From Ensifer sp. IC3342 (GTDB lineage: Bacteria > Pseudomonadota > Alphaproteobacteria > Rhizobiales > Rhizobiaceae), in contig NZ_JADYVE010000001.1 in the NCBI RefSeq assembly GCF_020193655.1, positions 1,178,001 to 1,242,000 of the forward strand: a DNA stretch of 64,000 bases, written 5' to 3'. The position numbers and the translations under genes were made by a program. The notes below the pieces were generated by a model that was given only the letters and a program-made list of their open reading frames with translations, did no database searches and was not told where the DNA came from. Every line of letters starts with the position of its first letter. The first letter of the stretch is position 1. Shown here in pieces: positions 1-64,000 of the stretch.

Positions 1-1
1 C

Positions 2-739
2 TTCCGCCAGCTAAAGCCGCGCGTCATCTTCCTCTCCGCGCTTGGCGGCGTGGCCATCGTCGTCAACTGGCTCCTGCTTTTCGCCGCCTATTCGCGCGCG
101 TCGATCTCGATCGCCACGATGGTCTACAACACCCAACCCTTCATGCTGCTCGGCCTCGGCGCGCTGTTCCTCGGCGAACGGATCACAGTCACCAAGCTTT
201 TCTGGCTTTCGGTCTCCTTCGCCGGAATGCTGGCGATCGTTTCGGCCAAGCCGGGCGGCGGCTTCGATCCCGACCACTATCTGGCCGGCATCGCACTCTC
301 CATCGGCGCAGCCTTCTTCTACGCCGTCGCCGCGCTCCTTACCAAGCTTCTCAAGGGCACGCCGCCGCATCTTATCGCGCTCATCCAGGTGATCACCGGG
401 GCGATCATGCTGGCACCCTTCGCGCTCTCCGCACCGCTGCCTCAGGACGCATGGCAATGGACGCTGCTCGTCGCCGTCGGCGTCGTTCATACCGGCATCA
501 TGTATATCCTGCTCTATGGGGCGATCCAGCGGCTCCCGACGCACATGACGGGCGCGCTCTCCTTCATCTATCCGATCGCCGCGATCCTCGTCGATCGCGT
601 GGCTTTCGGCCACGAATTGCAGGCGACACAGATCGCCGGGTCGGTGGCAATCCTCTTGGCCGCAGCCGGCATGAATCTCGGCTGGAAACTTCGGCTGAAC
701 TCGCCTATCCAGCGGGTGCGCGAAGGGAGAGCTTCATGA
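2..739 (+). CDS. EamA/DMT-family membrane transporter, 3' part
   Basis: The reading frame is already open at the window edge, so the 5' end is missing; 245 residues are visible. The product is very hydrophobic with about eight membrane segments in the part seen, in the pattern of the drug/metabolite transporter superfamily (two EamA repeats). The motif around GLGALFLGERIT resembles the end of the first repeat. These inner-membrane carriers usually export amino acids or other metabolites, and the substrate cannot be read from the sequence. The stop codon overlaps the next start as ATGA, so the NIPSNAP gene is probably co-transcribed. An internal ATG at 50 exists, but the frame clearly continues upstream of it. 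Confidence 0.85.
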   Translation, partial: FRQLKPRVIFLSALGGVAIVVNWLLLFAAYSRASISIATMVYNTQPFMLLGLGALFLGERITVTKLFWLSVSFAGMLAIVSAKPGGGFDPDHYLAGIALSIGAAFFYAVAALLTKLLKGTPPHLIALIQVITGAIMLAPFALSAPLPQDAWQWTLLVAVGVVHTGIMYILLYGAIQRLPTHMTGALSFIYPIAAILVDRVAFGHELQATQIAGSVAILLAAAGMNLGWKLRLNSPIQRVREGRAS

Positions 740-1041
740 TCACGTGCTACCTGAAATATGTCATCGACCCTTATAAACTCGCGGAATTCGAACATTATGC
801 GAAGCTCTGGATCCCGCTGGTCAATAGGCTCGGCGGCACGCATCACGGCTACTTCCTGCCGCATGAAGGCGCAAACAACATCGCTCTGGCGCTGTTCAGC
901 TTTCCTTCGCTTGCCGCTTACGAAAGCTACCGCGCAGAGATGGCGGCCGATCCTGAATGCCAGTCCGCCTTCGCTTTTGCCGAGGAGACTCGCTGCATCT
1001 TGAGCTACGAGCGCAGCTTCATGCGCCCCGTGTTCGACTAG
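736..1041 (+). CDS. NIPSNAP-family small protein
   Basis: Encodes 101 residues starting MITCYLKYVIDPYK, with the alpha/beta ferredoxin-like pattern of NIPSNAP-domain proteins and the family-like stretch RLGGTHHGYFLPHEG near residues 33-47. The biochemical role of bacterial NIPSNAP proteins is not established. The start overlaps the stop of the upstream EamA gene by four bases (ATGA), which implies translational coupling. The stop codon overlaps that of the convergent ChaC-like gene, so there is no spacer between the two transcription units. Confidence 0.85.
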   Translation: MITCYLKYVIDPYKLAEFEHYAKLWIPLVNRLGGTHHGYFLPHEGANNIALALFSFPSLAAYESYRAEMAADPECQSAFAFAEETRCILSYERSFMRPVFD

Positions 1042-1748
1042 GTCTCGCCCGAGACTGCTTGCTCGATGCACTGGGCAACGAGCGCTTGCAGCCGCCATAG
1101 GTTGCGGTCCCGAATGCCCATGGCCTCGAGATGCGTCACGGTGTTGAGCAGATACTCCGCTCCCGAACCGACATGGCCGCACGCTCGCGCCAGGATTTCG
1201 GCGACGGCTTCCGGGGAAAGGCTCCCGGCATAGAATGGCGAAGCGCGGTTCATGACGAAGGTCAAGGCTGCGACGGAACCATGTGCGGTCTCGACCTTGA
1301 TCCAGCGCGGCATGCTGTTGGGCGGTTTATAGGTGAACTCACGCCGGAAGAGTTTTCCGAGTTGCCCCTCAATGTCGTCATCCGGCAATTCGTAGAGAAC
1401 ACCCCGACACTGTCCTCCGCGATCGAGCGCCATCATGAGACCCGGCCGTTCGGGCGTTCCCCGGAAGCGGGTCATCCGAAAGCAAAAGGAACGATGCCAG
1501 CCCCTGGCAACGCCTACCGTTTCGCCGACATGTTCTATCTCCGGTTTCCAGATCAACGATCCATAGGCGAAGAGCATCGTTGGCGACGCCGGAGCCGGAT
1601 GGCTCCTTACCATCCGCTCCACCCATTCGTCGTAGTCCGCGTCGCTATGAAGGACTGCGCCCGGCCCCGGGCCGCCATCGGCAATCGCTCGGTGAACCTG
1701 CGCGACGTGCGCCGGGGTCAAGCTGAGGGATCTTGGTTTGCCGGGCAT
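1038..1748 (-). CDS. ChaC-like gamma-glutamylcyclotransferase
   Basis: Encodes about 236 residues. The segment LFAYGSLIWKPE near residues 59-70 matches the YGSL substrate-binding motif of ChaC gamma-glutamylcyclotransferases, and GWHRSFCFRM plus GVLYELP fit the rest of the fold. In known members these cytosolic enzymes cleave glutathione to 5-oxoproline and Cys-Gly. The frame is open upstream to 1838, but I prefer the ATG at 1748 because GGAGAGG lies six bases before it; an in-frame ATG at 1754 is too close to that site. The gene converges on the NIPSNAP gene with overlapping stop codons. Confidence 0.87.
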   Translation of the reverse strand: MPGKPRSLSLTPAHVAQVHRAIADGGPGPGAVLHSDADYDEWVERMVRSHPAPASPTMLFAYGSLIWKPEIEHVGETVGVARGWHRSFCFRMTRFRGTPERPGLMMALDRGGQCRGVLYELPDDDIEGQLGKLFRREFTYKPPNSMPRWIKVETAHGSVAALTFVMNRASPFYAGSLSPEAVAEILARACGHVGSGAEYLLNTVTHLEAMGIRDRNLWRLQALVAQCIEQAVSGET

Positions 1749-1864
1749 GATCATCCTCTCCGCCATGCCTACTGGACCACAACAACCTTTGCGCGTCAGA
1801 AAGAAGCGCGGCGCTATAGAAGATCGCGCGCCGCGCACCCGGAAGCAAGTTGCGGCCCGTAGCT

Positions 1865-2497
1865 TTATCTGCGCGCCTCCGCCGCCATGCTGACGGCAAG
1901 GCTCGCAAGCACGGTGCTCATCAGCCAGCGCTGTAAGAGCATGAACAGGGGGCGGCCGGCAAGGAAGGCGGCGATCGAGCCCGCCGTCACCGCGATCAAG
2001 GCGTTAACGGTGACGCTGATCATGATCTGCAGACTGCCGAAGACAAGCGACTGGAGAAGGACATCGCCCTGTTCGGGGCGGATGAATTGCGGCAGCAGCG
2101 AAAGGTAGAGGACCGCCACCTTAGGGTTGAGCAGGTTGGTGACAAGCCCCATCAGGAAAAGCTTGCGCGGCCCGTCCTTCGGCAGGTCGCGCACCTGGAA
2201 GGGCGAGCGGCCGCCGGGCCTGACCGCCTGCCAGGCGAGATAGAGCAGATAGAGCGCGCCGGCGAAACGCAGCGCGTCATAGGCGAAAGGAACCGCCAGC
2301 AGCAATGCGGTGATGCCGAGCGCGGCAAAGACCATATAAAAGACGAAACCGAGCGCCACACCGCCGAGCGAGATGAGTCCCGCTGCCGGTCCCTGGCAGA
2401 TGGAGCGCGAGATCAGGTAGATCATGTTCGGCCCAGGCGTCAGCACCATGCCGAGCGCGATCAAGGCAAAGCCTACAAGGTTCTGAATTTCCGGCAT
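1865..2497 (-). CDS. LysE/RhtB-family amino-acid exporter
   Basis: Encodes 210 residues with five to six hydrophobic segments. The N-terminal stretch GMVLTPGPNMIYLISRSI carries the conserved TPGPN motif of LysE/RhtB exporters, and LLNPKVAVLYLS matches the second conserved loop (NPK). Members export amino acids such as homoserine, threonine or lysine across the inner membrane; the substrate here is unknown. The start is placed at the ATG 25 codons inside the open frame because the family signature begins right there. It is divergent from a second, distinct LysE-family gene. Confidence 0.87.
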   Translation of the reverse strand: MPEIQNLVGFALIALGMVLTPGPNMIYLISRSICQGPAAGLISLGGVALGFVFYMVFAALGITALLLAVPFAYDALRFAGALYLLYLAWQAVRPGGRSPFQVRDLPKDGPRKLFLMGLVTNLLNPKVAVLYLSLLPQFIRPEQGDVLLQSLVFGSLQIMISVTVNALIAVTAGSIAAFLAGRPLFMLLQRWLMSTVLASLAVSMAAEARR

Positions 2498-2672
2498 GGA
2501 GCATTGCCTTCCGCGATTTTTCCGGAAGGTGCACGGCTCTCCTGATCGGAGCAACGCCGTTCTTGTCACCCGATCAATTTTGTCACGAGAAGCCTCGCCA
2601 TCGGGATCAAGCCGGGTTCTCCTTCGCGATGCTTTGCGTTAAACAAGCCACCCGTCCAGGAGGAAAACCATC

Positions 2673-3290
2673 GTGACACTCGCGGCCCTTCTCGCCTATA
2701 GCGGCGCCCTCTTCATCGCGGCGGCCATTCCCGGTCCCGGCATAACGGCGCTGGTTGCGCGGGCACTCGGTTCCGGATTTCGCGAAACTTTCTTCATGGG
2801 CCTGGGACTAATTCTCGGCGACATGACCTATCTGACGGCCGTGGTGCTCGGACTCGCCTTCGTCGCCCAGACCTTCACCACGGCCTTTCTGATCGTGAAG
2901 ATCGCCGGTGCGCTCTATCTCGGATACATCGCCTGGAAGCTCTGGACCGCCGGCCTTTTGTCGCAGGACATACAGGCGAAAAAGTCGGCGAGCGCGGCGA
3001 TGTCCTTTCTGTCGGGGCTGATTGTGACGCTTGGCAATCCCAAGACGATGCTGTTCTATGTTGCCCTCGTGCCGACGCTCATCGATCTCACCGCCATCGG
3101 GCCCGAAGATTACAGCCTGCTGCTGGCGGCAACCTTCCTTGTCCTTCTCACGGTGCTGCTGCCCTACATGCTGCTTGCGGCCCGCGCCCGTTCGCTTCTG
3201 AAGCAGCCGAAGGCGCTCAGGGCGCTGAACCGGGCCGCGGCCGGCATCCTCGCGGGAACGGCGGCCTATATCGCGGCTCGGGCGAACTGA
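2673..3290 (+). CDS. LysE-family translocator
   Basis: Encodes 205 residues, starting at GTG behind a strong AGGAGGAAAA site. IPGPGITALVAR near residues 18-29 is the LysE/RhtB PGP motif, and LGNPKTMLFYVALVP is the second conserved loop. It has about six membrane segments. The gene is divergent from another LysE-family gene (about 175 bp between the two starts) and lies just upstream of cysK on the same strand. Export of cysteine or O-acetylserine is an attractive guess from that context, but the sequence does not prove it. Confidence 0.86.
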   Translation: MTLAALLAYSGALFIAAAIPGPGITALVARALGSGFRETFFMGLGLILGDMTYLTAVVLGLAFVAQTFTTAFLIVKIAGALYLGYIAWKLWTAGLLSQDIQAKKSASAAMSFLSGLIVTLGNPKTMLFYVALVPTLIDLTAIGPEDYSLLLAATFLVLLTVLLPYMLLAARARSLLKQPKALRALNRAAAGILAGTAAYIAARAN

Positions 3291-3425
3291 AAAAAGATTC
3301 TCCAAGCAACGGTTTCGCAATCGCTTTTTCCTTCGCGTGGGCCTAACCGTGGACGTTCACGCTCTGGAAGGGAACGGGCATTGTTCCTATTCTCGCGATA
3401 ACCATCAAATGAAGGGAGCAACGAA

Positions 3426-4394
3426 ATGCCTGAAGTGCGCAAGCCTGGCCGCGGTCGCATCTTTTCCTCGATCACCGAGACGATCGGCGACACCCCTATC
3501 GTGCGCCTGGACAAGCTCGCAAAAGAGAAGGCCGTAAAGGCGAACCTCCTCGCCAAGCTTGAATTCTTCAATCCGATCGCCTCGGTCAAGGACCGTATCG
3601 GCGTCGCTATGATCGAGTCGCTCGAGGCCCAGGGCAAGATCGCGCCCGGCCGCACGACCCTCGTCGAGCCAACTTCGGGCAACACCGGCATCGCGCTCGC
3701 CTTCGTTGCAGCTGCCAAGGGATATAAACTGATCCTCACCATGCCCGAGACGATGTCGGTCGAGCGGCGCAAGATGCTCTACCTGCTGGGGGCAGACCTG
3801 GTTCTGACGGAGGGCAGCAAAGGCATGAAGGGGGCGATCGCCAAGGCGCAGGAGCTTACCGAGACGCTTCCCGACGCGATCATTCCGCAGCAGTTCGAAA
3901 ATCCGGCAAATCCGGAGATCCACCGCAAGACGACCGCCGAGGAAATCTGGAACGACACCGAGGGCGGCGTCGATATCCTGGTCTCGGGCATTGGCACGGG
4001 CGGCACGATCACCGGCGCCGGCCAGGTCCTGAAGGCGTGTAAATCCTCGGTCAAGGTGATCGCCGTGGAGCCGGAGGAATCGCCTGTACTTTCCGGTGGC
4101 GAACCCGGTCCGCACAAGATCCAGGGTATCGGCGCCGGCTTCGCGCCGGCGATCCTCGACACGAGTATCTACGACGAGGTGATCACCGTGAATGCGGGCG
4201 AAGCGGTGGAAGCCGCGCGGCTCGTCGCCAGGCTCGAAGGCGTGCCGGTCGGCATTTCCGCCGGCGCCGCGCTCCAGGCCGCGATCGAGGTCGGCCGGCG
4301 CGAGGAGAACGCCGGCAAGAATATTGTCGTGATCATTCCCTCGTTTGCGGAGCGTTATCTTTCGACCGTGCTGTTCGAGGGACTGGGGGCGTAA
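3426..4394 (+). CDS. cysK: Cysteine synthase A (O-acetylserine sulfhydrylase)
   Basis: Encodes 322 residues, the usual CysK length. It makes L-cysteine from O-acetylserine and sulfide in the cytosol, using [12 protein letters not shown] places the PLP lysine at residue 55, TSGNTG (83-88) is the substrate loop, and [10 protein letters not shown] near residue 185 is the phosphate-binding loop. GAAGGGAGCAACGAA precedes the ATG as a ribosome-binding site. The gene appears to stand alone: the upstream exporter ends 135 bp earlier and the downstream gene is convergent. A close paralogue such as CysM or a plant-type beta-cyanoalanine synthase is less likely. Confidence 0.95.
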
Positions 4395-4404
4395 TCCCAC
4401 GCTG

Positions 4405-4465
4405 GATTCAAAGGGCCGTCCTTCGCCCCCATTTTGAAGGGCAACGGTCCGCGGCCCTTTGAATC
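4405..4465. terminator. Long stem-loop between convergent cysK and dehydratase
   Basis: A perfect 14-bp inverted repeat (GATTCAAAGGGCCG at 4405-4418 and its complement at 4452-4465) surrounds a 33-base loop. It fills the 81-bp gap between two convergent genes, so it could stop transcripts from both sides. There is no clear U-tract, so classical intrinsic termination is uncertain. Confidence 0.5.
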
Positions 4466-4475
4466 GCTGCAGATA

Positions 4476-5420
4476 TCAGTCGAAATGGACCGCTGTTGTG
4501 TTTGCGCCGCATATAAGGACGCAGACTCTCTCGCCTGGCTCCGGCGTATATTTTCCGCTCAATAGGGCGGCAAAGGCCGCTGCACCGCCCGGTTCCGCGA
4601 CGATCCGTATCGTGTCCCACAATGCTGCCTGAGCCCGTTTGATTTCGTCATCACCGACAAGGATCGAGCGATCGACGTAAGCTTGGGCGATGGGGAACAT
4701 CAGTGCGCCGACCCGCTTCGGCGCCAGGGAATCGGCGGCAATTCCCTCGGCGGGAGCATCAACCGGCCCGCCGGCACCGAGCGCCATGTGCAGCGTCGGC
4801 GAGCCTTCGGGCTCCACCGCGACGACTCGCTTCCGTCCGGCGAGCCAGGCTGCTATGCCGCCGATCAATCCGCCTCCGCCGACGGCAACCAGCAACGTGT
4901 CAATGTCCGGCAAGTCCTGTTCTATCTCCAAGCCGAGGGTTCCCTGGCCGATCAGAGTCTCAGCCTGGTCGTAGGCGTGGATGGCAAGCGCACCTGCCTC
5001 TTTCACGAACATTTCGCTTGCCGAAAGCGCATCCGCATAGCGCTCGCCCCCGATCACCAGCTTTGCACCGTAGCTTCGGATCCGGTCTGCTTTGGCGGGT
5101 GACGTCACATTTGGCACGAATATTGTTGCGGGAACGCCCAAGCAGCTTGCCGCATAGGCGACCGCGGCACCATGGTTGCCACCCGATGCGGCGACAACAC
5201 CGGCGGGCGGCACGGCTCGTCCGATCAGATTGGTGAAGGCGCCCCGCGCCTTGAACGATCCGGAATGCTGTAAACATTCGAGCTTGAGTGCGACAGACAG
5301 GGGCACTCGGCCGAAATCCGCCATGTCGACGCGGAGAATGGGCGTGCGCCTGATGTAAGGACGGATCAGAGCTTCCGCCTCCCGGATGCGTATTTGTGAA
5401 AAGGAGGTATCAATCATCAT
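4476..5420 (-). CDS. PLP-dependent threonine/serine dehydratase family enzyme
   Basis: Encodes 314 residues of fold-type II PLP enzyme. SGSFKARGA puts the PLP lysine near residue 57, SGGNHGAAVAYAA is the substrate loop, and VGGGGLIGG near residue 177 binds the cofactor phosphate. The length and the lack of a C-terminal ACT regulatory domain fit catabolic threonine ammonia-lyase, serine dehydratase or serine racemase rather than biosynthetic IlvA. The start at 5420 is preceded by GGGAGC. It is divergent from an ArsR-family gene, which probably controls it. The exact substrate is not decided by sequence. Confidence 0.88.
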   Translation of the reverse strand: MMIDTSFSQIRIREAEALIRPYIRRTPILRVDMADFGRVPLSVALKLECLQHSGSFKARGAFTNLIGRAVPPAGVVAASGGNHGAAVAYAASCLGVPATIFVPNVTSPAKADRIRSYGAKLVIGGERYADALSASEMFVKEAGALAIHAYDQAETLIGQGTLGLEIEQDLPDIDTLLVAVGGGGLIGGIAAWLAGRKRVVAVEPEGSPTLHMALGAGGPVDAPAEGIAADSLAPKRVGALMFPIAQAYVDRSILVGDDEIKRAQAALWDTIRIVAEPGGAAAFAALLSGKYTPEPGERVCVLICGANTTAVHFD

Positions 5421-5513
5421 GGAAAGCTCCCAGTGCGATGTTTTCGCGTCAAACCGACCATGCGGGCGGAGCACCGCGCAACTTTTCCTATCCCGCTCCG
5501 CTATTGACTTTAA

Positions 5514-5537
5514 TTCGTAACTTCGCAAACTAACGAA
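5514..5537. promoter_or_regulatory. Imperfect palindrome at the ArsR start, putative operator
   Basis: Outer arms TTCGT and ACGAA, with further partial symmetry inside, form a 24-bp imperfect inverted repeat that ends exactly at the ArsR start codon. The position suggests autoregulation and control of the divergent dehydratase gene. No Shine-Dalgarno sequence fits between it and the ATG. Confidence 0.45.
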
Positions 5538-5840
5538 ATGCAAGAGGTCGATGTCATCAAAGCCCTCGCCAACGAACGGCGGCTTCAGATCCTCGCCTGG
5601 CTCAAAGAGCCGCTGGCCCATTTCCCGCCGCAAATGGATGGAGATCTCATCGAGGATGGCGTCTGCGCCGTGTTGATAGCCGATAAGCTCGCCATTTCCC
5701 CGGCGACGCTAAGCGAGCACATGCGTGTTCTGTCTCAGGCCGGGCTTGTGCGCGCGAAGCGGATCAAGCAATGGGTCTTCTACAAGCGCGACGAGGAGCG
5801 GATCAGGGCGGCGAAGACGCTGATCCAGAAGAGATTGTAG
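5538..5840 (+). CDS. ArsR-family transcriptional regulator
   Basis: Encodes 100 residues with a winged-helix fold: the N-terminal KALANERRLQILAWL helix is typical, and LAISPATLSEHMRVLSQAGLVRAKR is the recognition helix region. There are only two cysteine-free candidate ligand areas and one Cys (DGVCAVLIADKL), so it lacks the classic CxC metal site of ArsR/SmtB sensors. It probably senses something other than metal, perhaps a metabolite linked to the divergent PLP dehydratase. No ribosome-binding site is visible before the ATG, because the palindrome abuts it; a leaderless transcript is possible. Confidence 0.85.
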   Translation: MQEVDVIKALANERRLQILAWLKEPLAHFPPQMDGDLIEDGVCAVLIADKLAISPATLSEHMRVLSQAGLVRAKRIKQWVFYKRDEERIRAAKTLIQKRL

Positions 5841-6070
5841 CCGATGAAGGCGTAGGTTTCGGTCGCGCCCTTCGCGCGGGTTGGTGCGCGGGTCTACGGC
5901 GAAAAGGCCGCCTTCGATCCAAAGCGGACATGGCCTGCCGCCCTTCGCGCGGACACCTAAAGCCGTGAAGGATGAAACAGACCCAAATGACCGCTACGAC
6001 GCTCCCCCGCTCGGCTTTGCACTCCCCTCCCGTTCCCTCCGGCGCGCTCCGGTTTGCAATTTGATGACTT

Positions 6071-7603
6071 CTACGCCGCCACCGGCAGTCGCTCACCGGC
6101 GACGCGATAGGAAATTGCCTCGGCAAGATGGATCCGGCCGACGGTCGCCGCCTCGTCGAGGTCCGCCAGCGTGCGTGCCACCTTCAGCACACGGTGGTAG
6201 CCGCGCGCCGAGAACTTCATCTTCTCCGCCGCGTCCCTCAGGAGTTGCAGGCCGCCGGCGTCGGGATCGGCGATCTTCTCGATCAACGTCGTCGATGCAC
6301 GGGCATTGCTCGTCAGCTCCGGATGGCCGAGGGCGGCGAAACGGTCCGCCTGCAGCGCGCGGGCGCGGGCGACGCGCTTGGCAACGGCTGCACTCGGTTC
6401 GGCCGCCATCGGGCGGAGGAGGTCGGCGGCGCTGACCGCCGGAACGTCGATGCGGATATCGATGCGGTCCATCAAGGGGCCGGAAATCCGCGCCTGGTAG
6501 TCGGCCATGCAGCGCGGGCCGCGAGCGCATGTGCGCCCCGGCTCACCCGCCATGCCGCACCGGCACGGGTTCATCGCCGCGACGAGCTGGATCGCCGCCG
6601 GATAGCTGACGCGGTGATTGGCGCGCGCGATGATGCACTCCGAGGTTTCGAGCGGCTGGCGCAGCGCGTCGAGAACCTGCGGCGAAAATTCCGGAAACTC
6701 GTCGAGAAATAGCACGCCATGGTGGGCGAGCGATGCCTCACCGGGCTTCGCCCTGAGCCCACCACCGATCAAGGCGGCCATGGTGGCCGAATGGTGCGGC
6801 GCCCGGAACGGCCGCCGATCGGAAAGTTTGCCGCCCGGCAATTGCCCGGCGATCGAATGGACCATCGAAACTTCGAGCAATTCCGCCGGGGAGAGTGGCG
6901 GGAGGATTGACGGCAGCCGCGCGGCGAGCATCGACTTGCCGGATCCTGGCGGGCCTACCATAAGCAGATTGTGGTTTCCGGCAGCGGCCACTTCGAGCGC
7001 GCGCTTGGCGCTTTCCTGGCCCTTGATATCGGCGAGATCGGGCACGTTGGCAGCAGCGGCCCGGATCGCGGGCTCAGGACGAGAGAGCACCTGCGTGCCG
7101 CGAAAATGATTGGCGATGGCGATCAGGCTGCGCGGTGCGAGGATGTCGATCTCCGATCCTGCCCAGGCCGCTTCCGGGCCGCTTTCCGCCGGGCAGATCA
7201 GGCCCTTGCCGAGCGCGTTGGCGCCGATGGCGGCAGGCAGCGCGCCGGCGACGGCGGCAATGGTGCCGTCCAGATTGAGTTCGCCGATGACGACGTAGCC
7301 GTTAAGCGCATCGGCCGGAACGGCACCCAGCGCCGCCATCAGCCCGAGCGCAATGGCGAGATCGAAATGGCTGCCTTCCTTCGGCAGGTCCGCCGGCGCC
7401 AGATTGACCGTGACCCGTTTTGCCGGCAGCGCCAGCCCGGATGCGTGGAGCGCCGCCTGGACGCGCTCGCGGCTTTCGGCGACCGCCTTGTCCGGCAGCC
7501 CGACGATCTGCATGCCGACCTTGCCGGGTGCCACCATCACCTGGACGTCGACCGGAACGCCTTCGATCCCCTGGAATGCGACTGTGCTGACGCGCGCGAC
7601 CAT
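6071..7603 (-). CDS. comM: YifB/ComM-family Mg-chelatase-like AAA ATPase
   Basis: Encodes 510 residues. The N-terminal ChlI-like domain (about 1-190, with GLPDKAVAESRERV) is followed by the AAA+ core with Walker A GPPGSGKS at 217-224, Walker B LFLDEFPEF, and a C-terminal Mg-chelatase subunit domain ending in the SARGYHRVLKVART region. ComM relatives act as hexameric helicases in branch migration during natural transformation; most bacteria carry the gene without known competence. The start has AGGGGGC a few bases upstream. It lies downstream of the ugp operon on the same strand but 248 bp away, with a palindromic repeat in between. Confidence 0.93.
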   Translation of the reverse strand: MVARVSTVAFQGIEGVPVDVQVMVAPGKVGMQIVGLPDKAVAESRERVQAALHASGLALPAKRVTVNLAPADLPKEGSHFDLAIALGLMAALGAVPADALNGYVVIGELNLDGTIAAVAGALPAAIGANALGKGLICPAESGPEAAWAGSEIDILAPRSLIAIANHFRGTQVLSRPEPAIRAAAANVPDLADIKGQESAKRALEVAAAGNHNLLMVGPPGSGKSMLAARLPSILPPLSPAELLEVSMVHSIAGQLPGGKLSDRRPFRAPHHSATMAALIGGGLRAKPGEASLAHHGVLFLDEFPEFSPQVLDALRQPLETSECIIARANHRVSYPAAIQLVAAMNPCRCGMAGEPGRTCARGPRCMADYQARISGPLMDRIDIRIDVPAVSAADLLRPMAAEPSAAVAKRVARARALQADRFAALGHPELTSNARASTTLIEKIADPDAGGLQLLRDAAEKMKFSARGYHRVLKVARTLADLDEAATVGRIHLAEAISYRVAGERLPVAA

Positions 7604-7620
7604 GATGCCCCCTAGAATGA

Positions 7621-7668
7621 GAGCGGGAGGTGCGCGTAAAGCCGCTTTACACTTTCCTCATCCCGCTC
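7621..7668. repeat. Short intergenic palindromic repeat, copy 1
   Basis: Begins GAGCGGGA and ends TCCCGCTC, with the internal core ACACTTTCCTCAT. The same arrangement recurs five more times in the window, always between genes. It looks like a rhizobial RIME2-type or similar short interspersed element; the family name is from memory. Confidence 0.6.
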
Positions 7669-7851
7669 CAGTCACGGCGACCCGCCCTCGCGCCGCCACA
7701 ACCGCCGCCGGTTGCAGGATCAAATCTTGCACGGAGCGCGCTCAAAAACAAGAACAATAATAGAACAAAATACTCGATCGCAGGGTTCGCTCCGGACAAG
7801 CCCGGCACTTCTCCTACCGCGTGCCCGGCACGTACCGAAACTATCCTTCAA

Positions 7852-8973
7852 TCACGCCACCGGCTCCAGACTCACGCTTCTCGTTGCGACGGATGCGCCG
7901 CCCGCTGCCGGTTCCAGCTTGCGATCAAGCCTCCTGCCGTCGTCCGGCGAGAAGAAATGCAGGCGCCCGGGCGCGGCGGTAATGGCGAGACTGTCCGAAA
8001 GCGGCGTCTCCGGCGCAAGCGCGACCGTGACAATCTGATCGTCGATTGCGCCGTGGACGAGGCGTTGGGCTCCCAGTTCTTCGACATAATCCACCCGGAA
8101 GAGAAGCACCTGCTCGCCATCGCTTGCGAGACGCAGATCCTCCGCGCGTATGCCGACCGTTACCGGACCTTCCGTCGGCACCTGACGGCCGAGGTCGATC
8201 GACTGCGTGCCGATATGGAGCCGGCGGCCTTCGAGAGTGCCTTTGACGAGGTTCATCGCCGGCGAACCGATGAAGCTTGCAACGAAGGTCGAGGCCGGCA
8301 TGTGATAGACGTCGAGCGGGCGGCCGATCTGTTCGATCCGGCCCCCATTCAGGACGACGAGGCGATCGGCGAGCGTCATCGCCTCGAGTTGGTCGTGCGT
8401 GACATAGAGCGACGTCGTGCCGAGACGCTTCTGCAATCGCTTGATTTCGCCGCGCATCGAAACCCGGAGCTTGGCATCGAGGTTCGACAGCGGCTCGTCG
8501 AAGAGAAAGGCTGCGGGCTTGCGGACGATCGCCCGCCCCATGGCGACGCGCTGGCGTTGACCGCCGGAAAGCGCGCGCGGCTTGCGGTCGAGATAGGGCT
8601 CGATCTCAAGCATGCGCGCGGCCTCGGCGACACGTGCATCGATCTCGGCCTTCGGTGTCTTCCGGTTCTTCAGGCCATAGGCGAGATTTTCATAGACCGT
8701 CATGTGCGGGTAGAGCGCATAGTTCTGGAACACCATGGCGATGTCGCGTTCAGCGGGTTCGATCGCGTTCACGACACGTCCGCCGATCGACACGGTGCCG
8801 GCACTGATCGTCTCCAGTCCCGCGACCATGCGCAAGAGCGTGGACTTGCCGCAGCCGGACGGGCCGACGAGCACGATGAACTCGCCGTCGGCGATATCGA
8901 TCGAGACGGATTTCACCGCCTCGACGCCGCCGGCATAGATCTTGCGGACTTCGCGGATTTCGATAGCGGCCAT
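7852..8973 (-). CDS. ugpC: sn-glycerol-3-phosphate ABC transporter ATP-binding protein
   Basis: Encodes 373 residues. Walker [10 protein letters not shown] lies at 37-45, the signature [14 protein letters not shown] near 134, Walker [14 protein letters not shown] near 153, and the H-loop in [10 protein letters not shown]. The C-terminal part is the MalK-type TOBE/OB domain. It powers import of sn-glycerol-3-phosphate and glycerophosphodiesters through UgpA and UgpE at the inner membrane. GGAGAAG precedes the ATG at 8973. The upstream in-frame region overlaps ugpE and is not likely translated. The identity rests on the ugpBAEC gene order; MsmX/MalK-like ATPases are very similar. Confidence 0.93.
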
Positions 8974-8974
8974 A

Positions 8975-9823
8975 TCACTTCTCCGTTTCGGTGAGGCCCC
9001 GGATGAAGAGGCGCTGCATGAGGATGACGACGAGAACGGGCGGCAGCATCGCCAGGATGGCCCCGGCCATGACCAGATGCCATTGAACCTCGCCATCCTG
9101 GACGGCGACCATGCGTTTCAGCCCCATCATCAGCGTGTAGTAACCGGGATCGGTGGTGACCAGCAGCGGCCAGAGATACTGGATCCAGCCGTAGATGAAG
9201 AGGATGACGCAGAGCGCGGCGATATTGGTGCGGCTCAAGGGCAGCAGGATGTCGCGGAAAAACTTGAGCGGGCCTGACCCGTCGACACGTGCGGCCTCCA
9301 CCAACTCGTCCGGCACAGTCATGAAGAATTGCCGGAAAAGGAAGGTAGCGGTCGCCGAAGCGATCAGCGGCACCGTGAGACCCGGATAGGAATTCAGCAT
9401 GCCGAGGTCGGCCACCACCTTGTAGGTCGGAATGATGCGCACCTCGACCGGAAGCATCAGCGTGATGAAGATGATCCAGAAGGCGAGCAGCCGGAAGCGG
9501 AAGCGGAAATAGACGATGGCGAAGGCCGACAGGATCGAAATCACGATCTTGCCGAATGTGATGATCAGCGCCATGCCGAGCGAATTCAGCGCCATCAGCG
9601 TGTAGGATGGCAGGCCGTTGGCGGCCGAGCTGGCGCTCAACACCTGCGCGTAGTTCTCGATGAGATGGCCACCGGGCAGAAGCGGGATCATGCCGCCAAC
9701 CAGGACTTCGCGCGTGTGGGTGGACGCGATGAAGGCGACATAGACCGGGAAGGCAACGAGCACGACGCCGGCAATCAGGACCAGATGCGTCAAGAAGGTG
9801 AGAAACGGGCGGTTTTCGACCAT
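8975..9823 (-). CDS. ugpE: sn-glycerol-3-phosphate ABC transporter permease UgpE
   Basis: Encodes 282 residues with six predicted membrane segments of the MalG type. The cytoplasmic EAA loop reads [25 protein letters not shown] near residues 183-207, which contacts the UgpC ATPase. The ATG at 9823 has GAGGGG about seven bases upstream; the ATG at 9829 sits too close to it. It starts ten bases after the ugpA stop and ends one base before the ugpC start, so the three genes are tightly coupled in one operon. Confidence 0.93.
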
Positions 9824-9833
9824 CGCCATCCCC

Positions 9834-10718
9834 TCAATATTGCACGCGCCGCTCGACATAGCGGAACTGGATGACGGTAAGGACGACGACGATCAGCATC
9901 AGAAGTACCGACTGCGCCGAGGACGAGCCGAGGTTAAGACCGAGAAAACCGTCGTCATAGACCTTGTAGACAAGGATATTGGTCGCTTGGGCCGGCCCGC
10001 CTGCCGTGGTGGCATCGATGATGGCGAACGTGTCGAACATCGTGTAGTTGACGTTGACGATGAAGAGAAAAAAGGTGGTGGGCGACAAGAGCGGCAGGAC
10101 GATCGTGAAGAACCGCTTGACCGGCCCGGAGCCATCGATCGCCGCGGCCTCGATCAGCGAATGCGGCACGGATTGAAGACCGGCGAGGAAGAAGAGGAAG
10201 TTATAGGAAACCTGCTTCCAGGCGGCGGCGATGACGATCAGGATCATCGCATGCGTGCCGTTCAGATTGTGATCCCATCGGATGCCGAGCTGACCGAGGA
10301 AATAGGCAAGCACGCCGGTCGTCGAATTGAACAGGAACCACCAGAGCAGCCCCGCGATCACCGGCGCCACGGCATAGGGCCAGACGAGAAGCGTCGTATA
10401 GAAGCGCCCACCTTTCAAAAGGCGATTGACCGCTACCGCAAGGGCGAGACCGAGCGCCATCGAAAGTGCAGTCACGGCGACGGCGAAGACGGCCGTTCGT
10501 CCGAGCGAGTCGAGATAGAGTGGATCCTTGAGAAGCCGGGCATAATGCTGAAAGCCGACGAAGCTTGCCGACAGCCCGAACGGGTCCTCCCGCTCGAAGG
10601 ACGATTTCACCGCCTGCCCAGCGGGCCAGATGAAGAACACGAGCGTGACGACGAGTTGCGGCGCCAGAAGCAGATAGGGCAGCACCCGGTTCGGAAAGAT
10701 CGTGCGTTTCGTGTCCAT
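9834..10718 (-). CDS. ugpA: sn-glycerol-3-phosphate ABC transporter permease UgpA
   Basis: Encodes 294 residues, a MalF-type permease with six membrane segments. The EAA loop is LIEAAAIDGSGPVKRFFTIVLPLLS near residues 190-214. MDTKRTIFPNRVLPYLLLAPQ begins the family-like N-terminus, and this fixes the start at 10718 although the frame stays open to 10799. It follows ugpB after an 83-base gap that holds a strong stem-loop, a common way to keep binding-protein mRNA more abundant than permease mRNA. Confidence 0.93.
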   Translation of the reverse strand: MDTKRTIFPNRVLPYLLLAPQLVVTLVFFIWPAGQAVKSSFEREDPFGLSASFVGFQHYARLLKDPLYLDSLGRTAVFAVAVTALSMALGLALAVAVNRLLKGGRFYTTLLVWPYAVAPVIAGLLWWFLFNSTTGVLAYFLGQLGIRWDHNLNGTHAMILIVIAAAWKQVSYNFLFFLAGLQSVPHSLIEAAAIDGSGPVKRFFTIVLPLLSPTTFFLFIVNVNYTMFDTFAIIDATTAGGPAQATNILVYKVYDDGFLGLNLGSSSAQSVLLMLIVVVLTVIQFRYVERRVQY

Positions 10719-10760
10719 CGTAGACTTTCGCTTCGGCCGGCTAACAGGCGAAATGCGAGA

Positions 10761-10780
10761 AGCCGGCGATATCGCCGGCT
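10761..10780. terminator. Perfect 20-bp hairpin in the ugpB-ugpA gap
   Basis: The reverse-strand transcript would fold AGCCGGCGAT against ATCGCCGGCT with almost no loop, or a small loop if the centre opens. No U-tract follows. In the gap after a periplasmic binding-protein gene this fits a partial attenuator or an mRNA-stabilising 3' end for ugpB rather than a full terminator. Confidence 0.5.
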
Positions 10781-10801
10781 CCCCGTCGGTAAAGTGCAAC
10801 C

Positions 10802-12118
10802 TTAGTTGGCCGCTTCGAACTCGCGCAGCAGTTCGTTGCCGCGCTTGACGGCGGAATCGAGCGCCTGCTGAGCGGTCTTGGTGCCGGCGAGCAGCGCCTG
10901 GAATTCCTCGTCGAGGATGGCGCGTGCCTGGGTGAGGTTACCGAAGCGTACACCCTTCGAGTTTACAGAGGGCGTGCCACGGGTGATCTGTTGGATCGCA
11001 ACGTCGGAACCAGGGTTCTTCTCGTAGTAGCCCTGCTTCTGGCCGAGCTCGTAAGCCGCGTTGGTGATCGGCAGATAGCCGGTGAACTGATGCCAGTCGG
11101 CCTGGAGCTCAGGCTGCGACAGGTATGTGAAGAACTTCGCGACACCCTTGTAGACGTCGTCGTTCTGACCGTTCAGAACCCAGAGCGTCGCACCGCCGAT
11201 GATCGAGTTCTTCGGCTCCTTGGTCACGTCGTCGTAGTAGGGAAGCGGCGCGAAGCCGGGCGTGAAGTCCTTGGCGTTCTTAATGACGCCGGCGCGACCG
11301 GCCGAGGAGTTCATCGTCATCGCGCATTCCTGCGCGTAGAACTTCGTGGCGGCATCGTCACCGCCGACTGGGCCGCCGTACTGGAACAGGCCTTCGTCTG
11401 CCCATTTCTTCAGGTTGCCCCAATGCTTGACCTGGACCGGGCCGTTGAAGGTGAATTCCGTCCCTGTGCCGCCGAAGCCGTTTTCCAGCGTGCCGAAGGG
11501 CTGGTCGTGGATGGCGGAAAGGTTTTCCGTCTGGATCCAGGTGATCCAGGCGCTCGTGAAGCCGCACTTCGCCGCGCCGGAGGTGACGATCTTGTGGGAG
11601 AAGTCCTCGACTTCCGCCCAGGTCTTCGGAGCGACTTCAGGGTCGAGGCCGGCCTTCTTGAACACGTCCTTGTTGTAATAAAGGATCGGCGTCGAGGAGT
11701 TGAACGGCATCGAAAGGATGTTGCCCTCGGTATCGGTGTAATAACCAACGACCGGTGCGATGAAGGACGTGGGATCGAAGGCCTCGCCCTGATCGGCCAT
11801 CAGCTTGTAGACCGGATAGACCGCACCCTTGGCAGCCATCATCGTGCCGGTGCCGACCTCGAAGACCTGCACGATTGCCGGTTGCTGTCCGGCGCGGAAG
11901 GCGGCGATCGTCGCCGCCAGCGTCTCGGGATAGGTTCCCTTGTAGACCGGCTTCACAACATAGTCGGTCTGGCTTTCGTTGAATTTCGTGGCGATCGCCT
12001 CGAGCTTCTGCCCGAGCTCGGCGCCCATGGCATGCCACCATGTGATTTCAGTCGCAGCAAGCGAGGAGGATGCCGAAAGCGCCAGCATGAAACCGGCAGT
12101 GATGAAGTTCCTGATCAT
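10802..12118 (-). CDS. ugpB: sn-glycerol-3-phosphate periplasmic binding protein
   Basis: Encodes 438 residues with a clear Sec signal peptide (cleavage probably after LAA near residue 22), then TEITWWHAMGAELGQKLEAI, the usual UgpB start of the mature protein. It captures sn-glycerol-3-phosphate or glycerophosphocholine in the periplasm and hands it to UgpAE. GGAGAGGG lies eight bases before the ATG. First gene of ugpBAEC. A PhoB-box-like sequence about 50 bp upstream suggests phosphate control, as known for ugp in other bacteria. Confidence 0.94.
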   Translation of the reverse strand: MIRNFITAGFMLALSASSSLAATEITWWHAMGAELGQKLEAIATKFNESQTDYVVKPVYKGTYPETLAATIAAFRAGQQPAIVQVFEVGTGTMMAAKGAVYPVYKLMADQGEAFDPTSFIAPVVGYYTDTEGNILSMPFNSSTPILYYNKDVFKKAGLDPEVAPKTWAEVEDFSHKIVTSGAAKCGFTSAWITWIQTENLSAIHDQPFGTLENGFGGTGTEFTFNGPVQVKHWGNLKKWADEGLFQYGGPVGGDDAATKFYAQECAMTMNSSAGRAGVIKNAKDFTPGFAPLPYYDDVTKEPKNSIIGGATLWVLNGQNDDVYKGVAKFFTYLSQPELQADWHQFTGYLPITNAAYELGQKQGYYEKNPGSDVAIQQITRGTPSVNSKGVRFGNLTQARAILDEEFQALLAGTKTAQQALDSAVKRGNELLREFEAAN

Positions 12119-12161
12119 GGTCGATTGCCCTCTCCACCTTCGTTAGGAATGGCAGTGGACT

Positions 12162-12179
12162 AGTGACCTTCGATGACAG
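12162..12179 (-). promoter_or_regulatory. PhoB-box-like sequence upstream of ugpB
   Basis: Reads CTGTCATCGAAGGTCACT on the ugpB strand: the first half-site is a perfect CTGTCAT, and the second (GTCAC) is degenerate and one base closer than in the classical 11-bp period. It ends about 44 bases before the ugpB start. Pho control of ugp is known in other bacteria; this site is inference. Confidence 0.4.
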
Positions 12180-12228
12180 TGAGGTAACGCTTTTGTGTCG
12201 GCAAGATTACAATTTTACGCTCCAAATC

Positions 12229-12336
12229 ACGTTCATGATTCTTCGCCAGAGCGCCCCAGAATCATGAACGCGATCGACGCCAATTCTTAGTGCGGGATGC
12301 GCGCGAAAAACCACACACACTTTTTCTCATCCTGCG
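12229..12336. repeat. Composite palindromic repeat upstream of ugpB, copy 2
   Basis: The first module is a perfect 13-bp inverted repeat (CGTTCATGATTCT at 12229-12241 and its complement at 12257-12269). The second module (about 12291-12336) is TGCGGGATG to CATCCTGCG with a CACACACTTTTTCTC core, matching the short intergenic repeat family seen elsewhere. The copy at 54215 has the same two-module composition in the other orientation. Confidence 0.6.
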
Positions 12337-12338
12337 TG

Positions 12339-12707
12339 TCAAAATGCATCCGGCAAATGCCGCGGCCAGCGCCAGGGGGTTACGGCGACAATATCGTAGC
12401 GGACGGAGAGACGGTGAAAATCCGCCTGGCGCGACAGCCAGATATCACTCGCAGCCCTGATCCGCCGCTGCGCCGTGTCGGAGACGGCGAAGACCGCCTC
12501 GTCGAAGCCGCGGCGAGCCTTCACTTCGACGCAGGCGACGAGATCACCGCGCCGGGCGATGATGTCGATCTCTCCGAGCCTGGTGCGGTAACGCATCGCC
12601 ACGATGCGATAGCCTTTGAGCATGAGACAGAGCGCCGCGCGGTATTCAGCGACCTGACCGCGCTTCAAGGCCTTCAGCTTGCGATTGTCCCGCTGCTCAA
12701 CCGTCAT
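12339..12707 (-). CDS. YraN-family (UPF0102) nuclease-like protein
   Basis: Encodes 122 residues. [22 protein letters not shown] contains the E-x-D and E-V-K pattern of the restriction-endonuclease-like fold typical of YraN/UPF0102. Its cellular role is unsettled, though the conserved pairing with rsmI is well known. The start at 12707 lies 11 bases inside the 3' end of rsmI and has AAGGAA five bases upstream, so the two are translationally coupled. In-frame ATGs further upstream would lie deeper inside rsmI. Confidence 0.87.
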
Positions 12708-13611
12708 CGCGTTCCTTGCGAGCGAGAAGCCGGTCATAGAGTTCCTTGCGCGGCAGTCCGGTCCGGCGGGCGGCTTCCGTTGCGGCCTTGCCCATTGGCA
12801 TGTCGTGCGCAAGCGCGCTCAAGAGAGCGTCCACATCCGCGTCCTTTGGAACCGGCTTCGCTTCCGGCGGACCGACGACCAGAACGATTTCGCCCTTTAC
12901 GTTCGCGCCGTCGGCGTAGAAGGAGCGGAGCTCGCCGAGCGTGCCGCGACGGAACTCCTCGAAGGCCTTGGTCAGCTCGCGGCAGACGGCCGCCTTCCTT
13001 TCCGTGCCGAGTACGTCGGCGGCGGCGGCGAGCGTTGCTGCAATCCGATGCGGCGACTCGAAGAAGAGCAGCGTCGCCGGCACCGCGGCAAGCTCGCCGA
13101 GGCGATCGCGCCTCGCCTTGTCCTTTACCGGCAGGAAGCCGGCAAAAAGGAAAGCATCGCTCGGAAGGCCCGAGCCGACGAGGGCGGCAAGGGGCGCCGA
13201 TGCCCCCGGGATCGGCACGACCCGGTGGCCGGCTTCGATCGCGAGTTGCGCCAAACGATAGCCGGGATCGGAAACAAGCGGCGTGCCGGCATCGGAGACG
13301 AGCGCCACCGACTTGCCCTCGCCGAGCGCCGCCAGCAGCCGGGGACCGGCTTCGTCGGCATTGTGCTCGTGATAGGACAAGGGACGATTGACGATGCCGT
13401 AGCGATCAAGCAGCACGCGGGTGACGCGCGTGTCCTCGCAGGCGAGAACGTCGGCGCCGGCGAGCGTCTCCAGGGCTCTGAGGGTGATGTCGGCAAGATT
13501 GCCGATCGGCGTCGCAACGAGATAGAGCGCCGGCTCCAGCGGGCGGGCCGGAATGCTCGCATTGTGCAGCCGGTAGCTGCGCTGTTTCTCCCTGTCCGCC
13601 GCTTCCGCCAT
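12697..13611 (-). CDS. rsmI: 16S rRNA (cytidine-1402 2'-O)-methyltransferase
   Basis: Encodes 304 residues of the tetrapyrrole-methylase (SpoU-unrelated) fold. [20 protein letters not shown] near residues 30-49 is the RsmI signature, followed by [12 protein letters not shown] and [17 protein letters not shown]. It methylates the ribose of C1402 in the decoding centre of 16S rRNA using SAM. The frame is open to 13719, but family similarity begins near [10 protein letters not shown]. It is divergent from dnaN and overlaps yraN. Confidence 0.93.
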
Positions 13612-13880
13612 TGCGTGTTTTTCCAATTGCTTATCTTCCCCCTCACTATGCCCGTCGTGCCGGCTTCGCCCTTTATGGGCGAGCTGATGGCGTGAGGCAA
13701 GGACGGGTCGCGGCCGCACCCTTGTGAATTGGGGAAACTCCCGGCGAAACCCCTTGCCTTTGCGGCTCTCTTTCTGCCATTTTGCCCGTCCACATCCTTC
13801 CGGCTGATCGGCCGGGACACTCGCAGTTGACGCCGCGGCGGGTTCGCCCGCCGGGCAATGGTTGAAAGCGGTAGCATCCC

Positions 13881-14999
13881 ATGCGCATTACTCTCGAGCG
13901 GTCCAATCTCCTGAAATCGCTGAACCATGTTCACCGCGTGGTCGAACGGCGAAACACGATCCCGATCCTCTCGAACGTGCTGCTGCGCTCCGACGGAGCG
14001 AGCCTCGAAATGAAGGCAACCGACCTCGATCTCGAGATCACCGAGGCGACGCCGGCGCAGGTGGAACAGGCGGGCGCCACCACCGTTCCGGCGCATCTCC
14101 TCTACGATATCGTTCGGAAGCTCCCCGACGGCGCCGAAGTGCTGCTTGCAACCAATGCCGAAGGCACGGCGATGACGGTTGCCTCCGGCCGTTCCAAGTT
14201 TTCGCTGCAGTGCCTGCCGCAATCGGATTTCCCGGATCTGACCGCCGGGAGCTTCTCGCATTCCTTCCGGCTGAAGGCGACGGACCTCAAGATGCTGATC
14301 GACCGGACGCAATTCGCGATCTCGACTGAGGAGACCCGCTACTATCTCAACGGCATTTTCATGCACGCGGTCGAGAACAAGGGACAGCTGAAGCTGCGGG
14401 CAGTTGCGACCGACGGCCATCGTCTTGCCCGCGCCGATGTCGAGGCCCCGGCGGGTTCGGAAGGCATGCCGGGCATCATCATTCCGCGCAAGACCGTCAG
14501 CGAGTTGCAGAAGCTGCTCGACAATCCCGACATCGTCGTGACGGTCGAAGTCTCCGACGCCAAGATCCGCTTGACGATCGGCTCGATCATCATGACCTCG
14601 AAACTGATTGATGGCACTTTCCCCGACTACCAGCGGGTGATCCCGGCCAACAACGAGAAGGAGCTGCGCGTCGATTGCCAGTCCTTTGCCCAGGCTGTCG
14701 ATCGCGTCTCGACCATTTCCTCCGAGCGCGGCCGCGCGGTGAAGCTTGCGCTCACCGACGGTCAGATGACGCTGACAGTCAACAATCCGGATTCAGGCAG
14801 TGCTACGGAAGAACTGCCGGTCGGCTACGAGAGCGATCCTCTGGAAATCGGCTTCAATGCCAAATACCTGCTCGACATCACCGCCCAACTGACAGGCAAC
14901 GATGCGGTCTTCATGCTTGCCGATCCTGGTTCGCCGACGCTGGTGCGTGATCTCGCAGCCGAGGACGCGCTTTACGTCTTGATGCCGATGCGCGTGTGA
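13881..14999 (+). CDS. dnaN: DNA polymerase III beta sliding clamp
   Basis: Encodes 372 residues, the usual length, with three clamp domains. It starts MRITLERSNLLKSLNHVHRVVERRNTIPILSN and ends ALYVLMPMRV, the hallmark C-terminus. The dimeric ring encircles DNA and tethers polymerase III and other repair proteins. The 269-bp gap to divergent rsmI must hold its promoter. It is followed by a strong intrinsic terminator, so it is probably monocistronic. No dnaA or recF lies beside it here, as is common in rhizobia where dnaN is separate from dnaA. Confidence 0.97.
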   Translation: MRITLERSNLLKSLNHVHRVVERRNTIPILSNVLLRSDGASLEMKATDLDLEITEATPAQVEQAGATTVPAHLLYDIVRKLPDGAEVLLATNAEGTAMTVASGRSKFSLQCLPQSDFPDLTAGSFSHSFRLKATDLKMLIDRTQFAISTEETRYYLNGIFMHAVENKGQLKLRAVATDGHRLARADVEAPAGSEGMPGIIIPRKTVSELQKLLDNPDIVVTVEVSDAKIRLTIGSIIMTSKLIDGTFPDYQRVIPANNEKELRVDCQSFAQAVDRVSTISSERGRAVKLALTDGQMTLTVNNPDSGSATEELPVGYESDPLEIGFNAKYLLDITAQLTGNDAVFMLADPGSPTLVRDLAAEDALYVLMPMRV

Positions 15000-15031
15000 G
15001 CGTTCGTTTCGACCGCGGCATGAAAGGCTGG

Positions 15032-15060
15032 CCCGCCGACACTGTACGGCGGGTTTTTTA
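15032..15060 (+). terminator. Intrinsic terminator of dnaN
   Basis: CCCGCCG pairs with CGGCGGG around an eight-base loop and is followed by six T residues. It starts 33 bases after the dnaN stop. Confidence 0.85.
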
Positions 15061-15233
15061 TGAAACTTGTAGTCGCGCATTGTTGATAAGCTGTCGCTTT
15101 TAGACGCGGACAGACTTGTTTTTGCCGCAGATGGGAGCACATTATGCCCCATGCGTTTACGCGACCTGGCCGAATCACAACGCAGCCTCGGCCGCGTGCG
15201 GCCGGAATGAGAATGATTTTTCGAGGGGGTTCG

Positions 15234-15836
15234 ATGAGTTTGCGCTTGAAGGTGAAGGAAAAGTTCGGTCGGAAGTTCGACGAGGAAATCCGCTTCTTCA
15301 AGGGCTGGATGAGTAACACCCGCGCCGTCGGAGCAATCCTGCCAACGTCCTCGATCACGGCGCGAAGGATGGCGAGCGTGGTCAATCCCCGCTCGGGCCT
15401 GCCGGTGCTCGAACTCGGCCCCGGAACCGGCGTGATCACCAAGGCGATCCTGGAGCGCGGCATCGCGCCGGAAAAACTGGTCTCGGTGGAATATTCGACT
15501 GATTTCTTCAACCAGCTGAAGGCTCGTTTCGCCGGCGTGCAGTTCATCAACGGCGACGCGTTCGATCTCGAACACACGCTGGGATCATTAAAGGACCGGC
15601 AGTTCGACAGCGTCGTCTCCGCCGTGCCGCTTTTGAACTTTCCGATGCACCGCCGTGTCGAACTCATCGAAGACCTGCTTTCGCGCATCCCGGTCGGACG
15701 GCCGGTGGTGCAGATTTCCTATGGGGCGCTCTCGCCTGTCGTCGCCATGCCCGATCGCTACAGCATCCAGCATCTCGACTTCGTCGTGCGCAACATTCCG
15801 CCCGCTCAGCTCTGGGTCTATCGTAAGGCGCATTGA
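15234..15836 (+). CDS. pmtA: Phospholipid N-methyltransferase (sinorhizobial PmtA type)
   Basis: Encodes 200 residues. VLELGPGTGVITKAIL near residues 59-74 is the SAM-binding motif I of the family. The N-terminus MSLRLKVKEKFGRKFDEE is close to what I recall for Sinorhizobium PmtA. The enzyme methylates phosphatidylethanolamine stepwise toward phosphatidylcholine at the cytoplasmic membrane, a lipid important to rhizobia in symbiosis. The open frame starts at 15144, but GAGGGGG lies just before the ATG at 15234. A phosphatase-like gene follows within nine bases. An rRNA adenine methyltransferase-like annotation is possible but less likely. Confidence 0.85.
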   Translation: MSLRLKVKEKFGRKFDEEIRFFKGWMSNTRAVGAILPTSSITARRMASVVNPRSGLPVLELGPGTGVITKAILERGIAPEKLVSVEYSTDFFNQLKARFAGVQFINGDAFDLEHTLGSLKDRQFDSVVSAVPLLNFPMHRRVELIEDLLSRIPVGRPVVQISYGALSPVVAMPDRYSIQHLDFVVRNIPPAQLWVYRKAH

Positions 15837-15844
15837 GGCATCGC

Positions 15845-16426
15845 GTGTTCGGCGTCTATCTGACCCATCCGCAGGTCACGATCGACCCGGCAATCGCCGT
15901 GCCGAAATGGGGATTGTCCGAGCTCGGCAAGGACCGCACCCGCGCGACGGCTTCGAACCCGTGGGTCAGATCCCTCGGCCGCATCATCTCCAGCCATGAG
16001 ACGAAAGCCATGGAGACGGCGGCCATACTGGCGCATGCGGCAGGCATCCCGGTCGAGACCGACGAAGAGATGGGCGAGAACGACCGCTCCGCGACAGGCT
16101 TCCTGCCGCCGGAGGCGTTCGAGGAGGCCGCCGACTGGTTTTTCGCCCACCCGAACGAAAGCTTCAAAGGGTGGGAGCGTGCGATCGACGCGCAGACGCG
16201 CATCTGGAATGCCGTTTCCTACATTCTCGATCGCCACGACCCCGCAATTCCGATTGCCTTCGTCGGTCATGGGGGTGTCGGGACGCTGCTCAAATGTCGC
16301 ATGACCGGCGCGGCGATCGCGCGCGACGCGGACCAGCCGGCAGGGGGCGGCAACCTCTTTGCTTTTCGCCTTGCGGATCGCGCCGTCACGTGCGACTGGA
16401 CGCCAATGGAATTCTGGCAGGGGTGA
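15845..16426 (+). CDS. Histidine phosphatase family protein with a divergent RHG motif
   Basis: Encodes 193 residues from a GTG start with GAGG six bases upstream; a TTG at 15833 is an alternative. The N-terminal VYLTHPQV replaces the usual RHG triad by THP, keeping the catalytic His (residue 8) but not the Arg. The second catalytic His is present in [11 protein letters not shown] near residue 142. A second-strand element [11 protein letters not shown] fits the phosphoglycerate-mutase-like fold. The substrate is unknown. It starts nine bases after pmtA and ends seven bases before pyrF, so the three are probably one transcript. Confidence 0.82.
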
Positions 16427-16433
16427 TCTCGAC

Positions 16434-17138
16434 ATGACCATGAGCGTGCGCGACCGGCTGATCGTCGGCCTTGATCTTCCGACGGTTGCCGAGGCGGAAA
16501 AGATCGTCTCGACACTTGGCGATAACATCGTCTTCTACAAGATCGGCTACCAGCTCGCCTTCGCCGGCGGGCTCGAATTCGCGCGCGATCTTGCCGCAAG
16601 CGGCAGGAAGGTCTTCCTCGACATGAAGCTGCTCGACATCGACAACACGGTGGCGAAGGGTGTCGAAAACATTGCCAAGATGGGCATGTCGATGCTGACG
16701 CTGCATGCCTATCCCAAGGCGATGAAGGCGGCGGTCGAGGCGGCGCGCGGATCCGGCCTCTGCCTGCTCGGCGTTACGGTCCTCACCTCCATGGACGAGC
16801 AGGACGTCATCGATGCCGGTTACGAATACGATCCGCACACGCTGGTGCTGCGCCGCGCCGAGCAGGCGCGCTCCGCAGGAATGGGCGGCATCGTCTGCTC
16901 CGCCGAGGAGGCTGCGGCTGTGCGCAAGATCATCGGAACGGACATGGCGCTCGTCACGCCCGGCATCCGGCCGGCCGGCGCCGACAAGGGTGACCAGAAG
17001 CGAGTGATGACGCCGGCTGAAGCGCTTCGCGCCGGATCAAGCCATCTTGTCGTCGCGCGGCCGATCGTCCAGGCTGCGGAGCCGTTGACTGCCGCCCGCG
17101 CGATCCTGAGCGAAATGGAGAGTGCGTTTTCCGCTTGA
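16434..17138 (+). CDS. pyrF: Orotidine 5'-phosphate decarboxylase
   Basis: Encodes 234 residues of a TIM barrel. [13 protein letters not shown] near residues 61-73 contains the catalytic Asp-Lys-Asp triad, and VTPGIRP near residue 178 binds phosphate. It makes UMP from OMP, the last step of de novo pyrimidine synthesis. The ATG at 16434 is chosen; an ATG at 16440 is equally possible and would remove two residues. Part of the run pmtA, phosphatase, pyrF. Confidence 0.95.
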
Positions 17139-17278
17139 TCCGCCGGTGCCGCAGGAAGGCTCTCCGGCTATTTTGCAAGCTGCCGTCCATGGGCGAGAAG
17201 CTGCGCTTGACGTTGAGCGCGAATTGCCGGAAGTAACGATCCCGTCTGTGTTTTCTACCGAAAGACGAGGAGCTAATC

Positions 17279-17566
17279 ATGGCCAAGGGATATTGGATCG
17301 CTCGGGTCGATGTACGGGACCCTGAGCGCTATAAGGACTATGTCGCGGCGGCAAAGCCGGCCTTCGAGAAATACGGCGCCAAGTTCCTTGCCCGCGGTGG
17401 CAATTTCCACCGGCTGGAAGGCGCGGTTCGCGCCCGCAACGTCGTCATCGAGTTCCCTTCGCTTGAGGCCGCTGTCGACTGTTACAACTCGCCCGAATAC
17501 CAGATTGCCGCGGCGATCCGCCAGGAAGTGGCCGACGCCGAGATGGTGGTGGTGGAGGGCGTCTGA
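17279..17566 (+). CDS. DUF1330 small dimeric alpha-beta barrel protein
   Basis: Encodes 95 residues starting MAKGYWIARVDVRDPERYKDY, the standard DUF1330 opening, with FLARGGNFHRLEG in the middle and the strand VVIEFPSLEAAVDCYNSPEYQ. Proteins of this family have a ferredoxin-like fold, and their function is not established. GAGGAGCTAATC gives a good ribosome-binding site. It follows pyrF after 140 bp and is probably separately expressed. Confidence 0.88.
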   Translation: MAKGYWIARVDVRDPERYKDYVAAAKPAFEKYGAKFLARGGNFHRLEGAVRARNVVIEFPSLEAAVDCYNSPEYQIAAAIRQEVADAEMVVVEGV

Positions 17567-17684
17567 CGCCCGCAGAAGGGGTCACGAAAGTGCTTGTGCG
17601 GCCATGTGATTGGCCTTCACCTCGCCCGCCGCTTGGGCTATGTAGCAAGCAATTCTTCCCAATGCTATCAGGAGTGCGTTTCCC

Positions 17685-18665
17685 ATGACCTTGTCCAACC
17701 TTCCGCCGCTGGTGACGATTTTCGGCGGGTCCGGATTTGTCGGCCGTCATGTGGTGCGCGCGCTCGCCAAGCGCGGCTATCGCATTCGCGTCGCGGTCCG
17801 TCGGCCCGACCTCGCCGGTCATCTCCAGCCGCTCGGGAATGTTGGCCAGATTTCCTTCGTCCAGGCCAACCTGCGCTATCGCAAATCGGTCGACCGCGCC
17901 GTCGAAGGTGCCGACCATGTGATCAACTGTGTCGGCATCCTGTTCCAGAGCGGCCGCAACACGTTCGACGCAGTTCAGGATTTCGGTGCGCGGGCGGTCG
18001 CCGAAGCGGCACGGGGGGCCGGGGCGACACTGACCCACATCTCGGCGATCGGGGCCGACGCCAAATCCGAGTCGAGCTATGCCCGCACCAAGGGCCGCGC
18101 CGAGGCTGCGATCCTCGAAACGCTTCCCGAAGCGATCATCCTGCGGCCGTCGATCATTTTCGGACCCGAGGACGGCTTCTTCAACAAGTTCGCCGAAATG
18201 GCCCGGTTCTCGCCGTTCCTGCCGCTCATCGGCGGCGGTCGCACGAAGTTTCAGCCGGTCTATGTGACCGACGTCGCCGAAGCGGTCGCCCTCGCCGTCG
18301 ACGGCAAGATCGAGAAAGGCAAGATCTACGAGCTTGGGGGACCGCAGGTCCTGTCGTTCCGCGAATGTCTAGAACTCATGCTGAAGACGATCGACCGCAA
18401 GCGCCGCCTCGTATCGCTGCCCTTCCGCATCGCTTCGTTGATGGGTAGGGTCGCGTCGCTGGTGCCGTTCATCACGCCACCGCTCACGGCGGATCAGGTA
18501 GTGTTGCTCAAATCCGACAATGTCGTTTCCGCACGAGCTGAATCCGAGGGACGCACGCTCGCCGGAATCGGCATCAAACCGACGATGCTCGATTCGATCC
18601 TGCCGAGCTATCTGGTGCGCTATCGCCCGCATGGGCAGTATCAGCGCGGCGGACGGGCGGCCTGA
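17685..18665 (+). CDS. NDUFA9-like NAD(P)-binding protein (complex I accessory family)
   Basis: Encodes 326 residues of atypical short-chain dehydrogenase. The nucleotide-binding loop is VTIFGGSGFVGRHVVRAL near residues 10-27, and HISAIGADAKSESSYARTKGRAE holds the YxxxK region. Close relatives are the NDUFA9-like subunit of alphaproteobacterial NADH dehydrogenase and similar membrane-associated SDRs. A structural role in complex I is known for mitochondrial NDUFA9; for this gene it is inference from family. AGGAG precedes the ATG. A terminator follows 30 bases after the stop. Confidence 0.88.
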   Translation: MTLSNLPPLVTIFGGSGFVGRHVVRALAKRGYRIRVAVRRPDLAGHLQPLGNVGQISFVQANLRYRKSVDRAVEGADHVINCVGILFQSGRNTFDAVQDFGARAVAEAARGAGATLTHISAIGADAKSESSYARTKGRAEAAILETLPEAIILRPSIIFGPEDGFFNKFAEMARFSPFLPLIGGGRTKFQPVYVTDVAEAVALAVDGKIEKGKIYELGGPQVLSFRECLELMLKTIDRKRRLVSLPFRIASLMGRVASLVPFITPPLTADQVVLLKSDNVVSARAESEGRTLAGIGIKPTMLDSILPSYLVRYRPHGQYQRGGRAA

Positions 18666-18695
18666 CATCTCATTCTTGCGGATCTTCGCGCTGTG

Positions 18696-18724
18696 ACCGC
18701 CGGCTTCGCCGGCGGTTTTTGTTT
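18696..18724 (+). terminator. Intrinsic terminator of the NDUFA9-like gene
   Basis: ACCGCCGGC pairs with GCCGGCGGT around a TTC loop, followed by TTTTGTTT. Confidence 0.85.
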
Positions 18725-18904
18725 GTTGCAATGATGCAACAACGTTGCAATTCTGCCGCAGTTACGAACGCGAATAGCGTTTACCGCAGATTCAGCATGT
18801 CCTGATATTGATCATGACATGTCCAGCGAATAAACACCCCTCGCGCCACATCGCTCGGCGAGCGCAGTCGGTGCCAACATCACACTCGAAAGGCATGACG
18901 TCCC

Positions 18905-19066
18905 ATGGGCAAGTCGATCGCAATCTTTTTTGCGTCTGCGGCACTGATCATTCTGGCTGGTTCGATCATGGCTCCGAGCACCGTGGCAAGCAGCAGCAAG
19001 GGATGCGCGCCCGCCTATGGCGTCGACCCCTGCACGACGGCGTCGATCGAATTTTCCGGCAAGTAA
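18905..19066 (+). CDS. Small secreted peptide of 53 residues
   Basis: Encodes 53 residues that I do not recognise. MGKS is followed by a hydrophobic stretch (IAIFFASAALIILAGSIM), then APSTVASSSKG and a short tail with two cysteines spaced nine apart (C34 and C43), ending SIEFSGK. This looks like a Sec signal peptide or single membrane anchor with a tiny periplasmic domain. A weak GAAAGG lies 11 bases upstream. A strong terminator 88 bases after the stop supports a real, separately transcribed small gene. The overlapping longer frame at 18808-19092 has biased composition and no features. Confidence 0.6.
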   Translation: MGKSIAIFFASAALIILAGSIMAPSTVASSSKGCAPAYGVDPCTTASIEFSGK

Positions 19067-19154
19067 GCCGGCACCTGCCGCATAAAGCGTAACTGTCCTC
19101 CGAGAGACGGACGGCACTGCGGCGGTGAGATCTAAGTTTTGGCGGGGGCCAGGG

Positions 19155-19196
19155 AGCCGCATGCGTTTCGAAAGAGCGCATGCGGCTTTATTTTTT
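19155..19196 (+). terminator. Intrinsic terminator after the small secreted peptide
   Basis: AGCCGCATGCG pairs with CGCATGCGGCT around an 11-base loop, followed by TTATTTTTT. It points in the direction of the 53-residue gene and sits just before the 3' end of convergent uppP. Confidence 0.85.
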
Positions 19197-19199
19197 GGC

Positions 19200-20006
19200 C
19201 TATCCAAAAAGCCAAAGGCCGACCAGACCGGCGACGCCGATGATGATCCGCCAGATCGCGAAGGGCGTGAAGCCGCGGTGTGAGACGAAATCGAGCAGCG
19301 AACGCACCACAAACACCCCGGCCACGAAGGCAGAGATGAATCCGACCGCAATCAGCGTTATATCGTCGAAGGAGAGCGCATCGCGGTTCTTGTAGAGGTC
19401 GATGGTGAAGGCACCGACCATCGTCGGCATGGCGAGAAAGAAGGAAAACTCCGCCGCAGAACGCTTGTCGGTTCCCATCAGCAAAGCACCGGCAATCGTG
19501 GCGCCGGAACGCGACGTGCCCGGAATCATCGCGAGGCACTGGAAGAGGCCGATCTTGAAGGCGAGCGACGGCGGATAGTCCATCACGTCGGTGTAGCGCG
19601 GCTTCAGCGGCAGACGATCGATCGCGTAAAGGATGAGACCGCCGACGATCAGCACAATGCAGATCAGCATCGGCGTTTCAAAAAGCACCGACTTGATGAA
19701 GCCATGGGCTGCGGCGCCGATGACGGCTGCCGGAAGAAAGGCGATGAGCACAGAGAGCACGAAGCGACGTGCGATGGCGCTCGACGGCAAGGCCAGCGCG
19801 ATCTTGAGCAGCCGGTGGAAGTAGACCAGCAGGATCGCAAGGATCGCGCCAAGCTGTATGAGGACAGCGAAGGTATTTCCGGGTGACCTGAAGCCAAGGA
19901 AGTGACCGGCAAGAAGGACATGCGCCGTCGACGACACGGGGATGAACTCGGTCAGTCCCTCGACGAGCCCGAGGACGAGCGCGCTGATGATCGATTGATC
20001 CGCCAT
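19200..20006 (-). CDS. uppP: Undecaprenyl-diphosphatase (BacA family)
   Basis: Encodes 268 residues with about eight membrane segments. [20 protein letters not shown] (residues 13-32) carries the catalytic Glu-rich motif and [14 protein letters not shown] near residue 164 the second conserved motif of UppP. It recycles the lipid carrier undecaprenyl diphosphate for peptidoglycan and polysaccharide synthesis, and overexpression is known to give bacitracin resistance in other bacteria. It is unrelated to the symbiotic BacA peptide importer of rhizobia. It stands alone, convergent to the small peptide gene. Confidence 0.95.
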
Positions 20007-20169
20007 AAATAAGATGTTCCTGACATGTTGGGGTGTGGGAGGAGAAGGTCGATTTGCTTGTGTTTGCCACCTGAACTACCTATAGCTCGTTTTTATGACA
20101 AGCCGTGGCCAGACACATGTGCCACGATGTTGACGCTCCCTGAAAAAGATCTACGAAGCGCGACCCTCG

Positions 20170-20862
20170 ATGCCGACACTGTATCACCACCCCATGTCCT
20201 CCGCCTCCCGGTTCGTACGCCTGATTCTATCGGAATACGGCTACCAGACCGAGCTGAGCGAGGAGCAGCCTTGGGAAAACCGGCGGGACTTTCTGGCCCT
20301 CAATCCGGCGGGCACGCTGCCGGTCTATGTCGACGACAGCATGCGCGCGCTCTGCGGTGCGACGATCATTTCGGAATATCTGGACGAAACGAACGGCATT
20401 CTGAAGCGCGATCGCCGGCTGCTCGCCGAGGATCCGTTCCAGCGAGCGGAGATTCGCCGCCTCACCGAATGGTTCCTGCAGAAAATGGAAGCCGATGTGA
20501 CGCGCCCGCTGGTGCGCGAACGCATCTTCAAGCTGCAGATGACGCCGGATCAGGGCGGCGGCGCACCGGATTCCAAAATCCTGCGCACGTCGCGCGCCAA
20601 TATCCGCCAGCACATGAAGTATCTCTCCTGGCTCGCCGGCTCACGCCCGTGGCTCGCGGGCGACCGCATCTCCTATGCCGACCTTGCCGCGGCGGCCGCG
20701 ATCTCCGTGCTCGATTACCTCGGCGAAATCGACTGGTCCGAGGCGCCGACGGCCAAGGAGTGGTACCAGCGATTGAAATCCCGCCCGTCTTTTCGACCGC
20801 TGCTCGGCGAGCGGGTGCGCGGGGTCACGCCGGTTTCGCACTATGCGGACCTCGATTTCTGA
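20170..20862 (+). CDS. Glutathione S-transferase family protein
   Basis: Encodes 230 residues. The N-terminal thioredoxin-like half begins [24 protein letters not shown], with [26 protein letters not shown] as the cis-Pro and glutathione-binding Ser-containing segment. The C-terminal half is helical. Substrates are unknown. queG follows with a ten-base gap, so the two are probably co-transcribed. No strong ribosome-binding site is visible upstream of the ATG. Confidence 0.85.
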
Positions 20863-20872
20863 GGACAAGGCA

Positions 20873-22045
20873 ATGCCTGGAGATGCCGTAAGAGCGGAAA
20901 ACCAGGGCAGGAAGCGCAGCACACTGACCGCGTTTCTGAAGAGCGAGGCGGCGGACAAGGGCTTCGATATCTGTCGCATCACGCGACCGGACGCCATTCC
21001 GGAGGCGCCCGCGCGGCTGAAACAGTTTCTGGCCGAAGGCGCTCACGGCACGATGGAATGGCTTGCCGAAACGGCAGAACGCCGGTCCGATCCGCGTGTG
21101 CTGTGGAGCGACGTCCGCTCGCTCGTCATGTTCGGCATGAACTACGGCCCCGAGGACGATCCGCGCGCAATCCTTGACAGGCCGGACCGCGCGGCGATTT
21201 CCGTCTACGCGCAGAACCGCGATTATCATGATGTCGTAAAGGGGCGGCTCAAGGAGGTCGCGACGCGCTTTGCCGCCCGTGCCGGCGAGGACGTGAAAGT
21301 CTTCGTGGACACGGCACCGGTCATGGAAAAGCCGCTCGCCGAAAAGGCCGGCATCGGCTGGCAGGGCAAGCACACCAATCTCGTCAGCCGCGAATACGGT
21401 TCGTGGCTGTTTCTCGGTAGTCTTTTCACGACTGCCGATCTCGACGTCGACGAGCCCGAGCGCGACCACTGCGGCTCCTGCCGCGCCTGTCTCGACGCTT
21501 GCCCGACCGGCGCCTTTCCGGCGCCCTACCAGATCGACGCCCGGCGCTGCATTTCTTATCTGACGATCGAGCACAAAGGTCCGATCGAGCCCGAGCTCCG
21601 CCCTCTGATCGGCAACCGGATCTATGGCTGCGACGACTGTCTTGCGGCCTGTCCGTGGAACAAGTTCGCGCGCTCGGCTTCTGAAATGAAGCTCAAGCCG
21701 CGCGATGACCTGAAGGAGCCGGAGTTGAGCTTCCTCCTGACCTTGGACGATGCGGCATTTCGCGCCTTCTTCTCCGGTTCTCCGGTCAAACGCGTCGGCC
21801 GCGACCGTTTCGTCAGAAACGCCTTGATCGCGGCCGGCAATTCCGGCGAAAAGGGCCTGATAACGCATTGCAAGACACTGGCGTGCGACACTTCCCCGAC
21901 AGTAAGGGGCATGGCCATCTGGGCGCTCTCGCGGCTATTGCCGCGAGACGAACTTGTCGCCTTCGCCGGGCAGTGCGGGCCGGAAACCGACAACGACGTT
22001 CTTTTGGAATGGGAAATGGCAGGAGTAAGCCGATGCATGTCCTGA
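20873..22045 (+). CDS. queG: Epoxyqueuosine reductase
   Basis: Encodes 390 residues. The N-terminal cobalamin-binding domain is followed by two 4Fe-4S cluster motifs: [16 protein letters not shown] near residue 200 and [14 protein letters not shown] near residue 251, the QueG pattern. A C-terminal HEAT-like segment follows. It performs the last step of queuosine synthesis in tRNA, reducing epoxyqueuosine to queuosine. GAGGACAAGG lies before the ATG at 20873; the ATG at 20843 lies inside the upstream GST gene. It overlaps the epimerase gene by 13 bases. Confidence 0.94.
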
Positions 22046-22908
22046 TTCTTGGCGCCGGCTATTCCGGCACGGCGATCGCAAAAGCGCTGGCGCCTGCTGC
22101 CCAGTCCGTGACCGGCACCACCCGTGCGCCCGAAAGGCTCGCCGAGCTTGCGCAAGCCGGGATTCGCCCCCTCCTCTATGAGGGAGTGGCGATATCCGCC
22201 GAACTCGCGGAGGCAATGCGCCGGGCAACCCATGTCGTGCAGTCGATTGCCCCGGGACGGGACGGCGACCCGATGTTTCGCGCCGGCGTGGCGCCGTTGC
22301 CCGAGCTTTTGCCGAATCTTCGTTGGATCGGCTATCTTTCCACCGTCGGCGTCTATGGCGACCACAAAGGTGCCTGGGTGACGGAAGAAACGGCCTGCCA
22401 GCCCGTTTCCCAGCGTTCGGTCGAACGGGTCGAGGCCGAGAATGCCTGGCTTCGCTACGGCACCCAGCGCGGCATTCCCGTCGCGATCCTGCGCCTTGCC
22501 GGCATTTACGGCCCTGGCCGCAATGCCTTTCGCAACCTCGCCGACGGCACGGCACGCCGACTGGTAAAACCCAACCAGGTCTTCAACCGCATTCGCGTCG
22601 AAGACATTGGATCGGCTACCGCTTTCCTCGCCAACCGTGGCATGGGTGGGATCTTCAACATCACCGACGATGAACCGGCCGCGCCGCAGGATGTGGTCGC
22701 GGAAGCCGCCCGGCTGATGGGCGTCGAGCCGCCACCGGAAGTTCCTTTCGAGACCGCCGAACTGTCGCCGATGGCGCGCTCCTTCTACGGTGAGAACAAG
22801 CGCGTCTCGAATGCCCGCCTTCGCGAGGCCGGCTTCCAATTCGCCTTCCCGAATTATCGCGTGTCGCTTGCACAGTTGTGGGAAACAGGCGCCTGGCGTG
22901 GGAAGTAG
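22033..22908 (+). CDS. NAD-dependent epimerase/dehydratase family protein (YeeZ-like)
   Basis: Encodes 291 residues. [20 protein letters not shown] starts with the Rossmann GxGxxG loop. [22 protein letters not shown] contains the catalytic Ser-Tyr region, although the usual YxxxK is not obvious, as in YeeZ-like extended SDRs. The substrate is unknown. AGGAGTAAGCC precedes the ATG, which lies inside the 3' end of queG, so the genes are translationally coupled. Confidence 0.85.
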
Positions 22909-23370
22909 ACACCACCACAATTCGTGTATCCAGAATACCTCCGTTCGGATGAAAGCATGTCTTCAGATCATCCGATAGTAACGGTGAGGACGACTTTCGT
23001 TTGACTGCCTAACGCTTGCCCCTATTTGGCCTATACTTCGCCCGCCTCTACAACTTTAGCGATAGTTAACGGATTTCGACGAACGAGAATCCTGGAAAAT
23101 CATACAAATCGAAATTTTTAAATGATTTTTTTCCACCACAGGGAGTCTGCACCGGGCGGGGAGCTCCGTTCGACATTGAATCCCTGATTCCAAAGAACTT
23201 CGCACGAAGCTTTAAAATAATTCAAACAATCTTCCGTTTTAAATTTTCACTACTTTTCAACAATTCCTAATGAATGGTTAACGGTTGAAGCACGGTTTTG
23301 CCATCTTTCGCCTCAATTAGCTCGATCAGCAGGGAAATTAACTAAACTTTCAAACCGTGGGGGTCGTCGC
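22909..23370. other. 462-bp AT-rich intergenic region upstream of the RlpA-like gene
   Basis: No gene of normal composition is visible here. The stretch from about 22980 to 23345 is much richer in A and T than the rest of the window, with runs such as TTTAAAATAATTCAAAC. It contains three GANTC sites (23087-23091, 23178-23182, 23186-23190) that would be substrates for the alphaproteobacterial CcrM methylase. It probably holds the promoter and a long 5' leader of the RlpA-like gene. Confidence 0.5.
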
Positions 23371-23745
23371 TTGAAACCAGCGAACATTAAGACTGCTGCC
23401 GCAGCAGTGCTATTCACCGTCGGGATGGGGTTGGTCTCGGCATCCGATAGTCAGGCAGCAGGGTCGGCTTGCGGCGGTGCATCCTGGTACGCACTGACCT
23501 CCAAGACCGCGTCCGGCGAAAGAATGAACGCCGCACGCCTCACCGCTGCCCACCGCAGCCTCAAATTCGGCACCAAGGTCCAGGTTACCAACAAGCGCAA
23601 CGGCAAGTCGGTCGTCGTCCGCATCAACGATCGCGGTCCGTTCATTCGCGGCCGCGTGCTCGATCTGTCGAAGGCGGCCGCCTCGCAAATCGGCATGATC
23701 CGCTCGGGAACCGCCAGCATCTGTTACCGCGTCATTAATTCCTGA
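23371..23745 (+). CDS. RlpA-like double-psi beta-barrel protein
   Basis: Encodes 124 residues with a TTG start preceded by GTGGGGG. A signal peptide (about residues 1-29, ending SQAA) is followed by a compact double-psi beta-barrel: [21 protein letters not shown] holds the substrate groove and [19 protein letters not shown] the catalytic Asp region, as in the septal lytic transglycosylase RlpA. There is no SPOR domain, so septal localisation by that route is not expected. It is probably periplasmic, with no lipobox Cys at the cleavage site. It has its own AT-rich leader and a terminator. Confidence 0.87.
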
Positions 23746-23757
23746 TCCGCCAATACG

Positions 23758-23790
23758 TCCGCCCGATTTTCGCACCGGGCGGATTTGTTT
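23758..23790 (+). terminator. Intrinsic terminator of the RlpA-like gene
   Basis: TCCGCCCG pairs with CGGGCGGA around a ten-base loop, followed by TTTGTTT. Confidence 0.8.
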
Positions 23791-23882
23791 ACGGAGACTG
23801 GCGGTCTCTGCCATTTATGCCGCTTCCGGCTTGCTCTTCGGTGTCATCGCCGCTACCACGGCGAAAAAGGAGTTCATGGAAG

Positions 23883-25172
23883 ATGCGATTGGGCGGAAGG
23901 CTCGCGGGAGCCATTGAGGTTCTTGATAACATAGAAAAACGGAAGCGTCCCGTCGCCGACGCGCTCAAGGACTGGGGCCTTTCGCACCGCTTCGCCGGAT
24001 CGGGCGACCGTGCCGCGATCGGTAATATCGTCTACGACGCGCTGCGGATGAAACTCTCCCACGCCTACCTGATGGACAGCGACAGTGCGGCCGCGCTTGG
24101 CCACGCGGTCATGTATCGGCAATGGGGCTTCACCCCCGACACGCTTGCGGCGGAGCTCGCCGACGACAAGTTCGCGCCCGAGGCGCCGTCGGCGGAAATG
24201 ATGAAGGCCTTTGCCAAGCGTCGGCTCGGAGACGCCCCCAAGCATGTGCAGGCGGATATTCCGGAATGGACGCAGGCCTCTTTCGAGGAGAACTTCTCCG
24301 ACCACTGGCTCGAAGAGGCTCAGGCGCTTGCCGGGCGGCCGACGCTGGACCTGCGCGTCAACACGCTGAAGGCCAGCCGTGAGAAGGTCTTGAAGGCGCT
24401 CGAACGAAGCGGTGCCGAACCGGCAACGATTGCCCGCCACGGCGTGCGCATCCCGGCCGGCGAAGGTGCTTCGCGCCTTCCGAACGTCACAGCGGAGATC
24501 TCGTTCCAGAAGGGCTGGTTCGAAGTTCAGGACGAAGGCTCGCAGATCGTCGCCGATCTCGTCTTCCCGCAGGAGGGCGAGCAGGTGCTCGACTACTGCG
24601 CCGGCGGCGGCGGCAAGACGCTCGCCATGTCGGCCGCTATGAACAACAAGGGCCAAGTGCACGCCTACGATACCGATCGCAAGCGACTGGCGCCGATCAT
24701 CGAGCGGCTGAAGCGGGCCGGCACCCGCAATGTGCAGGTACATGAATCGGCGGAATCCCTAGCGCCGCTTGCCGGGCGCTTCGATCGCGTGCTTGTTGAT
24801 GCGCCCTGCACCGGCACCGGCACGTGGCGACGCCGCCCGGACACGAAATGGCGGCTTACGCAGAAGAACCTGGAGGAGAGGCTGGCACAGCAGGAGGAAG
24901 CTCTTGCAAGCGCCGCCCACTTCGTTCGGCCGGGCGGACATCTGATCTACGTGACCTGTTCGGTGCTTCACGAGGAGAACGAATCGCAGGTCTACGGTTT
25001 CTGCGAGGACAACCCGGAATTCGAAATCCTCTCGGCCGCCGACACGTGGGCGACGCTCTTCGGTACCGACAAGCCACAGCCGTGGTCCGCCGACATGAAG
25101 ACGGTCACGCTGACGCCCGCTTCGACAGGAACCGACGGCTTCTTTTTCTGCCTCATGGGCCGAAGGAGCTAG
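23883..25172 (+). CDS. RsmB-family RNA (cytosine-5) methyltransferase
   Basis: Encodes 429 residues. The SAM-binding motif VLDYCAGGGGKTLAM lies near residue 235, DAPCTGTGTWRRRPD with the catalytic region Cys near 306, and YVTCSVLHEEN with the second catalytic Cys near 358, as in NOL1/NOP2/Sun enzymes. The N-terminal part is helical and NusB-like only in part. It methylates cytosine-5 in RNA, probably 16S rRNA by analogy with RsmB, but another rRNA or tRNA target is possible. AAGGAG is ten bases before the chosen ATG. Confidence 0.9.
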   Translation: MRLGGRLAGAIEVLDNIEKRKRPVADALKDWGLSHRFAGSGDRAAIGNIVYDALRMKLSHAYLMDSDSAAALGHAVMYRQWGFTPDTLAAELADDKFAPEAPSAEMMKAFAKRRLGDAPKHVQADIPEWTQASFEENFSDHWLEEAQALAGRPTLDLRVNTLKASREKVLKALERSGAEPATIARHGVRIPAGEGASRLPNVTAEISFQKGWFEVQDEGSQIVADLVFPQEGEQVLDYCAGGGGKTLAMSAAMNNKGQVHAYDTDRKRLAPIIERLKRAGTRNVQVHESAESLAPLAGRFDRVLVDAPCTGTGTWRRRPDTKWRLTQKNLEERLAQQEEALASAAHFVRPGGHLIYVTCSVLHEENESQVYGFCEDNPEFEILSAADTWATLFGTDKPQPWSADMKTVTLTPASTGTDGFFFCLMGRRS

Positions 25173-25216
25173 CGCCAGATCGCTGGCCGGTGTTTCCGCG
25201 CGCCGCCCAGGAAAAG

Positions 25217-25233
25217 ATTGAAAACATTCTAAA
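25217..25233. promoter_or_regulatory. Irr-box (ICE)-like inverted repeat upstream of the imelysin cluster
   Basis: On the reverse strand it reads TTTAGAATGTTTTCAAT, matching the rhizobial iron control element TTTRGAA-N3-TTCYAAA at about 12 of 14 positions. It lies 203 bases before the imelysin start. Irr acts under iron limitation in Rhizobiales; the site is predicted only from sequence. Confidence 0.45.
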
Positions 25234-25435
25234 CTATACACTTTGACACAAGTTTACTTTTGGTCCATGACATGTGGGCTTTAGCGGGCTCCGACGTTTG
25301 CTCGCCGCCCACTGCATGTTTCCTAACCGGACCCGTTTCAGGGGTAGAACCGTGCAGCAATGCAAAGTGCTACAGCGATCTTTATGCGCCTCATAGGGGC
25401 GCCCGGGCGCTGCAGGAGAAGCGAAGGAGAGGGTC

Positions 25436-26716
25436 ATGACCAAGAATTTCATCCGCGCCGCCGCGCTGGCGCTCATGACGGCAACGTCCGCACTGGCCTT
25501 GCAACCGGCGAATGCCGCCACCGATGCCGCTGCGGTCGTCAAGCACTACGCTGCCGTTGCCCACGCCAAATACGAAGACGCCCTGATGACGGCCGAAGCA
25601 CTCGACAAGGCCGTCGACGCGCTGATCGCAAGCCCGAGCGAAGAGACCTTGAAGGCCGCCCGTGAGGCCTGGCTCAAGGCGCGCAACCCCTATCAGGAAA
25701 CCGAGGTCTATCGTTTCGGCAACACGATCGTCGATGAGTGGGAAGGCAAGGTGAACGCCTGGCCACTCGACGAGGGCCTGATCGACTATGTGGATCAGAG
25801 CTACGGCACCGAAAGCGACGAGAACGCACTTTTCGTCGCAAACGTGATCGCCAACAAAACAATCAAGATCGACGGCAACGATGTCGACGCGACGAACATC
25901 ACGCCGGAATTCCTGTCCGGGACGCTGCAGGAAGCAGGTGGCATCGAGGCGAACGTCGCGACCGGCTACCACGCGATCGAATTCCTGCTCTGGGGACAGG
26001 ACCTGAACGGCACCGGGGCGGGCGCCGGCAACCGCTCCTATACCGACTTCGATACCAAGGCCTGCACGAACGGCAACTGCGATCGCCGCGCCGCCTATCT
26101 GAAGGCAGCCTCCAGCCTGCTCGTTTCCGATCTGAAGGAAATTGTCGCCAACTGGACGCCGGATGGCGCCGCCACCAAGGCGGTCGAAGCCGATCCAAAG
26201 GCCGGCCTCGCCGCCATCCTCACCGGCATGGGCTCGCTCTCCTACGGGGAACTCGCCGGCGAGCGCATGAAGCTCGGCCTGCTGCTTCATGATCCGGAGG
26301 AAGAGCACGATTGCTTCTCGGACAACACGCACAACTCGCATCTCCATGACGCAATCGGCATCCAGTCTGCCTATATCGGCGAATATACCCGGGTCGACGG
26401 TACGAAGCTCACCGGTCCGTCTCTCTCCGAACTCGTTGCCGCAAAGGACGCGGCGCTGGACAAGGAACTGAAGGACAACCTCGCCGCCACGGTCGAAAAG
26501 ATGCAGGCGATGGCGAAGCGCGCCGAAACGGTCGAGGCCTATGACCAGATGATCGGCGAAGGCAATGCCGAGGGTAACGCCACCGTCCAGGCCGCGATCG
26601 ACGGGCTGATCGCGCAGGCGAAGACCGTCGAACGCGTCATCGCGTCGCTCGATCTCGGCACGATCGAGCTTGAAGGTTCCGACAGCCTGGATAATCCTAG
26701 CGCCGTCTTCCAATAA
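25436..26716 (+). CDS. Imelysin-family iron-regulated protein (IrpA type)
   Basis: Encodes 426 residues. A signal peptide (about 1-27, ending ANA) is followed by the imelysin helical repeats; GYHAIEFLLWGQD near residue 177 carries the GxHxxE motif. Imelysin proteins sit in the periplasm or outer membrane and are linked to iron uptake, though no peptidase activity is firmly shown. AAGGAGAGGG precedes the ATG. It heads a run with a di-haem protein and a second imelysin, and an Irr-box-like sequence lies upstream. Confidence 0.92.
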   Translation: MTKNFIRAAALALMTATSALALQPANAATDAAAVVKHYAAVAHAKYEDALMTAEALDKAVDALIASPSEETLKAAREAWLKARNPYQETEVYRFGNTIVDEWEGKVNAWPLDEGLIDYVDQSYGTESDENALFVANVIANKTIKIDGNDVDATNITPEFLSGTLQEAGGIEANVATGYHAIEFLLWGQDLNGTGAGAGNRSYTDFDTKACTNGNCDRRAAYLKAASSLLVSDLKEIVANWTPDGAATKAVEADPKAGLAAILTGMGSLSYGELAGERMKLGLLLHDPEEEHDCFSDNTHNSHLHDAIGIQSAYIGEYTRVDGTKLTGPSLSELVAAKDAALDKELKDNLAATVEKMQAMAKRAETVEAYDQMIGEGNAEGNATVQAAIDGLIAQAKTVERVIASLDLGTIELEGSDSLDNPSAVFQ

Positions 26717-26763
26717 GCCGAAAGGCGGGCCGCTCCGAAAGGCTGCGGCCCGGCCCACGTCCA

Positions 26764-28545
26764 ATGCATGTGACCTCCCGCCTCCTAGCGCTGCCGCTCG
26801 CCGCCCTCGGTCTCACCGCAGCGGCGATCGGCGACGACATAAATCTCGTCGCTAGGGCGGAAGCCAACCAGACTGCAACGGCCGAAAGCGGGGGCGCGGG
26901 TGTGGGCACCCCCCTCTGCCCTGCCGGGCATCTCTCCCACAGGGGGGGAGATTGGCCAGTAGCAAGATCCTGCCTGATAGCAAGCGCGCAGGTGCCGGGG
27001 TCGAATTCAACGACAGACGCGCAGGTTAATGGCTTGAGCGGGGTATCGCCCCTTGCCGATCCCCCTTGTGGGGGAGATGCCCGGCAGGGCAGAGGGGGGT
27101 GCCGCTCCGAACGCGAAGACCTTTCCGAGCACGACCGCTCGCGCGTGCTGACGGTTACCCGGCCGACGACGGATTTCTCCAAGGCCGAACAATTCGAGGC
27201 TCTTTCCGCCGGCGCCGCAACGACGATTGCGCCGATCGACCGGCAAATCTTCTCCCAGTTTTCGTCGAACCTGCCCTTCGAGGCCGAGCAGAACTTCAAG
27301 CTCGGCAAAGCGCTCTTCGAGAAGCTCTGGGTTTCCTCGCCCTCCTCCACGCAAGCCTCCGACGGGCTCGGCCCGCTCTACAACGCCCGTTCCTGCGAGA
27401 GCTGCCATCCGCGCGACGGTCGCGGCCGACCGCCGGAAGGCGCGTCCGACTCGACGTCGATGTTCTATCGCCTTGCGCGTGCGCCGCGTGACGACGCCGA
27501 ACGGGAGATGATTCCCTCCCATACCGCGCTCAATTTTCCTGATCCCGTGTATGGTGTGCAACTCCAGGACAGCGCCGTGCCGGGGCTTGCAGCCGAAGGG
27601 CGCGTCGCGATCACGTATACGGAAGAGCAGGTGACGCTTGCGGACGGCGAGACGGTTTCCCTGCGGAAGCCGCATTACACGGTCGCCGGCCTCGGCTATG
27701 GCCCGCTCGATCCGACAACGACGCTCTCGCCGCGCGTCGCTTCCCCCATGATCGGTCTCGGACTGATCGAGGCGATCCACGAGGCCGACATTTTCGCGCG
27801 CTCAGATCCGGACGACCGCGACGGCGACGGTATCAGCGGGCGGCCCGCGCTAATACGCGACGCCAAAACCGGAGCCATGATGCTCGGCCGTTTCGGCTGG
27901 AAAGCCCAAAGCCCGACGCTCCGGCGACAGGCCGCCGACGCCTTCGCCATCGACATCGGCATATCCAGCCCGGACAACGACCACAGCCATGGCGATTGCA
28001 CCGAGGCGCAGAGCGATTGCCGGGCGCTGCCGACCGGCGTTCAGGAACGGCTCGGCACCGTCGAGGCGCCCGATCCGGTGCTTGGCCTTGTGACTTTCTA
28101 TACCTCCAACCTGGCCGTGCCGGCCCGCCGTAAGGCGAGCTTTCCGGAAACCTTGAGGGGCAAGCGGCTCTTCTACGAGTCCGGATGCACGGCCTGCCAT
28201 GCGCCGAAATTCGTGACGCGGCGCGATGCATCGCACAAGGAGCAGGCGTTCCAGTTGATCTGGCCCTATTCGGATTTCCTGCTGCACGATATGGGCGAAG
28301 GTCTTGCCGACGGCCAGCAAGTCGGCGTCGCCGAGGGCCGCGAGTGGCGAACGCCGCCGCTCTGGGGGATCGGACTGACGCAAACCGTCAGCGGCCACAC
28401 CTTCTTCCTTCACGATGGCCGCGCCCGTAGTCTTGCCGAGGCCATCCTTTGGCACGGCGGTGAAGCGGAGAAGGCTCGCAACGCCTTCGCCGCCCTGCCG
28501 AAGGACGACCGGAAAGCCCTGATCACATTCCTGGAGTCACTCTGA
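26764..28545 (+). CDS. Di-haem oxidoreductase family protein with an in-frame repeat insertion
   Basis: Encodes 593 residues. A short signal peptide is followed by two haem-binding CxxCH motifs: CESCH at 211-215 and CTACH at 475-479, as in the di-haem thiol-oxidoreductase/MauG-like proteins that partner imelysins in iron clusters. Residues about 48-114 are encoded by a palindromic repeat element (26905-27103) and look unlike the rest of the protein, with low complexity and many Gly, Cys and Arg. The frame stays open through it. The family-like sequence resumes at LSEHDRSRVLTVTRPTTDF. It overlaps the next gene by one base (TGATG). The role in iron transfer is inferred from context. Confidence 0.9.
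   Translation: MHVTSRLLALPLAALGLTAAAIGDDINLVARAEANQTATAESGGAGVGTPLCPAGHLSHRGGDWPVARSCLIASAQVPGSNSTTDAQVNGLSGVSPLADPPCGGDARQGRGGCRSEREDLSEHDRSRVLTVTRPTTDFSKAEQFEALSAGAATTIAPIDRQIFSQFSSNLPFEAEQNFKLGKALFEKLWVSSPSSTQASDGLGPLYNARSCESCHPRDGRGRPPEGASDSTSMFYRLARAPRDDAEREMIPSHTALNFPDPVYGVQLQDSAVPGLAAEGRVAITYTEEQVTLADGETVSLRKPHYTVAGLGYGPLDPTTTLSPRVASPMIGLGLIEAIHEADIFARSDPDDRDGDGISGRPALIRDAKTGAMMLGRFGWKAQSPTLRRQAADAFAIDIGISSPDNDHSHGDCTEAQSDCRALPTGVQERLGTVEAPDPVLGLVTFYTSNLAVPARRKASFPETLRGKRLFYESGCTACHAPKFVTRRDASHKEQAFQLIWPYSDFLLHDMGEGLADGQQVGVAEGREWRTPPLWGIGLTQTVSGHTFFLHDGRARSLAEAILWHGGEAEKARNAFAALPKDDRKALITFLESL
26905..27103. repeat. Palindromic mosaic element inside the di-haem gene
   Basis: The left arm (26905-about 26950, starting GGCACCCCCCTCTGCC) is nearly the exact complement of the right arm (27058-27103), with a few mismatches. 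Such elements in sinorhizobia normally sit between genes. Here it is inside a coding sequence, and translation reads through it without a stop. Confidence 0.8.
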
Positions 28546-29672
28546 TGCGCCCGAGCCTTCCCCTTACCTTGGCCGTCATCCTGTTCACGGCCATCGCCAC
28601 CCAGACGGCCGCGCAAGAAGGTGAAGCGCTGTCGCCGCGCGTCGTCGACGAGGCCGCGGTGCCGGGCGTCATGGCAAAGGCCGTGGACGGCTTCATCATC
28701 CCCGGCTATCGCGGCCTCGCGGAAGCGACGGGCGTTCTTGCCGAAACGAGCGGAACGCTTTGCAAGGCACCTTCGGCAGCGGCGCTCGAGGCCGCCCGCT
28801 CGGCCTTCTCGCGCGTCGTGCAGAGATGGTCGGCGATCGAGATCATCCGCCTTGGCCCAGCCCTCGAACACAACCGCTTCGAGCGTTTCCTCTTTTATCC
28901 CGACCGCAAGAGCACCGGTCTCAAGCAGGTGCAGGCAATTCTTGCCAAGGAAGACGAAAGCGCAACGCAGGCAGAGGGCCTCAAGAAAAAAAGCGTCGCG
29001 GTCCAGGGCCTCGGCGCGCTCGAATACGTCCTCTACGGCACCGGGGCAGAAACGCTTGCGAGGAAGGACGGTGCCTTTCGCTGCCGCTACGGTATCGCGA
29101 TATCGGAGAACCTCAGGGCGATCGCCGGCGAGATCCTCGCCGAATGGGAAAGGTCGGATGGAATCCAGGCCGCCTGGAAGAAGCCGGGCTCCGACAATCC
29201 ACTCTTCCGCGACAGCAAGGAAGCCGCAACCGAGCTCCTCGGCGTGCTCGTCCACAGCGTCGAGATGGTGAAGGATCAGCGGCTGCGGCCCTTCTACGCC
29301 GGCACAGTCGACGGAAAGTCCGACAAGGGCCGTCCAAGACTCGCCATCTACTGGCGCTCGGTCAATACGATGCCGTCCATATCCGCCAATCTGCGGGCCC
29401 TGCAGAAGCTCTTCAACACGGCCGGCATGGAAAACCTCCTTCCAGCCGACAGCCGCTCGATCGCCGGATCGATCAATTTCCTCTTCAAGGCGCTGATCCG
29501 CGCCGCGGACCGCATCGACGGACCGATCGACGCGGCACTTGTGGACGAGAACCAGCGCGCCACGCTCGATTTCATCACGCTCAACACCGCTGATCTTCTC
29601 GATCGGTTCAATCGCGAATTCGGCGGCGCCATCGGCCTCGGCGCGGGCTTTTCCTTTGCCGACGGCGATTGA
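28545..29672 (+). CDS. Second imelysin-family protein
   Basis: Encodes 375 residues with a signal peptide (MRPSLPLTLAVILFTAIATQ, cleavage near AQA/Q). The imelysin fold is indicated by KSVAVQGLGALEYVLYGTGAE near residues 146-166, but the first GxHxxE His of IrpA is replaced by Gly-Leu-Gly-Ala-Leu-Glu, so it may not bind metal in the same way. It overlaps the stop of the di-haem gene by one base, so translation is coupled. Paired imelysin genes flanking a di-haem protein are a recurrent alphaproteobacterial arrangement. Confidence 0.88.
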   Translation: MRPSLPLTLAVILFTAIATQTAAQEGEALSPRVVDEAAVPGVMAKAVDGFIIPGYRGLAEATGVLAETSGTLCKAPSAAALEAARSAFSRVVQRWSAIEIIRLGPALEHNRFERFLFYPDRKSTGLKQVQAILAKEDESATQAEGLKKKSVAVQGLGALEYVLYGTGAETLARKDGAFRCRYGIAISENLRAIAGEILAEWERSDGIQAAWKKPGSDNPLFRDSKEAATELLGVLVHSVEMVKDQRLRPFYAGTVDGKSDKGRPRLAIYWRSVNTMPSISANLRALQKLFNTAGMENLLPADSRSIAGSINFLFKALIRAADRIDGPIDAALVDENQRATLDFITLNTADLLDRFNREFGGAIGLGAGFSFADGD

Positions 29673-29905
29673 CAGGGCAGGTTGACACGGCAACGTGAAG
29701 CGGCCCCGCCGAGCGGCGGTTGACAAGCCGCGCTTTTGGGCGCAAAGCCCAAGTCGTGTCCGCTGTCGCGGGCACGTTTCACCTACCAAGGATCAACCGG
29801 AATGAACCCCGACAGTCGAAGTCGAGCCTTCACGCTCACGGCCGTCCGGTCCTGATTGATCAGGGCTTCCAGGCGGTCGGATGACTCGCCACATGGAGCC
29901 CCTAC

Positions 29906-30895
29906 ATGCTGCGCATCTACAAAGGCCAGAACAACCATCTCGCGGCCGTCGATCTCCTCAACGGCCTGGCATCCCAGGAACCGGTGATCTGGTTCGACCT
30001 CTTCAATCCGTCTGCCGAGGAAACCCGGCTGGTCGAAGAGAAGCTGGCAATCGCCATCCCGACACGGGACGAGATGCAGGAAATCGAGCTTTCCGACCGC
30101 CTCTACCAGGAGGACGGCGCCGAGTTCATGACGATGACCGCCGCAGCGAAACTTGATAGCGACTATCCGGCAAAAGTGCCGGTGACGTTCATTCTCAAGG
30201 GAACGAGTCTCGTCACGGTACGCCACGCCGACCCGAAGCCGTTCCAGGTCTATGCAACCCGCATCCAGCGGCCGAACGGGGCGGCTTGCGAAACGGGCGA
30301 ACTGGTGATGCTGGGGTTGCTCGAAGCGATGATCGATCGCACGGCGGACGCGCTGGAGCGCGCCGGCAACGAGGTCGATGCGATCTCGCGCGAGGTCTTT
30401 CGCAAGTCGAACGCCAGCGCCACCAAGAAGACGCGCGACCTGCAATCGTTGATCGAGCAGATCGGCCAGAAGGGCGACCTCTTGACAATCATTCGCGAAA
30501 GTCTGGTGAGCGTCGGCAGGCTCGTCGCCTACCACGTCGCGATCGAGGGAAACGGTCAGCGCAAAGCAGCCAAGGAGAGCCGGCAGCGGGTCAAGCTCAT
30601 CCAGCGCGACGCCGCCTCGCTCGGCGATCACGCGCTGTTCCTGTCGAACAAGATCAATTTCCTGCTCGACGCGACGCTCGGCCTCATCAATCTCGAACAG
30701 AACCAGATCATCAAGATCTTCTCGGTCGCAGCGGTCGTGTTCCTGCCGCCGACGCTGGTTGCCTCCATCTACGGCATGAATTTCGACGTCATGCCGGAGT
30801 TGAAATGGCAGCTCGGCTACCCCTACGCGCTATCCATGATGGTGCTGTCGGCGCTGTTGCCGTTTCTCTATTTCAAGCGCCGCGGCTGGCTCTGA
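29906..30895 (+). CDS. corA: CorA-family magnesium transporter
   Basis: Encodes 329 residues: a long cytoplasmic alpha/beta and helical domain and two C-terminal membrane helices. The signature SIYGMNFDVMPEL near residues 288-300 contains the GMN selectivity motif after the first helix. A homopentameric Mg/Co channel by family. GGAGCCC precedes the ATG. It lies between the imelysin trio and the DUF1513 gene on the same strand, 233 bp after the former and 77 bp before the latter. This placement is unexpected for the iron cluster. Confidence 0.92.
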   Translation: MLRIYKGQNNHLAAVDLLNGLASQEPVIWFDLFNPSAEETRLVEEKLAIAIPTRDEMQEIELSDRLYQEDGAEFMTMTAAAKLDSDYPAKVPVTFILKGTSLVTVRHADPKPFQVYATRIQRPNGAACETGELVMLGLLEAMIDRTADALERAGNEVDAISREVFRKSNASATKKTRDLQSLIEQIGQKGDLLTIIRESLVSVGRLVAYHVAIEGNGQRKAAKESRQRVKLIQRDAASLGDHALFLSNKINFLLDATLGLINLEQNQIIKIFSVAAVVFLPPTLVASIYGMNFDVMPELKWQLGYPYALSMMVLSALLPFLYFKRRGWL

Positions 30896-30972
30896 GACGA
30901 TAATCTGCTAAACACAATCGAGATCGGCGGCGGCATCGCCGCCGTCATCGTCCCGTTTATGGCAAGACGCGC

Positions 30973-32055
30973 ATGACCGCGAAAGCACTCATCGACCGAC
31001 GCAGCTTCGTCAAAATGGCGGGTGCCGCCTGGATGGCGACGCTTGCCCCGCGTGATGTCTTCGCGCTCGAGCGAGCGGATGCCGTCTTCGCCTCGGCCTT
31101 CATGGCGCCGGATGGCAGCTACGGTGTTGCGACGCTCACGGATGAGGGAGAAATCATCGACCGGACGCTGCTGCCGGCACGGGCGCACGGCATGGCCTTC
31201 TCTCCGGAAAGCCGACGCGCTGTCGCCTTTGCCCGCCGGCCCGGCACCTATGCGATGATCCTTTCGACCGATGGTGCCACCGAACCCGTGGTTATTGCAG
31301 CCGCCGAGGGCCGCCACTTCTTCGGCCACGGCTGCTTTTCGGCCGACGGGCGCCTGCTCTTTGCGACCGAGAACGACTTTTCCGCCAATCGCGGCATGAT
31401 CGGCATTTACGACGGCACGAAGGGATTTGCGCGGATCGGCGAATTTCCGACCTACGGCATCGGGCCGCACGACATGACCCTTGCCGCCGACCGGCGGACG
31501 CTCGTGATCGCCAATGGCGGCATCGAGACCCATCCGGACTTCGGCCGCACCAAGCTCAATCTCGACCATATGGAGCCGAGCCTGACGCTCGTCGACACGG
31601 TCACGGGCGCACTCATCGAAAAGCATGTGCTGCCGCAGGCGCTTAGCCGGCTATCGACGCGGCATGTGGACATAGGCGCCGACGGAAAGGTCTGGTTCGC
31701 ATGCCAATACGAGGGGCCGCGCAACGACCTGCCGCCGCTCGTCGGCCACTTCTCGCGAGGTGAAGACCTTGTCTTTCTCACCCTGCCTGAGCGAACGACC
31801 GAGGCGCTCGCCAACTATGTCGGCGCCATCGCCATAAACCGTCGCGAAGGGCTCGTCGGACTGACATCGCCGAAGGGCAATGTCGCGGTCACGCTCGATG
31901 CCCGTACAGGCGCCGTCTTGAATGAGGGGTTCGTCGCGGAGGCCGCAGGCGTCGCCGCGGCCACGCACGGCTTCGCCGTCTCCTCCTACGACGGACGCTT
32001 CGAGGCGCGCAAAAGCGCCGTTGCCTGGGACCAGCATATCGTCAGGTTAGGGTAG
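30973..32055 (+). CDS. DUF1513 protein with a Tat signal
   Basis: Encodes 360 residues. The N-terminus DRRSFVKMAGAAWMATLAPRDVFA (about residues 8-31) is a twin-arginine (RRxFVK) export signal, so the protein folds in the cytoplasm before export, often a sign of a cofactor. The rest has the repeats of a beta-propeller (for example DGRLLFATENDF, IGPHDMTLAADRRTLVIANGG). DUF1513 genes usually follow imelysin and di-haem genes, which supports a role in the same periplasmic iron system. Function is unknown. Confidence 0.88.
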   Translation: MTAKALIDRRSFVKMAGAAWMATLAPRDVFALERADAVFASAFMAPDGSYGVATLTDEGEIIDRTLLPARAHGMAFSPESRRAVAFARRPGTYAMILSTDGATEPVVIAAAEGRHFFGHGCFSADGRLLFATENDFSANRGMIGIYDGTKGFARIGEFPTYGIGPHDMTLAADRRTLVIANGGIETHPDFGRTKLNLDHMEPSLTLVDTVTGALIEKHVLPQALSRLSTRHVDIGADGKVWFACQYEGPRNDLPPLVGHFSRGEDLVFLTLPERTTEALANYVGAIAINRREGLVGLTSPKGNVAVTLDARTGAVLNEGFVAEAAGVAAATHGFAVSSYDGRFEARKSAVAWDQHIVRLG

Positions 32056-32069
32056 AAGCGCCGCCGACG

Positions 32070-32633
32070 TCACATCGCGGCATATCCGGCACCTGAAAGC
32101 GTCGTGAGATCGTCCCAGCGATAGGCGACCTGATCATAGCTTTCCCCGCCGACGCTGACGCGCCCTCGCCCGACGAGACGCGCCCCGAGCCGTTCATAAA
32201 ACGCGCGGTTCGGATTGCCCGCCAGCACCCAGGCAAAAAGCGACGAGGCGCCCGTGTCCCGGCAATGCCGCGCAATAGTGCGCACCAGCGCGGAGCCGAT
32301 GCCGGCGCCCTGGAATTCCTCCAGCAGGTAGAGGGTGTAGAGCTCGCGGTCGAAGGCCGGCGGCATCCCTCGTGCTCGCCCATAGCTCGCAAGGCCGATC
32401 ACCTTCTTTGAGGCCATATCGGCCGCGACCATATGGAAAACGCCCGCGGAGCGCATTCGGCGCGCATACCGGATCGCCTGATCCTCGACCGTCATCGCAT
32501 CGAGATACGCGTCGGAGATGATGCCCCGAAACGTCGACCGCCAGGCTTCGACGAGCACCGATGCCATCATCAGGACATCGTCGGGTTCGGCCGGTCGGAT
32601 TTCAATGCGTCTGAAGTTCCTCATCGTAGACAT
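32070..32633 (-). CDS. GNAT-family N-acetyltransferase
   Basis: Encodes 187 residues. LYLLEEFQGAGIGSALVRTIA near residues 98-118 is the acetyl-CoA binding motif A (Q/R-x-x-G-x-G/A). ASSLFAWVLAGNPNRAFYERLGARLVGRGRV is the downstream beta-bulge and helix typical of RimI/ElaA-like members. The substrate cannot be read. The ATG at 32633 or the one at 32624 are possible starts; the frame is also open further upstream, through sequence unlike the family. Convergent to the DUF1513 gene. Confidence 0.87.
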   Translation of the reverse strand: MSTMRNFRRIEIRPAEPDDVLMMASVLVEAWRSTFRGIISDAYLDAMTVEDQAIRYARRMRSAGVFHMVAADMASKKVIGLASYGRARGMPPAFDRELYTLYLLEEFQGAGIGSALVRTIARHCRDTGASSLFAWVLAGNPNRAFYERLGARLVGRGRVSVGGESYDQVAYRWDDLTTLSGAGYAAM

Positions 32634-32841
32634 ATAAGGACCCGCCGGGGTTCGCGAAAGCAAGCGCGCACTCCAATCGGCGTATCTTTCCGCCGAATGT
32701 GGTTCGGGCGCCGCATGTCGGCCCCGGTGGCTTCCGACCGCGGCGATTTTCCGCCTCGCCCGCGCTTGTCCTGCCTCCACACACATGCCACTGTCGGCCC
32801 GAAGCGGGCGCTCGGCCCCGCCCTTGGAAAGGCTTTTTCTA

Positions 32842-33294
32842 TTGATCGACGACGAGCCGCATGATTTTCACGCCCGCATCCGGGAAAGCTTCGATCGCCA
32901 GGCGGCTATGCATACCATCGGCGCGGAGCTGACACGCATCGAACCGGGAACGGTCGAGATCGAGCTGCCCTTCGACCCCAAGCTGACCCAGCAGCACGGC
33001 CTGCTGCATGCCGGCGTGATTTCCGCCGCCCTCGACGCCGCCGGAACCTATGCCGCCTATTCCGTCATCGACCCCGACGCGTCGCTGCTGACCATCGAGT
33101 TCAAGGTGAACCTGCTTTCGCCCGGCCGCGGCGACCGCTTCCTTTTTCGCGGCGAGGTGACGAAGCCCGGCACGACCATCATCGTTTCGGACGGGCGGGC
33201 GTATGCCATCCGGCCGGACGGGCCGGCAAAGCTGATCGCCTCGATGACGGGAACGATGATGGTGGTGCGCGGACGCGAGGGGATCGAGGGATGA
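32842..33294 (+). CDS. PaaI-family hotdog thioesterase
   Basis: Encodes 150 residues from a TTG start with GGAAAGG nine bases upstream; an ATG at 32785 would add 19 residues of unlikely sequence. QQHGLLHAGVISAALDAAGTYAAY near residues 51-74 is the hotdog-fold core (HG-x-x-x-A-G-x-D pattern). TIEFKVNLLSPGRGDRF is the following strand pair. Such enzymes hydrolyse acyl-CoA thioesters in the cytosol, with unknown substrate here. It overlaps the nucleosidase gene by four bases (ATGA). Confidence 0.87.
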   Translation: MIDDEPHDFHARIRESFDRQAAMHTIGAELTRIEPGTVEIELPFDPKLTQQHGLLHAGVISAALDAAGTYAAYSVIDPDASLLTIEFKVNLLSPGRGDRFLFRGEVTKPGTTIIVSDGRAYAIRPDGPAKLIASMTGTMMVVRGREGIEG

Positions 33295-33929
33295 GCTTTG
33301 AACTGAAGCCTGTGGCGGGCAAGACGATCCTCTACGTAATGGCGGTCGATGCGGAATACGGGCCCAGCCTGCGCGCCCGGATTGCGCCGCTGATGACCGG
33401 CGTCGGCCCGGTCGAGGCCGCCGTCACATTGACGAGGACGCTCGCAAAACTCGATGCGGCCAACAGCCTGCCCAGTCTCGTCGTTTCGCTCGGCTCGGCG
33501 GGGTCCGCTACACTCGAACAGACCGAAGTCTACCAGGCGACGTCAGTCGGCTATCGCGACATGGACGCGTCCGTGCTCGGTTTCGAGAAGGGGGCGACGC
33601 CGTTCCTCGATCTTCCCGCGGTCGTGAAACTGCCGTTGCGCATCCCGGGCGTGAAGGAGGCCCGGCTTTCCACCGGCGCCAACATCGTCTCGGGAAAGGC
33701 CTATGACGGTATCGACGCAGACATGGTCGAGATGGAGACTTTCGCGGTCCTGCGCGCCTGCCAGTCTTTCGGCCTGCCGCTGATCGGCCTGCGCGGCATT
33801 TCGGACGGCAAGGCGGAGCTGAAGCATGTCGACGACTGGAAGGAATATCTGCACGTGATTGACGAGAAGCTCGCCGCCGCGATCGACCGGCTGGAGGCAG
33901 CACTCGACAACGGCGAGATCCGGCTCTGA
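33291..33929 (+). CDS. mtnN: 5'-methylthioadenosine/S-adenosylhomocysteine nucleosidase
   Basis: Encodes 212 residues of the PNP/UDP phosphorylase fold. VVSLGSAGSA near residues 64-73 and DADMVEMETFAVLRACQSFG near 143-162 hold the substrate and catalytic Glu region (MEM/E) and the LRGISDGK stretch the catalytic Asp. It hydrolyses MTA or SAH to adenine and the thioribose compound. The start overlaps the thioesterase stop. A related purine nucleosidase role is possible, so the symbol is a best guess. Confidence 0.85.
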   Translation: MSFELKPVAGKTILYVMAVDAEYGPSLRARIAPLMTGVGPVEAAVTLTRTLAKLDAANSLPSLVVSLGSAGSATLEQTEVYQATSVGYRDMDASVLGFEKGATPFLDLPAVVKLPLRIPGVKEARLSTGANIVSGKAYDGIDADMVEMETFAVLRACQSFGLPLIGLRGISDGKAELKHVDDWKEYLHVIDEKLAAAIDRLEAALDNGEIRL

Positions 33930-34038
33930 CGCTCCTTCACCCGGCGGTATGCTGTATATTGTCGGGGTGCAATGTAATCGTTGCACCAAGAGCGGGCTTT
34001 CATTAAAGGCTCGCCATCATCAAGCTTGAAGGCCCGCT

Positions 34039-35601
<1,563 letters not shown>

Positions 35602-35636
35602 GCACTCCATAGTCTTCGCTAGCCCGAATTTGTGAA

Positions 35637-35661
35637 GGGCGCGTCTTGGCGCGCCCTTTTG
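35637..35661 (+). terminator. Intrinsic terminator of guaA
   Basis: GGGCGCG pairs with CGCGCCC around a six-base loop, followed by TTTTG. It lies 36 bases after the guaA stop. Confidence 0.8.
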
Positions 35662-35709
35662 CGTTCCCATGTATTTGCTTCGACTCTGCTGGATACGCCG
35701 GAGCAATCC

Positions 35710-36279
35710 ATGAATTCGCACCAGCTTTCTCTGGACTTGGGCTCTTCTCTCCCTCCGCGTGCGATCGATATCTTTTACTTTGCGGTTCTGCCGGAAGAGC
35801 AAGCGGCGGAACAGGCATTGGAAGTTGCGCGCTGGGATCAGCAAAAACATGGGCTTTCCGGAAAGATCTACGACCGTGACCGGCTCCATGTGTCTCTTGC
35901 CAAGGTTCGCGAGGGCCGTGGGCTTTCTAGAGCCGTCGGCGAGTACGCAGCGAACCTCGGTTCACGCGTGAAAGCCGACCGATTTCACGTATGTTTCGAT
36001 CGCCTTGTCAGTGTCGACCACCGCCATCAATATCCCCGCATATTGGCCTGCGGTCGCTCTGTTCCAGGTTTCGACGTATTGGTTCGGGAGATCACGGGTC
36101 TGCGATATGTCTCAGGTGAGATTAGTCCCCATATGACGCTTTGCTACGGCGACCACAAAGCTCCTCCCATCGAACTCGCGAAGCCGATCGCATGGAAAGT
36201 CTGCGACTTCGCACTTGTCCATACGCGCAAAGGGCGGGGAGAATTCAGGATTGTCGATCGCTGGCCGCTTTCGCTCTAA
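35710..36279 (+). CDS. 2'-5' RNA ligase/2H phosphoesterase family protein
   Basis: Encodes 189 residues. Two HxS/T motifs, LHVSLAK near residue 60 and SPHMTLCYG near residue 140, form the catalytic pair of the 2H phosphoesterase fold (ThpR/LigT-like). Members hydrolyse or form 2'-5' or cyclic phosphodiesters of RNA; the substrate here is unknown. The start is the ATG at 35710 with GGAGC upstream, since the frame upstream lies in the guaA terminator. Confidence 0.85.
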   Translation: MNSHQLSLDLGSSLPPRAIDIFYFAVLPEEQAAEQALEVARWDQQKHGLSGKIYDRDRLHVSLAKVREGRGLSRAVGEYAANLGSRVKADRFHVCFDRLVSVDHRHQYPRILACGRSVPGFDVLVREITGLRYVSGEISPHMTLCYGDHKAPPIELAKPIAWKVCDFALVHTRKGRGEFRIVDRWPLSL

Positions 36280-36402
36280 TGCGAAGAACCCGGTGCGGCT
36301 GATGTCGGGTCACAAGTGCGTTCGGCGTCGATGCCACTCTTACATACTTGCAGAACAGCACAGGAGCACCGATAAGCGCTTACGAACAATGCGGGAGAGA
36401 AC

Positions 36403-37464
36403 GTGGAAATTTCCGAGATCATCATCGCCGGCGACACGCCGGGCGTCGAATGGCGGCTGCCGGTCTTCGGTTTCAAGGGGACAAAACCGGAAGCACCACG
36501 GACCTATATCCAGGCGGCGCTTCACGCCAATGAGCTGCCGGGCACGGCGCTGTTGCATTTTCTTCTGGAGAGGCTGCGCCAGGCGGATGCCGACGGCGCG
36601 ATCCTCGGCGATATCACCGTCGTTCCGCAAGCAAACCCGATCGGTTCAGCGCAGTCGCATTTCGGCGAGCTGCAAGGTCGCTTCGATCTCGGCTCCCGCA
36701 CCAATTTCAACCGTGACTTCCCGCTGATTTCCCTGGGTGAACGCGACGACCTGCTCGAAGACCTCGACCGATATTCGGCGGCCGACCGACTGAAGCGGCA
36801 ACTGCTCCACATGGCGCTTGGAGCCGACCTGATGCTCGACCTCCATTGCGATGATGAGGGGCTGCAATACGCCTATATCGACGAGGCTTTCTGGCCGGAA
36901 GCGGCGCACCTCGCCGCGGCGCTGGATATGAAAGCCGTGTTTCTCTCCGACGGCGAAAGCTCCGCCTTCGAGGAAGCGGTCGCCCATGCCTGGAAAAACG
37001 AGTACGAGGGCCGGAAGAAGACCGCCCTGCCCGGCAGGCTTTCCGTGACCGTGGAACTGCGCGGCACCCGCGACGTCCATCCGGCAACCGCAAGGAAGGA
37101 TGCCGACGGCGTCTGGCAGTTTCTTATCGCCCGCGGCGTGGTTTCCGGCGCACGCGCCGATCTTCCGGCCTTCTCCGGCAAGGCCGTGCCACTCGACAAC
37201 ATCGAGATGATCCGCGCGCCTGCAGCCGGCGCGATCCTCTTCCATCGCGATATCGGCGAAAGCGTGAAAGCGGGAGACGTGCTCGCGACAATCCTCGCCA
37301 AACCCGGCGCGCCGGACGGCGCGATCGAGGTCCGGGCACCGCAGGACGGGCTGATCGTCACCCGGGTCTCGACCCGTTTGGCACGCCGCCGGTCGGACCT
37401 GATGAAGATTGCTTGCGAGGAGCCTTCGCGGGCGGTGCGCAAGCCCGGCACGCTGGAGGCGTGA
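36403..37464 (+). CDS. Succinylglutamate desuccinylase/aspartoacylase-family zinc hydrolase
   Basis: Encodes 353 residues from a GTG start with GGGAGAG upstream. LHANELPGTALLHF near residues 43-56 supplies the first two zinc ligands (HxxE), and DLMLDLHCDDE near 141-151 supplies the third. The C-terminal 80 residues (RAPAAGAILFHRDIGESVKAGD) look like the biotinyl-like barrel common to this subgroup. Such enzymes deacylate N-acyl amino acids, but many in this subgroup are of unknown substrate. A mosaic repeat follows 12 bases after the stop. Confidence 0.87.
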   Translation: MEISEIIIAGDTPGVEWRLPVFGFKGTKPEAPRTYIQAALHANELPGTALLHFLLERLRQADADGAILGDITVVPQANPIGSAQSHFGELQGRFDLGSRTNFNRDFPLISLGERDDLLEDLDRYSAADRLKRQLLHMALGADLMLDLHCDDEGLQYAYIDEAFWPEAAHLAAALDMKAVFLSDGESSAFEEAVAHAWKNEYEGRKKTALPGRLSVTVELRGTRDVHPATARKDADGVWQFLIARGVVSGARADLPAFSGKAVPLDNIEMIRAPAAGAILFHRDIGESVKAGDVLATILAKPGAPDGAIEVRAPQDGLIVTRVSTRLARRRSDLMKIACEEPSRAVRKPGTLEA

Positions 37465-37475
37465 CCTTCCGAATA

Positions 37476-37654
37476 GCCCCTCATCCCGCTGCCGCGACCT
37501 TCTTCCCCGTTTTGACGGGAGAAGGTACGATGCCGCGCCTGCTAGTCTTCTCTCCACGGCGGCCGAGAACGGGGATTTGGGGAGTGAAGCGTTGCTGCGA
37601 GTCTCCTTCGCCCCGCCTGCGGGGAGAAGGTGGCCGGCAGGCCGGATGAGGGGC
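37476..37654. repeat. Mosaic palindromic element, intergenic copy A
   Basis: Outer arms GCCCCTCAT and ATGAGGGGC enclose the internal hairpin CCCCGCCTGCGGGGAGAAGG and the module GGCCGGCAGGCC. It fills most of the gap between the AstE/ASPA-like gene and the convergent Lrp gene. The same modules occur at 43795 and 60776. Confidence 0.75.
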
Positions 37655-37674
37655 GTTGAGCAGTCGCCACGCAC

Positions 37675-38130
37675 CTACGGCGCGACACCTGCCTTCATTT
37701 TCGGGCTGTCGAGCAGGATGGTCGAGCGGAGCGTCTTGATTTCGGCGATCTGCTCGAACTCGCTCCAGAGCAGGCGCTTGTAATCCGCAACATCGCGCAC
37801 GGCGATCTTCAGCAGGAAATCGAAATCGCCGGCAACCGTATGGCATTCGACCACTTTCGGCATGCGCGAAACCAGCTCAATGAAACGCTGTCCGACTTTG
37901 CTGGCGGTGCGCTCCAGTGTCACTTCGACAAAGGCCTGGAAGCCGATGCCGGCCGCCCGTGGATCCACGACGACCGTCTGGCGGATGACGCCCGCCGAAT
38001 AGAGCCGCGCCAACCGCCGCGACAGTGGCGCCGGCGAGAGACCGACCCTTTCCGCCAGTTCGTTGTTGCTTCTGGACGCATCCTCGATGAGCAGGCGGAT
38101 AATCCGCCGGTCGATCGCATCTAGTTCCAT
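37675..38130 (-). CDS. Lrp/AsnC-family transcriptional regulator
   Basis: Encodes 151 residues. The N-terminal winged HTH is ELDAIDRRIIRLLIEDASRSNNELAERVGLSPAPLSRRLARL (about residues 2-43), and the C-terminal RAM effector domain follows. It is divergent from the aromatic aminotransferase gene with a 234-bp gap, so local control of that gene is likely, with an amino-acid effector by family. The ATG at 38130 is preferred for length; 38145 is possible. Confidence 0.92.
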   Translation of the reverse strand: MELDAIDRRIIRLLIEDASRSNNELAERVGLSPAPLSRRLARLYSAGVIRQTVVVDPRAAGIGFQAFVEVTLERTASKVGQRFIELVSRMPKVVECHTVAGDFDFLLKIAVRDVADYKRLLWSEFEQIAEIKTLRSTILLDSPKMKAGVAP

Positions 38131-38169
38131 TTTTCCGCGTTCCATCGCGAATCTGCTCCAGCCCATAAA

Positions 38170-38259
38170 TGCGCAAATTTGAAGAGAATACTGCCATCTT
38201 CACGCAAAAATGTGTAAGCGATTTCCAGGCTACTCGCAAACTCGGCGTCGAATTTGCGC
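38170..38259. promoter_or_regulatory. Inverted pair in the Lrp-aminotransferase intergenic region
   Basis: TGCGCAAATTT (38170-38180) and AATTTGCGC (38251-38259) are inverted copies about 80 bases apart between the divergent genes. The arrangement could place two regulator sites for DNA wrapping by an Lrp octamer. Weak evidence. Confidence 0.3.
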
Positions 38260-38364
38260 GCAGACTATTTTACTGAAGGAACAAACAAGTCGCGCATGCG
38301 GCTTGCCTTTCCGCCTGCCCAAAACAACTATTCCCCAATTGTTAGCACCAGAGGGAACCCTGGC

Positions 38365-39534
38365 ATGTTCGATGCTCTCGCCCGTCAACCCGACGACCCG
38401 TTGCTGGCCCTGATCGGCCTCTACCGAAACGACGAGCGCCCCGGCAAGGTGGACCTTGGCGTCGGCGTCTATCGCGACGAAACGGGCCACACGCCGATCT
38501 TCCGGGCCGTGAAGGCGGCGGAGAAGCGGCTTTTGGAAACGCAGGACACCAAGGCCTATGTCGGGCCCGAAGGGGATCATGTGTTCCTGGACCATCTCTG
38601 GACGCTCGTCGGTGGCGACACGGTCGAACGGAGCCATGTCGCCAGCGTGCAGACCCCTGGCGGCTCGGGCGCGCTCAGGCTCGCGGCCGACCTTATCCAC
38701 CGCCTAGGCGGTCGGCGGATCTGGCTCGGCCTGCCGAGCTGGCCGAACCATGCGGCGATCTTCAAGGCAGCGGGCCTCGAAACAGCGACCTACGACTTCT
38801 TCGACATTCCGTCGCAGGCGGTGCTCTTCGACAATGTCGTCAGCGCGCTTGAGGGTGCGGCCGCCGGCGACGCGGTGCTGCTGCATGCAAGCTGCCACAA
38901 CCCGACCGGCGGCGCGCTGACGGAAGCGCAATGGCTGGAAATCGCCGCGCTTGTCGCGGAGCGGGGTCTCCTGCCGTTGGTCGATCTCGCCTATCAAGGG
39001 TTCGGCCGCGGCCTCAACGAAGACGTGGCAGGCCTGAGGCATCTCATCGGCGTCGTTCCCGAAGCGCTCGTCGCCGTTTCCTGCTCGAAATCCTTCGGCC
39101 TCTACCGCGAGCGCACCGGCGCCATCTACGCGCTCACCGCCTCGCCAGCCTCCGCCGAGACGGTGCGGTCCAACCTCGCCGGGCTCGCCCGCACCAGCTA
39201 TTCCATGCCGCCGGATCATGGCGCCGCCGTCGTGCGCACGATCCTCGCGGACGAAGACCTTGCACGCGACTGGGCGGAGGAACTCGAGGCAATACGCCTG
39301 CGCATGACCGGCCTCCGCCGGGCACTTGCGGAAGGACTCAGGACCCGCTGGCAGGCGCTCGGCGCGATCGCGGCTCAGGAGGGCATGTTCTCGATGCTGC
39401 CGCTCTCGGAAGCGGAAGTTTTGCGGCTTAGAAGTGAGCACGGCATCTACATGCCGACCTCGGGCCGCATCAACATCGCCGGGCTGAAGACGGCGGAAGT
39501 CGCCGGCGTCGTCCGCAATTTCACGAGCCTCTGA
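38365..39534 (+). CDS. tatA: Aromatic amino acid aminotransferase
   Basis: Encodes 389 residues of fold-type I, class I aminotransferase. The PLP lysine lies in CSKSFGLYRERTGAI near residue 242, DLAYQGFGRG near 210 holds cofactor contacts, and RINIAGL the substrate-binding Arg. The sequence start MFDALARQPDDPLLALIGLYRNDERPGK is close to the tyrosine aminotransferase TatA described from Sinorhizobium meliloti, from memory. It transfers amino groups of Tyr, Phe and probably Asp to 2-oxoglutarate. GAGGGA precedes the ATG. The longer frame from 38254 is unlikely. Confidence 0.88.
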   Translation: MFDALARQPDDPLLALIGLYRNDERPGKVDLGVGVYRDETGHTPIFRAVKAAEKRLLETQDTKAYVGPEGDHVFLDHLWTLVGGDTVERSHVASVQTPGGSGALRLAADLIHRLGGRRIWLGLPSWPNHAAIFKAAGLETATYDFFDIPSQAVLFDNVVSALEGAAAGDAVLLHASCHNPTGGALTEAQWLEIAALVAERGLLPLVDLAYQGFGRGLNEDVAGLRHLIGVVPEALVAVSCSKSFGLYRERTGAIYALTASPASAETVRSNLAGLARTSYSMPPDHGAAVVRTILADEDLARDWAEELEAIRLRMTGLRRALAEGLRTRWQALGAIAAQEGMFSMLPLSEAEVLRLRSEHGIYMPTSGRINIAGLKTAEVAGVVRNFTSL

Positions 39535-39548
39535 CGGAGACGGTGGGA

Positions 39549-40184
39549 ATGAAACTCGACGGAGAGGCCCGCTTTGCCGTTGCGCCCGCCGAGCGCCACA
39601 GGCTTTACGAGGATGCGCTTGCCATCCTGACCGGAACGCTCGTCGTCTCCCTGGGCGTGGTGATCTACAGCAAGGCGGTGCTTTTGACCGGCAGCACCGC
39701 CGGCCTCGCCCTGCTTCTGCAATACGCAACCGGAGCCGGGTTCTGGCTGGTCTTCTCGCTCATCAATCTGCCCTTTTACATTCTCGCCGTCAGGCGACTC
39801 GGCTGGCCGTTCGCGTTGCGCACCTTCCTCGCCGTCAGCCTCGTCTCGCTGTTTTCCCGGCTGACGGCGCAATGGGTGGAGTTCGCGCGGATCGATCCGG
39901 TCTACGCTGCGGTCGTCGGCGGCGGGCTGATGGGGATGGGCCTGCTCGTTCTATTCCGGCACCGCACCGGTCTCGGCGGCATCAACATCGTGGCGATCTA
40001 TCTGCAGGAGAAATGCGGAATCCGCGCCGGCTATTTCCAGCTCGCCATCGACCTAGCAATCCTGGCGGGCGCCTTCTTCGTGCTGCCGCCGTCGAACCTC
40101 GTGCTCTCGATCGTTGGCGCTTCGGTCGTCAACATGATCCTTGCGATCAACCACAAGCCCGGCCGTTACGTCGGCGTAACCTGA
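39549..40184 (+). CDS. YitT-family membrane protein, short form
   Basis: Encodes 211 residues with about five membrane segments; GLGGINIVAIYLQEKCGIRAGYFQLAIDL is the conserved YitT region. The usual cytoplasmic C-terminal DUF2179 domain of about 80 residues is absent, which is common in proteobacterial forms. Function is unknown; some relatives are called putative 5xTM transporters. It starts 14 bases after the aminotransferase stop, so it is probably co-transcribed. Confidence 0.85.
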   Translation: MKLDGEARFAVAPAERHRLYEDALAILTGTLVVSLGVVIYSKAVLLTGSTAGLALLLQYATGAGFWLVFSLINLPFYILAVRRLGWPFALRTFLAVSLVSLFSRLTAQWVEFARIDPVYAAVVGGGLMGMGLLVLFRHRTGLGGINIVAIYLQEKCGIRAGYFQLAIDLAILAGAFFVLPPSNLVLSIVGASVVNMILAINHKPGRYVGVT

Positions 40185-40264
40185 AGCTGGCGCATCCGGG
40201 CTTTTCTCGGAGACGGTGCCCCGCTATGTGTTTCCCGCACTGGTGGAGACGGAAGGGATTCGGC

Positions 40265-40615
40265 ATGACGGTTACGATCTACGGCATCAAGAACTGCGAC
40301 ACTATGAAGAAGGCACGCAGCTGGCTCGAAGGTCACGGCGTCGGCTACCGGTTCCATGACTACAAAGCCGAAGGGATCGATCGGGCGCATCTTCAGCGCT
40401 GGTGCGACGAATTCGGCTGGGAAACCGTACTCAATCGCTCGGGCACGACCTTCCGCAATCTGCCGGAGGCGGACAAGCAGGACATGACGGCCGAAAAGGC
40501 GGTCGAGCTTATGCTTAAGCAGCCGTCGATAATCAAGCGCCCGGTTCTCGATGCTGACGGCAAACTGCTGGTCGGCTTCAAGCCGGAGCTCTACGAAGTC
40601 CGGTTCGGCGCATAA
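40265..40615 (+). CDS. ArsC-like (Spx/YffB) thioredoxin-fold protein
   Basis: Encodes 116 residues. TIYGIKNCDTMKKARSWL near residues 4-21 holds a single Cys in the ArsC/YffB position (CDTMKKA), and RSGTTFRNLPEAD and KQPSIIKRPVLD complete the family pattern. YffB-like proteins resemble arsenate reductase but generally lack arsenate activity; function unknown. GGAAGGG precedes the ATG. It is followed by the YbaK gene after nine bases. Confidence 0.9.
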   Translation: MTVTIYGIKNCDTMKKARSWLEGHGVGYRFHDYKAEGIDRAHLQRWCDEFGWETVLNRSGTTFRNLPEADKQDMTAEKAVELMLKQPSIIKRPVLDADGKLLVGFKPELYEVRFGA

Positions 40616-40624
40616 GAGGCGACT

Positions 40625-41098
40625 ATGTCCAAGACGACCCGCGCCACGCAGACGCTCGCTAAAGCCGGCGTTTCTTTCACCGTGCACAGTTACGACTACG
40701 ATCCCGGCGCCGAGCGCGTCGGCCTGCAGGCGGCCGAGGCGCTGGGAGAGGATCCTTCCCGCGTGCTCAAGACGCTGATGGCCAAGGTGGACGGCAAGCC
40801 GGTCTGCTGCATCGTGCCCTCCGACCGGGAAGTCAGCATGAAAAAACTGGCAGCCGCCTTCGGCGGCAAATCGGCCAACATGATGAAGCCTGCCGACGCC
40901 GAGCGCCTGACCGGCTACCATGTCGGCGGCATCAGCCCCTTCGGCCAGAAGAAGAGTGTTCCGACCGCGATCGAGGAGGCAGCGCTCGCCGAAACGCTTG
41001 TCTATATCAATGGCGGGCAGCGAGGGGTGCAGGTGCGGCTTGCCCCGAAGGATGCGCAAGTGGCGCTGAAGGCGATCGCCGCTCCCCTGATAGCCTGA
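40625..41098 (+). CDS. ybaK: Cys-tRNA(Pro)/Cys-tRNA(Cys) deacylase
   Basis: Encodes 157 residues of the YbaK/EbsC fold. PSDREVSMKKLAAAFGGKSANMM near residues 61-83 includes the conserved substrate-binding Lys, and VGGISPFGQKKSVPTAIEE near 99-117 the conserved GxxSPFG loop. It trans-edits mischarged Cys-tRNA(Pro). AGAGG precedes the ATG. It probably shares a transcript with the ArsC-like gene upstream. Confidence 0.92.
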   Translation: MSKTTRATQTLAKAGVSFTVHSYDYDPGAERVGLQAAEALGEDPSRVLKTLMAKVDGKPVCCIVPSDREVSMKKLAAAFGGKSANMMKPADAERLTGYHVGGISPFGQKKSVPTAIEEAALAETLVYINGGQRGVQVRLAPKDAQVALKAIAAPLIA

Positions 41099-41108
41099 TC
41101 CGGCCGCC

Positions 41109-41561
41109 TCAGGTCAGCCGTGAAAGCAGTTCGGCGAGCTTCCCCGCCTCGACCTCGCTCAGCTTTGCGCCGACGTGCCTTTCGATCGAGCGTGCATAGG
41201 TTTGCCACATGCGCGTCCGCATCTGACGACCCGCTTCGGTCACGACGACCCAGCAGCCTCGAGCGTCCTCGTCAAACGCTTCCCGGCGCACCAGGCCTTC
41301 CTTTTCCAGCCGATCGATCAGGCGCGAGAGATTATATTGGGCAAGCAACGTGCGGGCCTCGATCTCGAACGGCCGAAGCTTGCCGGCCTCGGCGCGCACC
41401 AGTTCCCAAAGCACATCGTACCAGCCGAGAGGAGGCAGGCCCGCCTCCTTGAAATCCTTCTCGATCGCCGAGAGCACGCGCTGCTGCGCCCGCATAAGCG
41501 CGACCCACGCCCGCGTCGTCGCCAATGTCGGCTCATAGTCTGCTGATCTTTCACCCTTCAT
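41109..41561 (-). CDS. MarR-family transcriptional regulator (divergent to GST)
   Basis: Encodes 150 residues of winged helix-turn-helix protein, with LLAQYNLSRLIDRLEKEGLVRREAFDEDARGCWVVVTEAG (about residues 72-111) as the recognition helix and wing. No obvious redox Cys pair is present (one Cys in RGCWV). Two related 12-bp palindromes lie between it and the divergent GST gene, and one overlaps the GST -10 box, so it likely represses both genes. The start at 41561 was chosen because the first palindrome begins three bases upstream of the ATG; the longer open frame runs through the operators. Confidence 0.88.
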   Translation of the reverse strand: MKGERSADYEPTLATTRAWVALMRAQQRVLSAIEKDFKEAGLPPLGWYDVLWELVRAEAGKLRPFEIEARTLLAQYNLSRLIDRLEKEGLVRREAFDEDARGCWVVVTEAGRQMRTRMWQTYARSIERHVGAKLSEVEAGKLAELLSRLT

Positions 41562-41563
41562 AA

Positions 41564-41575
41564 ATGCAATTACAT
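41564..41575. promoter_or_regulatory. MarR operator copy 1
   Basis: ATGCAATTACAT, an 11-of-12 match to the second copy, sits right next to the MarR start codon, so it probably provides autoregulation. Confidence 0.55.
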
Positions 41576-41580
41576 CTATC

Positions 41581-41609
41581 TTGACGGATTTTGCAAGCCG
41601 ACATATATG
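41581..41609 (+). promoter_or_regulatory. Promoter of the GST gene
   Basis: TTGACG (41581-41586) and TATATG (41604-41609) are separated by 17 bp, a good sigma-70 promoter. The start of the second palindrome overlaps the -10 box. Confidence 0.6.
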
Positions 41610-41618
41610 CAATTGCAT
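41607..41618. promoter_or_regulatory. MarR operator copy 2
   Basis: ATGCAATTGCAT is a perfect 12-bp palindrome that overlaps the last bases of the GST -10 element. Its centre is 43 bp from the centre of the first copy, about four helical turns. Confidence 0.6.
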
Positions 41619-41646
41619 CTACATTGCCAAGCAGGGAGAAATATCG

Positions 41647-42333
41647 ATGACCGCGCCACTGACACTGATCAGCCACCACCTCTGCCCATACGTCCAGCGC
41701 GCCGCGATCGCGCTCGCCGAAAAAGGCGTGCCGTTCGAACGCGTCTACATCGATCTCGCCAACAAGCCGGACTGGTTCCTGAAAATCTCGCCGCTCGGCA
41801 AGGTGCCCCTGCTCCGCATCGCCCAGGACGAGGGTGAAGCGATTCTCTTCGAAAGTTCAGTTATCTGCGAGTATCTGGAAGAGACCCAGCCTGGAGCGAA
41901 ACTGCACCCGGCCGATCCGCTGACCAGGGCCCGCCATCGCGGCTGGATGGAGTTCGGATCGGCGATCCTTTCCGATCTCTGGATCTATGAAACCACCCAG
42001 GATGCCGAGGTGCTCGAAACCAAGCGTGGCGTGCTCAAGACGAAATTCGCGACCGTCGAAGCCGAACTCGGCGACGGCCCCTATTTCGCGGGCGCCGATT
42101 TCAGCCTGGTCGATGCCGTCTTCGCACCGATCTTTCGCTATTTCGACGTGTTCGACACGATTTCGGATGCGGGCATCTTTGACGATCTGCCGCGCGTGAC
42201 CGCCTGGCGAAACGTGCTTGCCGCACGGCCGAGCGTGAAAGCCGCGGTAAGCGAAGAATATCCCGAGCGATTGATGGCGTTTCTCAGGAAACATGAAGCG
42301 GCGCTTCTTCGCACCAGGCGCGCGGCCGCGTGA
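41647..42333 (+). CDS. Glutathione S-transferase under MarR control
   Basis: Encodes 228 residues. The N-terminal thioredoxin-like domain begins LTLISHHLCPYVQRAAIALAEKGVPF with the catalytic-type Cys in HLCPYVQ (omega/DHAR-like), and GKVPLLRI plus ESSVICEYLEE form the glutathione site. The C-terminal half is helical. Omega-like enzymes favour thiol transfer rather than conjugation. AGGGAGAA precedes the ATG. It is divergent from a MarR gene with operators in between, so it is probably induced by a small molecule. Confidence 0.9.
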   Translation: MTAPLTLISHHLCPYVQRAAIALAEKGVPFERVYIDLANKPDWFLKISPLGKVPLLRIAQDEGEAILFESSVICEYLEETQPGAKLHPADPLTRARHRGWMEFGSAILSDLWIYETTQDAEVLETKRGVLKTKFATVEAELGDGPYFAGADFSLVDAVFAPIFRYFDVFDTISDAGIFDDLPRVTAWRNVLAARPSVKAAVSEEYPERLMAFLRKHEAALLRTRRAAA

Positions 42334-42516
42334 CACGGGGTCCACATCGCAAAGGCCTTCTGTTTTCGCCGGAACCAGTCTAAAACGGGGCGCACCGCTC
42401 GACCGCGCGCGTCCCGGACGTGCAAGGCGGCGACGGCACGCAAAAGCCATGCGCTCGTTTCCTCGGCAATCGCCGTTGGCCTTCGGAAACGGCGCGAGAG
42501 GACAGCAGGAGTCGCG

Positions 42517-43773
42517 ATGAACGCCCCCCTTCAATCCGCAAGGAATCCCGTCGATCCCGTAAAACTCGAAAAGCTTGCAGAACTCGCCGTCAAGGTCGGC
42601 TTGCAGCTGCAGAGGGGCCAGGACCTGGTGGTGACCGCGCCGATCGCGGCGCTGCCGCTCGTGCGCCTCATCACCAAGCATGCCTATATGGCCGGCGCGG
42701 GTTTGGTGACGACGTTCTATTCCGATGAGGAAAGCACGCTTGCCCGTTACGCCCATGCGCCGGACGAGAGTTTCGATCGCGCAAGCGACTGGCTTTACGA
42801 AGGCATGGCCAAAGCCTTTGCCGGCGGCGCCGCGCGGCTCGCCATTGCCGGCGATAACCCGATGATGCTTTCGGCTGAGGATCCGGCGAAGGTCGCGCGG
42901 GCCAACAGGGCGAACTCGATCGCCTACAAGCCGGCGCTCGAGAAGATCACCAATTTCGACATCAACTGGAACATCGTCTCCTATCCGAACCTCTCCTGGG
43001 CGAAGCAGATGTTTCCGGACGATCCCGAGATGGTTGCCGTCGAGAAGCTGGCAAATGCCATTTTTGCCGCTTCCCGCGTCGACGTCGACGACCCGATCGC
43101 CGCCTGGAAGGAGCACAATCAGAACCTTCGCAGGCGCTCGGCATGGCTGAACGGCGAACGCTTCGCCGCGCTGCATTTCAGCGGCCCGGGCACCGACTTG
43201 ACGGTCGGACTTGCGGACGGCCACGAATGGCACGGCGGCGCCTCGACCGCCAAGAACGGCATTACCTGCAACCCGAACATTCCCACCGAAGAAGTGTTCA
43301 CGACCCCGCATGCGCTGCGCGTCGAAGGCCACGTGTCGAGCACGAAGCCACTCTCCCACCAAGGCACGTTGATCGACGATATCCAGGTGCGCTTCGAAGG
43401 TGGCCGGATCATCGAAGCCAAAGCTTCGCGCGGCGAGGAGGTGCTGAACAAGGTTCTCGACACCGACGAGGGTGCACGCCGGCTCGGCGAAGTGGCACTG
43501 GTGCCGCATTCTTCGCCAATCTCGGCGAGCGGCATCCTCTTCTACAACACCCTCTACGATGAAAACGCCTCCTGCCACATCGCCCTCGGCCAATGTTACT
43601 CGGAGTGCTTCCTCGATGGCTCCAACCTCAGCAAGGATCAGATCCGGGCGCAGGGCGGCAATTCGAGCCTGATCCATATCGACTGGATGATCGGCTCGGA
43701 CAAGGTTGATATCGACGGCGTACGAGCGGACGGCAGCCGCGTGCCCGTCATGCGGAAGGGCGAGTGGGCCTGA
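42517..43773 (+). CDS. M29-family (thermophilic type) aminopeptidase
   Basis: Encodes 418 residues. NPNIPTEEVFTTPHALRVEGHVSS near residues 251-274 is the metal-binding core of the AmpS/AmpT family, and HSSPISASGILFYNTLYDENASCHIALGQCY near 329-359 holds further ligands. SLIHIDWMIGS near the C-terminus is also characteristic. It is a cytosolic dinuclear metallopeptidase that removes N-terminal residues. AGGAG is five bases before the ATG. It stands alone between the GST gene and a mosaic repeat. Confidence 0.93.
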   Translation: MNAPLQSARNPVDPVKLEKLAELAVKVGLQLQRGQDLVVTAPIAALPLVRLITKHAYMAGAGLVTTFYSDEESTLARYAHAPDESFDRASDWLYEGMAKAFAGGAARLAIAGDNPMMLSAEDPAKVARANRANSIAYKPALEKITNFDINWNIVSYPNLSWAKQMFPDDPEMVAVEKLANAIFAASRVDVDDPIAAWKEHNQNLRRRSAWLNGERFAALHFSGPGTDLTVGLADGHEWHGGASTAKNGITCNPNIPTEEVFTTPHALRVEGHVSSTKPLSHQGTLIDDIQVRFEGGRIIEAKASRGEEVLNKVLDTDEGARRLGEVALVPHSSPISASGILFYNTLYDENASCHIALGQCYSECFLDGSNLSKDQIRAQGGNSSLIHIDWMIGSDKVDIDGVRADGSRVPVMRKGEWA

Positions 43774-43794
43774 TCGATCCTGCGCCCGGAAATC

Positions 43795-43928
43795 TGCCCC
43801 TCATTCGGCCTGCCGGCCGCCTTCTCCCCGCAAGCGGCGCGAAGGAGACTCGCAGCGTCGCCCAAGTCCCCTCTCCCCGCCTGCGGGGAGAGGGCTAGTC
43901 CTCGGGTTTAAATCCGAGGAGAGGGGCA
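43795..43928. repeat. Mosaic palindromic element, intergenic copy B
   Basis: Starts TGCCCCTCATTCGGCC with the GGCCTGCCGGCC module, contains CTCTCCCCGCCTGCGGGGAG, and ends GAGAGGGGCA. It lies between the M29 peptidase gene and the convergent EamA gene, where it may serve as a shared terminator. Confidence 0.75.
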
Positions 43929-43964
43929 ATTCCGCCCGACTCCTGCGAATTCGTGCCGCATCCG

Positions 43965-44840
43965 CTACGCGCGAGCGGGTGCCGCGCGACGCCCCATCTG
44001 TGCCTGCTGGCTCATCCAGACGCTCACGAACACGACGATGATCCCGAACACTTGCATGGCTGCCAGTTGCTGATGGAGCACGCCCCAGCCGAGCAATATC
44101 GCCACGACGGGGCTCAAGAATCCAAGTGGCGCGACCTCGGAAGGCTGCAGCCGCGAAAGGCCGCGGAACCAGAGCAGGTAGGTGAATGCGGCGCCGATCA
44201 GGCCGAGATAGGCAAAACCCATGAGGTTTGTGGCGGTGAGCGGCGGCAAGGCCGGCTCGAAAAACAGCGCCACCGGCACCAGCAGGAAGCCGCCGGCAGC
44301 CAGTTGCCAGGCAGTGAAGGTTAGCGGCGAGACCGGCGGCGCCCAATGGCGGGTGAGCACCGTACCAAAGGCCATGGAAACGGCGCCCGCGAGGCCGGCC
44401 GCAACACCGACTCGATCGAGAGTGGCCGCCGGCGTTAGCACCAGCAACGCCACGCCTATCATGCCCGCGATCCCGGCTACGATGCTCAAGACCCTGATCG
44501 GTGAGCCGAGAATGATCCGCGACAAGACGACAACGATCAGCGGCTGGATAGCGCCGACGGTCGCGGCGACGCCGCCGGGCAGGCGATAGGCGGAGACGAA
44601 GAGCATCGCCTGAAAGAAGGAGAAGTTGAGCGCGCCGAGCACGAAGCTGCGCAGCCACCAGATCCGCTTCGGCATTTGCCGGACGATGAGCAAAAGAAGC
44701 AGCCCTGCCGGCAGCGCCCTCAGCATCGCAACCGTCAGCGGGTAGCCGGGCGGCAGGAATTCCGTGGTGACCAGATAGGTGCTGCCCCAGATGGCCGGGG
44801 CTACGGCCGTCAGGCCGATGTCGAAGTTGCGAGCGTTCAT
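43965..44840 (-). CDS. EamA-family transporter under MarR control
   Basis: Encodes 291 residues with about ten membrane segments in two EamA repeats; WGSTYLVTTEFLPPGYP near residues 18-34 and RHWAPPVSPLTFTAWQL near 176-192 are the conserved repeat starts. Such carriers export metabolites or drugs; the substrate is unknown. It is divergent from a MarR gene with three operator-like repeats in between. Confidence 0.88.
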   Translation of the reverse strand: MNARNFDIGLTAVAPAIWGSTYLVTTEFLPPGYPLTVAMLRALPAGLLLLLIVRQMPKRIWWLRSFVLGALNFSFFQAMLFVSAYRLPGGVAATVGAIQPLIVVVLSRIILGSPIRVLSIVAGIAGMIGVALLVLTPAATLDRVGVAAGLAGAVSMAFGTVLTRHWAPPVSPLTFTAWQLAAGGFLLVPVALFFEPALPPLTATNLMGFAYLGLIGAAFTYLLWFRGLSRLQPSEVAPLGFLSPVVAILLGWGVLHQQLAAMQVFGIIVVFVSVWMSQQAQMGRRAAPARA

Positions 44841-44841
44841 G

Positions 44842-44906
44842 TCTTTATCTCAAGTATCTTTATGTCAAGATATCTCATTCTAGCGCCGATTATCTTGACG
44901 TCAAGA
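44842..44906. promoter_or_regulatory. Triple MarR-type operator array
   Basis: The third copy, TCTTGACGTCAAGA (44893-44906), is a perfect palindrome. TCTTTATGTCAAGA (44857-44870) and TCTTTATCTCAAGT (44842-44855) are degenerate copies in tandem, the first two centred 15 bp apart. All lie in the intergenic region between the EamA gene and the divergent MarR gene. Confidence 0.55.
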
Positions 44907-44973
44907 CATCTGAGGATTAGAGCGAGTATGACGGCGCGGAATGGTTCGCGCTGCCTTGCTGTTGCGGATCGAT

Positions 44974-45468
44974 ATGGAAGAGCTTGAGGACCACGTGGAC
45001 AAAATCCTGGCGCAGTGGCGCCAGGAGCGGCCGGAACTGGACGTTTCGGCGATGGGGCTTCTCGGGCGCCTGGCGCGGGTTAGGGCGCATGTCTCCCGGG
45101 AGCAGGAAAAGGTCTTCAGCGATCACGGCCTGACATCGGCTAGCTTCGACGTGTTGGCGACGCTCCGGCGCTCTGGACTCCCCTTTCAACTTTCGCCCGG
45201 CGATTTGCTTGCGGCGACCATGGTCACCTCCGGCACGATGACCAATCGCATCGACCAACTCGAGAAGGCCGGCCTCGTCGAGCGGCTCGACAATCCAGAA
45301 GACCGGCGCGGTGTGATCATCGCGCTGACACCGGAGGGCCTGAAACGCATCGACGCGGCGGCAGCGGCCCATGTCGCCAACCAGCAGCGCCTGGTCGCCG
45401 GCCTTGACCCCGAGGAGCGGAAAGCGCTCAACGCGCTGCTCCGGAAATTCCTGGCAACGTTTGAATGA
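44974..45468 (+). CDS. MarR-family transcriptional regulator (divergent to EamA)
   Basis: Encodes 164 residues. LLAATMVTSGTMTNRIDQLEKAGLVERLDNPEDRRGVIIALTPEG (about residues 75-119) is the winged HTH with the DxRxxxxxLT wing typical of MarR. It likely binds the operator array upstream and represses the divergent EamA exporter, releasing on a small-molecule ligand. The start is uncertain: ATG at 44941 adds 11 residues; I prefer 44974 because the family-like sequence begins MEELEDHVD. Confidence 0.87.
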   Translation: MEELEDHVDKILAQWRQERPELDVSAMGLLGRLARVRAHVSREQEKVFSDHGLTSASFDVLATLRRSGLPFQLSPGDLLAATMVTSGTMTNRIDQLEKAGLVERLDNPEDRRGVIIALTPEGLKRIDAAAAAHVANQQRLVAGLDPEERKALNALLRKFLATFE

Positions 45469-45476
45469 AATCACCT

Positions 45477-45526
45477 TAGAGCGGGCGGCGGGCGGAAGCC
45501 GCGCACACTTTCCTCATCCTGCTCTA
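45477..45526. repeat. Short intergenic palindromic repeat, copy 3
   Basis: Starts TTAGAGCGGG and ends CCTGCTCTA, with GCGGAAGCCGCGCACACTTTCCTCAT inside (read as two parts). It lies in the 55-bp gap between the MarR gene and the convergent oxidoreductase and could act as terminator for both. Confidence 0.6.
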
Positions 45527-46114
45527 GATCCGGCTCACCAAGACGCCCACGCGCTCGAGATGGCGCTTGCGCTTCGCCTCTGTCGCCCGATCCATGTCGT
45601 GCAGGCTGATCATGCGAAAATCGACACCCTTGCTACAGAAGGCGGCGATGCCGCGCTTGAGCAGCCGCCGCACCGGATTGCCCATGTAGAGATGCACCAC
45701 CCACCAGGGTGAGCCGGTGCTGGTCAGCGCCCAGAACAGCTTGATATTGCCGAGCCGCGGGACAATCCGCCCGCCCGCCGGATCATGATCGAAGGCGACG
45801 CTGGGTGCGAAGACGCGATCGAAGAAGCCCTTGAGGATCGCCGGGAAATTGAACCACCATTGCGGAAACACGAGCACCAACCCGTCCGCCGCCTTGACCC
45901 GCTTAATCCAGCCTGAGACCTCGGAGGCATCATAGTGGTCATCGAAATAGCTGCCGCGCTCCGCAACGGTCAGCCGCGGGTCGAAGCTCTCGCGATAGAG
46001 GTCGAGCAGGTCGACCGTGTGGCCCCTGCCCTCAAATGCTTGCCTGGCCACGCGCGCGACGCTTGCGGCAAAGCTGTCCTCGAGCGGATGGGCGAGCACC
46101 ATCAGGATATGCAT
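45524..46114 (-). CDS. Flavodoxin-fold NAD(P)H-dependent oxidoreductase
   Basis: Encodes 196 residues of the NQO1/KefF/MdaB type. MHILMVLAHPLEDSFAASVARVA near residues 1-23 is the start of the flavodoxin-like fold, VLVFPQWWFNFPAILKGFFDRVFAPSVAF near 79-107 the FMN-binding and quinone-pocket region. It probably reduces quinones with NAD(P)H using FMN or FAD. It stands on its own, convergent to the MarR gene. Confidence 0.9.
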   Translation of the reverse strand: MHILMVLAHPLEDSFAASVARVARQAFEGRGHTVDLLDLYRESFDPRLTVAERGSYFDDHYDASEVSGWIKRVKAADGLVLVFPQWWFNFPAILKGFFDRVFAPSVAFDHDPAGGRIVPRLGNIKLFWALTSTGSPWWVVHLYMGNPVRRLLKRGIAAFCSKGVDFRMISLHDMDRATEAKRKRHLERVGVLVSRI

Positions 46115-46141
46115 CTTCGTCTATCCAATAGTTGCGATGGG

Positions 46142-46182
46142 AAGCGGGCGGAAAACCGCGGATACTTTCTCCCAACCCGCTT
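46142..46182. repeat. Short intergenic palindromic repeat, copy 4
   Basis: AAGCGGG to CCCGCTT with a GCGGAAAACCGCG core. It lies in the gap between the oxidoreductase start and the end of xseA. Confidence 0.55.
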
Positions 46183-47779
46183 AGAACAGGCTGCCCTGCT
46201 TGGGCGGCCCAGAAGCCGGCTCCGGCGACCGTGAAGAACGCTTTTTCGGCTCTTGCGGCGAAGGGGGCATGCCGCCCTCGCTTGCGACAGCAGACACGCG
46301 GCCATCGGCGAATTCCAGCGAAAGCGCCATGCCGGGCGCGACCGCTGCCGCCTGTTTCACCGGCTGGTCGGCCGCATCGCGCACCAGCGCAAAGCCGCGT
46401 TTCAGCACGTTGCGATAAGACAGCGATTGGAGCACCCGGTCCTGTGCGGCGAGCACGCCCTTGAGCCTGCGCATCTCGCCGGCAATGGCAGCATCGGATC
46501 GCGCGCAAAGCCCCGAGACGCGATCCGACGCGCGGTGGATCTGTCCGATGAGCCGCGACGGCAGGGCGCGAAGCGAGGCGTCGGCGGCGGAGACGCGCGA
46601 CTGGCCGCGATGGACCTGGCGCTCGACGATCCGCTCGGCTCGGTTCATCGCCTCCGAGAGCCGCCGCCGGCGATCGCTGATCCTCGTCGTCAAGAGATCC
46701 GACCGGAGATGCGCACCTATCTGCTCGAAGGCGCGGCGCTTGTTAGCGGTATTCATTTGCAGGCCGCGACCAAGACCGGCCGATGCCTCGTCGAAACGCC
46801 GTCGCGGCAGAGCCAGCAACTGATCGAGCGAAGGGAGCGCGCGGGAAAGCGACCGCACGGCCTGCCGGCGGTTCTCCATCTGCCGTACCGCAGCCGCCTT
46901 CAGCCGCGCCGACAAAGCGGACGCCTCCGCCTCGAGGTCGGCCTTCACCGGCACGGCCATTTCGGCGGCACCGGTCGGCGTCGGCGCCCGCTGATCGGCT
47001 GCATAGTCGATCAGAGTCCAGTCCGTCTCGTGGCCCACGGCCGAGATCAGCGGAATACTGGAGGCGGCCACCGCACGCACGACGGCCTCGTCGTTGAAGC
47101 TCCAGAGGTCCTCAAGGCTGCCCCCGCCGCGCGCGACGATCAGCACGTCCGGCCGCGGAATCGGCCCGCCGGCCTCCAGTGCATTGAAACCTTGAATAGC
47201 GGCCGCCACTTCCTCGCCCGATCCGTCGCCCTGGACACGCACCGGCCAGACGACGACATGGACCGGGAAACGGTCGGCAATCCGGTGGAGGATATCGCGG
47301 ATGACGGCGCCGGTCGGCGAGGTCACGACCCCGATCACCTTGGGCATGAAGGGTAACGGCCGCTTGCGCCCGGCATCGAACAGGCCCTCGGCGGCAAGCT
47401 TGCGCTTGCGCTCCTCGAGCAGCGCCATCAGCGCGCCGGCGCCCGCCGGCTCCAAAGATTCGATGACGATCTGGTATTTGGACGAGCCCGGGAAGGTCGT
47501 GACTTTGCCGGTGGCGATGACTTCCATACCCTCTTCCGGGCGGAACTTCAGCCGCGAAAACGCGCTTTTCCAGATCACCGCGTCGATGCGGGCGCGATCA
47601 TCCTTCAATGAAAAATAGGCGTGGCCCGAGGAGTGCGGACCGCGGTAGCCGGAGATCTCGCCGCGTACACGAACCTGGTCGAACGCCTGCTCGACGGTTC
47701 GCTTGATAGAACCGGAAAGCTCCGAGACCGAATATTCGGCGAGATTCGACGGCGCAGGGGAATCGAAGAACGAGTTCAT
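46181..47779 (-). CDS. xseA: Exodeoxyribonuclease VII large subunit
   Basis: Encodes 532 residues. An N-terminal OB-fold ([46 protein letters not shown]) is followed by the nuclease core with [12 protein letters not shown] and the long coiled-coil region. It degrades single-stranded DNA to oligonucleotides, with the small subunit XseB elsewhere. The start at 47779 fits the [11 protein letters not shown] opening; the frame upstream runs into the neighbouring GT-C-like gene's end region. AAGGGC lies before the ATG. Confidence 0.94.
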
Positions 47780-47856
47780 GCGCCCTTTGTAACCGACAGC
47801 GCCGCGAAGATCAGCAGCCGCGCGCGCCATTCTACCGTTTTTCTGCAGATGTCGGC

Positions 47857-49689
47857 TCATTCCGCGACTTGCGGTAGAATATTTGCCTTGAGCCGGAAGA
47901 GTTTTACGCCTGTCCCCGCCGTAACCGGCAGTGGCTCGAGGAAATCCGGTATTTCTCCCTCCGCGAGACGGCCATAAAGCCCCTTGGGCTCCCTCTTGAC
48001 GATCATCGCCGTTTGCGGATCGTCCGCGCAGAAAGCCAGAACCGGTTCACCCAGCGCCTTGAGCATTGGCGCCGACTCATCCGGCGCCGCCAATCCGATT
48101 CTGAGTTCAGCCAACATGCCTTGCGGATTTCTGTGGTAGGGCGCGCTGAGCGCGCGATGCTCTGTAAAGCGCAGGATCGAAGCGCCCATGTTGGACGGAT
48201 CGACAATGAGGGTTGGCTTGATTTTCCGCAGATCCGCCATTGCCGCCGACGAATAGCAACGGTCCGCGCTCTTCTGCCCGTTGGCGGCCATTTCTCCCAC
48301 GCCGTTAACGGCCAGTTCGCCCGCCACCGCCCAGACCGCCGGAACGGAAGCAAGAATGGCGAGCAGGTACGCGAGGAATGCGCGTAGTCTGCGAGTGCTC
48401 TCCTGCCATCGCGACCGGAGGTCGACCAGCAAAAGCGAGATCGGCAAGATGCCGATCAGATTGGCAAAAATGGCACCACGAACCTGCATGAGTGCAATGC
48501 ACCAGTTCACCGCGACCAACACCAGCAGGTTCAAATGCAGACCGGCGCGCTCGCCGCGCCAGATTCTCCACATGCAGATCGTGATCGCAAACAGGCCAGG
48601 GAAATAGAAGGTACCAAGAGCGGCGGGACGGCGCACAGCGATGGACAACAACGATTGCGCCTCGATAACACCGTCGAGCCATAGATCATGAAGCAACGGA
48701 TCGAGATCGGCGAACGGATCTCGCAGACATTCCGGCGCAATGCCAAGGAGAAGGCCGGCGACGATAAGTCCCTCGGCACCGAGAACGGCAAAGCGCCATA
48801 AGCGGCCAAGGCGGCTCGCGGCCATCGCTGCGAGGGCAAGCAATATTCCGCTCGTCGCCGATAGCGACAGGAATGTGATCGACAGGTCGTCGCAGGTGAC
48901 GACACCATAGAGGCGCGGCGGCACGGTGAGGAAGAACGCCGCACTCACTGTCGCCGCCAGAGTCAACCCGAATGCGAAGGCCGGGGCGGCGAATACCCGC
49001 CCCTCCCATGCCCATAGGATGGCAACCACCAGGCCGACTACGGCGACGAAGGGTGTCGTCTCGACGCCAATGGCAACCGCCAAGGCGGCTGCTGCACCGG
49101 CAATGCCAAAGCTCACCGCCTTGTATTGCTGATCGACCACCATCGCCGCCATCGTCGCCGCCAGAACGAGCTGAACGTTGTGGTGATCGATCGCGCCTGC
49201 CTGGAAACGATTACCGGTCATGGCCAAGATCGCGGTCAATCCGAGGCAGAAATGCATGCACTGTGGTCCCCCGATCCGCCTGCCCGCTAGCCCCATGGTG
49301 GCAAGCAGCGGTGTGACCAGCAGGAGCGGCCAGATCGCCAAGGCGATCATTTCGGCTCGCTCGGCACCGGCGATCGGCTCGAAGAGGGAGATTAGCGCCG
49401 CGAGCGGCAGATCAATGAGACGAGACCAATGCATCAGTGTCCCGTCCAGCCCGAGCCTCGTCTGCGTAAGGTCGAACCAGCTCTGTCCGGCTAATAGGTC
49501 CCGAACCTGGACAAGACGCATCGCGTCGTCATTGTCAGACCCGACATAATCGGCGGCGCGCGTCATATTGAAGATGAGAACTGCGACGGTCGGCAGAACA
49601 CAAAAGAACGTCATCCACGAAAGGCGCGCCCACAGCGGACAGGACACAACCTTGCCAGGTTCCTCCGACATTACCGCCGCCTCTGCCAT
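47857..49689 (-). CDS. GT-C-like multi-pass membrane protein, putative glycosyltransferase
   Basis: Encodes 610 residues with about 11-12 membrane segments and a periplasmic C-terminal domain (about the last 150 residues). Just after the first membrane helix, [22 protein letters not shown] contains an acidic DD motif in the first large loop, as in GT-C enzymes that use lipid-linked sugars (STT3, ArnT, PMT). Repeated HHNVQ and RGAIFANL elements are also typical. I do not recognise a named family. It is divergent from a GT2 synthase, methyltransferase and small flippase-like gene, which supports a lipid-linked sugar transfer role. Starts at 49671 and 49689 are both possible. Confidence 0.75.
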
Positions 49690-49968
49690 CGGACGCCAAC
49701 CTCCGCCGCACACGATAGTATTTGGGTCAAGCACCCAACAACGCGCTCGTGATTGAGTTTCGCAAATTGGCGCGAGGAAACCGTTTCAGAGCTTCACTTC
49801 GCCACCAATGTCGCGCCGATCCTACCCAGCGCCGATCAAGAAAGCGTAAAGCGGGCGCAGTTCCTGGGCCACGCCCTTCTCCCTCTCGCCAGGCCGTCCC
49901 ACAAACACAGCGTTTATTAACTGAGCCTGTGTAGGATTGCGCCAAATCCCGTAACCGAGCAGCGCCTC

Positions 49969-50967
49969 ATGACCGAGCAACTCGATGTCGCCATCCTCCT
50001 GCCCTGCTACAACGAGGCCAAGACGATTGGCCGCGTGGTACGTGACTTCCGGGCGGCGCTGCCGTCCGCGCGCATCTATGTCTACGACAACAATTCGACC
50101 GATGACACCGCGCCGCAGGCAACGCTGGCCGGCGCAACCGTGGTGCGCGAGCGCCGTCAAGGCAAGGGCCACGTCGTCCGGCGTATGTTCGCCGACATCG
50201 AAGCCGACATTTATATCATGGCCGACGGCGACGGCACCTATGCCCCGGCTGATGCGGGAAACCTCATTCGCACCTTGGTGACCGAACAGGCGGACATGGT
50301 CGTCGGAACACGCAGAGACATCCGGGTTGAGGCAGGACGGCAGGGACATGCATTTGGCAATCGAATCTTCAATCTGCTCTACCGCATGATCTTCGGAACG
50401 GATTTCAGTGACATATTCTCCGGCTACCGGGCGTTTTCCCGCCGTTTCGTGAAAAGTTTTCCGGCCCTCTCGAATGGGTTCGAGATCGAAACCGAGATGT
50501 CGGTGCATGCATCACGACTGAAGCTGCCGGTCAGCGAACTCGAGCTGGATTATGGCCGGCGGCCCGAGGGTTCGCATTCGAAGCTCTCGACCTTCAAGGA
50601 CGGTGCGAAGATTCTCTGGATGTTCGTCATGCTGATGAAGGAGACGCGCCCGTTCACCTTCTTCAGCCTGATCAGTGCAGCGTTCCTGGCCGCCAGCCTC
50701 ATCTTCATGGTGCCGGTGCTCATCGAATATTTCGAGACCGGCCTCGTGCCGCGCATGCCAACCTGGGTCTTCTCGTTGGTGCTGCTGCTTCTCTCAATCA
50801 TGCTGTTTACCGCGGGGCTCATTCTCGACTCGGTCTCGCGCGCGCGAACGGAACAGTTGCGCATGCACTACATGACGGTCGCTCGGCTCGCACCGCGCGA
50901 AAGAGAAACATCGCCGGCAAGCTCCGTCACGATCACGAAGCGGCGGGGCAGGAAAGTTGCCGCCTGA
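49969..50967 (+). CDS. GT2-family polyisoprenyl-phosphate glycosyltransferase
   Basis: Encodes 332 residues. The GT-A domain begins VAILLPCYNEAKTIGRVVRDF, with MADGDGTYAPADAG near residue 84 holding the DxD nucleotide-sugar site, and SGYRAFSRRFVKSFPALSNGFEIETEM near 143-169 the conserved acceptor region of the DPM1/GtrB/ArnC type. Two C-terminal membrane segments anchor it. It should transfer a sugar to a polyprenyl phosphate on the cytoplasmic side of the inner membrane. It is the first gene of a run with a methyltransferase and an EmrE-like protein, divergent from a GT-C-like protein. Confidence 0.88.
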   Translation: MTEQLDVAILLPCYNEAKTIGRVVRDFRAALPSARIYVYDNNSTDDTAPQATLAGATVVRERRQGKGHVVRRMFADIEADIYIMADGDGTYAPADAGNLIRTLVTEQADMVVGTRRDIRVEAGRQGHAFGNRIFNLLYRMIFGTDFSDIFSGYRAFSRRFVKSFPALSNGFEIETEMSVHASRLKLPVSELELDYGRRPEGSHSKLSTFKDGAKILWMFVMLMKETRPFTFFSLISAAFLAASLIFMVPVLIEYFETGLVPRMPTWVFSLVLLLLSIMLFTAGLILDSVSRARTEQLRMHYMTVARLAPRERETSPASSVTITKRRGRKVAA

Positions 50968-50988
50968 GACCTAACTCTTTGAAACGAC

Positions 50989-51032
50989 GCAATTCCGGAC
51001 GGAAAACCGTTCCACACTTTTCCTGGAATTGC
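50989..51032. repeat. Short intergenic palindromic repeat, copy 5
   Basis: GCAATTCC to GGAATTGC with GGACGGAAAACCGTTCCACACTTTTCC inside (core only partly quoted here). It lies in the 82-bp gap between the GT2 and methyltransferase genes, within what is probably one transcription unit. Confidence 0.55.
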
Positions 51033-51049
51033 TTTAGGGATTATTTCCG

Positions 51050-51745
51050 ATGAACCGGGAAACGACGAACCGCATACGCTTCGTTATCGAGGACGTCATC
51101 CCGCCCATCCTGCGCGATTCGCGCCTCTTCAAGGGAATGGCGAGTCTTGCCTGGGGCGACCATATCTCGCATCTCGCGCGTTTTCGCGAGCGGGCGCCGT
51201 TCCTTTCTGCCGTGGAGTATGAACAACTTTACCGGCAGCATCCGCGCGTACATGAAGGAACCGACAATTCCGAGGCCTGCATCCGCAAGATCACAGCCGA
51301 GATCCGCGGCACCAGCGTCTGCGACGTCGGCTGCGGCACCGGCGCCCTTCTCAAGCGGATCAGAAGCGCCAACCCGACACTGGACCGGCTTGCCGGCGTC
51401 GATTTCGCCATCGACGATGCCTCAGCCATCGACGGCGTCGAATATGTTGCCGCCAAGATCGAAGAGCTGCCGTTTTCTGATGGGGAGTTCGACACGGTCG
51501 TCTGCACGCATGTGATCGAGCATATTCTCGACTATCGCCGCGCGATCTCGGAGCTCCGCCGCATCGCGCGGCAGCGGGTGATCATCGTCGTGCCGCGCGA
51601 GCGGGAATACCGCTATACTTTCAACCCGCATTTCAACTTCTTCCCCTACACGCATTCTTTCCTGCGGGCGATGCATCCGGTGCCCGAGAGCCATGAGTGC
51701 GTCGACATCGGGCGCGACATTTTCTATCGCGAAGACAAGCCGTGA
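51050..51745 (+). CDS. Class I SAM-dependent methyltransferase
   Basis: Encodes 231 residues. SVCDVGCGTGALLKRI near residues 84-99 is the SAM-binding motif I, followed by LPFSDGEFDTVVCTHVIEHI, the UbiE/BioC-type motif for soluble small-molecule methyltransferases. The position between a GT2 synthase and an EmrE-like gene suggests it methylates a sugar or glycolipid in that pathway; the substrate is unknown. A palindromic repeat precedes it. Confidence 0.87.
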   Translation: MNRETTNRIRFVIEDVIPPILRDSRLFKGMASLAWGDHISHLARFRERAPFLSAVEYEQLYRQHPRVHEGTDNSEACIRKITAEIRGTSVCDVGCGTGALLKRIRSANPTLDRLAGVDFAIDDASAIDGVEYVAAKIEELPFSDGEFDTVVCTHVIEHILDYRRAISELRRIARQRVIIVVPREREYRYTFNPHFNFFPYTHSFLRAMHPVPESHECVDIGRDIFYREDKP

Positions 51746-51755
51746 GGTTGCGGCA

Positions 51756-52121
51756 ATGACTGCTTTTAATCTCGCGCCGGCCGTCTGGTTCGGTCTTATC
51801 TTCACACCGATCCTGATTTCGACCGGGCAGATCCTGTTCAAGCTGACCAGCGCCGAAACAGGCGGCTTCGATTTCAAAGGCCTGACGGCGCTCGTGTCGA
51901 ATCCGATGCTTCTTATGGCGCTGGCGCTCTATGGCCTCGGTACGATCATCTGGATCTTCACCTTGAGATCCGTGCCGCTGACGCTTGCCTATTCCTTCAT
52001 GGCGTTGACATTCTGCTTCGTACCGCTGTTCGCGGCCCTTTTCCTCGGCGAGGAACTCACGATTCGCTATGCGGCCGGCGCCGCGCTTATCATCGGCGGA
52101 ATGATCGTCATAAATACCTGA
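51756..52121 (+). CDS. Small EmrE/ArnEF-like four-helix membrane protein
   Basis: Encodes 121 residues with four membrane segments, in the pattern of a single EamA repeat (LGEELTIRYAAGAALIIGGMIVI near the end). Such short DMT proteins act as homo- or heterodimers; ArnE/ArnF flip aminoarabinose-phosphate-undecaprenol and related ones flip other lipid-linked sugars. Following a GT2 polyprenol-phosphate synthase, a flippase role is likely, but a small multidrug transporter cannot be ruled out. GAGG lies eight bases before the ATG. Confidence 0.82.
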   Translation: MTAFNLAPAVWFGLIFTPILISTGQILFKLTSAETGGFDFKGLTALVSNPMLLMALALYGLGTIIWIFTLRSVPLTLAYSFMALTFCFVPLFAALFLGEELTIRYAAGAALIIGGMIVINT

Positions 52122-52161
52122 ATCCCTATCGCATTCAGTGCGTCATGGCCGCGGCGGAGCA

Positions 52162-52941
52162 TCAATCCGGCTTCTCGAAGAAGCGTCGCGTCGCATCGTT
52201 GGCCGGAAAGAAGGATTCGATCAATACACCCTCTACCAGCGCGTCCTGGGTCGAGCCGAAGGTCGAAAGCGTCGTGATGAAACTGAGTTCTGTGGTACCG
52301 ACGCGCAGTTCAACCGGCAGCACCGGCAGCCGGTCGGTCTCGGGATAGTTGTCGATTGCCCGGGCGACCGCCGGATCAGCGACGAGACGCTCCAGCCGCC
52401 TTTGCAAGGGACTGCGTGGCCCCTGCAGCCAGGCTTCCATGCGTACCCTCTGGACAAGGTCCGCGGCGGCGACCTCCCAGTTGATGACGAGCGCGCGGAT
52501 GCTCTCCGATCCGAGGAAGGCCTCGAGGAAGTTCTGGCCGGGATTGATGGGAATCTTTGCGGCTTCCGCAAGCGCGGCAAAAGCGGGAGTGGTAAGCAGC
52601 ACGGTGTATTCATGATCGAAGACCAGACCGGGATAGGGAGCATGGCGCTCGAGCATCAGCCGGATCGCGCTTGCGACGGCGGGAGGCATGGCGTCGAGCC
52701 CGCGAGCGGGACGTGTCGTCATCCGCGGCCGGTAGCCTGCGGCGGTAAAGAGCGAGCCCTGATCCCGGGCCGGGATATCGAGCACCGACGCCAGCCGCAG
52801 GATCATCCCCTCGGACGGTTTCGAGCGGCCGGTTTCCAGGAACGAAAGGTGGCGTGCGGAAATGCCAGCGGCAACGGCGAGATCGAGCTGGCTCATGCGG
52901 CGGTGCCCGCGCCATTCCTTCAGGTGACGGCCGAATTCCAT
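52162..52941 (-). CDS. XRE-family regulator with MmyB-like ligand domain
   Basis: Encodes 259 residues. The Cro/CI-type HTH is HLKEWRGHRRMSQLDLAVAAGISARHLSFLETGRSKPS (about residues 6-43). The rest matches the MmyB-like ligand-binding domain common in actinobacterial and rhizobial regulators, with VFDHEYTVLLTTPAF and LHLSTFGSTQD-type stretches. The ligand is unknown. GGAGGAAAGGG precedes the ATG. A 15-bp perfect palindrome 55 bases upstream is a candidate autoregulatory site. Confidence 0.87.
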   Translation of the reverse strand: MEFGRHLKEWRGHRRMSQLDLAVAAGISARHLSFLETGRSKPSEGMILRLASVLDIPARDQGSLFTAAGYRPRMTTRPARGLDAMPPAVASAIRLMLERHAPYPGLVFDHEYTVLLTTPAFAALAEAAKIPINPGQNFLEAFLGSESIRALVINWEVAAADLVQRVRMEAWLQGPRSPLQRRLERLVADPAVARAIDNYPETDRLPVLPVELRVGTTELSFITTLSTFGSTQDALVEGVLIESFFPANDATRRFFEKPD

Positions 52942-52995
52942 GAACCCTTTCCTCCATTGCGCCGGCAGATTGGTCCGATGGAAGCGCAAAATCCA

Positions 52996-53010
52996 TTACC
53001 TCTGAGGTAA
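52996..53010. promoter_or_regulatory. Perfect palindrome upstream of the XRE regulator
   Basis: TTACCTCTGAGGTAA, symmetric around its central T, lies 55 bases upstream of the regulator's start. Candidate operator. Confidence 0.45.
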
Positions 53011-53026
53011 TTGGTTTGATGATCAC

Positions 53027-53090
53027 CTACAGCGCCGCGCGTCTTTTCAGCGCGCAAAGGACGCTGTAGCACTTTGAATTGCTGCATGAA
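53027..53090. repeat. RIME1-like intergenic element, shortened copy
   Basis: Begins CTACAGCGCCGCGCGTCTTT and continues to AAGGACGCTGTAGCACTTTG, then GAATTGCTGCATG, the first palindrome of the RIME1 element. The second palindrome seen in the copies at 56075 and 59852 is missing. Confidence 0.75.
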
Positions 53091-53149
53091 CGCTTCCAAC
53101 AAATGGCCCGCTCGAGGCGGGCCATCATTCGCCGGCTAATGTTTCAGCT

Positions 53150-54136
53150 TTAGACTGTCTCCCAGCCGTCCTTTTCGCTCGCCCGGTATATGGCGTCGAT
53201 GAGCTTCTGGTTGAGGCGCGAGTTCTCGAGCGTCACCACTTCCTCGGTCTGGCCTGTTGCCGCACGTGAGAACGCCTCGGCCTCGAGCTTGTACTGGCGC
53301 GCATCCTGGAAGCGGAAGAGCTGCGACTGGGCGTGGTTCTGGTTGGTCAGTTCCACTTCCTCGCGGCCGTAGCGGTCCGCGTTGAAGGGCGACTTGACCT
53401 CGATGTAGCCCTTGTCGCCGTGGAAGACCATGACCTGACGGGCGGCAAGCTGGGTCGAAATGTAGAAGCTCAGCTCGAAATCACCGAAGTCGGCGCGCAC
53501 GCTCGAATAGATGTCGGTGCCGAATTCCGGATCGCGGTCGGTGTTGGCCTGGACGCGAACCGGCTCCTTGCCAGTCACGAAACGGGTCGTGATCGTCGGA
53601 TAGACGCCGATATCCGGCAGGCCGCCGCCACCGAGTTCCGGCACGTTGCGCATGTTGCCGGGATCGCGATTGTAATAGGTGAAGGCGCCCTGGACATGCC
53701 TGAGCTTGCCGATCGCCCCTTCCGCAAGCAGCGCGCGCACCTTCCGCCACACGGGGCTGTAGGTCACCATGAAGGCTTCCGAAACCAGCACCTTGTTGCG
53801 GTCGCGCGCTGCGATCAGTGCATCGATCTCCTCCGCCTTGAGCGCAATCGGCTTTTCGCAGAGCACGTGCTTGCCGGCGTCCGCCGCCTTGATCGTCCAT
53901 TCCACGTGCTGCGAGGTCGGCAGCGGAATGTAGACGGCATCAATCACGTCGGATGCCAGCATTTCCTCGTAGGATCCAAACGCATGCGGCACCGAAAAAC
54001 GGTCGGCCATCGCTCTCGCCTTGGCGAGATCGCGGCTGGCGATCGCCGAGACCACGCAGTTTTCCGCATCCTGAATGGCAGGAACGACAAGTTCGCGGCC
54101 GATCCTGGCCGTCGACAGAATTCCGAAACGAAGCAT
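53150..54136 (-). CDS. Gfo/Idh/MocA-family oxidoreductase
   Basis: Encodes 328 residues. The N-terminal Rossmann fold is [21 protein letters not shown] (residues 2-22), and [19 protein letters not shown] near residues 91-109 contains the CEKP substrate motif of the family. The C-terminal domain holds the [10 protein letters not shown] segment with the usual catalytic-site residues. Substrates are sugars or related polyols in known members; unknown here. AAAGGAG precedes the ATG at 54136; the frame upstream lies in the promoter region. Confidence 0.9.
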
Positions 54137-54214
54137 GGCTAGACTCCTTTTGGCTGCGCCGACACTAGCCCCGAGGTACGTACCTAGCAACTATGCGACG
54201 CTCAGAAAAACCAC

Positions 54215-54318
54215 AGAGCGGGATGACGAAAAGCTGCACGACTTCGGCTCACGCTCCGCTCTAACTTATTGGAATTGGTCGCGTTTATGATTTTCGGGCG
54301 ATCAAACCTCAAAATCAT
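54215..54318. repeat. Two-module intergenic palindromic repeat, copy 6
   Basis: The first module AGAGCGG to CCGCTCT (54215-54262) is in reverse orientation to copies 1-5, followed by the palindrome ATGATTTT to AAAATCAT (54287-54318). The same two-module order (reversed) is seen near ugpB. It lies between divergent oxidoreductase genes. Confidence 0.6.
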
Positions 54319-54420
54319 CGTGATCCGGCCGGTGTCATTCTGACCGACGCTGACTTATCTTTCAGCCCGCAATCCTCCCGATCGCAGACTTGTTTTTATC
54401 CAACCTTGTGGAGCGAAACC

Positions 54421-55371
54421 ATGGAAAAGCGCAGACTTGGCCGCACCGGTCTCTCGATTGCGCCGCTCGTTTTCGGCGGCAACGTCTTCGGCTGGACCGC
54501 CGATGAGAAGACATCCTTCGCCTTGCTCGATGCCTTCTTCGACGCCGGCTTCAACGCCGTCGACACGGCGGACGTCTATTCGTCATGGGTGCCCGGAAAT
54601 AAGGGCGGTGAATCCGAAACGATTATCGGCAAATGGCTGAAGCAGCCAGGCCGTCCGCGCGACGAGGCGGTTATCGTCACCAAGGTCGGATCGGAGCTCG
54701 GGCCGGACCGCATGGGCCTGTCGCGGCGCTGGATCATGCAAGCGGTCGAGGATTCGCTGCGCCGTTTGCAGACCGATCATATCGACCTCTACCTGTCGCA
54801 TTGGCCGGATCCAGAAACGCCTTATGAGGAAACGCTTGCGGCCTATGATGCGCTTCTCACCGAGGGCAAGGTCCGCGCCATCGGCGCATCGAACCTCGAT
54901 GCGACTCAGTTGCGCAACGCCCTCGACGTCTCGGCGGCGAAGGGACTGCCACGCTACGCCGTGCTGCAGCCGGAATACAATCTCTACGACCGGGCCTCCT
55001 TTGACGGCGCCCTGCGAGACCTCTGCATCGCCGAGGAACTCGGCGTTATCACCTATTTCAGCCTGGCGCGGGGATTCCTTTCCGGCAAATACCGCTCTCA
55101 CATCGACCTCGAGGGTTCCGCCCGCGGTGGCGGCGTCGAGAAATACCTCGACGGGCGCGGCATGCGCATCCTCGGAGTCCTGGATGAAATCGCCGAGGAA
55201 ACCGGGGCGAAACAGGCGGAAATCGCGCTTGCCTGGATCATCGCCCGCAAGGGCGTGACCGCCCCGATCGCCAGCGCAACCAATCTCGAGCAACTGGCGA
55301 GCCTCGTGAAGTCTGCGGAACTCAAGCTTTCCGACGAGGCGGTCGGCAGACTGAACGACGTGAGCGAGTAG
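54421..55371 (+). CDS. Aldo/keto reductase (MdB/Tas-like)
   Basis: Encodes 316 residues of an AKR TIM barrel. NAVDTADVYSSW near residues 45-56 holds the Asp and the catalytic Tyr, VIVTKVGSEL near 81-90 the Lys, and HIDLYLSHWPDPETPYEETLAAYDAL near 120-145 the His region. Substrate unknown. The ATG at 54421 has GGAG seven bases upstream; the longer frame from 54406 is less likely. Divergent from the Gfo/Idh gene. Confidence 0.92.
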   Translation: MEKRRLGRTGLSIAPLVFGGNVFGWTADEKTSFALLDAFFDAGFNAVDTADVYSSWVPGNKGGESETIIGKWLKQPGRPRDEAVIVTKVGSELGPDRMGLSRRWIMQAVEDSLRRLQTDHIDLYLSHWPDPETPYEETLAAYDALLTEGKVRAIGASNLDATQLRNALDVSAAKGLPRYAVLQPEYNLYDRASFDGALRDLCIAEELGVITYFSLARGFLSGKYRSHIDLEGSARGGGVEKYLDGRGMRILGVLDEIAEETGAKQAEIALAWIIARKGVTAPIASATNLEQLASLVKSAELKLSDEAVGRLNDVSE

Positions 55372-55385
55372 CGGAAGCGGGAGGC

Positions 55386-56015
55386 CTACGAACTCGCCAC
55401 CTTCGCGAGCAGTGGAAAACCGGCATAGTGCTGCGCGTGGCTGCCCTCGTGGTTGGCCATGCCCGGCTTCGTCAAGAGCCCGCGCGGCTCGGCATAGCTT
55501 CTGATGGTGCGACGCGGCCTCTCGTGCCACTGGATGTTGAAGGCCCAGAGCTTTGGAAAGAAGCAGAGCGAGGCATAAGGCAGGTGGTCGTGGATCCACC
55601 ACGCAAGGCTCTGCCAACCGCCGCCTTCACGCTCTCGATCCCAAACCCAGGGAATGACGATGCAGGCGGTTGCGCCCATGCATCCGTCGGCGTCGCGCAT
55701 GTCCCATATGTGGTCCGCCGCCGTCGCCGCATTGGTGGAGCAATTGAGCTTATTGGCGTTGCCAAAGGCATTGACCGCACGAGTGCGATAGGCGGAGCGG
55801 ATGTGGAGGCGACCGAAGGTCGCCTGCAACGGTTCAAGCAGTTCCTCGCACAGCTTGCTGCCCGCCTCGATGGCGAGATCCGGATCGTCCGGGATGTTCG
55901 GAATGCGATAAAAATCGGCAATCTCGGAATGCAGGAAGTCCCGCAGGAAGAAGTTTTGCGAGAGCCTGACGCGACCGAGATCCTCGATCGATTTCATCGA
56001 TCCGGGTTTCTTCAT
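55386..56015 (-). CDS. Hypothetical protein with an M15-peptidase-like region
   Basis: Encodes 209 residues. LSQNFFLRDFLHSEIADFYRI near residues 19-39 and LHIRSAYRTRAVNAFGNANKLNCS near 69-92 resemble the substrate-binding and early active-site region of M15-type (D-Ala-D-Ala carboxypeptidase/hedgehog-like) proteins. The later AADHIWDM could supply a ligand His and Asp, but the full zinc triad is not certain. No signal peptide. AAGGAGGAG gives a strong ribosome-binding site. Conserved in rhizobia as far as I can judge; function unknown. Confidence 0.7.
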   Translation of the reverse strand: MKKPGSMKSIEDLGRVRLSQNFFLRDFLHSEIADFYRIPNIPDDPDLAIEAGSKLCEELLEPLQATFGRLHIRSAYRTRAVNAFGNANKLNCSTNAATAADHIWDMRDADGCMGATACIVIPWVWDREREGGGWQSLAWWIHDHLPYASLCFFPKLWAFNIQWHERPRRTIRSYAEPRGLLTKPGMANHEGSHAQHYAGFPLLAKVASS

Positions 56016-56074
56016 GCTCTGCTCCTCCTTACGACGCCGCACATGCTGTAGCTCGCGAAACGCGCACTGTGCTC

Positions 56075-56173
56075 CTATAGCGCCGCGCGTCCTTTGAGAC
56101 GCGCAAAGGACGCTCTAGCGCTTTGAATTTCTGCATGTTTTCATCATCGACTTCGATTTAAGGAAACATGCAG
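56075..56173. repeat. RIME1-like intergenic element, full copy
   Basis: Runs from CTATAGCGCCGCGCGTCC through the first palindrome and GCTTTGAATTTCTGCATG to the second palindrome with CGATTTAAGGAAACATGCAG. It lies between the hypothetical gene and the convergently read SDR gene. Confidence 0.8.
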
Positions 56174-56193
56174 TGCCCTCGATGATTGCAAGG

Positions 56194-56964
56194 TCAGGTG
56201 CGGTTGATCGAGACGCCGCCATCGGCGAGCAAGGCCGCCCCGGTGACAAAGCTCGCGGCATCGGACGCGAGATAGAGCGCGGCTTCGGCGATCTCCTCGG
56301 GGCGCCCCATCCGTTTCAGCGCGTGCAGGCCTTCGATGAAGCTGCGTGTTTCCGGCGCCGCACCCGGCAGGTTCGCGTGGTTGGACGGCGTGTCGGTCCC
56401 ACCCGGCAGCAGCGCGTTGACGCGCACGCCCCGCGCGCCGAATTCGACCGCCAGCGACTGTGTGAGGCCGATAAGACCGGCCTTGCTCGCCGCATAGGCG
56501 GTGGTTCCGGGAAAGCCAGCGGTGTGCCCGACGAAACTCGACGTGAAGACCAGCGAGCCGCCCCCAAGGGCCACCATTGCCGGTATCTGATGCTTGGCTG
56601 CAAGGAAAGCGCTCGTCAGGTTCGTGTCCAGCGTTTCACGCCAGTCCTCGACGGTGAGCGATGGGAGTTCGCCCATCGCACCAACCGTTCCGGCATTGTT
56701 GAAGGCGATATCCAACCCACCGAAACGGCGGACCGCCAGATCGACCAGCGCCTCGTTCAGGGCCTCATCACGGATGTCGCCGGCGAGCATGGCGGCCCCG
56801 CCGCCCGCGTTCTCGATTTCCCGCGCGAGTTGCTCGAGTTCGCGCTCGCGCCGCGCGGTAATGACGAGCTTTGCGCCTTCACGGGCAAAAAGCGCGGCGG
56901 CGGCGCGGCCGATGCCTGAGCTTGCCCCGGTTATGATCGCGATCTTTCCTTCAAGTCTTGGCAT
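56194..56964 (-). CDS. Short-chain dehydrogenase/reductase
   Basis: Encodes 256 residues. AIITGASSGIGRAAAALFA near residues 9-27 is the cofactor-binding TGxxxGIG, LDIAFNNAGTVG the NNAG motif, and YAASKAGLIGLTQ near 156-168 the catalytic Tyr-x-x-x-Lys. Classical SDR with unknown substrate; the C-terminal LLADGGVSINRT is typical. AAAGGA precedes the ATG. The frame upstream lies in the gap before the DUF892 gene. A quinone reductase or sugar dehydrogenase role is possible. Confidence 0.91.
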   Translation of the reverse strand: MPRLEGKIAIITGASSGIGRAAAALFAREGAKLVITARRERELEQLAREIENAGGGAAMLAGDIRDEALNEALVDLAVRRFGGLDIAFNNAGTVGAMGELPSLTVEDWRETLDTNLTSAFLAAKHQIPAMVALGGGSLVFTSSFVGHTAGFPGTTAYAASKAGLIGLTQSLAVEFGARGVRVNALLPGGTDTPSNHANLPGAAPETRSFIEGLHALKRMGRPEEIAEAALYLASDAASFVTGAALLADGGVSINRT

Positions 56965-57172
56965 CACGGATTCCTTTCTCGATAGCGACAAAGGAATCCC
57001 AGATCCGTCGCCAAGCAGCCACCCGATTTCCGAGGCCGAGAGAAGACCGCTCCCTCCGGACATTCGATGTGAGGAGCACGGCTACGCGGCAAATTCGCCT
57101 GCCCGGAACAAACGCGGTTCGACAGTGTTTCGTTGGCGCTACCGCAAACACGATCCGAAAAGGACGCCGAAT

Positions 57173-57664
57173 ATGGCCAAGGAAAAGAACCTGAACGACC
57201 TGTTCCACGATACCCTGAAGGACATCTATTATGCCGAACGAAAGATCCTGAGGGCCTTGCCGAAGATGGCGCGCGGCGCGCAGGCACCGGAACTCAAGGC
57301 TGCTTTCGAGAAGCACCGGGAACAGACGGAAACCCATGTCGAGCGGCTGCAGCAGGTCTTCGACATGATCGGCAAACGCGCACAGGGCAAAACCTGTGAT
57401 GCGATCGAAGGCATTATTGCCGAAGGCGAGGAGATCATGGAGGAGTTCAAGGGCACTCCCGCACTTGACGCCGGGCTGATCTCCGCCGCGCAGTCCGTCG
57501 AGCATTACGAGATCGCTCGCTATGGCACCTTGAAGACCTGGGCGCAAACGATCGGCCTGAAGGACGCCGTATCGCTTCTCGAAAAGACGCTGAAAGAAGA
57601 ATTCGCGACCGACGAGAGCCTGACGAAACTGGCCATGGCCCAAGCGAACAAGAAGGCCGCATGA
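57173..57664 (+). CDS. DUF892 (YciE/YciF) ferritin-like protein
   Basis: Encodes 163 residues of helical bundle. NLNDLFHDTLKDIYYAERKI near residues 6-25 is the standard YciF opening, and the helix with EHYEIARYG near 109-117 supplies ExxH/Glu residues that bind a di-iron site. Family members are induced by stress in enterobacteria. AAGGA precedes the ATG. The long frame upstream is not protein-like. A hairpin after the stop may terminate both this gene and LysR. Confidence 0.9.
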   Translation: MAKEKNLNDLFHDTLKDIYYAERKILRALPKMARGAQAPELKAAFEKHREQTETHVERLQQVFDMIGKRAQGKTCDAIEGIIAEGEEIMEEFKGTPALDAGLISAAQSVEHYEIARYGTLKTWAQTIGLKDAVSLLEKTLKEEFATDESLTKLAMAQANKKAA

Positions 57665-57672
57665 TCTTTCGC

Positions 57673-57699
57673 GGCGGCCGGCGCAAGCCGCCGGTCGCC
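57673..57699. terminator. Stem-loop between convergent DUF892 and LysR genes
   Basis: GGCGGCCGGCG pairs with CGCCGGTCGCC (10 of 11) around a five-base loop. No U-tract, so bidirectional termination is only suggested by position. Confidence 0.45.
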
Positions 57700-57700
57700 G

Positions 57701-58591
57701 TCACTTCACGTGCCGGAAGAAATCTATCAAGGCCCTGAGCGCCGGGCGCATCTGGCGACGGCTAGGATAATAAAGATAGGGGCCAGCATAGGGCGCGCAC
57801 CAGTCTTCGAGCACACGCTCCAGTCTGCCGGCAGCGATGTATTCGGCCACGCGCGTTTCGAAGAGGTAGGCGAGGCCGGCTCCGCCGAGCGCCGCCTTGA
57901 TGATCGGCCGGTCCTCGCCGAGTATCAAAGGGCCAGCCACCGAGACGGTTATCTCCTCCCCCTCCTTCTCGAATTCCCAACGATAGAGCGTGCCGTTTGA
58001 AAAGCGCCGGCGAATGCAGCGATGCTCGGCGAGATCGCGCGGGTGAGCGGGTCTCCCGTGGCTTTCGAAGTAGGAAGGCGCGGCGACCACGGCGCTTGTC
58101 AGGTCCGGACCGACTTTCACAGCGATCATGTCGGCTTCCAGGCTCTCGCCGAGCCTGATGCCAGCGTCATAACCCTGTTCGACAATGTCGGTGAAGCCGT
58201 CCTCGTTGGCGATCTCCAGAACGATATCGGGATAGCGATCAAGAAAGGCGCCGAGACGGGGCGCAAGGATGAGATCGGCCGCAAAGCGGGGCGCGGTAAT
58301 GCGCAGATTTCCTGCCGGGCGCTCGCGTGCCTCGGCCGCGGCCTCGAGCGCATGGGCGATTTCGTCGAGTGCCGGGCGCAGCCGTTCGAGGAGCCGCCGC
58401 CCTTCTTCCGTCGGTGCGACGCTGCGCGTGGTGCGGGAGAGCAGCCGGACGCCGAGGCTCGCCTCGAGACTGCCGACAGCATGGCTGACAGCGGATGGAG
58501 CGACACCGAGTTCCTTTGCCGCGCCGCGGAAGCTGCCATGGGCGGCGACGGCGGAGAGGACGGCGAGTTGGGAAAGCTGCGTACGGTTCAT
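57701..58591 (-). CDS. LysR-family transcriptional regulator
   Basis: Encodes 296 residues. The N-terminal HTH is LAVLSAVAAHGSFRGAAKELGVAPSAVSHAVGSLEASLGVRLLSRTTR (about residues 9-56), and the C-terminal PBP2-like domain ends DFFRHVK. It is divergent from an aldo/keto reductase gene (183 bp between starts), which it probably controls. A longer 699-residue frame on this strand joins it to antisense sequence of that reductase and is not real. Confidence 0.92.
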   Translation of the reverse strand: MNRTQLSQLAVLSAVAAHGSFRGAAKELGVAPSAVSHAVGSLEASLGVRLLSRTTRSVAPTEEGRRLLERLRPALDEIAHALEAAAEARERPAGNLRITAPRFAADLILAPRLGAFLDRYPDIVLEIANEDGFTDIVEQGYDAGIRLGESLEADMIAVKVGPDLTSAVVAAPSYFESHGRPAHPRDLAEHRCIRRRFSNGTLYRWEFEKEGEEITVSVAGPLILGEDRPIIKAALGGAGLAYLFETRVAEYIAAGRLERVLEDWCAPYAGPYLYYPSRRQMRPALRALIDFFRHVK

Positions 58592-58774
58592 TGATCTAAA
58601 TAATAGAACAACCCGTGAGAATTGACAGAGATTTTCAGCCGCGGATGGCGGCCCTATCTTCCTCTTGCCATCGAACCGGACCCTGCGGGCACCACGGCCG
58701 TCCGCTTCTTTCGACGCCAGCCGCACGCCGCCTCCCCGCGCGGCAGCCTGTGTCCAAGCCTGAAAGGACTTCAC

Positions 58775-59770
<996 letters not shown>

Positions 59771-59806
59771 GACGCATTCTTCTCCCGGACGTTCTGGCAT
59801 TCAGGA

Positions 59807-59831
59807 GGCATCGCATTTCGCCTGCGATGCC
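59807..59831 (+). terminator. Stem-loop after the second aldo/keto reductase gene
   Basis: GGCATCGCA pairs perfectly with TGCGATGCC around a seven-base loop, but no T-tract follows. Weak evidence for termination. Confidence 0.35.
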
Positions 59832-59851
59832 CTACCTATAGTGCAGCCAGC

Positions 59852-59955
59852 CTACAGCGCCGCGCGTCCAATCGGACGCGCTAAGCTCGCTGTCGCACTT
59901 TGAAGTGCTGCATGATTTCGTCCTTAAATCGATGCCGATTTAAGGAATCATGCAG
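59852..59955. repeat. RIME1-like intergenic element, full copy next to the NTF2 gene
   Basis: Begins CTACAGCGCCGCGCGTCC and ends with GATTTAAGGAATCATGCAG. The element's end is followed at once by the GGAGGATGAGGA ribosome-binding site of the NTF2-like gene, so it sits in that gene's 5' leader. Confidence 0.8.
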
Positions 59956-59974
59956 GAAAGAAGGAGGATGAGGA

Positions 59975-60334
59975 ATGTCCGAAGAGCAGGCGATCAGCGC
60001 AGTGGTCCATCTCTACGTCGACGGCATGGCCTTCGCCAACGAGGCGGCGCTGCGCAAGGCCTTTCACCCGAACGCCTCGATCGTCGGTAATTATGAGGGG
60101 GCCATTGAGTGGCTGACCCGCGACGCCTTCATTGCAGCGATCCTGAAGGAAGGCTCGGCACCACCGGAAAGACAGCCTCTCATGGACGTGGAGATGATCC
60201 AAATCACCGGCGACGCGGCGAGCGTGAAGGTCGTCGATGAATTCGCCGGCTCACGCTATACGGATTACCTGTCGCTGCTGAAAGTCGAAGGACGGTGGCT
60301 GATCGTCAACAAGGTCTGGCACGTCCATTCATGA
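59975..60334 (+). CDS. NTF2-like (SnoaL/lumazine-binding) protein
   Basis: Encodes 119 residues of the cone-shaped NTF2-like fold: ISAVVHLYVDGMAFANEAALRKAFHPNASIVGNYEG near residues 7-42 matches the putative lumazine-binding subgroup. The function is not known; relatives are small enzymes or binding proteins. GGAGGATGAGGA gives a strong ribosome-binding site. It overlaps the frameshifted VOC gene by four bases (ATGA). Confidence 0.87.
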   Translation: MSEEQAISAVVHLYVDGMAFANEAALRKAFHPNASIVGNYEGAIEWLTRDAFIAAILKEGSAPPERQPLMDVEMIQITGDAASVKVVDEFAGSRYTDYLSLLKVEGRWLIVNKVWHVHS

Positions 60335-60728
60335 GTGCTTGTGCCGACGAGCCAATGTCGGCAGGCGGCACAGTGATCGGGATTGATCACGTGCAACTCG
60401 CGATGCCGGAGGGTGGTGAAGCCGAGGCTCGCCGTTTCTATGCCGGCCTTCTCGGCATTCCGGAGGTGCCGAAACCACCAACCTTTCCGCGCGCGGCGGC
60501 TGCTGGTTCGAGCGTCCCGGACTCAAAGTCCACCTCGGTGTCGAGAAGGACTTCTCACCCGCCCGCAAGGCGCACCCTGCGTTTATCGTCGATGATCTTT
60601 TCGCGCTGATCGTGCGGCTCGAGGCGGCTGGATTTCAAGCAACGGAGGACGAGCCGCTTGCGGGATTCGTCCGCCGGTATGTCAGCGATCCGTTCGGCAA
60701 CCGGATAGAGTTGATGCAGGTCCTGTAG
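60331..60728 (+). pseudogene. VOC/glyoxalase-family gene broken by a single-base frameshift
   Basis: The frame from ATG 60331 reads GIDHVQLAMPEGGEAEARRFYAGLLGIPEVPKPP as in VOC-fold proteins, then loses the family pattern near 60480. Shifting one base restores it: GGCWFERPGLKVHLGVEKDF and SDPFGNRIELMQVL to the stop at 60726-60728. Adding one A in CCAACC at about 60480-60484 gives the expected PPNLSARGGCWFE. Either a true one-base deletion or a sequencing error. If intact, it would be a metal-dependent VOC enzyme or binding protein of unknown substrate, coupled to the NTF2-like gene. Confidence 0.85.
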
Positions 60729-60775
60729 CGCTAAGCGAAGGCATCGCGTTTGTCCCCGCAGAAAGCGTCGCGTTC

Positions 60776-60888
60776 TGCCCCTCACCCTAGCCCTCTCCCC
60801 ACTTGCGGGTAGAGGGGACTGAGTGGGCGCAGCGAGTCCTTCTCCCCGTCAAAACGGGGAGAAGGTGGCCGGCAGGCCGGATGAGCGG
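60776..60888. repeat. Mosaic palindromic element, intergenic copy C
   Basis: Starts TGCCCCTCACCCTAG, contains CTTCTCCCCGTCAAAACGGGG and the GGCCGGCAGGCCGGATGAG module. It lies between the VOC pseudogene and the 3' end of convergent pheT, a position where it may terminate transcription. Confidence 0.75.
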
Positions 60889-60946
60889 CGATGACAGGCA
60901 AGACCATGCGGTCTCGTCATCCCTCAAGGCGCCAGAACTCGTCGCA

Positions 60947-63373
60947 TCAAGCGCGGAGCACGCCGCCGGTGCTCTTCGCCACGTTGGCAATGATCTTCGA
61001 AGTCAGCGCCTCGAAATCCTCGTCGGTTAACGTACGTTCCACCGGCTGGATCGTCACCTCGATCGCCACCGACTTCTTGCCCTCGCCAAGGGCGGCCCCC
61101 TCGAACAGGTCGAAGACGTTGACGCCGGTCACCAGCTTGCGGTCGGCGCCGGATGCGGCCCTCAGGATCGCAGCCGCCTCGACCGTCTTGTCGACGACGA
61201 AGGCGAAATCGCGCTTGACCGCCTGGAACGGCGAAAGCTCCAGCGCCGGCTTGGTGCGCGTTGCCTTTTTCTTCGGCTCGGGCATGGCGTCGATATAGAT
61301 CTCGAAACCGCAAAGCGCGCCCGATACGTCGAGGGCATCGAGCGTCTTCGGGTGAAACTCGCCGAAGCTGCCGAGGATGATCTTCGGACCGAGCTTGATC
61401 GTGCCGGAGCGGCCGGGGTGATACCAGGCCGGACCACCGGCCTCGAACTGGACATTGCCCATCGGCACGCCGCACGCCTCGAGCACGGCGATGGCATCAG
61501 CCTTGGCGTCGAAGACATCGACCGGTTTGCCGCCGCCCTTCGCCGCATTCGACCAGAGCCGCCCGGCGCCGTTCAGCGACGCCGTACCGCGGCGGACGCC
61601 GCCAGCAACGCGGCGCTGGCCTTCCGGCGTATCCCCTTCATAGGTGCCGGAAACCTCGAAGATGGCGACGTCACCATAGCCCTTGTCAGCATTGCGCTGC
61701 GCTGCGGTCAAGAGTCCCGGCAGCAGCGAGGGCCGCATGTCGGACATGTCGGCTGCGATCGGGTTGGCGAGTTTCAGCGCTGGCTGGCCGCCGCCGAAGA
61801 GCTTCGCCTGCTCCTCCGAGATGAAAGACCAGGTGACGGCTTCGAGCATGCCGCGGCTTGCGAGCGCGCGCTTGGCCTGGCGCGTGCGGATCTGCAGCGT
61901 CGTCAAGATCTTGCCGTTAACGACGTTGTGGCTTTCAAGCGGCGCCGCAACGATGTTGTCGACGCCGTGAATGCGCATGACTTCCTCGACGAGATCCGCC
62001 TTGCCGTCCACGTCCGGGCGCCAGGAGGGCACGCTAACGCGGAAGCGCTCGCCGGACCCTTCGACGCCGAAGCCGAGCTTCGTCAGGATCGAAACACTTT
62101 CTTCGGTGGAAACCTCGAGGCCGGTCAGGCGCTTGACCTCCGAGACCGGGAAATCGACCACCTTGGGCGCATGCCCCTCATAACCGACCACATTCAGCTT
62201 GGCCGCCGTTCCACCGCAGAGTTCCAGCACCAGTTCCGTGGCCCGCTCCAGGCCTGGCACCATGTATTCCGGATCGACGCCGCGCTCGAAACGATAGCGC
62301 GCATCGGTGATGATGCCGAGGGTGCGGCCGGTCTTGGCGATGTTCATCGGATCCCAGAGAGCGGATTCGATCAGCACGTCGGTCGTGTTCTCGTCGCAGC
62401 CGGAGTGCTCGCCGCCCATGATGCCGCCGATCGACTCGATCCCGTCCTCGTCCGCAATTACCACATTGGCCGGCGACAGCGTGTATTCGCGCGTGTCGAG
62501 CGCGAGCACCTTCTCGCCGTCCTTAGCCCGGCGAACTGTGAGGTTGCCGGTGACCTTGGCGGCATCGAAGACGTGCAGCGGCCGGCCTTGATCGAAGGTC
62601 AGGTAGTTGGTGATATCGACCAGCGCGTTGATCGGCCTCAGACCGATGGCGTTCAACCGCTGGCGCATCCAGGCCGGGCTCGGGCCATTCTTGACGCCGC
62701 GCACAAGGCGGAGCGCGAAGCCGGGGCAGAGATGCTTGTCCTCGGCGAGATCGAGTCTCACCTTGACTGGCGTTTCGCCTTCGACCGCGAAGGACGGTGC
62801 CGGTTGCGTTTTCAATCTGCCGAGACCAGAGGCGGCGAGGTCGCGCGCGATGCCGTGGACGCTGGTGCAATCCGGCCGGTTCGGTGTCAGGTTGATCTCG
62901 ATGACCGGATCGTCGAGCCCGGCGTAAGCCGCATAGCTCGTGCCAACGGGAGCATCCTCCGGCAGATCGATGATGCCGGTGTGGTCGTCGGAAATCTCCA
63001 ATTCCTTTTCCGAGCACATCATGCCGCGGCTTTCGACGCCGCGGATATTGCCGACCGAAAGCGTGACATCGATGCCGGGCACGTAGGTGCCGGGAGCCGC
63101 GAAGGCGCCGATAAGGCCCTTGCGCGCGTTCGGTGCGCCGCAGACGACCTGAACTGGCTGGCCGTTGCCGGTATCGACCATCAGCACCTTCAGCTTGTCG
63201 GCGTTCGGGTGCTGCTCGGCGGAGACGACTTTGGCTATGACGAAGGGCTTGAACGCCGCCTTGTCGTCGACATCCTCGACTTCCAGCCCGATCATCGTCA
63301 GGCGCGCGCAGATTTCCTCGAACGAGGCGTCGGTTTCCAGATGGTCCTTCAGCCAGGAAAGCGTGAATTTCAT
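60947..63373 (-). CDS. pheT: Phenylalanyl-tRNA synthetase beta subunit
   Basis: Encodes 808 residues, the usual length. It starts [21 protein letters not shown], then the EMAP/tRNA-binding domain ([38 protein letters not shown], about residues 48-85), the B3/B4 editing domains in the middle, and the C-terminal anticodon-binding domain ([27 protein letters not shown]). With PheS it charges tRNA-Phe. The ASCH gene and pheS lie upstream on the same strand. Confidence 0.97.
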
Positions 63374-63397
63374 GATTTCACCTGTGTCTCAAACTAG

Positions 63398-63811
63398 TCA
63401 GCGTTGCAGCACTTCGATGACGCGGAACCGCTCGCAAACGAGCTCCATGTCGGGCGCGAAACCGCCGTTCCGGCGAAAATAACGCTCGTGCTCTTCGCGC
63501 CATTCCTCAAGCGTACGAGATCCTTCTCCTTCGTCGAAAGCGAAGGCGGCATCCACCTCGTCGAAGCGGCGAAATGCCACCTCGGTCGTTTCGATCACCA
63601 CGGCAGGCCGACCGGCACCGTCGAGCACGACGTCGCGCCTGCCAACCGCAGGCAGCGGCTCCTTCCCATCGCCGAAGTCGCGTCGTGCGCCACAGGTTGC
63701 CGTCTTTTTGCCCTGGACGACGAGCACCAGAAGCTCGTCGGCAAGAGCCGGCGAGTCCCCGAAGGAAAAGGTCACGGCGTCCCCGTAGGCTTCCGGCAGC
63801 GGAGCGGTCAC
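63398..63811 (-). CDS. ASCH-domain protein between pheS and pheT
   Basis: Encodes 137 residues from a GTG start that overlaps the pheS stop (GTGA). The beta-barrel ASCH pattern is seen in [21 protein letters not shown] (about residues 24-44) and [46 protein letters not shown] proteins bind or process RNA in related folds; function unknown here. Its coupling to pheS and 24-bp gap to pheT suggests it is made with the synthetase. Confidence 0.88.
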
Positions 63812-64000
63812 GAGGAGAGGCCTCCGAAAAGCGTCGGCATGTCGAGCGGACGGAAGCCGTAATGCGTCATCCAGCGGACGTCGGCGTTGAAGAAGTCACG
63901 CAGGTCCGGCATGCCGTATTTCAGCATGGCGATGCGGTCGAGGCCCAGACCCCAGGCAAAGCCCTGATACTCGTCCGGATCGAGACCGCCGGCGCGCAGC
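63808..64000 (-). CDS. pheS: Phenylalanyl-tRNA synthetase alpha subunit, 3' end
   Basis: Only the last 63 codons are in the window. The C-terminal sequence [20 protein letters not shown] holds the class II motif 3 region (GLGLDR) and ends [12 protein letters not shown]. The rest of the gene lies beyond 64000. The stop overlaps the GTG start of the ASCH gene. Confidence 0.93.

Follow-up and report, generated by a model that had tools for sequence, protein, structure and literature searches.

Results

An inverted repeat within a DHOR gene

The window, by which we mean the whole stretch of 64,000 nucleotides of Ensifer sp. IC3342 that was analysed, contains a di-haem oxidoreductase (DHOR) gene flanked by two genes with imelysin domains (Table 1). 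The earlier note on this DNA, made from its letters alone, described a roughly 199-bp inverted repeat inside the coding sequence at codons 48-114, with the frame open across both arms and the middle and with family-like sequence resuming behind the repeat, and all of this holds. The arms are 43 nt long, 95% complementary and 113 nt apart, and the RNA of positions 26905-27103 is predicted to fold at -144.1 kcal/mol, against -89.7 (sd 4.8) for shuffled sequences (z -11.3; 0/200 shuffles as low). The ORF is uninterrupted throughout the element, which lies in frame between a signal-peptide-like start and the DHOR domain, and each consensus arm is free of stop codons whichever of its three frames is read. 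The earliest invariant residues among 25 aligned rhizobial proteins are R117, D119 and L120, which follow the element.

A c-type di-haem protein needs export, and the host retains both a probable signal peptide and two invariant haem-binding motifs. Its core has an omega of 0.15 among carriers of the element, as expected of a working gene, while the signal peptide and the linker ahead of the loop have an omega of 0.52. AlphaFold returned no usable model for the inserted segment (mean pLDDT 38.6).

Table 1. Features of the DHOR gene and of the element inserted in it, by position in the window.
Feature	Position	Strand	Evidence
Host gene of the insertion (DHOR, 593 aa)	26764..28545	+	PF06537 at residues 150-593, E 1.3e-95
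Probable signal peptide (end approximate, by eye)	26764..26832	+	Hydrophobic N-terminus in 31/31 aligned genus orthologues
Left arm, in-frame reading GTPLCPAGHLSHRG	26905..26947	+	Inverted repeat; arms compared over 19 carriers
Cys52 codon, left arm	26917..26919	+	Cys in 19/19 carriers (alignment column 55)
Loop, in frame and open	26948..27060	+	Omega 0.56, bootstrap 0.41-0.76 (19 carriers, 35 codons)
Cys70 codon, loop	26971..26973	+	TGC constant in 19/19 carriers, neighbours variable (column 73)
Right arm, in-frame reading PPCGGDARQGRGGC	27061..27103	+	Inverted repeat; arms compared over 19 carriers
Cys102 codon, right arm	27067..27069	+	1 synonymous change, 0 replacements (column 127)
Cys113 codon, right arm	27100..27102	+	3 synonymous changes, 0 replacements (column 138)
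First haem-binding motif CESCH, residues 211-215	27394..27408	+	Sequence; C211, C214 and H215 invariant in 25 proteins
Second haem-binding motif CTACH, residues 475-479	28186..28200	+	Sequence; C475, C478 and H479 invariant in 25 proteins

Distribution across the genus and other rhizobia

The DHOR gene is present in all 33 genomes of the genus, and the element, where carried, occupies the orthologous position. Nineteen genomes have the whole element in frame, one (G008) has it beside a frame break that falls between signal peptide and element, five hold remnants (G016, G012, G029, G001 and G021) and eight are without it (G017, G015, G014, G023, G003, G013, G019 and G020), although among these last G019 retains GATACCCCCCTC, which is scar-like. 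Measured from arm codon to arm codon, the element is 192-222 nt long in the 19 carriers; in the window it is 199 bp. Empty and filled sites have diverged from each other. The codon alignment used throughout comprises 31 of the 33 genomes, including the 19 carriers, with G008 and G021 excluded for their frame breaks. The insertion is neither recent nor an artefact, but old and common to most of the genus. Carriage on the gene tree, for which three of four chosen loci formed the outgroup, needs six changes, and a single origin is not forced; several gains, or transfer of the gene, would be compatible with the tree.

None of the other genera examined has the residues of this segment, and an arm-like match was found in none of 68 DHOR ORFs, recovered from 69 loci tried among the best 80 of 321 relatives. 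Other inverted repeats, scoring at least 13, occur in 12 of the 68, mostly upstream of the presumed start. In several Rhizobium genomes (loci such as L042, L059, L060, L071 and L078) the start of the DHOR gene is preceded by another long inverted repeat (CTGGATTCCTGTGAC...). In the DHOR gene of a further rhizobium (L041, at about position 3001), the linker that holds the element in the genus contains a separate small palindrome, whose arms read GACATCTCCCCC; it lies in frame and includes one unread base, and this linker may be a hot spot for insertion.

Copies at other loci

A search of the window's genome for further copies returned 49 matching pieces (E <= 0.001), which by eye fall into about 16 sites, that in the DHOR gene included. 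We take the arms of the element to match RIME-type repeats. Matches also occur in 109 plasmid records, all of them from Sinorhizobium, Rhizobium, Shinella, Neorhizobium, Nitratireductor or Peteryoungia. Genomic context was judged on the 60 listed records only, from a gene table that is incomplete: at 48 the best match overlaps no annotated gene, ten are unannotated, and at two it overlaps a gene, which encodes an ABC transporter ATP-binding protein in Shinella. These counts bear out the claim, made at first reading, that the element normally lies between genes.

Two further conserved proteins contain the element in frame. CobN (L144, L145, L146, L151, L155-L184) has it in its middle part in 13 of 24 aligned genomes, the other 11 being empty or scarred; 30 of 33 loci were fetched, 29 ORFs recovered, 24 aligned and 13 used as carriers. 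The window's own genome is empty at this site. A second CobN site, near GIWWPG, is filled in at least five genomes (the window's, G004, G011, G017 and G024) and empty in G012, G021 and G030, and CobN of G008, G019 and G024, which are not among the 24 aligned genomes, also contains element-like sequence. In the acidic N-terminal region of FtsY, in-frame arm matches occur in all 30 genomes read, of 33. Repeated element-derived peptides such as PISPLVGEMPGRAEGG and PPSVPSGHLPHKGG are seen in FtsY (L006:419-2245, minus strand; L185-L214), and palindromes may account for much of its acidic N-terminal region. The window's genome perhaps has one more in-frame copy, in an SLT_2 transglycosylase (L021:262-1770, minus strand), apparently placed before the hydrophobic core of the signal peptide, with the assigned start of the gene provisional.

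Two spacers offer copies outside conserved genes. In spacer I3 (L270-L299), which follows an acyl-CoA dehydrogenase-like gene, a small ORF of 90-98 codons surrounds the element; its stop overlaps the ATG of the next gene (ATGA) in 10/10 carriers, its omega is about 1, and it may serve to maintain translational coupling. Different palindrome-like peptides occur in this spacer in several further species. In spacer I1 (L215, L222 and L223) the loop of the window's genome runs in the opposite orientation to that of G031 and G032. Long ORFs containing the element and associated with SMC_N, hydantoinase, GFO_IDH and penicillin-binding protein appear by eye to be upstream extensions and were left uncounted, and the FGE-sulfatase ORFs that likewise contain it are candidates only.

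The arms are frozen at the nucleotide level

Between pairs of carriers, four-fold degenerate sites differ by 0.033 in the left arm and 0.052 in the right, compared with 0.362 in the core of the gene and 0.361 in the loop, and across 462 windows of 15 codons in the core the four-fold difference never falls below 0.167. Synonymous divergence (pS) is accordingly low, at 0.063 in the arms against 0.44 in the core, and AGA, which makes up only 1% of arginine codons in the core, is kept within the frozen arms. What changes the left arm has accepted are more frequent at the second codon position (0.8 per codon) than at the third (0.33), and hence it is not the protein that is conserved.

The same holds where the element sits in another context. 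In CobN the arms differ by 0.051 and 0.032, against 0.36 in the rest of the gene, where the lowest of 199 windows stands at 0.104, and the arms of the spacer copy I3 (10 genomes) differ by 0.036. The FtsY arm is less frozen, at 0.131 against 0.284 in the C-terminal part, a test that took only the last matching arm at each locus. Because the CobN and spacer copies are as frozen as that in the DHOR gene, and FtsY more weakly so, the freeze belongs to the element and not to the DHOR protein.

Departures from the common sequence in the DHOR arms amount to 1.23 per site within the predicted small stems and 0.88 outside them; that they are no rarer in stems argues against a purely hairpin-based constraint. 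The four most common arm subtypes, which together make up 195 of 254 arms, are by our reading each able to fold into a small hairpin. Covariation across the 254 arms was suggestive for the first small stem only (38 compensated, 7 G-U and 93 broken cells) and was not seen in the second (1 compensated, 41 G-U and 171 broken); controls with shifted stems gave 0, 28, 1 and 2 compensated cells, the 28 arising at shift -1 because one subtype is offset by a base. A local RNA gene was also rejected as the cause, the one Rfam match being below its gathering score and outside the element, and other loci being equally frozen.

Our best guess is that the freeze reflects selection acting on the individual copies as sites in DNA or RNA. 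Selection of this kind has been proposed for the BIMEs of Escherichia coli. It fits somewhat better than gene conversion, in which the arms would stay constant through overwriting from other copies in the genome, and which we regard as rather unlikely. In favour of conversion, exact 39-nt arm cores are present in 26 of 33 genomes and absent from a reversed control, and arms can recombine, as the I1 loop matches the reverse complement of the G031/G032 loop (79% vs 52%). Genomes with more exact arms also tend to retain the DHOR copy (20 vs 13 genomes, p 0.0001), a trend that stands at p 0.009 once two arms per carrier are subtracted and at 0.087 after one clade is collapsed as well. The arm variants themselves point in both directions: those in the DHOR genes of G002, G011 and G006 recur elsewhere in their own genomes, but those of G010, G031, G027 and G018 have no second copy there, counting exact matches only, so that near donors could be missed. 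Furthermore, particular copies have arm subtypes of their own that persist at orthologous positions. The left arm in CobN reads GTC...GAC in 10 of 13 species, while the right arm of the same copies reads GCCC...GGGC, for which reason correction of one arm by the other was also rejected. Neutral conversion alone, we reason, would not hold the consensus equal between species.

Reading frame and constraint on the protein

All 20 copies of the DHOR element belong to one length class modulo 3 despite having seven distinct lengths, and so do 24/24 elements in CobN loci and 19/19 in FtsY loci. Length class is equally constant in the spacer copy I3 (10/10), whose frame is open too, and a constant length class alone is therefore no proof of a protein segment; I3 is, for its part, not surely an untranslated control, and length classes are partly inherited and not independent.

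Rates of change in the loop say more. Loop omega is below 1 in 200/200 bootstraps, over 35 codons only in the 19 carriers (Table 1), whereas the spacer copy I3, treated identically, has an omega of 1.13 (0.79-1.64); for the CobN loop the value is 0.75 (0.57-0.99). Four cysteines are present in the segment in all 19 carriers, and among the remnants two are found in G016, two in G012, none in G029 and three in G001. The loop is thus under weak protein-level constraint. We infer that the segment is translated and lightly constrained, and the four cysteines may form two disulfides.

The insertion could instead be harmless and neutral at the level of the protein, with only the frame kept and the segment cut off or disordered. 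We doubt this, although the loop changes only slightly less often at the first and second codon positions (0.279 and 0.295) than at the third (0.345), and a dispensable segment would agree with an element that is missing from 8/33 genomes and reduced in five. A neutral loop is harder to reconcile with an omega consistently below 1 when the spacer copy is near 1, or with a loop cysteine that is constant in 19/19 carriers. Protein-level selection on the arm peptides is a very improbable explanation of the conserved arms, and is refuted as sole cause because synonymous sites are also frozen and rare codons kept: the arm peptides are near-identical in the 19 carriers, include three of the four cysteines and show few changes (omega 0.53), but CobN keeps this DNA in a different reading frame, with an arm omega of 1.1, and it is also kept in a spacer. 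Scarcely credible, finally, is a true start after the element, a possibility raised in the earlier note that would leave the repeat as a 5' leader hairpin only, since the hydrophobic start lies upstream in every one of the 31 genus orthologues aligned, lengths fall in one class modulo 3 and loop omega is below 1, even though several other long ORFs with the element do look like upstream extensions, for instance that before an SMC_N-domain gene.

Discussion

We consider it likely that the DHOR gene contains an ancestral, in-frame insertion of RIME type that has been retained as an extra segment, with its loop weakly constrained and its arms frozen by a factor other than the protein. The palindromic repeat would have entered the linker between signal peptide and DHOR domain in or near the ancestor of the genus, presumably once. 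The gene would have kept working because the length of the element keeps the frame and the consensus arms are free of stop codons, and the repeat would have become an extra segment of about 67 residues in an exported and presumably stable protein. The loop would then have drifted under weak constraint, retaining its frame, its lack of stop codons and the four cysteines, while several lineages later lost the element, wholly or with scars. Throughout, both arms would have been held near-constant at the nucleotide level by something unrelated to the DHOR protein. The earlier note had suggested an added segment in the linker behind the signal peptide, created by a palindrome and similar in principle to the Rickettsia RPEs; our analyses support this, the palindrome being one that is repeated in the genome.

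The protein code cannot explain the freeze, and some process at the level of DNA or RNA must therefore do so. Beyond this locus we offer only a tentative generalization, on which our own judgement leans towards doubt: that in this genus some DNA- or RNA-level process, blind to context, actively holds the individual copies of a palindrome family to their consensus, even inside conserved genes, and that DHOR, CobN and the acidic N-terminal part of FtsY may have evolved around frozen cassettes whose sequence is partly set by a constraint other than that on the protein.

Rickettsia is the best-known source of palindromes within protein genes, and the present case adds a free-living and genetically tractable genus. 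Filled, empty and scarred versions of one gene across 33 genomes make it possible to test what such an insertion costs, what it brings and what becomes of it. Synonymous sites that are frozen about seven- to tenfold within a coding insertion also provide a handle on the role of repetitive palindromes.

Comparison with known systems

The BIMEs of E. coli consist of inverted palindromic units within one larger element and have been proposed as sites for DNA proteins. The element described here is likewise formed of inverted palindromic units, but BIMEs are extragenic and their units shorter. RIMEs are reportedly the Rhizobium-specific intergenic mosaic elements of Osteras et al. 1995. Our element resembles them as a multi-copy rhizobial palindrome that lies mostly between genes, judging by the 60 listed plasmid records, and differs in that it also occurs inside genes, whereas RIMEs are described as intergenic. 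In the accessible part of one source, RIME, Sm-repeats and the A, B and C palindromes are rhizobial repeats annotated in intergenic regions (PMC2573895).

REPs are also found within coding sequences. The accessible text of PMC3733652 describes GTAG and CGTC REPs that lie within ORFs, in R. conorii, O. terrae, Thauera and others, and a REP at about the same site in recB of two Xanthomonas species; Sinorhizobium is mentioned a single time in its main text, for REPs that are targets of insertion sequences (IS) there. The likeness is that of small palindromes inside ORFs, but REPs measure 20-40 bp and are often near RAYT transposases. A search for RAYT (Y1_Tnp, PF01797) gave no match in the window's own genome, while the control was positive in 5 of 14 genomes, and RAYT was rejected as the mobiliser on this ground.

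Our literature search, outside which most subscription papers lay, found no paper on intragenic RIME-type elements in Sinorhizobium, and in their accessible parts PMC2873474, PMC1525189, PMC554113 and PMC2635572 describe no such element. The closest parallel is with the RPEs, described in the accessible part of PMC2229807 as palindromes of 105-146 bp that occur between genes and are also inserted in frame, and tolerated, in genes for conserved proteins. The likeness lies in the in-frame insertion into conserved genes, here DHOR, CobN and FtsY. At about 199 bp, with arms of 43 nt or longer, our element falls outside the RPE size range (PMC2229807), and, in a comparison made with the description of RPEs only, it differs further in being kept over most of a genus with the synonymous sites of its arms frozen. 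In-frame palindromes are thus a known phenomenon, as RPEs and as intragenic REPs, and what we describe is insertion in the RPE-like mode by a palindrome that, judging by its length and the rhizobial hosts of its copies, probably belongs to another family.
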